From positions 1-42,177 of the forward strand of contig JAJRTS010000015.1 in the NCBI GenBank assembly GCA_024278175.1: a stretch of DNA of 42,177 nt. The letters run 5' to 3'. Source of the stretch: Gemmatimonadales bacterium. Its GTDB lineage: Bacteria > Gemmatimonadota > Glassbacteria > GWA2-58-10. The translations under genes and the position numbers were made by a program. The stretch's first letter is position 1. Each line of letters starts with the position of its first letter. The notes below the pieces were generated by a model that saw nothing but the letters and a program-made list of their open reading frames with translations, was not told the DNA's origin and searched no databases. Below, piece by piece: positions 1-42,177 of this stretch.

Positions 1-123
1 GGACAATAAAAAACGCCGGCATACCAGTGGCGGGCCGACCACTCAATAAACAAGCGGCACTGTCAAGCACCTCAACAGCAGGCAACGACAAGCCCCCCCT
101 TCCCCGCCCACGGAAGACCGCGG

Positions 124-627
124 TCAGTTCAGCCGCTTACGCAGGGCGTGCCACAGCGCTCCGCCGGAAAACTGCTCGCTCTCGTCCTGCTCGTCATAAT
201 CCCCGTCGTATTCCGGATCGACCATCAGTTCCATCATCACCGCCTGAAGGTGTTCGCCGTTGTCCACCTCGATCCTGTTGCCGGTGATATAGCCGATCAA
301 CTCCTCGGTCTCGTCCTGATTGACCAGCCCCAGCTCGCGCAGCAGGCAGAGATAGCCGTAGGCGTCCCGGCCGATATAGCGGCGTTCCGAGATATCGAGC
401 ACCCGGAACGTGCGCTGGCGCCTGGCGCGTTTGGCCCCCCGGGGCTTGTCGCTGCTCTCCGGCTCCAACTGCACCAGGTAGGCGTTGATTCCCCGGGTGA
501 TCTCCTCCAGCGTATAGCCGAGTTCCATCAATTCACGGGTGAGCTGGCGCACCTGACGCTCGAAAAATTCGTAGGAACTGAAATTCTCGCTCATGTAGCT
601 GATAATTTCCTCAACGTTGTTTTGCAC
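124..627 (-). CDS. DUF494 / Smg-family protein
   Basis: The 167-residue product matches the DUF494 (Smg) family in length and in its opening, MQNNVEEIISYMSENF, followed by an acidic, helix-rich body and a C-terminal half with ERRYIGRDAYGYLCLL. The biochemical role of this family is not established; in proteobacteria smg often lies near dprA and topA. There is no signal peptide or membrane segment, so it should be cytoplasmic. It is the last visible gene of a minus-strand run aroC-aroK-DUF494, 74 bases after aroK. A charged linker near residues 60-75 (KPRGAKRARRQRTF) is the least conserved-looking part. Family assignment is fairly sure; function is unknown. The 123 bases beyond its stop hold nothing I can identify. 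Confidence 0.82.
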   Translation of the reverse strand: MQNNVEEIISYMSENFSSYEFFERQVRQLTRELMELGYTLEEITRGINAYLVQLEPESSDKPRGAKRARRQRTFRVLDISERRYIGRDAYGYLCLLRELGLVNQDETEELIGYITGNRIEVDNGEHLQAVMMELMVDPEYDGDYDEQDESEQFSGGALWHALRKRLN

Positions 628-701
628 GCCGGGCCTCCTGACTCGGTTGACTGATCCTGTTGAGGCTTAATGTCGAAGCCGTTCGCATCCTCCTGCCCAT
701 C

Positions 702-1250
702 CTATTGCCTGCCACCGATTTTCAACAATGAGACAATCTCCTCGTTGACCTGCCGCACACCCCGCCCATCGGTGTTCACGCGCAAATCGCATTCCCCGTA
801 ATATTTCTCCCGCCCGGCCAGCAGTTCGCTGATTCTGGCGGCCGGGTTTTCCACCTGCAGCAGCGGCCGGGGCTTGCCCTTACTTCGGCTCAGCCGCTCC
901 AGCACGGTCTGCGGCGAGGCAATCAGCCAGATCACGCAACTGTGGCGCAACAGGAGTTCCCTGTTGCGAGAGTCGAGCACCACACCGCCGCCGGTGGAGA
1001 ATACCTTGCCGGGAGAGGTTATTACCCTGCTCAATACCCGGTGTTCAAACTCGCGGAACCGGGCCTCGCCGTCACGGTCAAAAATCTCGGGGATCGTACA
1101 GCCCGCTTCAAGTGCAATCCGCTCATCGAGATCGATAAACTCAAGCCCCAGCCTGCGGGCCAGCCGGCGGCCGACACTGCTCTTGCCGGTAAACATAAAC
1201 CCGGTCAGCGAGATACTCGGCTTTCCGCGGAACAAGCGGGTGGCAGGCAA
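702..1250 (-). CDS. aroK: shikimate kinase
   Basis: Shikimate kinase phosphorylates shikimate at the 3-OH with ATP, the fifth step of the chorismate pathway, in the cytoplasm. The 182-residue protein has a P-loop GFMFTGKS at residues 17-24, the shikimate/Mg-binding D-x-D in FIDLDERI (D40, D42), the STGGG loop at about 85-89, and the arginine-rich lid LSRSKGKPRPLL. Length is normal for a single-domain AroK/AroL. The reading frame opens with TTG at 1250, three bases after the aroC stop, with no strong ribosome-binding site, which suggests translational coupling. It sits between aroC and DUF494 on the same strand. Identification is secure; the exact start is less so. Confidence 0.93.
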   Translation of the reverse strand: MPATRLFRGKPSISLTGFMFTGKSSVGRRLARRLGLEFIDLDERIALEAGCTIPEIFDRDGEARFREFEHRVLSRVITSPGKVFSTGGGVVLDSRNRELLLRHSCVIWLIASPQTVLERLSRSKGKPRPLLQVENPAARISELLAGREKYYGECDLRVNTDGRGVRQVNEEIVSLLKIGGRQ

Positions 1251-1253
1251 CTT

Positions 1254-2459
1254 TCAGCCGATCCTCTTCAGATAGTTCTCGTAATTTGCGCGGATGTCGA
1301 CCAGCGCGCTGCCGCCGAACTCCTCCAGAAACGCGCCGGCGATCTCGATAGCCACAACCGCCTCGCCCACCACGCTGGCGGCCGGCACGGTGGCCACGTC
1401 ACTGCGCTCGGTGCTGGCTTTCACCGGCTCGCCGCTGGAGATATCCACTGTCCACAGCGGCCGCATCATGGTGGGAATCGGTTTCTTGAATGCGCGCAGG
1501 ATAATCGGCTCGGCGTTGGACATCCCACCCTCGATACCGCCCGCGCGGTTGGTCTTACGGTAATATGGCCCCACGTGATTCTCCCCGGCGGAGGGCGGCT
1601 CATCGCCACCGCGCTTGAATATCTCGTCGTGGACCCGGCTGCCGGGCAGGGCGCTGTTGGCCACGGCCGTGCCCACCTCCGCGCCCTTGACCGCCGGGAT
1701 ACTCACCAGCGCGCGCACCAGCCGGGCATCCAGCCGTCTGTTCCATTGTGTATAACTGCCCAGGCCCGGTGGCACGCCGGCCACCACCACCTCGAATATC
1801 CCGCCCAGCGTGTCCTTTTCCTGTTTGGCCCGCTCGATCCGCTCGATCATCCGGCGGCTGCCGTCCTCGCTCAGGCAGCGGACCTCGCTCCTGTCGGCCA
1901 GCTCACTGATCTGGCCCGGGGCGATTCCGCTCTGCGGCGTCCAGGGGTCCGACTCGATCCCGCCAAACGCGATCACGTGGCTGGTAACCGTGATATCAAA
2001 ATGGTCCAGCAGCGCCTTGGCGAACGCGCCCACGGCCACGCGGGTCGTGGTTTCGCGGGCGCTGGCGCGCTCGAGCACGTTACGCACATCATCGTGGCCG
2101 TACTTCAACACACCGCTCAGGTCCGCATGTCCCGGGCGGGGATTGCTTACCAGTTTCCCGGCCACCTGCTCCGGGTCGTTGACGGCCGCGTTCATCACCC
2201 GCTCCCAGTTGACATAGTCGTCGTTACGCACCAGGAACGCCAGCGGGCTGCCCAGGGTTTTGCCGCCGCGCACCCCGGCGATAATCTCCGCCCGGTCTTT
2301 TTCGATCTTCATCCTGTCGCCGCGGCCGTAGCCCAGTTGACGGCGGGCCAGATCGCGGTCCAGCTGTTCCACCCGCACGCTCACTCCCGCCGGGAACCCG
2401 TCGATAATCCCGCAAAGGCTTTTGCCGTGGCTTTCGCCGGAGGTCAGAAACGTGAACAT
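1254..2459 (-). CDS. aroC: chorismate synthase
   Basis: Chorismate synthase converts EPSP to chorismate with reduced FMN, the last common step to aromatic amino acids, folates and quinones. The protein shows the family signatures SGESHGKSL at the N-terminus, RPGHADL, LERASARETTTRVAVGA and GGIEGGMSNAEPI, and about 400 residues is the usual bacterial length. The frame is open further upstream to 2510, but family members begin MFTFLTSGESHG, so I place the start at the ATG at 2457-2459. The gene is the first of a minus-strand set with aroK three bases downstream. Its promoter must lie in the 415-base spacer above it, where no convincing -35/-10 pair stood out. Confidence 0.95.
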   Translation of the reverse strand: MFTFLTSGESHGKSLCGIIDGFPAGVSVRVEQLDRDLARRQLGYGRGDRMKIEKDRAEIIAGVRGGKTLGSPLAFLVRNDDYVNWERVMNAAVNDPEQVAGKLVSNPRPGHADLSGVLKYGHDDVRNVLERASARETTTRVAVGAFAKALLDHFDITVTSHVIAFGGIESDPWTPQSGIAPGQISELADRSEVRCLSEDGSRRMIERIERAKQEKDTLGGIFEVVVAGVPPGLGSYTQWNRRLDARLVRALVSIPAVKGAEVGTAVANSALPGSRVHDEIFKRGGDEPPSAGENHVGPYYRKTNRAGGIEGGMSNAEPIILRAFKKPIPTMMRPLWTVDISSGEPVKASTERSDVATVPAASVVGEAVVAIEIAGAFLEEFGGSALVDIRANYENYLKRIG

Positions 2460-2874
2460 CTGCCTGGTTCTCCAATCCGTTACGGTAATTCCACAATCTT
2501 GCAGGGACAACTCACGCCGGTCTGCGGCGAAAGTAACAGCTTGGGCGGCAAAAGTAAACTCTCTCGCTCCCGCTTAACCAGGATTATGCATGAAGCCTGA
2601 TTCGTTCGCGGAAGCAGGGAAGCGGTGGGGCCGCTGCACAACCGACACCATTGAGGCAGCGATTGCCACCAGAGCAGGCGAGGCTGAAAGTAATAATATC
2701 GCCGGCTGGTTTGTCTTTGTGAAAAAAAGAAACCCCGCCTTCCACGGACACGGTAATGCTGTGTTAACTCGCTTTATTGCCAAAAGGTATCGAAATGAGG
2801 CGATATTCCATGAATAATCCAGGCCAGGTACGCCGCAAACGGCGTGCAACACGTCCAGCCCAGACTGACCGAAT
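2460..2874. other. gene-free spacer between aroC and the sulfatase
   Basis: This 415-base stretch separates the aroC start from the end of the third sulfatase gene. Short open frames exist on both strands (for example 2590-2817 plus) but none has a recognisable product or a good ribosome-binding site. It should hold the aroC promoter and the 3' end of the sulfatase transcript. I see no clear hairpin terminator or repeat. Confidence 0.5.
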
Positions 2875-4341
2875 CTAGTTCTCCGCCCGTGACGGGTCGT
2901 AGTCCGGGTTGCGCTCGACAGGCACTCTCGCCCCCACGTCCTTGCGCCACTGCCGCAGCAGGGAGCGAAGGCGGTCGCGCTCGGCGGGGTGCGAGTCGGC
3001 CAGGTTGTGTGTCTCGCCGACGTCGTGCTCCAGGTCGTAGAGCTCCACGGACCAGTCCTCGAAATGCTCGATCAGCTTCCAGCGCCCGGCGCGGACAGCT
3101 CCCGAGGGGGTCAGCCGCCAGTGCGGGTCGCGGATGTCGGAGTAACTCCAGTTCTCCAGATAGACCGGCAGATGCCAGAAAATCGCCTCGCGGGGCAGCT
3201 CCGCAGCGCCATCGAGCAGGGGAACAATACTTGTCCCGTCGAGCGCCAGCCCCCGCTGCGGACTCACTCCCGCCAGCTCCAGCATCGTGGGCAGAAAGTC
3301 CACACCGATCACCGGCACGCCGCAGCGCGATCCGGCGACAGTCCGCCCCGGTGCGCGCACGATAAGCGGCACACGGATTCCGCCCTCCTGAAGCATACCC
3401 TTGCCGCCACGTAGCGGGCTGTTGTCGGTGTACTTCAGGTGTCCGCCGTTGTCGGAGAAGAAAAAGACGACAGTGTCGTCCGCCAGCTTCAGCTCATCGA
3501 GCGCGGCCAGCACCCGGCCCACGCACGAGTCCATCGCCTCGACCATCGCCGCGTACTCCGGGTTACGCTGGTCGCCATCGGGGGCGCGCGTGCGGTAGCG
3601 CTCCACCAGCTCGGGCCTGGGCTGGATCGGTGTGTGGACATTGTAGAACGGCAGGTAGAGAAAAAACGGCTGGTCGCGGTTGGCGCGCAAAAACTCCACG
3701 GCCTCGTTCGTCAGCCGCTCGCCCAGGTACTCTCCCGGTGGGCCGTCGGGAAGGGCCGGATTGCTGTACGGGCTGAAATGGCTTCTGGGGTGGCCCAGGT
3801 GATAGCCGCCCACGTTGAGGCCGAACCCCTGGCTCACCGGACCGGTTTCAGGATCGTCACCCAGGTGCCACTTGCCCACCGATGCGGTGGCGTAACCGGC
3901 ATCGTCCAGAATCTCGGCGATCGTAACCGCGTCCGGACCGAGCTCCAGTTTGTTCTCGACAGGGATCAGCTTACGGCGGAACGACTCTCCCCGCTCGCTG
4001 CTGTTGACCGTAATCACCCCGTGGCGGGGGCTGTACTGGCCGGTGAGCAGAGAGGCACGGGTAGGCGCGCAGTTGGGCGCGTTGGCGTAGGCGTCGGTGA
4101 ACACCATCCCTTCGCCCGCCAGCCGGTCCAGGTTGGGCGTGTCGTAGAAACGGCTGCCCATGAACCCCACGTCGCGCCAACCCAGGTCATCGGCCATGAT
4201 AAACACGATGTTCGTCTTTTTTTGCCGGTTATTCCTTCCGGAACACCCACCAAAAGCAAGTGCGCCGGCGGCCAGCGCCGCACGCCTTAGAAAGTCCCTG
4301 CGACCGATATTTTTGGCTGTTTCCACTTGTTTTTTCTCCAC
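2875..4341 (-). CDS. secreted sulfatase (FGly type), Tat lipoprotein
   Basis: An arylsulfatase-family (S1) hydrolase that cleaves sulfate esters, probably on sulfated polysaccharides or their oligosaccharides. The 488-residue protein starts with a Tat motif GRRDFLRR and a hydrophobic stretch ending in FGGC (C33), so it is probably exported folded and lipid-anchored. Metal ligands D51-D52 lie in IMADDLG. The maturation motif is C91-A-P-T-R95, the CxPxR form in which Cys is oxidised to formylglycine. GKWHL (about 156-160) and SDNGG (about 296-300) are the further active-site and metal segments. Start is GTG. It lies 279 bases downstream of two other sulfatases on the same strand. No formylglycine-generating enzyme or anSME is in the window, so the maturase must be elsewhere. 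The substrate cannot be read from sequence. Confidence 0.93.
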   Translation of the reverse strand: MEKKQVETAKNIGRRDFLRRAALAAGALAFGGCSGRNNRQKKTNIVFIMADDLGWRDVGFMGSRFYDTPNLDRLAGEGMVFTDAYANAPNCAPTRASLLTGQYSPRHGVITVNSSERGESFRRKLIPVENKLELGPDAVTIAEILDDAGYATASVGKWHLGDDPETGPVSQGFGLNVGGYHLGHPRSHFSPYSNPALPDGPPGEYLGERLTNEAVEFLRANRDQPFFLYLPFYNVHTPIQPRPELVERYRTRAPDGDQRNPEYAAMVEAMDSCVGRVLAALDELKLADDTVVFFFSDNGGHLKYTDNSPLRGGKGMLQEGGIRVPLIVRAPGRTVAGSRCGVPVIGVDFLPTMLELAGVSPQRGLALDGTSIVPLLDGAAELPREAIFWHLPVYLENWSYSDIRDPHWRLTPSGAVRAGRWKLIEHFEDWSVELYDLEHDVGETHNLADSHPAERDRLRSLLRQWRKDVGARVPVERNPDYDPSRAEN

Positions 4342-4392
4342 ACAAGGTTATTTCCGAATAACGTGAGCCAAAGCTATTTGAGAGACCTTTGA

Positions 4393-4519
4393 TTTAATCA
4401 AAGCATGGTGAGGGGGAGAGACAAAAACTTTTAAAAAAGGTTCTTGTCTCTCCCCCTCACACTCCCCCACTCTTTTTCCAAAACTTTTTATCAAGGGGCA
4501 TCTCTTTAATCAAATCATG
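4393..4519. repeat. long palindrome flanked by near-identical direct repeats
   Basis: Bases 4408-4432 and 4436-4460 form a 25-bp inverted repeat (GTGAGGGGGAGAGACAA at its base), with one mismatch, one T-G wobble and a three-base loop. It is flanked by TTTAATCAAAGCATG at 4393-4407 and TTTAATCAAATCATG at 4505-4519, direct repeats differing at one base. The palindrome could act as a transcription barrier between the sulfatase genes, but the flanking duplication looks more like an inserted palindromic element. Which of these is right is not settled by one copy. Confidence 0.6.
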
Positions 4520-4620
4520 CGGTTACAATTAACAACCCCTGCATTCTCTTTTGATACGCAAAAATGTGTGACATAAAAAACTTCCTCATCACAATTCAGT
4601 CGCCCAATTTTTCAAAGGTC

Positions 4621-5967
4621 TCATTTGAGATAATCCGGCCGGGCGTTGGCAAAACTGTCCAGAGCGTCCTGAAGTTTTTTTCTCGTTTTGGCCTGCTGCT
4701 TTCTCAGACCGGTTGAGTTCAACGGCTCGGATTCCAGTGGATCGGCCTGCACATCATAGAACTCACCGGTTCGGTAAAGCTTGTAGCGCTGGTTGCGGGT
4801 GAACTCGCGCGCCTCGTTTCTGCGGCCCGAGCGCGAATACCAGACATATATCCAGTCTCGCGGATTGCCGGGCCTGCCTTTGAGCTGGGGCAGAAAACTC
4901 CTGCCGTCCAGGGCCAGCTGCGACGGGATCTCCAGATTGGCGCATTCGCAGAGTGTGGGCAGGAAATCGCTCATGTCCACTATGTCGGAGCAGACAGAAC
5001 CGCCGCTGAACACTCCGGGCCAGTTGGCTATCAAGGGTACACGCGTTCCGGCGTCCGTGGTTTCCCTTTTGGCGCCGGCTATCTCGCGCCCATCCAGCAG
5101 CGATACCACCGGTCTATCGGTACCGTTATCACCTACAAAGATGAGCACAGTGTTTTCCCGAATCCCCAACTGCTCCAGGTGGCTGTCCAGTTTGCCCACA
5201 ATCCCGTCCATGTAGCTCACCATCTCGCCGAAATATTTCGGGTCGCCCTTGTAGGTGGGTGAACCCGGGCTGGACGGGTCCCATTCGGCCGAGGCGGGGG
5301 TCGGCTCGAAAGGGCAGTGCGTGAGGATCATCGGATAGTAGAGCAGGAACGGCTGATCACGGTTGCGGCTGATAAAATCCAGGGCGTAATCGCTGACTAC
5401 GTCCGGGCCATATTCTCCATTGCTGAAATCCACCTGTCGGCCATTGATTTCCAGTCCCGGATTGGGATACCTGCCCGGCCGACGGTTCAGTTGCCACAGA
5501 CAGTACTCATCGAACCCGAAATGGCCTGGCCCATCCAGATCACCCCCCAACTGCCATTTCCCCACAACGCAGGTGGCGTAGCCACGCTGCCTGAACAACT
5601 GGGCGAATGTTGTCTCGTTTCCGCCCAGAACGCCGAACTCAACATAATTGCGGACGTTACTCAACCCGGTCATCAATTTAACTCTTGTGGGCGTACACAG
5701 CGGCTGGGCGTAACAGTGCTCGAACCGTACACCCTCGCCGGCCAGCCGGTCCAGTGCCGGAGTGCTGTACGAGTTCCCTCCGTTGGCGCCAATGCATTCA
5801 TAGCCCAGGTCATCGGCCATGATAAACACTATATTCGGTTTTTTCGGGCGATTATTCCTTTTGGTACACCCACCAAGAGCAAGTGCGCCGGCGGCCAGCG
5901 CCGAGCGCCTGAGAAAATCACGGCGGTCAGGATTGCCGCCCGGCAGATTGTCAAGCCGCTCGTCCAA
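4621..5967 (-). CDS. secreted sulfatase (FGly type), Tat lipoprotein
   Basis: A second S1-family sulfatase. From the chosen start it has 448 residues: Tat motif DRRDFLRR, hydrophobic segment ending in LGGC, metal pair D52-D53 in IMADDLG, and C91-T-P-T-R95 as the formylglycine motif, at the same position as in the neighbouring sulfatase. GKWQLGG replaces the usual GKWHLG, and VGDNGTD carries the second metal site. The frame is open to an ATG at 6033, overlapping the upstream gene, and a GTG lies at 6000. I prefer the TTG at 5965-5967 because GAGGAG lies five bases before it and the Tat n-region then has normal length. It is 25 bases after the previous sulfatase, so the two are almost certainly co-transcribed. 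Its leader is close to that of the 2875-4341 gene although the catalytic domains differ. Confidence 0.92.
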   Translation of the reverse strand: MDERLDNLPGGNPDRRDFLRRSALAAGALALGGCTKRNNRPKKPNIVFIMADDLGYECIGANGGNSYSTPALDRLAGEGVRFEHCYAQPLCTPTRVKLMTGLSNVRNYVEFGVLGGNETTFAQLFRQRGYATCVVGKWQLGGDLDGPGHFGFDEYCLWQLNRRPGRYPNPGLEINGRQVDFSNGEYGPDVVSDYALDFISRNRDQPFLLYYPMILTHCPFEPTPASAEWDPSSPGSPTYKGDPKYFGEMVSYMDGIVGKLDSHLEQLGIRENTVLIFVGDNGTDRPVVSLLDGREIAGAKRETTDAGTRVPLIANWPGVFSGGSVCSDIVDMSDFLPTLCECANLEIPSQLALDGRSFLPQLKGRPGNPRDWIYVWYSRSGRRNEAREFTRNQRYKLYRTGEFYDVQADPLESEPLNSTGLRKQQAKTRKKLQDALDSFANARPDYLK

Positions 5968-5992
5968 CTGTTCTCCTCTGTTGGGGATACGC

Positions 5993-7423
5993 TCACTCAC
6001 CCTTGCGGGGAGCGTTGCGCCAGTCGTTGACAAACCAGTCGACCAGCTCGCGGTTCTCGCCCAGACGCTCGATCTCCGCTTTATAATTGTCTGCCAGCTC
6101 GGTTATCTCGCGGACTACCCCGGGATGCCCGGCGGCTACATCGAAACGCTCGCTGGGATCCTGCTCCAGGTCGTAGAGCATCGGCGGGTCGGCCCATTTC
6201 CAGTTCTGGGAGTTCATGTAGCCGGGAGGGCCGCTGTGGTCGAAATAGCGCAAATGAAGTTTCCAGCGGCCGTGACGCACGGCGTTCAGATGTTCGCCGC
6301 GATAGAAGTAGAGCGTGCGCTCGCCGCCCCGGCCTGTGCGCAGCATCTCGCTGATATCGACGCCATCGAACGGGCGGCCGGTGGGCATTTGCACACCCGC
6401 CATCGCCAGAATTGTCGGGAACAGGTCAACCGTGCTCGCCGGGTCCATGCAGATCTCTCCGGCCGGGATCGTGCCGGGCATCCGGGCCACCGCCGGCTCG
6501 CGGATACCGCCCTCCCAGGTGTCGCCCTTGAACCCTCGCAACTGCCCCGCCGTGCCGCCGTGGAGCCGCTCGGTCATCCAGGGGCCGTTATCGGAGGTGA
6601 ACAGTACGAACGTGTTCTCGCTCAAACCCAGGCGGTCGAGCACGGCGTTGATCCGGCCCACGCTCCAGTCGATCTCCTCGATCACATCGCCGAACAACCC
6701 CCGCCTGCTGCTGTCCTTGAACTTCCCGCTGGCGAAAATGGGAACATGGGGCATCGTGTAGGGCAGGTAAACCAGGAACGGGTGGTCCTGCTCCTGCTCG
6801 ATAAAACGGATCGCCTCCTCGGTGTAGCGCCTGGTGAGCGTGGTCTGCTCCGACGGGCTTTCAATCCGCTCGTCGTTGCGCCATAGATCGGGCCGGTACA
6901 TGTCGTTGCTGTAGAGCAGGCCGAAGTAGTAGTCGAACCCCTGGCGCAACGGCCGGTACTCGTAGGTGCTCCCCAGGTGCCACTTGCCGATACAGGCGCT
7001 GCGGTAACCCTGGGGCTTGAGCGCATCGGCCAGCGTTATCTCAGCGGTGGACATCCCCCTGCCGTTGCCGGGGAAAAAGACCTGGATCACCCCGGTGCGG
7101 ATCGGGTTGCGCCCGGTGAGCAACGAGGAGCGGCTGGGCGAGCAGACCGCGTTGGCCGAGTAGAACTGGGTGAACTGCATCCCCTGGTCGGCCATCCGGT
7201 TCAGGTTCGGCGTGCGGATTGTCGGGTTGCCGCCCCGGTTCCAGTCGCCGTAACCCATGTCGTCGGCGAACAGGATCACAAAGTTGGGCCTGCGGCCGGA
7301 GGCCGACGCGACGCCGGCCGGCTGCGGGGAGCCTTGCGACCCGCAGGCCGCTGTGAGCAGCGGAGCGGCGGCAGCCGCCCGGCCGGAGAGGCGGATGAAT
7401 TCCCTGCGAGTTATCTGGGGCAT
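5993..7423 (-). CDS. secreted sulfatase (FGly type), Tat lipoprotein
   Basis: A third S1-family sulfatase of 476 residues. The N-terminus has a Tat motif TRREFIRL and a lipobox-like LLTAAC (C27). Metal residues D54-D55 sit in LFADDMGYGD, and the formylglycine motif is the classical C94-S-P-S-R98 followed by SSLLTGR. GKWHLGS and TSDNGPW complete the active-site set. It belongs to the arylsulfatase A/GALNS-like branch more than its two neighbours do, judging by the CSPSR core and the YGDWNRGGNPTIRTPN segment; this is a pattern impression, not a search result. It lies 29 bases downstream of the RraA-like gene and just upstream of the second sulfatase, so the three genes likely form one transcript. 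Confidence 0.94.
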   Translation of the reverse strand: MPQITRREFIRLSGRAAAAAPLLTAACGSQGSPQPAGVASASGRRPNFVILFADDMGYGDWNRGGNPTIRTPNLNRMADQGMQFTQFYSANAVCSPSRSSLLTGRNPIRTGVIQVFFPGNGRGMSTAEITLADALKPQGYRSACIGKWHLGSTYEYRPLRQGFDYYFGLLYSNDMYRPDLWRNDERIESPSEQTTLTRRYTEEAIRFIEQEQDHPFLVYLPYTMPHVPIFASGKFKDSSRRGLFGDVIEEIDWSVGRINAVLDRLGLSENTFVLFTSDNGPWMTERLHGGTAGQLRGFKGDTWEGGIREPAVARMPGTIPAGEICMDPASTVDLFPTILAMAGVQMPTGRPFDGVDISEMLRTGRGGERTLYFYRGEHLNAVRHGRWKLHLRYFDHSGPPGYMNSQNWKWADPPMLYDLEQDPSERFDVAAGHPGVVREITELADNYKAEIERLGENRELVDWFVNDWRNAPRKGE

Positions 7424-7452
7424 CGGGTCCTTCCGGAGTTCAGTTTGCGCTT

Positions 7453-8283
7453 TTATTTTACGGTTTCGTCAAGCGGGATACCCAACTGTTCGTATTTGCG
7501 GCGGCGGTCTTCCTTGTCCGCATCCAGTATCCGGCGGGCATAGAGGGCCACCCGCTCCGCCACTGCGCGCGGGACCACAACCACCCCGTCGCCGTCGGCC
7601 ACCACCATGTCGCCCGCGCGAACCAGCACGCCGCCGATCACCACGGGCCGGTTGATCGATTCCAACTCATTACGGCCGGGACGTATTCCGCGGCCTGTCT
7701 GGCGAAGGTAGAGTGGAATTTTCTGCTTGGCTACCTCGTCCACATCGCGGCTGGCGGCGTCGGTGACAACCCCTGTGGCCCCGGCCTGGTACCAGCTCAG
7801 GATGTTGCTCGAGCCGATAGAGCCGATATCGCGGAACTCGGCGTCGTCGATCACGATCGCGGTGCCGGGGGTAATAATACTGACAAACGCCCCGCTGCTC
7901 AGCTCACTGTACCACGCTCCCTCCCACGCCGTGAATTCCTCGCCGGTGGCGGGACGGTCCGCACGCTGGGTGGGCACGTAGCGCATGGTCAGCGCAATTC
8001 CGCAGAACTGGTGCTTGAGTGAATCCAGATCGCGCCAGGACGCGTGGATCGACTGATCGACAAGGCCAGTGCCGGGCAGGCCGACCATGTCCATCCCGTC
8101 GGAAACATCTGCCACGCGAAGACCTTTATAAAGCTTGAGCAAGCGCTCGTTCTGAGCGGGAGAATAAGTTTCGGTGGGGATAAAATTAATCCCGGAGCGA
8201 AGTTGCTCGTCCGGAGCGCTCTGGGCGGAAACGAGTTGTACCAGCGAGATAACAGCAATCAGAGCAGAGAGGATCATACGCAT
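7453..8283 (-). CDS. RraA-family protein with signal peptide
   Basis: The 276-residue product belongs to the RraA / 4-hydroxy-4-methyl-2-oxoglutarate aldolase fold (formerly called demethylmenaquinone methyltransferase). The family core is visible: VADVSDGMDMVGLPG near the N-terminal third, IGSSNILSWYQAGATG, and VTDAASRDVDEV, where R-D are the substrate/metal-site residues, then VVADGDGVVVVPRAVAE. Unlike typical cytoplasmic members of about 160-230 residues it opens with a clear Sec signal, ILSALIAVISLVQLVSAQ, so it is probably periplasmic. Aldolase or decarboxylase activity toward oxo-acids is the family norm, but its substrate here is unknown. It is the first gene of the sulfatase run (29-base gap to the next). 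A GGGGGTG sequence precedes the ATG. Family is sure; role in sulfated glycan breakdown is inference. Confidence 0.86.
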   Translation of the reverse strand: MRMILSALIAVISLVQLVSAQSAPDEQLRSGINFIPTETYSPAQNERLLKLYKGLRVADVSDGMDMVGLPGTGLVDQSIHASWRDLDSLKHQFCGIALTMRYVPTQRADRPATGEEFTAWEGAWYSELSSGAFVSIITPGTAIVIDDAEFRDIGSIGSSNILSWYQAGATGVVTDAASRDVDEVAKQKIPLYLRQTGRGIRPGRNELESINRPVVIGGVLVRAGDMVVADGDGVVVVPRAVAERVALYARRILDADKEDRRRKYEQLGIPLDETVK

Positions 8284-8418
8284 GGTTCACCCCCGATGAT
8301 GATTGAAAAATACACGGAGCTACGAGCTGGTACCGGGCAAAAAAATCTGTCACCCGCCAGGCGGCGGCAGGTAGAAGCAAGCAGAAGATTTGACTCTTTT
8401 ATCAATTAATAGGGGGCG

Positions 8419-8435
8419 GAACAGTGTAAGTCAAT
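8419..8435 (+). repeat. 17-bp sequence shared with 17648-17664
   Basis: GAACAGTGTAAGTCAAT occurs here and again, in the same orientation, at 17648-17664. Here it touches the left end of the MITE copy (and overlaps its probable target duplication); there it covers the stop codon of the SIR2 gene. It resembles an end or scar of a mobile element, but no transposase is nearby. Confidence 0.45.
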
Positions 8436-8438
8436 TGT

Positions 8439-8593
8439 GATGGCTTTGTAAAAAGTCCATCTACTTTGTTGCGCTGCATATTTCGTCATTGCGGAGTACT
8501 CTTAGGTACGCCTCATTCCTCAATATTTGCGCGCCTCGTATCTGGAGCTTTTTACTCCGCCATCGGCAAAGTAAGACTTTTTACCAAACCATC
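8439..8593. mobile_element. MITE-like element, copy 1
   Basis: A 155-bp non-coding element closely related to 41171-41324. Its ends are inverted repeats: GATGGCTTTGTAAAAAGTCC at the left and the complement of a similar sequence at the right (GACTTTTTACCAAACCATC). Internal blocks shared with the other copy include CATCTACTT-GTTGCG, TACGCCTCATTCCTC and GCCTCGTAT. Flanking TCAATTGT (8431-8438) and TCAATCGT (8592-8599) may be a diverged target duplication. No open frame of substance; mobilised, if at all, by a transposase elsewhere. It lies in the 376-base gap between the RraA-like and TPR genes, where I see no gene. Confidence 0.75.
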
Positions 8594-8659
8594 AATCGTT
8601 TTTTCACCATCTGCCCGCAACGGGTTGAATCCGGCTTACGGCCCGCTGCTGGCTGAGGA

Positions 8660-9757
8660 TCATCTCTTCTTCCTGATCCTGTCGAGCAGCTTGTCGGCCT
8701 GGCCGTGGCTGCCGCGGAACTTGTCGAGCGCCTTCACCCGCCTGAGAGCCCGCTCGGCGCGGTCGTAGTCGCCTCGCGATAAATAGATCCTGCCGAGTTC
8801 GAGATTTGCAGCGGCCGGCACCCAGCGGGGTCTGATCTCTTCCCCGGCGGAGGTTATCCTCTCGAAACCCTGCAAGGCTCGTTCAAGTTCGCCGCTTTTC
8901 CTGTCGCAGAGCGCTATCCGATAGGCCATCGACCAGCGGCTGAACATGCGGTTGTCGTAGTAGCGGTAGCCGCTCTCGATCCGGGCCGACACTTCCTCGA
9001 AAACCTGACGGGCCGCGGCCAGACTGTCGCTGCGCAGCAGAAGGTCGCCCAGCCGCCAGTGGATCAGCGGGTTGTCGGGATAGAGCCGGCGAAGGTTATG
9101 CGCCATGCGCAGCACCCGCTCATCCGGCTCCTCATGGGTGGCATAGATATTCATCAGCATCACCGCACTCACATCGCGCGAATACAGCCCCCGGGCGGCG
9201 GCCAACCATATGTTGGCCAGACCCTCGCGCCTGTTTCCCTTGAACCCGAAAGCCAGCGCCAGCACCTTGACCACCTCGGGCAGTGCATCGGTGACGTACA
9301 GATAGATTCCCCGTCCCATGTAACTGTCGTAGTAGTCGGGGTCCATTTCCAAAACCTCCTCCACATAGTCCCAGGCCCGTTTGGCCAGCGGCGCCATCAC
9401 CAGCCAGCGATGGTCCATCAGCGCCAGCAGCGCCTGCTGGCCATAGACCGCACCCAGGTACAGGGTACCCTCGAGCTTTGTCTCATCATTTTCAGTCGCC
9501 TGTTCGGCCACCCGCCGGCTATGTTCCAGCTCCTGCTTGAACCTCTGCTTCAAAGGTCCGGGGTCGTCATCTTCACTGATCAGAAACAACCGCCAGCTAA
9601 TTGCGGTGGCCCGGAAATAGTAGCCGCAGGGCCTGTCCGGGTTGGCTGCGATAAAACGCTCCACCACCCGTTGGGCGCTGTCGAGTTCGGTGGCGACCAT
9701 CAACCTGCTCGCCAGCTCCAGTTCCGGCTCGTAGAGAAAGTGCGTACGGTCCACCAT
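8660..9757 (-). CDS. tetratricopeptide-repeat protein
   Basis: A 365-residue helical protein with TPR-like units throughout: an N-terminal pair around residues 10-50 (LASRLMVATELDSAQRVVERFIAANP is the pattern, shown in part as SAQRVVERFIAANPDRPCGY), a central region with conserved aromatic residues (YYDSYMGRGIYLY), and C-terminal units including LELGRIYLSRGDYDRAERAL. TPR arrays mediate protein-protein contacts; no enzymatic domain is seen. No signal peptide is present at the chosen start, and an in-frame stop lies 24 bases upstream, so there is little room for one. It is transcribed divergently from nrdD and stands alone. Function unknown. Confidence 0.8.
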   Translation of the reverse strand: MVDRTHFLYEPELELASRLMVATELDSAQRVVERFIAANPDRPCGYYFRATAISWRLFLISEDDDPGPLKQRFKQELEHSRRVAEQATENDETKLEGTLYLGAVYGQQALLALMDHRWLVMAPLAKRAWDYVEEVLEMDPDYYDSYMGRGIYLYVTDALPEVVKVLALAFGFKGNRREGLANIWLAAARGLYSRDVSAVMLMNIYATHEEPDERVLRMAHNLRRLYPDNPLIHWRLGDLLLRSDSLAAARQVFEEVSARIESGYRYYDNRMFSRWSMAYRIALCDRKSGELERALQGFERITSAGEEIRPRWVPAAANLELGRIYLSRGDYDRAERALRRVKALDKFRGSHGQADKLLDRIRKKR

Positions 9758-10184
9758 ATCGTCCGCCGCCGAAGCCGGCTAGATGACAATGAACAGAAAA
9801 AAAATCGGCGCAAAAATTATTTTTTTCCTTCTGTTTCGGCTCATTTTTTCACACCCGTTGGCGCCTGATCGGCGCAACTGCAAATCAGGCACAGTATTAC
9901 AAGATTTAGTACCATACCAACAAAAAACCACAACATATTGTATTTCGCTCTTGACACATACCCCTTCCGGTTTTTATATATAACACATCCGGCGTATGCG
10001 CAAAAAATAAAAACGGACCGGTTTTTCAAGCAGGGTGCCGGAGTTCAATGTCCCCCGCCCTAAGACGATGTCTGCAAGCACATTCTAAGTACCCGATAAT
10101 CAGCCGCGGGCTCGCCCGAACCCGCCCGGAAATAATAAATATCCGTGGTTCATCCTTTTACCCCCATTTGTGTCGGGAGGTTGC
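9758..10184. other. divergent intergenic region upstream of nrdD
   Basis: This 427-base spacer separates the divergent TPR gene and nrdD. Its left part is AT-rich, in contrast to the flanking genes, and holds the best promoter candidate for nrdD (9951-9980). That leaves a leader of about 200 bases. I looked for a riboswitch in the leader and did not recognise one. Confidence 0.5.
9951..9980 (+). promoter_or_regulatory. sigma70-like promoter candidate for nrdD operon
   Basis: TTGACA at 9951-9956 is followed after 18 bases by TATATA at 9975-9980, within an AT-rich stretch about 200 bases before the nrdD start. An alternative -10, TATAAC, overlaps at 9979-9984. The hexamers fit housekeeping consensus well; use in this organism is an inference. 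Confidence 0.5.
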
Positions 10185-12875
10185 ATGTCTTTGTCGGTGC
10201 CGTTCATTTATTTCAGTAAGCGCAACGGAATGGTTGTCCCGTTCGATCCGGAGAAAATAACCAAGGCGGTCAAAAAGGCTGCCGAGGTGGTAAGCCGCCG
10301 GGAGGGTTCCCGGATCGATGAGTCGAAATTGGAGGAAGTCACCGACAAGGTGGTTCAGTACCTCGATGACCCGCGGAGCGAATACTACGTCCATCCCAAC
10401 GGGAAGGGCGAGCGGATCCCGCGGATCGAGGATGTGCAGGACCTGGTGGAAATAGTGCTGGCCGAAAACATGTTGCCGCAGGTGGTGGCGGTCTACAAGC
10501 GCTACCGCAAGATGCGCGACGTCGCCCGGCGCAGAATCAGGGTCCGTCACGAGGGCGCGGGCAGCGTGGACACCACCGATGCCAGCCTGCTGCTGGTCGA
10601 GTCGATCACCGACGAGATAGTGCATCCCTGGGACCGGGTGAAAATCGTCCGGCAGTTGATGCGCGAGACCGGGCTGAGTTCCGAGCTTGCCAACACGGTG
10701 GCCAAGGCGGTGGAAAACCGGATTATCAGCGGAGATTTCAGCACGGTCAACACGGCGCTGATCAGGGAGATGGTCAACAACGAGCTGCTCGACCGCGGAC
10801 TGCGCGAACAGCTCAAGGACCTTTCGATCTACGCCGTACCCCTCGACTTTGTCGAAACGCTGATGTTCGCCAAGAGTACGGAGAACAGCAACATCGTCAG
10901 CAACAATCCCGAAGCGGTCAACCTCTCGATCGCCGAGCTGGTGCTCAAGCAATGGGCCCTGGAGAATGTCTACTCGGCCGAGGTCAAGCGCGCCCACGAC
11001 ACCGGCGCGGTCCACGTGCACGACCTGGGTTATCCGCACCGCGTCTACTGCAGCAGCCACAGCGTGGAATACATCAAAAAATACGGCCTTACCGGTCTGG
11101 AAAACCTGAACACGGAGAGCAAACCGGCGCGCAGCGCAACGGTGCTCACCGGGCACCTGAACACGTTCCTGGCCTCGATGCAGGCCAACTACGCCGGCGC
11201 GCTGGGGATCGGCTATATCAACGTGTTCTACGCTCCGCTGCTGGAAGGCAAAACCCGCGCCGAACTGAAGCAGATCGCCCAGGAACTGGTGTTCAACGGC
11301 AGCCAGAACGCGTTCAGCCGCGGCGGCCAGACCCTGTTTCTTGATTATAACATCCACTCCGGCGTGCCCTCCTACATGGCCGGCGTACCCGCGATCGGTC
11401 CGGGCGGCAGGTACATGCTGGCCCTTAAGAGCGGCGAAATCGTTCCACTCGAGGAGAGCACCACCGGAGCCGACGACGGCAGGGGGCACAAGCTGATGGA
11501 GCTTTCGCTGGGTGAGCGGGACGGCGGCCGGGTGGTCTACCGCGAGGTGCCGGGCAAGCAGAGCGGCGCCATAGAAATCGACAAGGCGGTGAGCGCTGAG
11601 CTCCGGAAGCGCGGCGAGCGGATTGTAACTTACAAGGATTACGAGAAAACAGCCCGCGAGTTCGCCGGCGCGCTGCTGGAAGTTTTCGGCGAGGGCGACC
11701 GCAACGGCAAGGTGTTCGAGTTTCCCAAGTGCGATTTCCATATCAACGAGGATTCGTTCCGCGACCCGCAGCAGCGCAAGCTGCTCGATGAGGCCTGTGA
11801 GCTGGCCAGCCGCAACGGCTCGACCTATTTCGTGTTCGACCGCGACGAGGTGACCCTGAGCGCCTGTTGCCGCCTGCGGACCACTATCGACGACAACTAC
11901 ATGCTGATGCACCCGGAGAGCATGCGTTTCTGCGGCTTTCAGAACGTGACTGTCAATCTGCCCCAGGCCGCCTACCGCGCCGAACGCAATGGCGGCAAGT
12001 CAATCGAGGGCCTTATCGGGGAAGCGCTGGCGATGATGGATGTGGCGATGGAGGCCCACCTGCAGAAGCGCGACAATACCAAGCGGATGGTGGAGAGCCC
12101 GGGCAGGCCGCTGTGGCAGATCGGCAAGCCGAGCATGGACGGCACCCCGTACGTGAACCTGGACGACGCCACTTATATTATCGGACTGATCGGTATGAAC
12201 GACGCGATCCAGTACGTGTGCGGCAGCCAGTTGCATGAGAGTGAGCAGGCCATGGAGCAGGGGCTGCGGGTAATAGCGGCGATGTTCCTCAAGGCGCGCA
12301 AGCTGGCCGAGAAACACCGCCTCAAGGTGACCCTGGAGGAAACCCCCGCCGAGAGCGCCGCGCGCAGGCTGGCAAAAAGCGACCTGATCTATTTCAACAA
12401 GCAGGCGGCCACGGTGGTCAAGGGTTCTATCGAGAACGACACGGTGTACTACACCAACTCGGTGCACCTGGCGCCGGATGCCCCGGTGGACATGGTGGAG
12501 AGAATCCGCAAGCAGGCGCGTTTCCACTCCCTGATCGAGAGCGGGGCGATCATCCACGCGTTCGTGGGCGAGCAGCAGCCCGACCCGCAGACGATCTACC
12601 GCCTGGTGCGCGACACTTTCTCCCGCACCCAGAGCGCCCAACTCACGATCAGCCCGGAGTTCACGTTCTGCACCGAGTGCTCCGAGGTCAGCCGCGGCCT
12701 GCTGGAAACCTGTCCGGCCTGCGGCAGCGACAAAGTTTACGGCGAGACCAGGGTAGTGGGCTATTTCAGCAAGATAGTAAACTGGAACAAGAGTAAGCGC
12801 GAGGGAGAACTGGTGGACCGTCATCAGGGGGACTACAAAGTTTACGCCGACGGCGGCGAGCTTGTAACCACCTGA
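10185..12875 (+). CDS. nrdD: anaerobic (class III) ribonucleoside-triphosphate reductase
   Basis: NrdD reduces ribonucleoside triphosphates to deoxy forms with a glycyl radical and works only without oxygen. The 896-residue protein has an N-terminal ATP-cone (about residues 8-110) that sets allosteric on/off control, the (beta/alpha)10 barrel core with NAFSRGGQTLFLDYN, a Cys loop SACCRL (C561, C562) likely to supply the thiyl-radical cysteine, a C-terminal zinc site C829-x2-C832 / C843-x2-C846, and the radical-site glycine G859 in TRVVGYFS. The frame opens at GTG 10170, but GGGAGG directly precedes the ATG at 10185, which I take as the start. It leads an operon with a redoxin, nrdG and dut. 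The embedded redoxin suggests the thioredoxin/glutaredoxin-driven (NrdD2) subclass rather than the formate-driven type. Confidence 0.95.
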   Translation: MSLSVPFIYFSKRNGMVVPFDPEKITKAVKKAAEVVSRREGSRIDESKLEEVTDKVVQYLDDPRSEYYVHPNGKGERIPRIEDVQDLVEIVLAENMLPQVVAVYKRYRKMRDVARRRIRVRHEGAGSVDTTDASLLLVESITDEIVHPWDRVKIVRQLMRETGLSSELANTVAKAVENRIISGDFSTVNTALIREMVNNELLDRGLREQLKDLSIYAVPLDFVETLMFAKSTENSNIVSNNPEAVNLSIAELVLKQWALENVYSAEVKRAHDTGAVHVHDLGYPHRVYCSSHSVEYIKKYGLTGLENLNTESKPARSATVLTGHLNTFLASMQANYAGALGIGYINVFYAPLLEGKTRAELKQIAQELVFNGSQNAFSRGGQTLFLDYNIHSGVPSYMAGVPAIGPGGRYMLALKSGEIVPLEESTTGADDGRGHKLMELSLGERDGGRVVYREVPGKQSGAIEIDKAVSAELRKRGERIVTYKDYEKTAREFAGALLEVFGEGDRNGKVFEFPKCDFHINEDSFRDPQQRKLLDEACELASRNGSTYFVFDRDEVTLSACCRLRTTIDDNYMLMHPESMRFCGFQNVTVNLPQAAYRAERNGGKSIEGLIGEALAMMDVAMEAHLQKRDNTKRMVESPGRPLWQIGKPSMDGTPYVNLDDATYIIGLIGMNDAIQYVCGSQLHESEQAMEQGLRVIAAMFLKARKLAEKHRLKVTLEETPAESAARRLAKSDLIYFNKQAATVVKGSIENDTVYYTNSVHLAPDAPVDMVERIRKQARFHSLIESGAIIHAFVGEQQPDPQTIYRLVRDTFSRTQSAQLTISPEFTFCTECSEVSRGLLETCPACGSDKVYGETRVVGYFSKIVNWNKSKREGELVDRHQGDYKVYADGGELVTT

Positions 12876-13022
12876 AGGGCCGTCAAAAAAACATTCAGCG
12901 GCCGGTGAAACTAGCTTTTTTGAGCTGCCCAAGGGCATATGAATCGTCCCTTTTAACTGACCCTTGACAGCTCAATCACATAGTGACAATTTGTCAACAC
13001 GCCTGTAAAGGGAGTTAACAGC

Positions 13023-13409
13023 ATGAAGCAATTTCAACTCGCCGTTTTCGGCAAACAGGGATGCGACAAGTGTGTCGTTCTCAAGAAACGGCTGCAGAAA
13101 ATACTGGCCGAGAAGACTTACTCCTGTTTCGAGCTCGATTATTACGACATGGGTACTTCCGAGGGGCTGGTGCGGTTCTGCCAGTGTGAGATTCTCAACC
13201 CCCAGCGCATTCCCGGTTTCATGGTATTTCGCAGGAAGAGCGAGGGGCCGATCCCTGTGCCCCATCAGCTTGCCGTGGCCGGCAACGGAGAGAGAATCAA
13301 CACGTGGATGGCCATGGAGACGGATTACAGGGCCGGCGGCGTGATCAAACCCGCGGCGATCAGGGAATTGCTCGATAAGGCTCTGCAGACACTGACGGTA
13401 CAAGTTTGA
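13023..13409 (+). CDS. glutaredoxin/thioredoxin-like protein of the nrdD operon
   Basis: A 128-residue protein with a thioredoxin-fold N-terminus: a first strand FQLAVFG, the redox motif C14-D-K-C17 (GKQGCDKC), and the cis-proline loop RIPGFMVF (P64). Extra cysteines lie at C35 and in FCQC (about 53-55). It is longer than a typical NrdH or Grx (about 80-90 residues) because of a C-terminal extension after the second half of the fold. Its position between nrdD and nrdG, six bases before nrdG, implies that it supplies electrons to NrdD; thioredoxin-family reductants are known for the NrdD2 subclass, but this particular protein has no function proven from sequence. A GGGAG box precedes the ATG. 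The 147 bases between nrdD and this gene show no terminator. Confidence 0.8.
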   Translation: MKQFQLAVFGKQGCDKCVVLKKRLQKILAEKTYSCFELDYYDMGTSEGLVRFCQCEILNPQRIPGFMVFRRKSEGPIPVPHQLAVAGNGERINTWMAMETDYRAGGVIKPAAIRELLDKALQTLTVQV

Positions 13410-13415
13410 GGTAAG

Positions 13416-14162
13416 ATGGAACAGACCAGCAGAACCAGCCTGAAAACTGCCGGAGCCGAACTCAGCCCGGTTTACGCGTTGCTCAAGAAACCCAGCCTGA
13501 TCGACTTCCCCGGCCGCATGTGCCGCATGTTGTTCGTGGCCGGCTGCAACATGAATTGCTCATTCTGCCACAACTCCGAGTTGCTACAGCCCAAGGAGGT
13601 CCGGATCGAGTGGGACAGGCTGCGGCGGATTCTGCGCTCAAGCCGCGAACAATGGGTGGATTCCGCCTGCATCTCCGGCGGCGAACCTACGCTTCACCCT
13701 CAGTTACCCGAGCTGATCGAGCTGATAAAGTCGCTGGGGTTCAGGGTGAAGCTGGACACCAACGGCAGTTCGCCCGATGTGCTTCGCCGGTTGCTGCCCC
13801 AGCTCGACTATGTGGCGATGGACTACAAGGCCCCGCTGGCCCGTTACACCGAGATCAGCGGCTGCTGCGCCCTCGACCGGGACAAGATTATCGAGAGCGT
13901 GAGCCTGATCTCGCGCGCGGATATCGAGTACGAGTTCCGCACCACGGTGGTCGAGGGCTGGCACAGCGAGGACGATATGCGCGCCATCTGCCGGGAGCTT
14001 TCCGGGGCCAGGCGCTACCGGATTCAGGGCTATGTGCCGCCGCGGCACGAGGACAACGGCGACGGGCGGTTCCCCTCGCGGCGCACATCGATGAAGACGC
14101 TCAGGCGCTACGAGCAAATCTGCCGGGAGCATTTCCCGGAAACGCTAATCCGCGGGGGATGA
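13416..14162 (+). CDS. nrdG: anaerobic RNR-activating radical SAM protein
   Basis: NrdG uses a [4Fe-4S] cluster and S-adenosylmethionine to make the glycyl radical on NrdD. The 248-residue protein carries the radical SAM motif C44-NMN-C48-SF-C51, followed by HNSELL, the SAM-binding GGE in ISGGEPTLHP, and LDTNGSSP. It is longer than the compact E. coli NrdG (about 154 residues) and resembles the TIGR02495-type activase found with NrdD2 enzymes. An extra cysteine pair SGCCAL sits near residue 150. The ATG follows GAGGTAAG, and the TGA stop is one base before the dut GTG start. Identity is supported both by motif and by the operon. Confidence 0.92.
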   Translation: MEQTSRTSLKTAGAELSPVYALLKKPSLIDFPGRMCRMLFVAGCNMNCSFCHNSELLQPKEVRIEWDRLRRILRSSREQWVDSACISGGEPTLHPQLPELIELIKSLGFRVKLDTNGSSPDVLRRLLPQLDYVAMDYKAPLARYTEISGCCALDRDKIIESVSLISRADIEYEFRTTVVEGWHSEDDMRAICRELSGARRYRIQGYVPPRHEDNGDGRFPSRRTSMKTLRRYEQICREHFPETLIRGG

Positions 14163-14163
14163 G

Positions 14164-14601
14164 GTGAAGAGTAAGCTGAACATTTCGTACCAGCTGGACG
14201 CGGAGGGAATCGAGCAGCCGCACTACGCGCACCACGGTGACGCCGGTTTCGATCTCAGGGCCTGTGAGGAATTGACTATCCCCGCCGGCGGCCGGGTCAT
14301 GGCCCCCACAGGCTTTCGCCTGGCGATTCCCACCGGTTACGTGGGCCTGGTCTGGGACCGCAGCGGTCTGGCCGCAAAGCATGGAATCCACTGCCTGGCC
14401 GGAGTGATAGACTCGGGCTATCGCGGCGAGGTGAAAGTGGTGCTGCAAAACCTGGGAGATGAGCCGTTCGTTGTGGAGCGCGGGATGAGGATCGCGCAGA
14501 TGCTGATCCAGCCGGTGGCCGAAGCGCAGCTTACGCGGGTGGAGAGCCTGGAGGAGTCCTCGCGCGGCGAGGGCGGGTTCGGCAGCACGGGCTTGCAGTA
14601 G
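14164..14601 (+). CDS. dut: dUTP diphosphatase
   Basis: Trimeric dUTPase hydrolyses dUTP to dUMP and PPi, keeping uracil out of DNA and supplying dUMP for thymidylate synthesis. All five family motifs appear in the 145 residues: DAGFDLRA, the DRSGLAAKHG loop, GVIDSGYRGEVKVVLQN with the catalytic Asp, RIAQMLIQP, and the C-terminal RGEGGFGSTG arm that closes over the site. Start is GTG, one base after the nrdG stop with GGGGGATGAGG just upstream. It completes the anaerobic nucleotide operon, so NTP reduction and dUTP removal are co-expressed. A strong terminator follows 39 bases downstream. Confidence 0.95.
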   Translation: MKSKLNISYQLDAEGIEQPHYAHHGDAGFDLRACEELTIPAGGRVMAPTGFRLAIPTGYVGLVWDRSGLAAKHGIHCLAGVIDSGYRGEVKVVLQNLGDEPFVVERGMRIAQMLIQPVAEAQLTRVESLEESSRGEGGFGSTGLQ

Positions 14602-14640
14602 GCCCGCAGTAGAAAAAACACACTTCAGCATTTGTCAGCA

Positions 14641-14677
14641 AAAAGCCCCGAACGGCGGAGCGCCGTCCGGGGCTTTT
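14641..14677. terminator. intrinsic terminator after dut
   Basis: A GC-rich hairpin of AAAAGCCCCG plus CGGCG pairs with CGCCG plus CGGGGCTTTT around a short GAG loop, ending in a T run. Because the stem starts with an A run it can work in both directions; it ends the nrdD-dut transcript. Confidence 0.85.
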
Positions 14678-14725
14678 CGCATGCTTCCCGTTTCAATTCT
14701 TGTCGGAAACGATCATTAACTATTT

Positions 14726-14936
14726 GAAGCTGTTTCATCACCGGAGTTTTATTTTGACTTTCGTCTAGCGCCGGTAATCCCTTAAAACACAACCCCCCTT
14801 TACCCAAGGGGGACTAAAACCGCATAACTCCATCCTCTGTGCGAAAAAGACCGAGCTCGGACAATTCCCCCTTAGCAAAGAGGGTGCCTGCGAAGCAGGC
14901 AGGGGTTGTCCTGGCTTAAGGTTATGAAACAGCTTC
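14726..14936. mobile_element. MITE-like element with GAAGCTGTTTCAT ends
   Basis: About 211 bp bounded by inverted repeats: GAAGCTGTTTCATCACC at 14726-14742 and its near-perfect complement at 14920-14936 (one mismatch in 17). Inside are two C-run/G-run segments (14791-14813 and 14865-14909) of the repeat family seen also at 23525, 37397 and 39803. A related end, GAAACTGTTTCATAAC, occurs at 23613-23628. It has no coding frame. Its right end touches the stop codon of the URO-D-family gene. Confidence 0.6.
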
Positions 14937-16138
14937 TAGTATCCATACTCCCGGGCCGTATCGAACGCCGCCACGATATTCTCAGCGGGCGTGCCGTGCT
15001 GGATGTTGTGGATCGCGGTAAAGACAAAACCGCCGCCGGGGGAGAATATCTCCAGCCGCTCCCTGGCCTGGCGCGCCACCTCCTCCACACAACCAAACTG
15101 TAAAATTCGCTGGTTCTCCACTCCCCCGCCCCAGAAACAGATTTTTTCGCCGTATGTATCTTTTAACTTTTGAGGCTCCATATTGGCCGCGCTGGTCTGC
15201 ACGGGATTGATAATCTCCACCCCGGCCTCTATCATGTCGCCCAGAAGCTGAAAAATTGATCCGCAGCAGTGCTGCATTATTTTCACACGTGGGTTGCGAT
15301 CCCTGATATGGCCGATATAGCGCTTGTAATACGGAAGCACCAGCTCACGCATCAACTCCGGCGAGGCGAACTCGCTGTTCTGCATCCCGAAATCATCGCT
15401 GAACTTGGCGATATCGATCTTTCCGCCCACGGCCTGATTGAACAGGTCGAAATTGGCGCACATCCCCTCCAGCGCCTTCTCGTACAACTCGCGGACATAC
15501 TCCTGCTCGCTCATCAACGTCACCATCCAGTCGTCGAACCCGCCGTGGCCGAACCCGTAGAACAACTCCACCGCCGGCAGCTCGCCGATAACGGCGTATT
15601 CGCTGTTCTCACGCCAGAAATCCACCTGAGTCTCCAGGTAACGCAGGTCCTCGTCCTCCAGCGCCGGGATACTCCACGCTCCGGGATCGACATGCGCCGC
15701 GCCGGGGCTTTTGCCCAGCTTGTCGAAATAAAGTCCACCGGCGGGCATCTGCGCAATTTTGCCCCCGCCGGCATCCGTGATAAACAAATCCCCTTTTTCA
15801 TCTGCAACCGGCTCGAACGCCTCGGAGACAACTACCGGCGTGCCATCGGCCAGGCTCCACGGCCTGCCGCCCACGCTGGGCACCCCGAACGCCACCTTGC
15901 GGTTCCTGAGCGCCACCACGTCCGAACCCATCCGCTCACGAACCGGGGCCTCGATCTCGGCCAGCATCTGATAGATGTCGAACACGAAAGTCTCGCCGCT
16001 CTCGATACCGAGATGCTTTTTGAGTTGATAATACGCCCCGGCCATGATCCCGCTCTGACGAGTTGCGCCGAAATCGATCGGGACGCGGTCGGGGGTGCGA
16101 TGCTCAATCGTCGCGATCACTCGTTCTCTTGAATTCAT
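14936..16138 (-). CDS. uroporphyrinogen decarboxylase-family (MtaA/CmuA-like) protein
   Basis: A 400-residue protein of the URO-D fold. It starts MNSRERVIATIEHRTPDRVP, the common opening of the non-HemE branch, and carries QHCCGSIFQLLGDMIEAG, where His and Cys are likely zinc ligands as in corrinoid-dependent methyltransferases, then EIINPVQTSAANMEP and KICFWGGGVENQRIL. Members of this branch move methyl groups from methylated compounds to corrinoid proteins or coenzyme M; HemE function is unlikely because the HemE substrate-binding motif is absent. No corrinoid protein gene is next to it. It lies downstream of the broken nhaC on the same strand. Substrate unknown. Confidence 0.85.
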   Translation of the reverse strand: MNSRERVIATIEHRTPDRVPIDFGATRQSGIMAGAYYQLKKHLGIESGETFVFDIYQMLAEIEAPVRERMGSDVVALRNRKVAFGVPSVGGRPWSLADGTPVVVSEAFEPVADEKGDLFITDAGGGKIAQMPAGGLYFDKLGKSPGAAHVDPGAWSIPALEDEDLRYLETQVDFWRENSEYAVIGELPAVELFYGFGHGGFDDWMVTLMSEQEYVRELYEKALEGMCANFDLFNQAVGGKIDIAKFSDDFGMQNSEFASPELMRELVLPYYKRYIGHIRDRNPRVKIMQHCCGSIFQLLGDMIEAGVEIINPVQTSAANMEPQKLKDTYGEKICFWGGGVENQRILQFGCVEEVARQARERLEIFSPGGGFVFTAIHNIQHGTPAENIVAAFDTAREYGY

Positions 16139-16221
16139 GCTTGCTTACCTGTGCCAAAATGGAAAAAATGAGCGCCGCGCCCCGGGCGGCCGGCTACGGA
16201 GTTAACTCAGCTTAATCGCTT

Positions 16222-17631
16222 CTACCCCAGTCGCCTGCCGTAACCGGTAATCACAGCCACGCCCATCACCACAAACAGCGCCATGCTGTAGAATACGTAG
16301 GGCGCCATCTCCGCCCAACCCAGCACCGGCACGAACGGGAACGCGACGGCCAGTTCGCGATGGATCGCCGTGGCGGCCACAATCACGGCGGCATAGGGCA
16401 GCATGAACGGAAAACTGCAACTGAGCGTATCCAGCAGGTTGGCCACCCGGTAGGGGTGAATCTTGTGCGGGCGGCCCAGTCTGGCGGCCAGCGGCCCCAC
16501 TGCCACCATCGCTATTGTGTTCACCGGCACGAACAGATTCGCCAGCGAGATAAGCACCGCTATCGCAATCTCCGTTCCGCGCGCGGTGCGGGCTATTCCG
16601 TTCTGAAGGGTCCGCAAAACCCGGTCGAGAAACCCACCGGCCTCGGTCAGTCCGTTGGCTGTAACCAGCAGAAGAGTCAGCACGGAGACCGGCAACATCG
16701 CCATCGCTCCTTTTACCGCGCTGCCGGCCACCGAACCCTCGGCCGTGATATGGAACACCTGCTCCAGCGAAAACACGCCGAACAGCGGTCCCACGATCAG
16801 CGCGGCGACAATCCCGATATTCAGCGCGACCAGAAAGTGGAACCCGCTGACCGCGAACACGAATACCAGCGCGGCGGGGATCAACATCGGCAGGGCCGAC
16901 GGGTCGGCTATTTCGGCCAGCAGTTTGGTTGCGCGGGCGCTATCGGCGGCGGACTGCTCTCCCGCACCGAACGCGAATAGCGCTACGGCGGCCACCACAC
17001 CGGCCAGCAGCGAGTATTTCAGCCGTGAGCGCACCACTCCGCCCACATCGGTTTCCTGGGTGGCGGCGCTTACAATGGTCGTATCGCTCACCGGGGCGAG
17101 GTTATCTCCGAACGCCGCCCCACTGAGAATCGCGCCCATCAGCGCGCCGGGGTGCGCCCCCAGCACGATCCCGGCCGGGTACATCACCGCGGTAAAACCA
17201 ACCACCGTGCCCAGCCCCGTGCCCACGGTAACCGCGAACAGCGAAGCCGAGACGAACACCGCCAGGGTGAACGCCGCGCCCGAGAGACCCAGCTTCCAGC
17301 CCAGCCAGATCATCGACTCCACCAGCCCGCTGTCGGCCAGAATAGCGCTGAACACTCCGGCCCAGATCTAGCAAACCACCGCCACGGTGGCTATCCGGTT
17401 GGCCATCAGGCTGAATATCCGCTCGCTGTAGGCCGCCGGGTCGCGCGCGAACAGCATCCCCAGGGCAATCCCGGCCATCGCGGCGATAATCATTCCCTCT
17501 TCCACAATCGCGCCGCGAACCACCAGATACATGGTCCAGCCCAGAAACACCGCCAGCGGGACCACGCTCATCAGCGGTCCGCCCCTGAATTCAAGTCGCC
17601 CGCTTACGCCGTTATTCCCGCTCAAAAGCAC
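16222..17631 (-). pseudogene. nhaC: NhaC-family Na+/H+ antiporter with in-frame amber stop
   Basis: The two open parts, 17631-17368 (87 residues) and 17367-16222, are in the same frame and separated only by TAG at 17368-17370. Together they make about 465 residues of an NhaC-type Na+/H+ antiporter: hydrophobic helices from the N-terminus (SVVPLAVFLGWTMYLVV), the conserved GAAFGDNLAPVSDTTIVSAA region, and LLLVTANGLTEAGG plus NLFVPVNTIAMVAVG in the second half. The stop falls after VAVVC and before IWAGVFSAIL, inside a helix, so neither fragment should work alone. CAG (Gln) or TGG (Trp) could become TAG by one change. The start is GTG at 17631 or ATG at 17571; the upstream region has been replaced by the AT-rich SIR2 gene. 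A sequencing error or readthrough remains possible. Confidence 0.82.
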
Positions 17632-17647
17632 CTCGCCGGCCTGGGTT

Positions 17648-17664
17648 GAACAGTGTAAGTCAAT
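17648..17664 (+). repeat. 17-bp sequence shared with 8419-8435
   Basis: GAACAGTGTAAGTCAAT, identical to 8419-8435, lies at the composition boundary between the GC-rich nhaC remnant and the AT-rich SIR2 gene and contains the SIR2 stop codon (TGA on the minus strand, 17660-17662). It marks one edge of the apparently inserted segment. Confidence 0.45.
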
Positions 17665-18862
17665 CTTTTTTTCTTACCAACTCTCTTTTTATTTCTTCCC
17701 ACTTAACTGCTTCTATCTTTTTCTCAATAATCGTAATATTGGGGTTGTCCTCAAATGTACCCAATATACTTTGCGCAGCTGGTCTTGCGTTAACGATTAA
17801 TTCTTGGGGTGACGGATGAACAACCAAGAGTTGGTTACTCACTGACTGAATAAACCAATCAATAATTCTGTTATTAATTACTTTATCATTAAAACTATAT
17901 CCACTAACAACAAGAGCACCACATTCCTTTAGTTTCTTAGCCATAAGACACTGCATATCAAAAAATATGCCCGAGTTATATTTGAATGCTTTGTTTAGAG
18001 TTCCAACAAGCAGTAATGGCAATGCAGAACTACAATTTAATCTTTGTCCCTTACGTTTTTGATGATAAGGACCACCCTTCAGTGGGCTACCGACACAATA
18101 GATTTTTCTACCTTTTTCAATATACCAATAATCATACCAACCTAATGATCCATGAAGCTTAATAATTTTTGTTTTATATTTCTTTGATTTCCACAACTCT
18201 GGCTTATAATATCTCATACCCTCACGCGCATCGGCGAATCCATCTGCGTATGGTATTCCCTTATTATCGAGATAATTCGAAAGAATCAAATCATAGTTTA
18301 GAGTAAAAATATCTACAAAATCGAAGAAATCGTCTTTTATGGATTCCCCTATTATTCCTAGATACATCAAGTCCGATTTTATTCTAAACAATTCAGCACC
18401 TAATACTCCCACAATATAACTTAACGCTTCCCTGAATAAATCATGCAACTGCCATTCTTCTCTGATTTCTCCTTTTTTCCTATTTAGCAAAGGTTTTGCT
18501 TCCTTTAAAATCATGTCTATAAAAGGTTGAGCAACCGGATTCTCAAATTCTCCCATTTCGCTATCGTACGCCTGTTGAATCACACTGTATATATCCTCAT
18601 AATTTGATTCTCTTTTCTCTATTCTATAAAAATCGTCTGTGTATCTTTTAACCATAGTAATAAGTGATAATACTCTTGGCTTGTATTCATCTGGAAATAC
18701 ACCTCCATACATCTGTGGTATTTCATGGTATGTCTCGTCACTATATCGGTTAATTCCGTCTCCACTTAGTGCTCTTTCAGTAATTTTCGCAGTTGATGGC
18801 AATCCCGCAGGTATGGACGCACCTGCGCCTAACAAATATGAAAGTTTTTTCATGGTGGACAT
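17660..18862 (-). CDS. SIR2-like domain protein, AT-rich, likely acquired
   Basis: A 400-residue protein with SIR2-like (SIR2_2) features: GAGAS at 12-16 for NAD binding, FTLNYDLILSNY with N189 and D191, KLHGSLGW with H237, and a late VVSGYSFND (about 319-326) that closes the Rossmann fold. Asn and His of these motifs are the catalytic pair in bacterial NADase-type SIR2 proteins used in phage defence; family function is established, its use here is inferred. There is no signal peptide or membrane helix, and the middle (about 40-180) is a lineage-specific helical insert. One counted line of the gene is 33% G+C against 68% in the next gene, so it is foreign. It stands alone, with no HerA, Argonaute or TIR partner. 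ATG at 18862 or 18853. It ends 28 bases before the nhaC remnant. Confidence 0.85.
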   Translation of the reverse strand: MSTMKKLSYLLGAGASIPAGLPSTAKITERALSGDGINRYSDETYHEIPQMYGGVFPDEYKPRVLSLITMVKRYTDDFYRIEKRESNYEDIYSVIQQAYDSEMGEFENPVAQPFIDMILKEAKPLLNRKKGEIREEWQLHDLFREALSYIVGVLGAELFRIKSDLMYLGIIGESIKDDFFDFVDIFTLNYDLILSNYLDNKGIPYADGFADAREGMRYYKPELWKSKKYKTKIIKLHGSLGWYDYWYIEKGRKIYCVGSPLKGGPYHQKRKGQRLNCSSALPLLLVGTLNKAFKYNSGIFFDMQCLMAKKLKECGALVVSGYSFNDKVINNRIIDWFIQSVSNQLLVVHPSPQELIVNARPAAQSILGTFEDNPNITIIEKKIEAVKWEEIKRELVRKKD

Positions 18863-19034
18863 GGAACGATGCTCCGGAAACCTGTTTGTCGATACGAATG
18901 ATTGAACTTTCCCGCAATTACGCTGGTAATTAATTTAGACGGCACAGGCGAGCACGGTCAAGCACCTTCCCCCCGGCGCAACACCAGCGGCCTTTTTTGT
19001 TGACATTCTCCCCCCCCGTTCCAAGCTTGAGCAC

Positions 19035-19916
19035 ATGCGTAAGCTGATAATCATACTATCGCTGCCCGCGTTGATCCTCGCGGCCGCCACAACACTTTGT
19101 GGCCAGGCTCCCGTCCGGTTGCAACTCGGCGGCGGGGAAAACCGCGCCCCCGGCCGACTGAGTTTCAGCCGGGACGATCGCGGCAGCCTGTTTGTGCTGG
19201 ATCGCGAAAACGCCCGGCTGCTGCGTTTCGACCCCTCCTCGGGCCGGATGTTGTGGCAGATCGACGGGAGCGAGGCGGGCGAGGCGTTTATCGACCCGGC
19301 CTGGCTCAGCCGGCCCGACGGGTTCTTTGTCTACCTGACGGACCTGGGAACGCGCAGGGTGTGGCGGGTGGATTATCGCGGTGAGCTTCGCGGCGCCGTG
19401 GACCTCCGGTTCGTCGCCGACCCGAGGATGCTGGAGCTGACCGCGGGTGGGCAGATGGTCGTTTACGACCGCGCTTCGGGTCTGATCCATCTGCTGGACG
19501 ACTCCGGCCGGCCGCTGTGGAGTTTCCCGCCGGGCGAGGGACGCACCAGCGCCGAACCCGGCGTAATTTGTGTCGGGCCGCAGGGGCAACGCCTGTTCCT
19601 GCTCTGGAGCGGGCAGCCCCGGCTTACGGTTGTCAGCCTGTTCGGCCACGGCAGCAGACGGGTCGATGTGGACGGGGCTCTGCCCGCTAAGCTGCTGGCC
19701 GCGGCAGCCGCGGGCAGCAGTGAACTGCCCGTGCTCGCCCTGATCGGCTCCGATGGCGCGCTCTACCGGCTGGACGCCTGGAGCGGCGCAGTGGAAAAAC
19801 TGGCCGTCGGGATTGAACATCCCCTTGATATCCGTGGCGACCTGAGCGGGTTCAGCGTACTGAGCGGCAAGGGACCGTCCATGCACCGGATCGAGCTGGA
19901 AGGCTGGGCGCGATGA
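19035..19916 (+). CDS. secreted NHL-like beta-propeller protein
   Basis: A 293-residue protein with a Sec signal (KLIIILSLPALILAAATTLCG) followed by repeating blade-like units: SRDDRGSLFVLDRENARLLRF, VYLTDLGTRRVWRVDYRG, VVYDRASGLIHLLDDSGR and SDGALYRLDAWSGAVEKL. These are typical of NHL/PQQ-like propellers, which bind ligands or partner proteins and seldom act as enzymes. Its ATGA stop-start overlap with the following 1153-residue barrel gene points to translational coupling and a shared task at the outer membrane. No specific family can be named. The 172 bases upstream hold its promoter region, with no convincing -35/-10 pair. Confidence 0.75.
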   Translation: MRKLIIILSLPALILAAATTLCGQAPVRLQLGGGENRAPGRLSFSRDDRGSLFVLDRENARLLRFDPSSGRMLWQIDGSEAGEAFIDPAWLSRPDGFFVYLTDLGTRRVWRVDYRGELRGAVDLRFVADPRMLELTAGGQMVVYDRASGLIHLLDDSGRPLWSFPPGEGRTSAEPGVICVGPQGQRLFLLWSGQPRLTVVSLFGHGSRRVDVDGALPAKLLAAAAAGSSELPVLALIGSDGALYRLDAWSGAVEKLAVGIEHPLDIRGDLSGFSVLSGKGPSMHRIELEGWAR

Positions 19917-22900
19917 GCCGGGCTCGGGCGGCGCTCTGGCTTGCCACGGGCTTTATCCTGCCGGGCATCCACTTGCCCCCGGCTGTCCTTGCGGCCTCCG
20001 CGCGGACAGAGCAAGCTCTGGATACGTTGCTGATCTCCCCGCAAAGCAACGTTCTGCAACTGTCTCATCGGTTCGTGATCTCCGCCGGCCTGGAACTGCT
20101 CTGCCGGGGCCAGCAGCTGAAAGATTCCCTGTACCTGCTGGAGAATGTCCCGGGGCGGATAGTGCCGCTGGCGCCGCTGCCCTGCTGCGACACGCTCCTC
20201 GCGCGCTACCGCTACAGGCCGGAAATGGCCCTGCCCGACTCTTTCAGCCTTCGTGAATCATTCCCCCCTCCCCGGCCGGACAGTGCGGTCTCCATTGCCG
20301 ACTCAGACACGCTAACGCCTTTGCCGCTAAAAAACTTTGGTGGGAGCGACCCCCGCGAGGGCTTCCGGCTGGCGGGTTTCGACATCTCCGGCTCCAAGAG
20401 CGTCTCGGTTTCCGGCGGCGGCGGCGGCGGCGGCAGCGCACGCGGCGCCGCGCTGGACCAGAACCTGATGTTGCGGATCGGCGGCAAGCTGGGACGCGAC
20501 ACCGAAATCAGTTTCCGGCTCAACGACCAGGACTTGCCGCTCTCAACCGATGGCCGCAGCGCGGAACTCAGGGAGCTCGACGAGGTGGCTGTCAGCCTGA
20601 GCGCCCCCGGCGCGGGAGTCACGCTGGGCGACTACGATTTCAGCCTGACAGGCTACGAGTTCGCCCGGATAGAGCGCAAGCTCGATGGCGTCCAGGGGCG
20701 GCTGGAGCGCGGGCCGGTTCAGCTTGCGGCAGGCGCGGCGGTGGGCGGCGGCACTTTCCGCAGCACGAGGTTAAACGCGGTGGAGGGCCGCCAGGGACCC
20801 TACCAGCTCACCGGCCCCTCCGGCGAACCCGTGCGTGTGCTGGCAGGCACCGAGCGGGTCTGGCTCGATGGGCGGCGGCTGAGCCGTGGCGTGCGTGCGG
20901 ACTACACGATCGACTACACGCGCGGCACGATCACGTTCACCGAGCGCCACCTGATCGGAATCGAAAGCCGGATCGAGCTGGATTTCGAGTACTCCAGCTT
21001 CACGTTCCGCAAGTCGCTCTACAATGTTACCGCCGTCACGTCCGGGCGCGCAGGGCAACTGCGGGCCTATTTCGTCCGCGAGAGCGACCTGCAGGACAGC
21101 CCGCCCGGCGGCCTGTTCAGCCCCGAGGAACTGGACTGGCTGGACTCATCGAGCACTGCGCTGGACAGCGTGCTCACCCCCGGCGTGCGCTACCTGGGCG
21201 ATAACCGCGGCTCCTACCTGATGCGCTTTACCGGCTCCGGCCAGCCCTATTTCGAGTTTAGCGGGGCAGGCAACGGCGACTACATGGTCAGTTTTAACAA
21301 GGTGGGCCTGCCGCTGGGCAGCTACCGGTTCGACCCGGCCTCGGGCGGCTACCGCTGGGTGGGCGAGGGTAATGGAGAGTATCAGCCGGCCGGCGAGGTG
21401 GTTCCGCCCTCACGCGATGACCGGGCGGGGCTGGCGTTCAGCTCCAACCCGCTCCCCCACCTGAGCGTCCGGGGCGAGGGCGCGCTGCTCAAGCGTACGC
21501 TCAATCTCTACACCGGCGGCGGCGGCCCGGCGCGCTCGGCCCACAGTATCGCGGTGGCGCTCGACACTCTGCCGCTGGCGGTTTTGCCCGCCCGGCTCAG
21601 TTTGCAGGCCCGGCAGAGCGGCCTGCAACGCGGCTTTTCTTTCAGCGGACGGCGCTACCAGGCGGATTTCGAGCGCGCCTGGCATCTGCTGCCGCTGGCG
21701 GCGGGAGACGACGTGCCGGGCCTGCCGGGGGAAAACAAAGCGGAAGCCTCGGCTGCGCTCTCCCTGCCGGCGGGACTTAAAATCGAATCCGGCTGGGGAA
21801 GGATGGCCCGCACATCCGGTGAGCGCGCCAGCCGCAATACGCTGGGGCTGGCGTTCGATCCCTCGGACGTGTTATCGGCCTCGTGGAAACGGCTGGACAT
21901 CAACTCCCGGCGGCTCCCGGCAGGCGGCGCCACCAGCGCCGACACCCTGTTCCACGCTTACCGTCTGCGCGACAACGGCTCGCTGGCGCTGGATTTCGGC
22001 CGCTTCAGGCCCTCATTTGCCTTTGAGCGCGAGAAGCGGACCTCGCCGGACATGGCGTTCGGGATCACCGGCAGCCGGCACCTGGAGCTGACCCACCGGC
22101 TGGATGCGGAAATCTCGCCGAAACTGCAACTGGGCCTCTCCCTTTATGGCCGTGACACCGACGAGCAACCCACGGGACGCAGCGCATGGGAAGCCGCCAC
22201 CCGCGCCCGCTCGGGCCGGATCGAGAGCTCGTGGAACGGCCCCGGCGCGCTGCGTGTCCGCGGCCGGATGGGCTATCGAAGCCAGCAGTACCTGCGCCGG
22301 AACCTGGGGAAAACCAGCTCCACGGCCGGGCGGGTCGAGGTGTTCGGCGGGGGTTTCGACGGGCGCTGGCAGTCACACCTGATCTACGAGCTGTCCCACG
22401 GCTCCAGCCTGCGCAACCGGGTGGTTTATCTGCCGGAGCGCTACCCCGACGACGGCGCGTACCTGGAGGACGGCACTTACGTAGGACCCGAACAGGGCAC
22501 TCATCGCCGCGAGGTGCTGCCCGCCGAGGTCGATCCGCGCCAGGCCGCCAGCCTCAAATTCACCGCCCGCGAGAACCTGGACCTGACCGCCTGGGTTGAC
22601 TCGGCGCGGACCACTATCAGCCGCATGGCCGTAAGCGCCACCGCGCGGCTTGAGCGCGAGAGCACGCTGAGCGAGAAGTGGAAGCTCTACATGATGCTGC
22701 CCTCGGCCGTTAACGACGAGGCCAGCATGCTGCTGTCCCAGACCTGGATCAACGCCGACCTGACAGTGCAGTGGAAAAAACCGGCCGTGTTCAGCCGCCT
22801 GGAACTGATCTGGAACACCAGTCTCGACCGCCGGTTCGAAACCGGCAGCGAACAGTACGCCGACCGCAGGCTGCGCCTTCAACTTCGCGTGCCCATTACC

Positions 22901-23374
22901 GGGGGCGTGGAGTGGTCGCCCACGGCCGAAGCGGGCCGGCTCAGGCGCGTCCAGCTTTCAGGAGGGCGCAGCCGGGTGAGCAGCGTCACGGCGGCCAACT
23001 CGCTGGTAATAAACCTGGGCGAGCACTGGCGCGCGGGCGCTGACCTGGATCTGGGCCGCTTCAGGGTGGAGGGGGAGAGAGAGAGCTACAGCCGGTGGGG
23101 TACGGGCGGATCGCTGACCCGCTTCCTGGGCGGCACGGGACGGATCGAGGCCGGGCTGAAACTCTCCCATCTGAGCGGACCCGGCCAGCCGGGCGTGATG
23201 CTGGTGGAGGTGCTGGGCAGCGCCCGCCCCGGCACCAGCTACCGGGCCACCGCCGCGGTCAGTGTGGAGCCGGGCGAGCGGATGATGATCCATTTCCGTT
23301 ACACCGGCAGGTCCAATTACCTGCTTAACGATTTTACGCACTATGGCCGGGCGGAGATTAAGTATTACTTTTGA
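19913..23374 (+). CDS. large predicted outer-membrane beta-barrel protein
   Basis: A 1153-residue protein beginning with a signal-like segment (ALWLATGFILPGIHLPPAVLAAS). After about 130 residues comes GFDISGSKSVSVS and a seven-glycine tract, then a repeated beta-rich body. A recognisable unit is LAGTERVWLDGRRLSRG followed by DYTIDYTRGTITFT (about 305-345), a beta-sandwich type seen in large surface proteins of FCB-related lineages. The remaining 700 residues alternate polar and aromatic residues as in transmembrane strands, and the chain ends EIKYYF, with the C-terminal aromatic typical of BamA substrates. No plug, TonB box or SusC signature is seen. It is coupled to the upstream propeller gene and lies 566 bases before an Omp85 remnant. 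Function is unknown; a structural or translocation role is possible. Confidence 0.75.
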   Translation: MSRARAALWLATGFILPGIHLPPAVLAASARTEQALDTLLISPQSNVLQLSHRFVISAGLELLCRGQQLKDSLYLLENVPGRIVPLAPLPCCDTLLARYRYRPEMALPDSFSLRESFPPPRPDSAVSIADSDTLTPLPLKNFGGSDPREGFRLAGFDISGSKSVSVSGGGGGGGSARGAALDQNLMLRIGGKLGRDTEISFRLNDQDLPLSTDGRSAELRELDEVAVSLSAPGAGVTLGDYDFSLTGYEFARIERKLDGVQGRLERGPVQLAAGAAVGGGTFRSTRLNAVEGRQGPYQLTGPSGEPVRVLAGTERVWLDGRRLSRGVRADYTIDYTRGTITFTERHLIGIESRIELDFEYSSFTFRKSLYNVTAVTSGRAGQLRAYFVRESDLQDSPPGGLFSPEELDWLDSSSTALDSVLTPGVRYLGDNRGSYLMRFTGSGQPYFEFSGAGNGDYMVSFNKVGLPLGSYRFDPASGGYRWVGEGNGEYQPAGEVVPPSRDDRAGLAFSSNPLPHLSVRGEGALLKRTLNLYTGGGGPARSAHSIAVALDTLPLAVLPARLSLQARQSGLQRGFSFSGRRYQADFERAWHLLPLAAGDDVPGLPGENKAEASAALSLPAGLKIESGWGRMARTSGERASRNTLGLAFDPSDVLSASWKRLDINSRRLPAGGATSADTLFHAYRLRDNGSLALDFGRFRPSFAFEREKRTSPDMAFGITGSRHLELTHRLDAEISPKLQLGLSLYGRDTDEQPTGRSAWEAATRARSGRIESSWNGPGALRVRGRMGYRSQQYLRRNLGKTSSTAGRVEVFGGGFDGRWQSHLIYELSHGSSLRNRVVYLPERYPDDGAYLEDGTYVGPEQGTHRREVLPAEVDPRQAASLKFTARENLDLTAWVDSARTTISRMAVSATARLERESTLSEKWKLYMMLPSAVNDEASMLLSQTWINADLTVQWKKPAVFSRLELIWNTSLDRRFETGSEQYADRRLRLQLRVPITGGVEWSPTAEAGRLRRVQLSGGRSRVSSVTAANSLVINLGEHWRAGADLDLGRFRVEGERESYSRWGTGGSLTRFLGGTGRIEAGLKLSHLSGPGQPGVMLVEVLGSARPGTSYRATAAVSVEPGERMMIHFRYTGRSNYLLNDFTHYGRAEIKYYF

Positions 23375-23940
23375 TTTTTTTATCAACAAAACCGTGGGTA
23401 GGTTAAACTTGGTCAAATGATAAATCACATACTGAACATAATGACCGGAACATTAATATTGCGTCCCGGAAGTAAACGTAAAAATACGACGCTTGCCGGT
23501 AATGGTTCGATCAACTCAAGTGAGAATCCCCCCTGGCCCGCCTTTTGACAAAGGGGGATCGAGAGGATTTATAATCCGCTTTTTTGTACATATTTTTCAG
23601 GACACCACAGTAGAAACTGTTTCATAACTACCAAACCGGTAGCAGAAGTGTGCTTTTGGGGTTGAGCGGCGGGGCAAGTAACCGGGCCGCATGTTTGAGC
23701 CAGGGAAATCGATAGCGGAGTATTTTACCGTAATTGCCATGTGGGGTGTATGACTCGCAAGAGTTCGGCGCGCCTTCAATTGCCGCCGTACTTGCGGGAA
23801 TTCAGGCCTTGAACAGAAGCAGCGGATTGAGGAAACTCATGCACAAATTGGCTGCATTGCTTTAAGCGTGGGTGCGAGTTCGGCCCGGTGAAAACTTTTT
23901 GCTTCTTTTTGGTTACAAAAAGAACGGGTGATTTTCTAAT
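23375..23940. other. 566-base repeat-bearing spacer
   Basis: The gap between the barrel gene and the Omp85 gene holds no convincing gene. It contains a C-run/G-run repeat (23525-23570), a MITE-end-like sequence GAAACTGTTTCATAAC (23613-23628), and a CTTTTT-GGTTAC-AAAAAG hairpin shortly before the Omp85 start. A 60-codon frame on the minus strand (23597-23779) overlaps the repeat and lacks support. Confidence 0.5.
23525..23570. repeat. C-run/G-run intergenic repeat, copy
   Basis: AATCCCCCCTGGCCC begins a segment that matches 39803-39836 with one substitution and one indel over about 33 bases, and ends GGGGGATCGAGAGGATTT, close to the right end of the 39803-39925 repeat. The two ends are inverted relative to each other (AAATCCCCC / GGGGGATTT). 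Confidence 0.65.
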
Positions 23941-25431
23941 ATGAAAAAACTTCTAATAAAATCCTTTCTGCCGCTTCTGCTCTGCCTCGGGCAGCTATGG
24001 GCGCAACAGCCGGAACCGGGCCAGGTAGGCTCCATCGAGATCAGCGGCGCAAGCCCCGCCGAACAGGCCCGGCTGGAGCGCGAACTGCCCCTCTACCGTG
24101 GCTCCGTTGTGGACGGGCAGTCAATCTCCACGGCTCTGGAGCGGATAGTGCGCTACTATGCCGACCGCGGCTACCCGTTCTGCACGGCCCGCCTGACAAC
24201 TCTCGACACCGGCGACGATGGCCGCTCCGCGCTGCACTTCACGGTGGAGCGCGGACAGTTTGTACGGCTGGGCGAGGTAAATATCGAAGCTAAGCGCACC
24301 AGGGCCGCGGTGCTCTATCGCCTGGCCGGAATCGCGCCGGGAGAGCCGTACAGCGAGCGGAAACTGGCCAAGGTGAACCGCCGGCTGATAACCAGCGGCC
24401 TGTTCCGCCGGGTGGATTCGCTACAGGTTTCCCGGGGACGCACCCGCTCGCTGGCTGATATCGATCTGGCGGTGGAGGAGTTCCCGGGCAGCAGGATCGA
24501 GGCGGCGATCGGCGGGGGCGGCGCGCAGGGGCGGGGGCTGGCCGGGCTGGTAGACCTGCGGATGAGTAACCTGTTCGGCGCTGCGCGTAGCGCCACCCTG
24601 AGCTGGCAGCGGCCGGGCGACGGCTGGCAGTCGCTGGAGCTGTCCTACCGCGAACCCCGGCTGGCGGGCTTTCCGCTGGCGCTGCGCCTGGAGTTCGCTC
24701 AGCAGGTGCGCGACTCGCTCTACAGCCAGTCCGGATTGTAAGTGTCGCTGGAAAGCGCGACGAACGACGGGCTGAGCGCCGGGCTGGGCGTGGCTTACAA
24801 CAGTACCAGCCCCGGCAGCGAGACCTGGAGCGAGGCCGAGAGCAGCCGAATGCTCTCGCTCACTGGCCGGATGGCCTGGAGCAATCTGCCGCGGCCCCTC
24901 AATCCGTCCGGCGGGACGCTGATCGAGGCCACGGGATCGGTGGGACGCCGTAAGATCGAGAGTGTAAGCCGCCGCGAGATAAGGGCTACCGTCCGCGGGA
25001 AAACATTTCGCTCCCTGGGCTCGCCCACCCACGTGGCCGCGCTTTTTGCCGGGGCGAGTGTCGTCAGCCGGGGCCAGAGCACTCCGGCCGAGATCCCCTG
25101 GCACGCCAGGATCCCGGTGGGCGGCACACTGGCCGGGGGTGTTCCCGTCCGCGGCCACCGGGAGGAAACCACCCGCGCCTCGCGCGCGCTGTGGCTGACC
25201 CTGGAGTACCGTCTGCTCACCGGCGAGTTCAGCCGGGTGTTCGCCTTCTACGATTTCGCGGCCGCCCGGGTGGCTCGCTCAGCAAGCTGGCGGACGAGGG
25301 GATTCCACGGCCTGGGGGGAGGGATCCAGGCGGACACCCGGCTGGGGCTGCTGGAAATCGCCCTGGCTGTCGATCCGGCGCGCGGGCCAGGCAACGGCCG
25401 GCTGCATATCCGCCTGGCGGAAAGCTTCTGA
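23941..25431 (+). pseudogene. Omp85/TamA-like POTRA-barrel protein with in-frame TAA
   Basis: Bases 23941-24741 and 24742-25431 are in one frame split only by TAA at 24739-24741. The first part has a signal peptide (LLIKSFLPLLLCLGQLWAQ), two POTRA-like domains (about 28-105 and 106-185, with VERGQFVRLGEVNIEA and KVNRRLITSGLFRRVDSL) and the first barrel strands. The second continues the barrel to a terminal LAESF with C-terminal Phe. Joined length is about 496 residues, normal for a two-POTRA Omp85 member. The stop follows SQSGL and precedes VSLESATND; a Tyr codon (TAT or TAC) there would complete a plausible strand. Without the barrel end the fragment should not insert. Possibilities are real decay, readthrough or an assembly error. 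Confidence 0.8.
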
Positions 25432-25457
25432 TCCGCGCAAAAATTTTCGCTTTGCCC

Positions 25458-25486
25458 TTGTGATCACCGGTTGAAGTGAATATATT
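25458..25486 (+). promoter_or_regulatory. sigma70-like promoter for the phosphatase gene
   Basis: TTGTGA at 25458-25463 and TATATT at 25481-25486 are 17 bases apart, and the start codon follows about 70 bases later. Their position shows that the upstream GTG at 25476 is unlikely to be a start codon. Confidence 0.55.
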
Positions 25487-25493
25487 TCATTTC
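25473..25493. promoter_or_regulatory. operator-like inverted repeat over the -10
   Basis: GAAGTGAA-TATAT-TTCATTTC is an 8-bp inverted repeat with one mismatch and a 5-base spacer. It covers the -10 of the promoter above, where a repressor would block initiation. No regulator gene is adjacent. Confidence 0.35.
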
Positions 25494-25556
25494 ATCGTAA
25501 AAAAATCCGAATTCTCTTACAGTATACCGACTTGCATTGCGACTGGAGGGCAGATA

Positions 25557-26498
25557 ATGTCGATTACCGATTCATCCGTTGCCTGGACGGAGTTCGCGCT
25601 GAAAATTGCGGGCAAGGCCGTGAGCCAGGTCAGTCGTACCAGTCAGCATTCCGGAGCCGAGGTTGTCGAAACCAGGAGCGGAGAGGCGGGGACGCACAGG
25701 CACTGGGACACCGAAACGCTCAGAATCGATAAGGAAATAGAAGACTACTACGTGGAGCAACTGGCCGAGGGCGGAATCGATGCGATCATGCTCAGCGAGG
25801 AAGCCGGCCGCAAAAAAATCGAGCCGCGCACAGCTCCCGAGCTCGCCCTTGACAGGCCGATCTTTTTCGTCAGCGACCCGTTCGACGGCAGCCTGCTTTA
25901 CAAGCGCAATATCCCCGCTTTCTGGTATACTGCCCTGGCGATCTACACCCGGCCCGAGAATATCGAAGTGGCCGAGCCGCTGACCGCGGTCGTTGTCGAC
26001 CTGTCCTCGCGCGTGGTCCAGTACTGCGACTCGCAGACGGCCTACGAGGGCGTGCTGGACGAACTGGGCAAAGTGGGTGAGCGCCGCGAGATAAAGCCCA
26101 ACGACACAACCGAGCTGGCGGATGCGTTCCTGGAAACCTACATGATGAAGCCGCCGTTTCTGTATCCAACCACCGAGATTTTCAAGTTTCTGTTCACCAG
26201 GCTCAAGTTCATTCTGCCCAACGGCGGGCCCTGCGGGTTCTGCGATGTGGCCAACGGCCGGATCGATATCTATTTCGGCCACAAGCAACCCCATAACGAC
26301 GTCTATCCCGGCCTGGCTGTCGCCGAGAAAGCCGGTTGCGTGGTAAGCACGTTCGAGGGCCATCCCGTGCGCTTCGACGACGACGTGGAGCGCCGCTATA
26401 ACGTACTGTGCACCTGCACGGAGGAACTTCACGAGAAAGTACTCAAACTGCTCGCCGACAACGGCATAAAGGATACGGTTGGCCTGGAGGACGACTGA
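25557..26498 (+). CDS. inositol monophosphatase/FBPase-superfamily phosphatase
   Basis: A 313-residue Li+-sensitive-type phosphatase fold. The metal-site motifs are SEEAG (about 78-82) and DPFDGSLL (about 104-111), matching the DPxDG(S/T) signature of inositol monophosphatase and archaeal-type fructose-bisphosphatase, and the later HNDVYPGLAVAEKAG corresponds to the WDxxAGxxxxxEAGG region. It should remove phosphate from a sugar or inositol phosphate in the cytoplasm; the substrate is not set by sequence. ATG at 25557 has GGAGGG seven bases upstream. It is followed after one base by a hexapeptide-repeat transferase, so the pair likely works on one sugar-phosphate route. Confidence 0.82.
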   Translation: MSITDSSVAWTEFALKIAGKAVSQVSRTSQHSGAEVVETRSGEAGTHRHWDTETLRIDKEIEDYYVEQLAEGGIDAIMLSEEAGRKKIEPRTAPELALDRPIFFVSDPFDGSLLYKRNIPAFWYTALAIYTRPENIEVAEPLTAVVVDLSSRVVQYCDSQTAYEGVLDELGKVGERREIKPNDTTELADAFLETYMMKPPFLYPTTEIFKFLFTRLKFILPNGGPCGFCDVANGRIDIYFGHKQPHNDVYPGLAVAEKAGCVVSTFEGHPVRFDDDVERRYNVLCTCTEELHEKVLKLLADNGIKDTVGLEDD

Positions 26499-26499
26499 T

Positions 26500-27186
26500 A
26501 TGTTCAAGCCTCAGGATTTTTTTGACATGCAACATTGCCGGTTCCCGGAGTTTTACGACGGTATCGAGAATATCTGGGAGGGTATCGGAAAAATCAGCGG
26601 GTTTATCAAGAGCAAGGTGCAGCCCGGCGTTGACCCCAGCGCCAGGATCAGCCCGCACGCGTTTATCGGCGATAACGTACAGATCGGGGCCAACACGGTG
26701 GTGATGCACGGAGCGGTAATCCTGGGGCCGGCCATTATCGGCAGCGACTGTGAGATCCGCACCGGCGCGTTCCTTCGCCCGGACGTGGTTGTGGGCGATG
26801 GCGCGGTGCTGGGCAACAGTTGCGAGTTCAAGAACTGTTTTATCCACGACAAGGGCGAGGTACCCCATTTCGCTTACGTGGGCGACAGCATCCTGGGCTA
26901 CAAGGCGCACCTGGGAGCGGGCGTTAAAATCAGCAATGTCAAACTGACCTGGGAGACGGTGAAAGTCAAAGGCGAGCACGGAGTGATCGACACCGGCCTG
27001 ATCAAGTTCGGGGCGATCCTTGGAGATAACACGGATGTCGGCTGCAACAGTGTGCTCAATCCCGGCAGCATTATCGGCAAAAAGTCGATTGTTTATCCCG
27101 GTTCCAGTTGGCGCGGCGTACTGCCATCGGGCCGGATCGCCAAGCTGCGCGAGACGTTCGAGGTGGTTGAGCGCAGACAGAGCTAG
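26500..27186 (+). CDS. GlmU-like left-handed beta-helix transferase domain protein
   Basis: A 228-residue protein built mainly of hexapeptide repeats (ARISPHAFIGDNVQIGANTV, VVVGDGAVLGNSCEF) forming a left-handed beta-helix. The block KNCFIHDKGEVPHFAYVGDS followed by GYKAHLGAGVKISNVK matches the acetyltransferase half of GlmU-type sugar-nucleotide enzymes. There is no nucleotidyltransferase half, and about 45 N-terminal residues are helical. It may acylate or otherwise modify a sugar phosphate. The ATG at 26500 is next to the stop of the phosphatase gene, with GGAGG upstream; coupling to the phosphatase is likely. The exact donor and acceptor are unknown. Confidence 0.82.
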   Translation: MFKPQDFFDMQHCRFPEFYDGIENIWEGIGKISGFIKSKVQPGVDPSARISPHAFIGDNVQIGANTVVMHGAVILGPAIIGSDCEIRTGAFLRPDVVVGDGAVLGNSCEFKNCFIHDKGEVPHFAYVGDSILGYKAHLGAGVKISNVKLTWETVKVKGEHGVIDTGLIKFGAILGDNTDVGCNSVLNPGSIIGKKSIVYPGSSWRGVLPSGRIAKLRETFEVVERRQS

Positions 27187-27350
27187 CGTTTGCTCTTGGG
27201 CCGGCTCCCCGCTGCAGGAGTGGGCTCCGTGCCGCCGTTTTCAGCTTTCCGCCGCCGTCGCCCCGGCAAGCGTGTAGAAAAAACATAATGAGCAAACAGG
27301 CACTTCCCCGCGGAGCATCTTCCGGCCGAAAGAGCAGAGGGAGAACTAGC

Positions 27351-28559
27351 ATGGACTTTACCGCTGTGTTCAGTAAGGGTGGAAGCCGCCTGACCAGCAG
27401 CAAAATCCGCGAGTTGATGCAGCTCGCCGCCGACCCGGAGATTATCTCGATGGCCGGCGGGATGCCTGACGCGAGTAATTTTCCCTATCAGGAAATTCGT
27501 GAGATCGAGGACGGCTGGAGCGACTCCGAGCGCGCCGCCGCCTACCAGTACGGCCCCACCGGCGGCTATCCCCCGCTGGTGGAGCAGATTGCCGCCTACG
27601 AGGCCGCGAGCGGAATCAACACCACGGGCCAGCAGGTGCTGCCCACCTCTGGCGCGCAGCAGGCGATCCAACTTGTCACCCGCGTTTTCTGCGACCCCGG
27701 CGACACGATTCTGGTGGAAGTGCCCACTTTTATCGGCGCGGTGGCCGTGTTTATCGGCTACGGGGCCATCCCCGCGGGCGTGGAGCTGGACGGCGACGGG
27801 ATTATCCCCGAGGCGCTGGACGAGCGGATAGCGAAGTTAACCGCCGCCGGGCGCAAGCCGAAATTCCTCTACACGAACCCCACGTTCCAGAATCCGGGCG
27901 GGATGACGCTCAGCCAGAGCCGCCGCGACCGGGTTCTGGAAATCTGCGCCCGCCACGGCCTGCCGATAATCGAGGACGACCCCTACCACGACCTCTATTT
28001 CGAGGGGAAGCACGAGGATTACCGCAGTATCAAGGCCCGTGACACCGACAACCTGGTGATCCGGCTGGGCACGTTCAGCAAGATCCTCTCTCCCGGCATC
28101 CGGCTGGGCTGGATGCTCGGCGCGCCGGAAGTGGTCGGCCGCTGCGAAACCGCCAAGCAGGGCGAGGACGCGTGCAGCAGCAGTTACAGCCAAGTGCTGG
28201 CCGCGGGCTATCTTAAGCGGGGATTCGTGGAACCATACACCGCCAGAATGCGTAAAATCTACGGAGAGAAATGCCGTCTGACACTCCAGCGCCTGGCAAG
28301 CGAGATGCCCGATGGCATAAGCTGGACCACTCCCGCCGGCGGTTTTTTTACCTGGGTCACCCTGCCCGAGGGCGCGGACAGTGAAAAACTGTTCCTGGCC
28401 GCTATCGGGAAGAAAGTGGCATTTGTCACCGGCGCGCCGTTCCATGTCGATGGCCGGGGCGGCAATAAACTGCGCCTGGCGTTCAGCAACAGCAGCCACG
28501 AGCAGATTCGCACCGGCATCGCCCGACTGGCCAGGGCGGCCAGGGAAATTTTATCGTAA
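27351..28559 (+). CDS. PLP-dependent aminotransferase (class I/II, 2-aminoadipate/MocR-type)
   Basis: A fold-type I aminotransferase of 402 residues from the chosen start. Visible landmarks are ISMAGGMPDASNFP near the N-terminus, QQVLPTSGAQQAIQLVTRVF for phosphate binding, TNPTFQNPGGMTLS, and TFSKILSPGIRLGW, where the SK lysine binds PLP, then the substrate arginine region NKLRLAFSN. This resembles the LysN/2-aminoadipate or aromatic aminotransferase group and lacks a GntR domain, so it is an enzyme and not a MocR regulator. An ATG at 27288 is in frame, but GAGGGAG lies just before the ATG at 27351. It follows the sugar genes and precedes pta with separate spacing. Substrate is uncertain. Confidence 0.88.
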   Translation: MDFTAVFSKGGSRLTSSKIRELMQLAADPEIISMAGGMPDASNFPYQEIREIEDGWSDSERAAAYQYGPTGGYPPLVEQIAAYEAASGINTTGQQVLPTSGAQQAIQLVTRVFCDPGDTILVEVPTFIGAVAVFIGYGAIPAGVELDGDGIIPEALDERIAKLTAAGRKPKFLYTNPTFQNPGGMTLSQSRRDRVLEICARHGLPIIEDDPYHDLYFEGKHEDYRSIKARDTDNLVIRLGTFSKILSPGIRLGWMLGAPEVVGRCETAKQGEDACSSSYSQVLAAGYLKRGFVEPYTARMRKIYGEKCRLTLQRLASEMPDGISWTTPAGGFFTWVTLPEGADSEKLFLAAIGKKVAFVTGAPFHVDGRGGNKLRLAFSNSSHEQIRTGIARLARAAREILS

Positions 28560-28691
28560 TGTAGCTTTGCAATGTTGCCGGAAGACCGCTCAATAAAACA
28601 TTCAATGGCCCGCCGGCGCAGCCAAAAAAATGAGTACTAGCGGTTCCCTTTAACCAACCGGACGAAAACCAGGTCCCGGAGGCAGGTCAAG

Positions 28692-29681
28692 TTGAGCGAG
28701 ATAGTCAGCAAATTCAAGGCGGCGGCCCGCGAGGCGGCTAACACCGTGGTGCTGCCCGAATCGCTGGAGGAGCGCACCCTGCGCGCCACCCAGGAGATTA
28801 TCGGCGATCGGATCGCGAAAGTGATCCTGCTGGGCGAGGAAGCGACGGTCAAACAGGCGGCAAGCACCGCCGGGGCCAATATCGACGGAGCACAGATCAT
28901 CCCGGTCCAGGGTACCGAGCTGGCCGCCGGGCTGGCCGGCAAGCTGTACGAGCTGCGCAAGCACAAGGGCATGACCCGGGAACAGGCGCTTGAGACGCTC
29001 AAAACTCCGATGTATTTCGCCGCGATGCTGGTCAAAGAGGACCTGGCCCACGGCTACCTCGCCGGAGCCGAGAGCACCACCGGCAACACGCTCAAGCCCG
29101 CGCTGCAGATTATCAAGACCCGGCCGGGGATCGGGATCGTCTCCAGCTTCTTCCTGATGGTGCTTGCCGACACCGGCTGGGGCGATGACGGCGTGCTGGT
29201 GTTCGCCGACTGCGCGCTGGTGCCCGACCCCGATGAGAACCAGTTGGCCGAGATCGCGATCACCACGGCAGACAGTTTCAAGACCATGATGCGCACGGAG
29301 CCGCGGGTGGCGATGCTCAGTTTCTCCACCAAGGGCAGCGCCAGCCATCCCAGCGTGGACAAAGTGGCCGGCGCCACGAAAATAGTGCAGGAAAAACGAC
29401 CGGATATCCAGATCGACGGGGAGTTGCAGGCCGATGCGGCCCTGGTAGAAAGCGTGGGCGCCAAGAAATCTCCCGGCTCTTCGGTGGCCGGCAAGGCCAA
29501 CGTGCTGATCTTCCCAGACCTGGCCAGCGGAAATATCGGCTACAAGCTGGTCCAGCGCCTGGCCGGCGCGGAGGCGATCGGCCCGGTGATCCAGGGCATC
29601 GCCAAACCGGTCAACGATCTCTCGCGCGGCTGCTCGGTGGAGGATATCGTGAGCGTGGCGGCGATCACCGCGATCAGCTAA
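28692..29681 (+). CDS. pta: phosphate acetyltransferase
   Basis: Phosphate acetyltransferase exchanges CoA for phosphate on acetyl-CoA, giving acetyl phosphate for acetate fermentation and ATP gain. The 329-residue protein is the short, single-domain form. Typical segments are VVLPESLEERTLRATQEI, MYFAAMLVKEDLAHGYLAGA, SSFFLMVLADTGWG, MLSFSTKGSA, DGELQADAAL and the closing NVLIFPDLASGNIGYKLVQR. Start is TTG at 28692, with GGAGGCAGG upstream. A phosphate butyryltransferase is the nearest alternative, but the DGELQ and SGNIGYK motifs favour Pta. No ackA is adjacent. A strong terminator follows. Confidence 0.93.
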   Translation: MSEIVSKFKAAAREAANTVVLPESLEERTLRATQEIIGDRIAKVILLGEEATVKQAASTAGANIDGAQIIPVQGTELAAGLAGKLYELRKHKGMTREQALETLKTPMYFAAMLVKEDLAHGYLAGAESTTGNTLKPALQIIKTRPGIGIVSSFFLMVLADTGWGDDGVLVFADCALVPDPDENQLAEIAITTADSFKTMMRTEPRVAMLSFSTKGSASHPSVDKVAGATKIVQEKRPDIQIDGELQADAALVESVGAKKSPGSSVAGKANVLIFPDLASGNIGYKLVQRLAGAEAIGPVIQGIAKPVNDLSRGCSVEDIVSVAAITAIS

Positions 29682-29710
29682 CCGGTTTTGCAGGATTTTT
29701 TACAGAATAT

Positions 29711-29748
29711 AAAAAAGCCCGGCCGGAGATTCCGGCCGGGCTTTTTTT
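29711..29748. terminator. intrinsic terminator after pta
   Basis: AAAAAAGCCCGGCCGGA pairs perfectly with TCCGGCCGGGCTTTTTT across a GAT loop, followed by more T. It can act on both strands, ending pta and shielding the convergent isomerase gene. Confidence 0.9.
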
Positions 29749-29901
29749 GCTCTGCCCCCAGATGTGTTTTCGTGCTGAAAAAAAAACGCGCCTTGATCTC
29801 CGCAGCGCCCGGCGCATCCCTGTAACACGCCAACCGGCGGTCCTTGTTGTCCACCGACGAAAACCCGGATAAGCCGCGCTGCTCATACCCGCAAACCGCC
29901 G

Positions 29902-30666
29902 CTAAACATCGGCGTTATCAATCAGTGAGCGCAGCAGTTCCAGGTCGAGCCTGAGTTGCCCGACACTGTTGCCGCGGTTGAACTCGAACAGCAACCAGCC
30001 ATCGTAGTTCCCGCGCACGAGGCGGTCGATTATCTCCTGCCACACCTCGCGGAAATCCTCGAGCGGAAAATTGTTCACGTCGTCGTTGGCCTGCACGTGG
30101 ATATAGGCCAGCCTGTCGTAAACCGTTTCAAGGTTTTCAAGGTTCCACTCTGTTTCCGTGGGCCTGATCAACTGGTAGTAGGTGAGCATGTTAGGGTGGT
30201 TCACCCGGGCGAGCAGCTTCATCGCGTTCTCGCCGCCCTCGGTGCAGGTGTTGTCATGGAACTCGTAGGCCACCCGGATACCCTGCTTTGCCGCCTGCCC
30301 GGCGATACTGCGCGAGGTTTCCACGATTTTGCCGTACTGCTCATCGCTCACATGCTCCGGGCGCACCCAGCCCGGCCAGACCCTGATCGTGTCGGCCCCG
30401 ATCAGCCCGGCGGTTTCCAACACGGGCGCAAACTGCTCCGGCCCCTGCTCCAGCACGTCGAAATAACTCCCGTAGCCGGGTGTGGCCAATCCGGCGGCGC
30501 GGCACTTTTCCTTAACCTCCAGGATCTGTCCCCGCCTCCCGCCGGCCCCCAGATGTACGTCGCCGCCCCACTCGATTCCCTCCAGAGCGCAGCCGCTGCA
30601 AATACTTATCACTTCGTCGATTGACCTGTCCCTGAACGTTACGCTGCACAACCCCAGCTTGAACAA
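29902..30666 (-). CDS. sugar phosphate isomerase/epimerase-like TIM barrel
   Basis: A xylose-isomerase-like TIM-barrel protein of 254 residues. Recognisable parts are KLGLCSVTFRDRSIDEVI, LEGIEWGGDVHLG with an early metal-side Glu, IRVWPGWVRPE, IRVAYEFHDNTCTEGG (Glu and His ligands), YIHVQANDD, and a late WLLFEFNRGNSV (Glu ligand). Such enzymes isomerise or epimerise keto-sugars with a divalent metal. The frame is open to a TTG at 30738, but I take the TTG at 30664-30666 because GGGAGGAG lies six bases before it and the product then starts at the conserved first strand. It stands alone, convergent to pta. No signal peptide, so cytoplasmic. Substrate unknown. Confidence 0.83.
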   Translation of the reverse strand: MFKLGLCSVTFRDRSIDEVISICSGCALEGIEWGGDVHLGAGGRRGQILEVKEKCRAAGLATPGYGSYFDVLEQGPEQFAPVLETAGLIGADTIRVWPGWVRPEHVSDEQYGKIVETSRSIAGQAAKQGIRVAYEFHDNTCTEGGENAMKLLARVNHPNMLTYYQLIRPTETEWNLENLETVYDRLAYIHVQANDDVNNFPLEDFREVWQEIIDRLVRGNYDGWLLFEFNRGNSVGQLRLDLELLRSLIDNADV

Positions 30667-30928
30667 ATTCAGCTCCTCCCTGTTCCATGCCGTTAAACCG
30701 GTCCGGGACTCTTGCCTGCCCGGCTCGTATACTTTCAAGCTACACCATGGCGCCGAACGCTGTCAACCCCCATCCCCTGTGAGCGGCGCCTTGATTTCCC
30801 CGGCGTTTGCGCGCATATTGAAACCCTCCCGTGGCGCACTGCCACGCCGCCCGCTAACGGGATAACGGTCCGGGATTGCCCCGCCGGGCAGGGGCGTGAT
30901 TGGCCGGAAACCGCTTGAAGGAGCATCT

Positions 30929-31609
30929 TTGGGGGAGCGTAACGGAAAAGCTGTCGTCTGCCTCAGCGGAGGGATGGACAGTTGCGTCTGCGCGGCCCTG
31001 GCCGAGGCCAGCCACAGCAGCGTTTACTTCCTTCACGGCGACTACGGCCAGCGCACCGAAAGCGCGGAGCGTGAGCGCTTCCACGCCCTGGCCGACCATT
31101 TTGACGCTGCCGGGCGGCTTGTCTGCGACTTACGCCACCTGGCCACGATCGGCGGCTCCAGCCTGACCGATCCGGCTATCCAGGTCAGCGACGCCGAGCT
31201 GGATAGCGAGAATATCCCCTCGAGCTACGTCCCGTTTCGCAACGCCCATTTTCTGGCGGTGGCGGTGAGCTGGGCCGAGGTACTGGGCGCACGGTCGATC
31301 TATCTCGGGGCGGTGGAGCAGGACAGCTCCGGCTACCCCGACTGCCGCCGGGAGTTCTACGACACGTTCGAGAAAGTGGTGGCACTGGGAACCAGGCCGG
31401 AAACCAGGATCAGGATTGTCACGCCGCTGATCGAGCTGAAAAAGAGCGAAATCGTCCGGCTGGGCGTTGATCTGGGCGCGCCGTTCCAGCTTACCTGGTC
31501 GTGCTACCGGTCCGGGGACCTCGCCTGCGGGACCTGCGACAGTTGCGCTCTGCGCCTGCGCGCCTTCCACGAGGCCGGAATCGAGGACCCGATCCCCTAC
31601 CGCCGCTGA
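30929..31609 (+). CDS. queC: 7-cyano-7-deazaguanine synthase
   Basis: QueC makes preQ0 from carboxydeazaguanine, ammonia and ATP in queuosine biosynthesis. The 226-residue protein has the PP-loop SGGMDS close to the N-terminus, FLHGDYGQRTESAERE, the IPSSYVPFRNAHFLAVA block, EQDSSGYPDCRREFYD, and a zinc site WSCY-RSGDLACGTCDSCALR with four cysteines. All are standard for the family. The frame is open from GTG 30896, but AAGGAG precedes the TTG at 30929 by five bases, so I start there. queD, queE and queF are not in the window. A small Cys-rich gene follows 67 bases downstream. Confidence 0.93.
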   Translation: MGERNGKAVVCLSGGMDSCVCAALAEASHSSVYFLHGDYGQRTESAERERFHALADHFDAAGRLVCDLRHLATIGGSSLTDPAIQVSDAELDSENIPSSYVPFRNAHFLAVAVSWAEVLGARSIYLGAVEQDSSGYPDCRREFYDTFEKVVALGTRPETRIRIVTPLIELKKSEIVRLGVDLGAPFQLTWSCYRSGDLACGTCDSCALRLRAFHEAGIEDPIPYRR

Positions 31610-31676
31610 AATTTTCCCGGCCGCGGGAAGTCAGCATACCCGGAAATGACCGTTTACCTTAGCAAAACTGGAGCAG

Positions 31677-31877
31677 ATGAAAACCCTGACCCCTCACCCA
31701 GCGGTGGAACTGGCCGCCGCCCCGCAGGAACGGCGCGACAAGCTGGAACAGCTCTGCCGCGATTTCGATACCGACTGCGTGGCCTGCGGCACCCCTCCGT
31801 TCGGCTCCTACAGCCGCTGCTGGGAATACGACCGCAGCACGGGTTTCTGCCCGTTTTGCCTGCCCCGCCTGGTTTAA
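31677..31877 (+). CDS. small Cys-rich (zinc-ribbon-like) protein
   Basis: A 66-residue frame with CTGGAG four bases before the ATG. Codon third positions are G/C-rich as in neighbouring genes. Two CxxC knuckles, C34-VA-C37 and C58-PF-C61, plus C48 in SRCWEYD, suggest a metal-binding ribbon; the N-terminal half is a charged helix (QERRDKLEQLCRDF). I do not recognise a family. It follows queC on the same strand and overlaps the end of the convergent glycosyltransferase by four bases. It could be a real small protein co-expressed with queC; homologues would settle it. Confidence 0.55.
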   Translation: MKTLTPHPAVELAAAPQERRDKLEQLCRDFDTDCVACGTPPFGSYSRCWEYDRSTGFCPFCLPRLV

Positions 31878-32947
31878 GCCAGCCCCAGCAGCGCCTGCTC
31901 CACCCGGCCCATGTTGTCGTTCCAGATCGCCCTGTCCCTGATTTTTTGCTGATTTTTGCTTGCCGACTCCGCCCGCAATTGCATGTTTTCCGCTGATCCG
32001 CGGATACAATCGGCCAGGGCCCGGCTGTCTCCAGGCGGGAACAACAGGCCGTTTGAGCCGTGCTCAATCCAGGCGCGGTTGCCGGGGATGTCGGTGACCA
32101 CCGGAAACGCCCCGCAGGCCATCGCCTCCAGCAGCGACACCGAGGTGCTGTCGGAGATCGATGTGCTCACGTAAACGTCGGCCTCCCTCAGCAAAGCCGC
32201 CAGCTCGCGGGGCTCAAGCGCACCGGTAATCTCCACGGCGGCGGCTAACCCCAGTTCTTCGCACTGTTTGCGCAGCCTTGTGCCCAGGCTGCCCCCACCG
32301 GCAAGTGTGGCCCGGAAGGATGCTGCCGCCTGCCCGCGAAGCTCCCGCAGGGCCCGCAGCAATACCGGCAGGTCGTAGAGCGGCTCGTGACGGCGGGTGG
32401 AGACAATCCGCAACGGTCCGCGGCTCTCAACCGGGCCGGCGGCGGGATAAAATAACTCCGGGTCGATCCCCAGCGGCTCCTCCACTATTTTATCGCGGCT
32501 CACTCCCAGCGCGGCCAGCGCGGATGTCAGCACCGGGGAGTCACAGGTAAGCAGGTCGGCATGCTTAATGGCGTAGCGGGCCCTGGCGCGATGAAACGGG
32601 CCGCGATGGGGATTAAGCAGCACATCCGACCCCCAGATCGTGGTTACCAGCGGACGGGCGGAGCCGCAGAGCGCCCCCAGCAGTCCGTAGCCGGGCAGGA
32701 AGTGGGCGTTGACAAGCTCCGGAGAAAACTCCCGGATCAGCGCTCCCAGTGAACGCACGGCCAGCGGGTAGCGAATCCCGGCGGGGAGGGCGGAGCCGAT
32801 AACATTTTTCAGCGCGCGTTCATATGGCGGCGGCTTGTCAGAGCGCTCCAGGGTGGCCAGCAGGATCTCGTGGCCCCTGCTTCTGAACCACTCGCACCAA
32901 CGAACAGTATGGACAGCCCTCGCGTTGCCCAGGACCAGCAGTCTCAT
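31874..32947 (-). CDS. GT4-family glycosyltransferase
   Basis: A 357-residue retaining glycosyltransferase of the GT-B fold (group 1). The N-terminal domain begins MRLLVLGNARAVHTVRWCEW with VNAHFLPGYGLLGAL, and the C-terminal donor domain shows GGGSLGTRLRKQCEELGL, the strand EITGALEPRELAALL, and the E-x7-E type site SVSLLEAMACGAFPVVTDIPGN that binds the nucleotide sugar. It acts in the cytoplasm, adding a sugar to a lipid-linked glycan. It is the last gene of the polysaccharide run and overlaps the flippase gene by four bases (ATGA). Confidence 0.92.
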   Translation of the reverse strand: MRLLVLGNARAVHTVRWCEWFRSRGHEILLATLERSDKPPPYERALKNVIGSALPAGIRYPLAVRSLGALIREFSPELVNAHFLPGYGLLGALCGSARPLVTTIWGSDVLLNPHRGPFHRARARYAIKHADLLTCDSPVLTSALAALGVSRDKIVEEPLGIDPELFYPAAGPVESRGPLRIVSTRRHEPLYDLPVLLRALRELRGQAAASFRATLAGGGSLGTRLRKQCEELGLAAAVEITGALEPRELAALLREADVYVSTSISDSTSVSLLEAMACGAFPVVTDIPGNRAWIEHGSNGLLFPPGDSRALADCIRGSAENMQLRAESASKNQQKIRDRAIWNDNMGRVEQALLGLA

Positions 32948-34266
32948 TTCCGCTCTCCTCCGCCCGCCAGCTCACGGGCCACCGCCAGCAGTGTGCGAAA
33001 GTCGTCCAGCCCGAACGCCAGGTACTCCCGGCCGAACCCGGCCCCCGCCCTGCTCCCCAGCGAAATCGAGACAATCATCTGCAACGTGTAGCTGGCCGTG
33101 CTGGCCGCCGCCGCCCCGGCCGCGCCGTAGCGGGGAATCAGCCACAGGCCCAGCGCCACGCCCAGCGCAAAAGCGCAGCCCGCCGAATAACTCTGATACT
33201 GCCGCTTGTCCACCCCGGCAAAATAGCTCTCGAACACGCTGGCGCAGGCCGCCGCCACCACTCCGGGCAGCAGGATTGCCAGGGGCGTGAACGCCGGCGT
33301 GAACTGAGCGCCGAACAGCAGCCCGATCACCATCCGGCCGCCAAGGAGCAACAGCAGGGCTAGGGCCGCGCAGAGCAGCACTGTCATCCGGAACGCCCGT
33401 GGAAGGCGGTCCGCGCCCTCGGCGCCGCCCTCGGCACTCACGCGGGGGAACAGGTTGAGGTGGATCGACATCGGGATGTGCCAGATCGTCTCGGCCACGG
33501 CCACCGCCACCGCGTACAGACCCACCTGCGAGGCGTCCGAGAGAGCGCCCATCAGGAAAATATCGAACCGCTGGTTGAACGTGGCCAGCACTCCGGCCGG
33601 ATGACCCTTGATCCCGTAGGCCAGGCTGCGGCGCACAAACCGTAGTCCGGAGAGGCTGCCGCGAGCTTTGCCTCCGCTGTCCTCTTTGGCACAGCGGGCA
33701 ATCCACCAGATTCCCGCCGGGATCACCAGCGCCTGGGCAGCGATAAAGGCGGCCAGCGCGCCCGGCAGTCCCCGGCCCTGCACTGCCACCAGCAGCACCA
33801 CCAGCAGCAGAATCAGCGCGCTGGTGGCCAGATAGTAGAGGTTGAACCGCACCACACGCTCGTAGCCCAGGATCAACGAGAGCACCAGATAGCGGGCCAC
33901 CACCAGCGGGACAAGCAGCGCGCTCGCGCTTACGAGCACTCCCGGAACTCCCACCATTACCCGGGGGGCCACCACCCATAAATAGGCCGCCAGCGCCAGC
34001 GGGGACACGGTCAGCAGCAGGGCCGCGCAGTAGCTGACAGCCGGCCCCAACCTGCCGCGACGGCTGCTGAGCAGCCAGGTCTGCGCCGTGTCCTGGCCCA
34101 TCAGCAGCACGAACGCGGTCAGCCATGGGACTACTGTCAGCAAGGTGTAATAGCCCTTGCCCTCCACGCCCAGCAATCTGGCCAGCAGGATCGAGGTCGG
34201 GATCTGGACCGCCAGGGTGATAACCCTCAGCACCAGCGTACGTGCACTGCCGACTGCAAGTGACAT
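32944..34266 (-). CDS. Wzx-type polysaccharide flippase (MOP superfamily)
   Basis: A 440-residue polytopic inner-membrane protein with about 12-14 hydrophobic helices. The opening GSARTLVLRVITLAVQIPTS with ILLARLLGVEGKGYYTL is the standard N-terminal pattern of oligosaccharide flippases, and the second half has FDIFLMGALSDASQVGLYAV and a late SYTLQMIVSISLG helix. It should move undecaprenyl-linked oligosaccharides across the inner membrane. It sits between two GT4 genes with a one-base gap on one side and a four-base overlap on the other. No Wzy polymerase is seen in the window. Confidence 0.9.
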   Translation of the reverse strand: MSLAVGSARTLVLRVITLAVQIPTSILLARLLGVEGKGYYTLLTVVPWLTAFVLLMGQDTAQTWLLSSRRGRLGPAVSYCAALLLTVSPLALAAYLWVVAPRVMVGVPGVLVSASALLVPLVVARYLVLSLILGYERVVRFNLYYLATSALILLLVVLLVAVQGRGLPGALAAFIAAQALVIPAGIWWIARCAKEDSGGKARGSLSGLRFVRRSLAYGIKGHPAGVLATFNQRFDIFLMGALSDASQVGLYAVAVAVAETIWHIPMSIHLNLFPRVSAEGGAEGADRLPRAFRMTVLLCAALALLLLLGGRMVIGLLFGAQFTPAFTPLAILLPGVVAAACASVFESYFAGVDKRQYQSYSAGCAFALGVALGLWLIPRYGAAGAAAASTASYTLQMIVSISLGSRAGAGFGREYLAFGLDDFRTLLAVARELAGGGERK

Positions 34267-34267
34267 G

Positions 34268-35536
34268 CTATTGTTCCTGATGGTTAATTCGAGTCAGGTT
34301 CCTGTACAATTCCGCTTCGGCCTCGATACGGGTCTCCACGTCGGGTATTTCCGCCCCGGCCGTGGCAGCCGCGTTCACCGCCAGTCTGCGGCGCAGCAAG
34401 TCGTCGCCGAGTAATTCGCTGATCGCCCCCGCCAACTCCGCGACATTTCCGGGCGTCACCAGCCTGCCGTTTTCCCTGTCGCTAAGCAGACCGGCCGTGT
34501 CGCCCGTATCGAGCGCCAGCACCGGCAAGCCAAAACACATCGCTTCCAGCACCGACTGGCTCAGATTGGTCCTGTCGGCGGTGGCCACGTAAAGATCGGA
34601 TAAACGGTAGTGGACAGCCAACTCGCTGTTGGCAAGCGCGCCGGTAAAAACCACTCTTTTACCCAGCCTGCCTGCCAGCCGTTCCAGCCGTACCCGCTCC
34701 GACCCCTCGCCCACTATCACCGCAGCTACCGGCACGCCACCGGCGCCGCGGACCGGCAACGCCTCGATCAGACGCTCCAGATGCTGCTGCGGCCAGAGGC
34801 GGCAGACCCGCAGCACTATTTTCGTCCGTGGCTCCAGACCCATCCTCCGGCGGTAGTCCTCGCGGTTTTTTTCTCCGGTTTCTCCGGCCGGTTCCCCAAC
34901 CTGCCTGTCCACCGCCGCGCGGATAGCCGACACTTTTGCGGCGGGCACCCCCAGAGTTTCCGCGGCCCGCCGTCCCCCGGAACCATCGTCCGTGATTATC
35001 CAGCGCGCCGCCCCCACCCGGAACGCGGCCGTTTCCTCGAACTGGGCGGCCAGCACGGCCGGGGAAAAACCCCTGATCCCCAGCGAAACACCGAACAGCC
35101 GGACCGCCAGCGGCACGCCGAAACGCCCGGCCAACTCCGCGGCCGCCCGCGCGCCCATGAACCCGTGGGCGCACACCAACGCGGGTTTTTCTCCCGCCGC
35201 GCACTCACGCAGCGCCACGCGCCGGGCCGCGAGATTGAACGAGAAATAATTCAGCAGGCGCAGCGGCCAGTTGAGACAGAACGCGACCGCCCTGACAAAC
35301 CTGGGGCCGCGCGGGGCCGGCAGCAGCGGCAGGCGCGGCCAGCCAAACGATGAAACCGTCACGCCCGGCGGGACCTGCGAGGCCATCGATGAGTCCGCGC
35401 AGCGCGGGCAGACCAGCCGGACCTCGTCGAACGCGCGGGTGAGCGAGAGCAGCGAGTGACGGAAATCAGGGCTGCCCCGCCCGGTGCCCATCGACCAGAG
35501 CCGGGGCCAACTGTAGATCATGACTACCGTGCTCAT
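34268..35536 (-). CDS. GT4-family glycosyltransferase
   Basis: A second group 1 glycosyltransferase, 422 residues. The N-terminal domain starts MSTVVMIYSWPRLWSMGTG and contains LVCAHGFMGARAAAEL; the donor domain has KIVLRVCRLWPQQHLERLIEA, VVFTGALANSELAVHYRLSD and SQSVLEAMCFGLPVLALDTGDT, with the conserved Glu of the nucleotide-sugar site. It belongs to the same operon as the flippase, overlapping the upstream methyltransferase by four bases. Acceptor and sugar are unknown. Confidence 0.92.
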   Translation of the reverse strand: MSTVVMIYSWPRLWSMGTGRGSPDFRHSLLSLTRAFDEVRLVCPRCADSSMASQVPPGVTVSSFGWPRLPLLPAPRGPRFVRAVAFCLNWPLRLLNYFSFNLAARRVALRECAAGEKPALVCAHGFMGARAAAELAGRFGVPLAVRLFGVSLGIRGFSPAVLAAQFEETAAFRVGAARWIITDDGSGGRRAAETLGVPAAKVSAIRAAVDRQVGEPAGETGEKNREDYRRRMGLEPRTKIVLRVCRLWPQQHLERLIEALPVRGAGGVPVAAVIVGEGSERVRLERLAGRLGKRVVFTGALANSELAVHYRLSDLYVATADRTNLSQSVLEAMCFGLPVLALDTGDTAGLLSDRENGRLVTPGNVAELAGAISELLGDDLLRRRLAVNAAATAGAEIPDVETRIEAEAELYRNLTRINHQEQ

Positions 35537-36267
35537 GGCTCCTCCGCAGCGCAGCGGCGGTAAATCGCCACCACGTTACTGCGTCCCGCGCGTAACGCCC
35601 GCAGGCGGGTCAGAACGGCCAGCAGCAGCTGGGCCAGGAACACCGGCCTGCGGGTCCAGTCCAGCGCCTCCACGTACTCGATCCGCTCCAGAGCGAACCC
35701 ATCGGGCGGCGCGGCCAGGCGGCCAGGCGTGTTCCAGCGATGCAGGGTCGGGAAAATGTCGCTCTGTTCCACTTTGAACACACGGGCAATCAACCATTCT
35801 TTCAGCCGGCGGGGAACGCAGCCCGCCAGCGCAACCACCGGGCTGAAGCGATTGGTGGTGATCAGCACCAGCCGTCCGCCCGGAGCAAGCACGCGGGCGC
35901 ACTCGCTCCACAGTAATTCAGGGTTTTCGATATGCTCAAGCACGAAACGCAGGCTCAGCGTTCCGGCCGCACTCGAGGCGAACGGCAACGCTTCCAGACG
36001 GGCGTTGACAAAAAGCCCCGGCGCAGGACTGCCGCGAACCACGTCCACACCCACGGCCGGGTTGGCCCGGGCGGCATGCTCCCGGATAAAGTCGCTGTGG
36101 CCGCAGCCCAGGTCCAGCCAGGGCTTATCCGGCTTGAGCGCGGCGGTAAGACGGGCGCTGTAAAGCTCCCAGCGGAATATTTTATCGCCCCTATCGCCCA
36201 CACCGCCCAGCCAGCGCGCGGCCAACCCGCGCGCCCAGCTCTCGTTGGAGTCCCGCGAGTGGCTCAT
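35533..36267 (-). CDS. class I SAM-dependent methyltransferase
   Basis: A 244-residue Rossmann methyltransferase of the Methyltransf_11 type. Motif I is WLDLGCGHSDFI, motif II lies at VGVDVV, the LPFASSAAGTLSLRFVLEHI segment is the post-II helix, and LAPGGRLVLITTNRFSP is the strand-5 motif. A hydrophobic C-terminal patch (FLAQLLLAVLTRL) may bring it to the membrane. In a glycan operon it probably methylates a sugar or lipid carrier, but the substrate is not visible. Its ATG directly abuts the stop of the acetyltransferase-like gene. Confidence 0.88.
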   Translation of the reverse strand: MSHSRDSNESWARGLAARWLGGVGDRGDKIFRWELYSARLTAALKPDKPWLDLGCGHSDFIREHAARANPAVGVDVVRGSPAPGLFVNARLEALPFASSAAGTLSLRFVLEHIENPELLWSECARVLAPGGRLVLITTNRFSPVVALAGCVPRRLKEWLIARVFKVEQSDIFPTLHRWNTPGRLAAPPDGFALERIEYVEALDWTRRPVFLAQLLLAVLTRLRALRAGRSNVVAIYRRCAAEEP

Positions 36268-37305
36268 TTACTTGCCCCCGCCGCCGCCGCGCCTCAGCAG
36301 ACTGCCCGCCCGTTGCGCCAGAGTGAAAGCTAAATTGCGCCGCACCGCGCTCACTCGCTCGTACGGACAGCCGTCGAGCCCCCGCTTGAACCCGGCCAGA
36401 GAACCGGCCTCCGGCGGCACGACCCCCAGGTCCACCGCTAAAACGCCTTCCTCGAACGCGGCTTTGATTATCCGGCTGTAGATCAGGTTGTTGGGGCGGG
36501 CGGAAAACGTGGCGCTGTCCGCGCCGTGGTCGATCAGCCACATCTTGCCACGGTAAACCAGGCAGAGGTTGTAGGCGGCCGGACAGCCCTCCACGCGCAC
36601 CATCACCACCCGGGCCAGACCGGGATTGGTGCGAAGCGGCCCCGCCGGATTTAGCAGGGTGCGGAAAAATCTTTCTCCATAGGGAATTCTGTCGCGGCCA
36701 TGACGACGCGCTGTGAGCCCCGCCAGGCGAGATAACTCCGGCGCCTGCGCGGGCGACTCCACCCGCTCGAACGTGCCGCCGCGCTCAAGCGCCTGACGGT
36801 TCTTGTTGCGGGTCTGCTGGCACAGGGCGCTCTCCCATTGTTCGTAAGAACGTCCCTCGAGCATAACACGGTAAGAAATCTGCGTATCGATCTGGAAACT
36901 CCGGGAACGAAGGCTGTCCAGGCCCGGCGCTTTGTCATCGCTGAAAGTGACCGAGAGGCGGATCGCCCGCCAGCCCGCGAAGTAGCGGTCTGCCCACCAG
37001 GAGAGCAGCGCGGAGGCCAGAGCGGGGTCGGCATCGGGCGCCAGGACCGGCCCGGCCGGGCAGCCGTGGGCCATGCTGTGGCTCTGGCGCACCCCCGCGG
37101 CGGCCGAGACCACCAGCGGCAGACCGGCCAGGTAGCGGCCTTCCTCTCTGGCGACAATGCAATGCACGTGCCAGGCGGAAAACCCCTGCTCCATCAACTC
37201 CAACCATTCCAGCAGGCAGAACGGGGTGGTTGACGGCGAGCAGGCGGTCAGCTCCGCCCACTTGTCGCGGTCGAGACTGTCGAGGTGAAGTCTGGCTATC
37301 TCCAT
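36268..37305 (-). CDS. FemAB-like / GNAT-type acyltransferase
   Basis: A 345-residue protein with the FemAB-related (Acetyltransf_6, CelD-like) double-GNAT layout: WLELMEQGFSAWHVHCIVARE at the N-terminal half, QQTRNKNRQALERGGTFERV in the middle (the arginine-rich peptide common in this family), and ARVVMVRVEGCPAAYNLCLVYRGKMWLIDHG near the C-terminal half, followed by FKRGLDGCPYERV. Such proteins act in exopolysaccharide or peptidoglycan modification. The frame extends to 37398, but the extra residues have no family support, so I use the ATG at 37303-37305. It opens the glycan part of the run. Confidence 0.82.
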   Translation of the reverse strand: MEIARLHLDSLDRDKWAELTACSPSTTPFCLLEWLELMEQGFSAWHVHCIVAREEGRYLAGLPLVVSAAAGVRQSHSMAHGCPAGPVLAPDADPALASALLSWWADRYFAGWRAIRLSVTFSDDKAPGLDSLRSRSFQIDTQISYRVMLEGRSYEQWESALCQQTRNKNRQALERGGTFERVESPAQAPELSRLAGLTARRHGRDRIPYGERFFRTLLNPAGPLRTNPGLARVVMVRVEGCPAAYNLCLVYRGKMWLIDHGADSATFSARPNNLIYSRIIKAAFEEGVLAVDLGVVPPEAGSLAGFKRGLDGCPYERVSAVRRNLAFTLAQRAGSLLRRGGGGGK

Positions 37306-37396
37306 CGCCTGGCCATCCCGCGCGGGAATGATTGCCCAATCCGGCAGTAACGTCCACGGAAGCAATAGTATCTCAAAGGTCGAACAGCATTGGCTC

Positions 37397-37445
37397 AAAT
37401 CCCCTCAAAAAAGGGGGAGAAGCAAATCCCCTGCCCCCCCCCCTT
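37397..37445. repeat. C-run/G-run intergenic repeat fragment
   Basis: AAATCCCCTCAAAAAAGGGGG and a second AAATCCCCTG followed by a C run lie in the 140-base gap before the acyltransferase gene. They resemble the ends of the 39803-39925 repeat. The C run touches the stop codon of the propeller gene. Confidence 0.5.
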
Positions 37446-39743
37446 TCAGCGCACAAGGGCGACCTTGCCGCTGTAAGTCGAGCCATCGGGAGCCACGGCC
37501 AGGATCAGGTACACACCGCTGGCACATCTTTTTCCGCTCCCGCCGCGGCCATCCCAGCGAAAGGCGCGCCCGTTCTGATCCGAGGCACTCCAGCGCCGCA
37601 CCCGCTCTCCGCTGACAGTGAGCACACTGACCGTGCTGTAGAGCGGCATCCCGCCGACAGTGAGCGGCCCGTGACGCTCCGGGTACCAGGGGTTCGGACT
37701 GATATCAAGCTTCCTGCCGGAGGCCAGGGCGTCCGCGCTCGCGGCCAGCGGCAGGGCGCTGAGTCCCTTGTCCGTGGCGGCCCAGAGCACGCCACGGACA
37801 AGGTCCACGGCCAGATCGTTAACCCGGTCCGTGGCCAGTACGCTGTTGGCCCGGTTGTAAGTGCGCCACTGTTTGCCGCCCAGGTCGGTGCGGAAGATGC
37901 CGTCGGCGGTGGCGATCCATACGGCCCGGTCGCTCTCGAACTCGACATCCAGCGCGGCCAGCCCGGCGAACCCGTCGGGCCTGATATCCTTGTAGGCGTA
38001 ACCGTTCTGGTCGGCGGCGTTGCCCTGGTAGTTGATCACCACCAGCTTACTGCCAGTGGCGACCCAGATTCTGTTGACCGGGTCGGCGCTGATATCGACC
38101 ACTGCACCCTCACCGATAGTGGGGACAAACGCCGCGACATCGCGCAGAGCGCCGCCGAATCCGCCGGGGATCACCGCCAGGCCGGCGGTGACATAACCCA
38201 CCCAGACATTGCCCGCCCCATCGACCGCCACGGTCTGCACGTTACGCTCGGAAAGGGAATTGCTGTAGCTGTGGAACGCTTTGGCCACCGGGTCGAAATA
38301 CTCCAGGCCGCCGGGCCGGTCCTGGTTCATCCGGCTGGCGACCCAGGCTCCGCCGACGGAGTCAAACGCGATCTCGCCGCGCACCACGCCCATGGCCAGC
38401 CCGGTTTCATTGGCCGTGTAGGTTTCCCAGCGGTCGTCGGCGGTTTCGGCGGTGCCTCCGTCATCGAGCACGTTAAACCCGCCGCTGCCGATCACCGTGG
38501 GGCCGAACCACGTGCCCAGATAAACCCGGCCGTCGGGCGCGGCGTTGACCGAGCTGATCAGGTTCATCAGTAGCGGGCTGTTCCGCTCGCTGAAATGCGT
38601 CCACGACCGGCCATCGTAACGGCTCACGCCCGTGCGGGCGCGCAGGATCCCGTCCGCGGCGCTGCCGGTCCAGAGCGTACCCCGGCTGTCGAGCGCCACG
38701 CGGGTGATGACGTTCTGCAGGGGACCGGGGACCGTAACCGCGCTGTAACCGCCATCCGGAGATGGCAGCAGCAGGCCGTTTTTCAGCGAACCGGCCGTGG
38801 GGCGATCATCGGAGGGCAACACCGGACCAGCCGAAATAAGGGTATCCCGGGCCGTTCCCCACAGCCGCCAGTTCCGACTGGAATCCAGGCGGTAGATATT
38901 TTTCCCGGCGGTGACGGCAAACACGGACCGGCCGTCGACATCGACACCGGACCAGCGGATATCGCTGATTTTCGAGGAAGCGACCGCCCCGGGCAGCGAG
39001 CTGAACCCCGTGCCATCGAACCAGGAGACGCTGTTACCGAGCGCGATCAGGACAATGCCGCTGCCGGTCGGATCGGCTTCGACCTCGGTGACCGTGGCCG
39101 GGCCCGCCCCCTGTTCGGAACTGAAATGGGTAAAATCACCGTCCCCGTCCATCCGCCAGACACCCGCGCCCACAGCGAAAAACACCGAACCGTCGAAGTT
39201 TTCGGCAATATCGTACACAGTGGCCGTGGGCAGGATAATCGCCGAGCCACGCTCCGGCTCGATGTAGCCCGGCCCGGCAACCATCCTGCGCGCCCCGGAA
39301 CCGGTACCGGCCCAGAATATTTTACCGGCGCTACCCGCGCCTCCCGCACTGCCAGCGCCACTGAGGCTGACGTGAAACACCCGCTCGCCGGGCAGGCCGT
39401 CGAACTTCCCGCTGGACTGCCAGCGCCGGCCGGGAGGGCGGTAGAGCACGCCGCTTTCAGCCGAGGCGGCCAGGATCCCGCCCCCGGGAGTAAGCGCAAG
39501 CGAAGTGATGTCCGCCGCGGGCAGCCCAGCGGCCACGGAGACAACGCGGTAGAGTCCCAGGTTAAGGTCGTAGCGCACCAGCCCGCCGCCGGTGGCATAC
39601 CAGAGGGCGTTGCCGGAGCGGTCGTAGGCGATCCGGCGCACCTGGTTGTGGTTGGCCCAATAGCCCTCGGCGGCGGTTGCCCTGCCGGCCAGCAGGTTCA
39701 GGCAAACAGCCGTGAACAGTAAAAGACGCAGGGGTTTAATCAA
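37446..39743 (-). CDS. secreted beta-propeller protein with FlgD/T9SS-like C-terminal domain
   Basis: A 765-residue protein from the chosen start, a TTG that gives a clean Sec signal (KPLRLLLFTAVCLNLLAG). The body holds two-component-regulator-type propeller blades (NQVRRIAYDRSGNALWYATG, TSLALTPGGGILAASAESG, VNDLAVDLVRGVLWAATDKG). The last 85 residues, PNPWYPERHGPLTVGG then FRWDGRGGSGKRCASGVYL, are a FlgD_ig/type-A-sorting-like Ig domain common in FCB-group secreted proteins. The frame is open to ATG 39974, overlapping the lipoprotein stop, but those 77 extra codons run through a palindromic repeat and read as PSIPLFKRG-like translation of it, so the upstream start is probably artefactual. 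It is likely exported; function unknown. Confidence 0.78.
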   Translation of the reverse strand: MIKPLRLLLFTAVCLNLLAGRATAAEGYWANHNQVRRIAYDRSGNALWYATGGGLVRYDLNLGLYRVVSVAAGLPAADITSLALTPGGGILAASAESGVLYRPPGRRWQSSGKFDGLPGERVFHVSLSGAGSAGGAGSAGKIFWAGTGSGARRMVAGPGYIEPERGSAIILPTATVYDIAENFDGSVFFAVGAGVWRMDGDGDFTHFSSEQGAGPATVTEVEADPTGSGIVLIALGNSVSWFDGTGFSSLPGAVASSKISDIRWSGVDVDGRSVFAVTAGKNIYRLDSSRNWRLWGTARDTLISAGPVLPSDDRPTAGSLKNGLLLPSPDGGYSAVTVPGPLQNVITRVALDSRGTLWTGSAADGILRARTGVSRYDGRSWTHFSERNSPLLMNLISSVNAAPDGRVYLGTWFGPTVIGSGGFNVLDDGGTAETADDRWETYTANETGLAMGVVRGEIAFDSVGGAWVASRMNQDRPGGLEYFDPVAKAFHSYSNSLSERNVQTVAVDGAGNVWVGYVTAGLAVIPGGFGGALRDVAAFVPTIGEGAVVDISADPVNRIWVATGSKLVVINYQGNAADQNGYAYKDIRPDGFAGLAALDVEFESDRAVWIATADGIFRTDLGGKQWRTYNRANSVLATDRVNDLAVDLVRGVLWAATDKGLSALPLAASADALASGRKLDISPNPWYPERHGPLTVGGMPLYSTVSVLTVSGERVRRWSASDQNGRAFRWDGRGGSGKRCASGVYLILAVAPDGSTYSGKVALVR

Positions 39744-39802
39744 AAAGAATTTCTCGCGGCTTGCCGCGGGGCAAGCTGTTGCATTTACAGGACGAGAAGC
39801 TG

Positions 39803-39925
39803 AAATCCCCCCTGGCCCCCTTTTGGCAAAGGGGGGAAGCAAGTCCCCCTTAGAAAAGGGGGTGCCCACGCAGTGGGCGGGGGTTGTTATCCCCCTTTTG
39901 AAAAGGGGGATTGAGGGGGATTTTT
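39803..39925. repeat. composite C-run/G-run repeat
   Basis: A 123-bp block bounded by AAATCCCCCCTGGCC and its inverted relative GGGGGATTGAGGGGGATTT. It contains CCCCCTTTT-GAAAAGGGGG and GCCCACGCAGTGGGC hairpins. Bases 39844-39887 align with 14865-14909 (TCCCCCTTAG-AAAG, then GGGGTTGT), and 39803-39836 with 23525-23557. It lies between the lipoprotein and propeller genes and may have replaced the original start region of the latter. Confidence 0.7.
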
Positions 39926-39970
39926 CCAGATACCTCGCGGCTCTGCCGCGTGGTAGTTCATTGGTAAAAA

Positions 39971-41008
39971 TCATCGTTGCCGCCCGCCTGCATTGCCGCC
40001 GCCACTCTTTGCCGGTCTGACCGTGAACGGGCGCGAGGCGCTCTTAAGAATCAGCCCGGCGCGGTTTTTAATCGAGCGGACCGTAATATGATAGCTTTGC
40101 CCGTCGATCAACAGCTCGGCCGGGTAGAGCAGAATCCGCTTGACGTCCGCTTTGTCCGCGACCACCGAATCCACCGGCAGCAGCGCGCCCGTGCTGTCGG
40201 GCGTGCGCAGGGTGAACGAATCGGGGGCGAAAGTCTGCAGCGAGTCCAGCGGGTCGTCGAACGTGAGCCGCACGCTCAACGAATCGGTCGCCCCGGCGGA
40301 GCGCAGGATCGGCGCGGTGGTGTCCGCGGTCTCGATAGCTAAATCAACTTGCGCCGGCTCGAATATGATGCTGACAGTGGATCCGGCCCCCGGCTCGCGG
40401 GTGTAGTCGTAGGCCCCGTTACGGTTGGCGTCGCGGTAAGCGAGCAGGTGATAACCTCCGCCGCGAAGGTACGGCAGGCGATAAGCCCCGCTGCTGTCGG
40501 TGTAGGTATCGTAGACCAGGGTGGTGTCTTTCATCCAGGCGGCGCGGACAACGGCCCCGAACACGCCGCTGTCGGCATGGGTAACCGTGCCGGAGATCTC
40601 GCCCGCGTCTAACTGCCCGCCAGTGGAGAAATAGCTGACGAACGAGCTGTCGGCCCGGACCCGGTGCATGTCCGTTACGCCGGGCCGCACGCGAAGGCGG
40701 TAGGTGACATCGGGGCGCAGGCTGTCCTGGGTCGTTATCTTCAGCCGCGGGCCGTCCCAGCTAAAATAGAGCCGTCCTGGATCGGGGCTGAGCTGTACCA
40801 GCATCTGGGCCTGCTCTTTGCGCACTTTTTCGCTGAACGTAAGTGTCAGCTCAGGCTTCAGCGGCACGTTCGCGCTGTCTGTGTGCGGCGCCACTTCGGC
40901 CACGCGCGGCGGCTGCGTATCCTCGGGGCCGCCGGGAGGAGCGCCCATGCGGGCGCAGGCGGCAAAAACCAGCAATACACCGGCTGCCGATGTCCGGAAG
41001 TTCGTCAT
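39971..41008 (-). CDS. lipoprotein with bacterial Ig-like (Big_5) and carboxypeptidase-regulatory-like domains
   Basis: A 345-residue protein beginning MTNFRTSAAGVLLVFAAC, a lipoprotein signal with lipobox FAAC. Residues about 30-130 form a Big_5/SbsA-type Ig domain (QPPRVAEVAPHTDSANVPL then LTLTFSEKV), and about 148-215 a carboxypeptidase-regulatory-like beta-sandwich (ISGTVTHADSGVFGAVVRA, YTDSSGAYRLPYLRGG). The C-terminal third repeats an Ig-like pattern (SVRLTFDDPLDSLQTF). The frame is open from 41101, but the ATG at 41006-41008 follows GAGGTTGG and starts the signal peptide. It heads the minus-strand run into the glycan genes. Members of this type sit in the outer membrane of FCB bacteria; role unknown. 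Confidence 0.8.
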   Translation of the reverse strand: MTNFRTSAAGVLLVFAACARMGAPPGGPEDTQPPRVAEVAPHTDSANVPLKPELTLTFSEKVRKEQAQMLVQLSPDPGRLYFSWDGPRLKITTQDSLRPDVTYRLRVRPGVTDMHRVRADSSFVSYFSTGGQLDAGEISGTVTHADSGVFGAVVRAAWMKDTTLVYDTYTDSSGAYRLPYLRGGGYHLLAYRDANRNGAYDYTREPGAGSTVSIIFEPAQVDLAIETADTTAPILRSAGATDSLSVRLTFDDPLDSLQTFAPDSFTLRTPDSTGALLPVDSVVADKADVKRILLYPAELLIDGQSYHITVRSIKNRAGLILKSASRPFTVRPAKSGGGNAGGRQR

Positions 41009-41170
41009 CCAACCTCGCTGAATCGCCAGTTCGTTATCTGAAACCAGGCCAAGATCACAAAATGAATACTGCAAAATACTGGATCGCGCCCCCGCTGGCA
41101 AGAAAGCGCCTTGCGCGGTGGGAGGGCAATAAATCTTGCAAACGGTGGTTTAACGCTTATCTTCAATGCT

Positions 41171-41324
41171 GATGGCTTCGTAAAAAGTCCATCTACTTCG
41201 TTGCGTTAGATTATCTCGTCAGGTGAGGCGTACCTTAAGTACGCCTCATTCCTCGTGCATCCACGTGCCTCGTATATGAAACTTTTTGCTTTGCCATGCC
41301 GCAAATCGGACTTTTTACGACATC
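41171..41324. mobile_element. MITE-like element, copy 2, with 9-bp target duplication
   Basis: A 154-bp relative of 8439-8593. Its left end is GATGGCTTCGTAAAAAGTCC and its right end the complement of GATGTCGTAAAAAGTCC (a three-base indel apart). TTCAATGCT flanks it on both sides (41162-41170 and 41325-41333), a perfect 9-bp target-site duplication that indicates a fairly recent insertion. Inside, AGGTGAGGCGTACC and GTACGCCTCATTCCTC form a further palindrome. It has no coding capacity. It occupies most of the 379-base gap before the symporter genes; the rest holds no gene I can see. Confidence 0.85.
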
Positions 41325-41387
41325 TTCAATGCTGTCTCGTAAGCTCACCCGGATACTTTCAAATATTTCACAGGCTGCGGTTAGACT

Positions 41388-41654
41388 ATGACTAAAGCGG
41401 AAAAGAAAAAGCTGTTCCGAAGACTGCTGATCCTGTTCGCCATCAGCTACCTGCTCAGTAACGGACCGGGCCTGCTGCTGGTCAATAAGCCGGTGCTGGT
41501 CTGCGGGATGGCTCTGCTCTACGTGTGGGCCCTGTTCTGGGGTGTTGTGCAGATCGGAATCATCCTTTACGCCTATTTCAAGCTGTGGAAAGACGAGGCC
41601 GACGAGTATGAGCACAGCGGCGGCGGTCAGGCGCTGACCGGGGAGGGCAAATGA
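41388..41654 (+). CDS. small membrane protein coupled to a sodium:solute symporter
   Basis: An 88-residue protein with a basic start (MTKAEKKKLFRR) and two hydrophobic helices, LLILFAISYLLSNGPGLLL and ALLYVWALFWGVVQIGIIL, then an acidic tail. Small two-helix proteins of this kind are often encoded directly before SSF-family symporters and are thought to be accessory subunits. Its stop overlaps the symporter start (ATGA), which supports the pairing. No ribosome-binding site stands out. Function beyond association is unknown. Confidence 0.75.
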   Translation: MTKAEKKKLFRRLLILFAISYLLSNGPGLLLVNKPVLVCGMALLYVWALFWGVVQIGIILYAYFKLWKDEADEYEHSGGGQALTGEGK

Positions 41655-42177
41655 CTCCACTGATAGTTATCGCCCTCTACCTGATGGTTTCGTTCGGGAT
41701 CGGTATTTTCGCCTGGTGGCGCGGGCGCGTAACAACCGACGACTTCTACATCTCCGCCCGCAGCCAGGGTTACATTGTTACCGCCCTGGCGATCATGGCC
41801 ACGTTTTTCAGCGGGTTCGCCATGCTGGGCGCGCCCGGGTTTCTCTACAAAGGCGGGATCGGTTTCGTGTTTTTCATGCTCAACGTGCCGATCTGCGGCG
41901 CGATGATCTGGCTGATCGGCCGTCCGCTGTGGCGGCTGGGCAAGCAAAACAACTACATCACGCCATCAGACCTGATCGCCGACTACTACGACAGCTACGC
42001 GCTGCGCGTGCTGCTGGCCCTGCTGGGCATTGTCTACATTATCCCATATGCCGTGTTGCAGTTCAAGGCCGGGGGCTACCTGTTCGAGGTAATCACCGGA
42101 AGCAGCCACGTACAGGGCGGCTGGTTCGTGCTGGCCGACGGCCGGATCTCGTTTGGCTCACTGAGCCTGAGCACCCA
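41651..42177 (+). CDS. sodium:solute symporter (SSF), cut by window end
   Basis: The first 175 residues of an SSF-family transporter, with no stop before the window edge. The N-terminus shows the usual first helix (LIVIALYLMVSFGIGIFAWW), the sequence DDFYISARSQGYIVTALAIM with the ARSQG-type loop after it, ATFFSGFAMLGAPGFLY for the sodium-site helix, and LIADYYDSYALRVLLALLG. These proteins import a solute with Na+; the substrate cannot be told from the part seen. It starts at ATG 41651 inside the stop of the small membrane gene. Confidence 0.88.
   Translation, partial: MTPLIVIALYLMVSFGIGIFAWWRGRVTTDDFYISARSQGYIVTALAIMATFFSGFAMLGAPGFLYKGGIGFVFFMLNVPICGAMIWLIGRPLWRLGKQNNYITPSDLIADYYDSYALRVLLALLGIVYIIPYAVLQFKAGGYLFEVITGSSHVQGGWFVLADGRISFGSLSLST

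Follow-up and report, generated by a model that had tools for sequence, protein, structure and literature searches.

The window analysed here is a stretch of 42,177 nucleotides that makes up one entire contig, and well away from the contig ends it carries a gene for a stand-alone sirtuin-fold protein. This gene, its key residues and its neighbours lie as follows:

17660..18862, minus strand: stand-alone SIR2_2 (sirtuin-fold) gene, 400 aa, assigned from the open reading frame (ORF), the Pfam SIR2_2 match, the AlphaFold2 model and the closest solved folds
18815..18829, minus strand: GAGAS, the GxGxS NAD-binding motif (residues 12-16), read from the sequence, with G12 and G14 invariant in the relatives' alignment A2
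18296..18298, minus strand: codon of N189, the predicted catalytic Asn (TLNYD), invariant in A2
18152..18154, minus strand: codon of H237, the predicted catalytic His (KLHGS), invariant in A2
16222..17571, minus strand: NhaC-type Na+/H+ antiporter, the downstream syntenic gene
19035..23374, plus strand: upstream syntenic pair, a PQQ-like beta-propeller gene (293 aa) and an outer-membrane-like gene (1153 aa), family-conserved

The SIR2 ORF of 400 aa is free of frameshifts and fills exactly 17660..18862 on the minus strand. Its G+C content is 35.3% (GC3 29.4%) against 58-67% (GC3 75-83%) in the neighbouring genes, those directly flanking it standing at 64-67% with a GC3 near 80%; this bears out the AT-rich SIR2 ORF that an earlier, sequence-only reading of this DNA had described. 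The protein matches Pfam SIR2_2 (PF13289) with an E value of 3.1e-10 and 40.7 bits, above the gathering cut-off of 24.5 bits, and a genome-wide search of the 4.18-Mb genome found one SIR2_2 gene, namely this one. The four motifs named in the sequence-only reading are all in place: GAGAS at residues 12-16, TLNYD at 187-191 (with N189), KLHGS at 235-239 (with H237) and GYSFND at 321-326. N189 and H237 are unchanged across the 27 relatives aligned in A2; thus the presence of the motifs in the window gene is not a matter of chance.

The flanking genes are kept together in a congener (G003) and in two other genera (G005 and G009), and in all three genomes the slot between them holds a GH1 beta-glucosidase gene, in the same orientation as the window SIR2 gene. 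A search of the whole window genome found no GH1 glucosidase anywhere. Because GH1 occupies this slot in the related genomes, between the same flanks, the window SIR2 gene is evidently a recent acquisition; this had been claimed from base composition, and the relatives, together with the loss of GH1 here, now support it on other grounds. By alignment, one coding sequence is exchanged for another, with the SIR2 ORF in the exact place of the GH1 ORF. The edges of the exchange and the leader are:

18849..18862, minus strand: 5' junction, where ATGTCCACCATGAA is aligned to the opening codons of the replaced GH1 gene (in G003, ATGTTCACGATGAA), from the blastn end at 18849 and a base-by-base alignment
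17636..17659, minus strand: 3' junction, where G003 homology resumes 24 bases past the SIR2 stop and 21 bases past the GH1 stop, from blastn
18863..18961, minus strand: leader of the replaced GH1 gene, from alignments, its putative promoter and RBS function being read from consensus only

Homology of the upstream DNA to G003 (blastn) continues past the start codon as far as base 14 in both ORFs, ending at 18849, and the SIR2 ORF starts inside the first five codons of the replaced gene. The leader contains a promoter-like TTGACC (18961-18956), an 18-base gap, TAAATT (18937-18932) and an RBS-like GGAG, and matching elements precede GH1 in G003, G005 and G009. The window SIR2 gene therefore now sits behind elements of the lost GH1 gene, namely its promoter-like leader, its GGAG site and its opening codons. 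Since codons 1-5 align with the start of that gene, the ATG at codon 4 (18853) is more likely to be the ancestral start of the SIR2 part. Separately, the NhaC-type antiporter gene directly downstream of the swapped gene has an in-frame TAG (17370-17368, minus strand) where G003, G005 and G009 have TGG (Trp); this is either a nonsense mutation or an assembly error.

G003 itself carries a SIR2 relative at another site. Its protein is 28% identical to the window protein, its gene has 33% G+C in a 63% setting, and its start overlaps the stop of a beta-helix gene. The corresponding site in the window genome is clean and empty; it has the beta-helix gene, an alcohol dehydrogenase gene and a short palindrome, but no SIR2 gene. 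The tree puts the window and G003 proteins into separate clades (split 95/94), both with members from other phyla; one genus has thus acquired a SIR2 gene on two separate occasions. The palindrome, GGGCGGACACATGNGTCCGCCCCTAC (REP-like), lies both at the G003 SIR2 insertion site and at the empty site of the window genome (L008 8825-8850, L033 2631-2656), and it was sought in the window, where it is absent. A 14-mer, AATCACCACCTTGA (L008 8762-9040), stands just past the inserted G003 SIR2 gene and again within the end of the adjacent dehydrogenase gene.

The AlphaFold2 model of the window protein has a pLDDT of 90 and a pTM of 0.89. Its closest solved folds are the SIR2 subunits of SIR2-HerA (Z 22-25 over ~300 residues, rmsd 3.0-3.8), followed by SPARSA, ThsA and KomC (Z 16-17) and the deacylase sirtuins Sirt5 and CobB (Z ~15-16). 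A sequence profile returns the same order, with the SIR2-HerA chains 8w9l, 8yhx and 8j4u on top (3.7e-25 to 1.7e-17). Structure prediction with fold comparison was the check suggested by the sequence-only reading, and it places SIR2-HerA ahead of ThsA. Rather than as an unplaced orphan, the window gene is better placed in the SIR2-HerA branch, as a stand-alone member.

The likeness to the SIR2 subunit of SIR2-HerA (Nezha, GAO_19; PDB 8sub, 8j4u, 8wld/8w9l, 8yhx) goes beyond the best fold and profile match, as the N and H catalytic motifs are at corresponding positions and the length is similar (about 360-430 aa). The catalytic residues N168 and H227 of the V. cholerae Nezha SIR2 (PMC11559045) would correspond to N189 and H237 of the window protein. 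The catalytic N133-Y134-D135 and H171 of DSR2 (PMC11263360) occupy the same motif positions as this pair. DSR1 and DSR2 are single-gene SIR2 NADases with a catalytic N-Y-D and H, as is predicted for the window protein, and they provide a model for direct sensing by one protein. However, DSR2 reaches ~1,000 aa (up to 972 residues in solved chains) and has an extended helical region at its C-terminus, whereas the 400-aa window protein has its sirtuin fold over residues 2-393 and no long C-terminal sensor region. ThsA (Thoeris), SPARSA SIR2-APAZ and KomC share the SIR2 NADase fold but are structurally less similar to the window protein, as their Z scores indicate; the protein shows no second domain, SLOG and APAZ included, and there is no ThsB, Argonaute or KomB beside the gene, whose neighbours are NhaC and the PQQ-like propeller. 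The vertebrate SIR2_2 sirtuins FAM118A/B, which according to PMC12700824 are related to antiphage sirtuins and nearest to ThsA, have the same Pfam domain SIR2_2 as the window protein.

The protein departs from its HerA-linked relatives in an insert ahead of the catalytic Asn:

18329..18757, minus strand: extended helical insert, residues 36-178, poorly conserved except for an NYED helix, a candidate regulatory or sensor part, from secondary structure, spacing and pair identity

The spacing from GxGxS to the Asn is 177 in the window protein and 168-195 in the 20 core lone members of the family, against 121 in the HerA-linked relatives L075, L076 and L078 of the same scan. In the model, five helices of at least 10 residues lie between residues 60 and 176. 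Pair identity is ~0.2 in the insert against 0.4 in the core motif regions, the NYED helix excepted; this low conservation fits a sensor role without proving one. The insert had been put at 140 residues, with a layout unlike that of known partners. It is helical as claimed, but the stretch from GxGxS to the catalytic Asn is ~170 residues; and the fold is that of the SIR2 subunits of SIR2-HerA, although the insert is indeed ~50 residues longer than in the HerA-linked relatives.

No relatives came from single-protein scans of genome contigs or viral contigs, or from tblastn searches of phage and plasmid sequences; it was an alignment of two sequences that alone opened the family, with 37 relatives in the scan and none in viral contigs. 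The G003 homologue gave two weak matches against plasmids (22-24% identity). The core full-length members occupy 20 loci, including the window and G003, from a dozen or so phyla, and within the phylum there are two full-length copies in 395 genomes. The G+C content of the SIR2 gene is lower than that of its flanks in 38/38 relatives, by up to 30 points.

HerA proteins from the genomes of two relatives were searched against the window contig and all loci. HerA stands beside SIR2 at none of the 20 core loci, the window contig included, where NhaC follows SIR2 instead; at L047, L050 and L062 the 0.7-1.3 kb covered downstream is enough for a fragment of an adjacent HerA. The test works, as the same scan recovered true SIR2-HerA pairs in three more distant relatives (L075, L076 and L078), in which HerA follows SIR2 directly and its frame opens at the SIR2 stop. 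A conserved small partner gene, sought across the core loci, was not found either. The lack of a usual defence partner, claimed for the window gene, thus extends to the whole family. Without HerA, an infection trigger would have to be sensed by the SIR2 protein itself or by something in trans.

The neighbours of the core loci are mostly unrelated housekeeping genes that differ by locus, such as purC, selA, pgm, a symporter and a glycosyltransferase (named by eye from translations), and just a SoFic-type Fic protein (L046, L057) and PPDK recur, twice each. The PPDK (pyruvate phosphate dikinase) gene lies within ~2.4 kb of SIR2 in two different phyla (L050 2869-5640, L051 4976-7711), which may be coincidence. 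The sequence-only reading had counted consistent housekeeping contexts of homologues against itself. Most neighbours are indeed of that kind, but they differ at every site, which argues for a mobile accessory gene and not a housekeeping gene. Among the PADLOC matches listed (25 of the 28 families in the tally of neighbours), defence families lie near four loci: L046 (BREX BrxC, PglX, SoFic), L057 (SoFic), L047 (IetA-like, PDC-S15) and L062 (PDC-S11). PADLOC also matched AbiU and PDC-S01 among the relatives' neighbour proteins, without placement at a locus. The majority of SIR2 loci are outside defence islands, in which the lone family again differs from SIR2-HerA. At L046 (3019-12241), SIR2 is directly upstream of the BREX genes BrxC and PglX, with the SoFic-type Fic gene at the opposite side. 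The dN/dS ratio is 0.08-0.12 in five pairs, which all belong to the Bacteroidota branch, apart from the window gene's surroundings in the tree; these Bacteroidota relatives are thus under selection and maintained.

We propose, with moderate confidence, that the window gene product, from the SIR2-HerA branch of SIR2_2 sirtuins, works on its own and without HerA as an NAD+ glycohydrolase in abortive infection. The sequence-only reading of the letters was right, and there is plausibility in its main idea of a single-gene NAD-depleting defence factor: the gene probably serves defence by abortive infection and moves as a bare ORF, with NAD depletion and anti-phage activity as its predicted effects. 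The sequences show that it travels as little beyond the ORF, partnerless and mostly outside defence islands, and that here it has taken over the GH1 slot behind the GH1 leader and first codons with its catalytic NAD-binding motifs all retained. The protein may oligomerise as its relatives do and stay silent before infection. An infection cue, received by the long helical insert or by the assembly, would then open the active site, a task that falls to HerA in paired systems; NAD+ would be cleaved, and the infected cell arrested or killed. Several lines point this way: the SIR2-HerA-like fold with invariant motifs and no HerA at the core loci; the only SIR2_2 gene of the genome, swapped in relative to three relatives with loss of GH1; the separately acquired congener copy with its clean empty site, and the low G+C throughout the family; and the dN/dS values and the defence-family matches near four loci. 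Against it stand the position of most loci outside defence islands and the finding that herA deletion abolishes Nezha immunity in V. cholerae (PMC11559045), meaning that a HerA-less SIR2 needs another activator.

That activator might act in trans, the lone-travelling gene using a resident ATPase or other activator, such as a HerA-like protein encoded elsewhere in the genome. Relatives with solved structures do work with HerA, and strong DUF87 (HerA) matches occur elsewhere in 2 of 18 relatives' genomes (G395 and G407). Most of the others have only weak and short matches, however; the sole broad DUF87 match in the window genome (C88, 4e-8) belongs to an ATPase whose C-terminal region is unrelated, and the longer insert also sets the protein apart from HerA-linked SIR2, so we regard activation in trans as unlikely. 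It is also rather improbable that the protein is a sirtuin with a non-defence role in protein deacylation, ADP-ribosyl transfer or signalling. Its mostly metabolic neighbours and the presence of deacylases within the sirtuin fold would suit such a role, but the protein is far nearer to antiphage SIR2 than to Sirt5 and CobB, its distribution in the phylum is patchy, the site is different each time, and the congener acquired its copy separately. A decaying, functionless effector orphaned from a former SIR2-HerA pair would explain the missing HerA and a slot without obvious selection. Yet 20 core loci from many phyla share the lone state and keep both intact motifs and an insert whose length is consistent and different, and relatives in the Bacteroidota branch are under strong purifying selection; we therefore consider decay very unlikely.

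Immunity depends on HerA in the SIR2-HerA systems studied so far. If the gene is a HerA-less NAD glycohydrolase of abortive infection, as we prefer, a widespread branch with the same catalytic fold and never beside HerA would show the same NADase run as a single gene, and what stands in for HerA becomes a question open to direct test. The gene is also a clear example of probable defence function encoded away from defence islands, of the kind that guilt-by-association surveys tend to miss, and moving as a unit that barely exceeds its ORF.

A more far-reaching proposal, which is possible but doubtful, is that a HerA-free SIR2 effector clade senses phage by itself through the enlarged insert and spreads as a bare, promoterless ORF, sometimes as an integron cassette and sometimes by taking the place of a host coding sequence, whose promoter and start it then uses. 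In four Bacteroidota-type loci (L064, L065, L072 and L081), DNA similarity of 76-84% is limited to the ORF: it begins no more than 26 bases ahead of the ORF and does not extend past the stop, and the neighbouring genes are clearly unshared; selective constraint alone could sharpen these edges. The array in which L064 lies is cassette-like, with GTTAGCCACC / GGTGGCTAAC as inverted ends, and attC-like sites flank L048, which belongs to the same clade as the window protein; the cassette reading of both comes from inspection by eye plus folding only (z-scores +0.1 to -3.5). A generic attC scan of 30 loci gave scores no higher than control genes, and Rfam had no match in the window or the cassette-bearing loci. 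Defence genes in integron cassettes have already been reported (Kieffer et al. and Darracq et al., as cited in PMC13092281). For the window copy the cassette route was rejected, as no attC-like hairpin lies beside the gene and in its family no integrase scored above the integron cut-off. Integron-cassette transfer is thus a lead for the SIR2 family, as judged from sequence, and not for the window gene. The L064 array also holds a cassette-like ORF (2636-2940) whose N-terminus, by eye only, resembles the Cas9 start (MGRTLGLDLGTNSIGWAIIEN) and is followed by a hydrophobic stretch.
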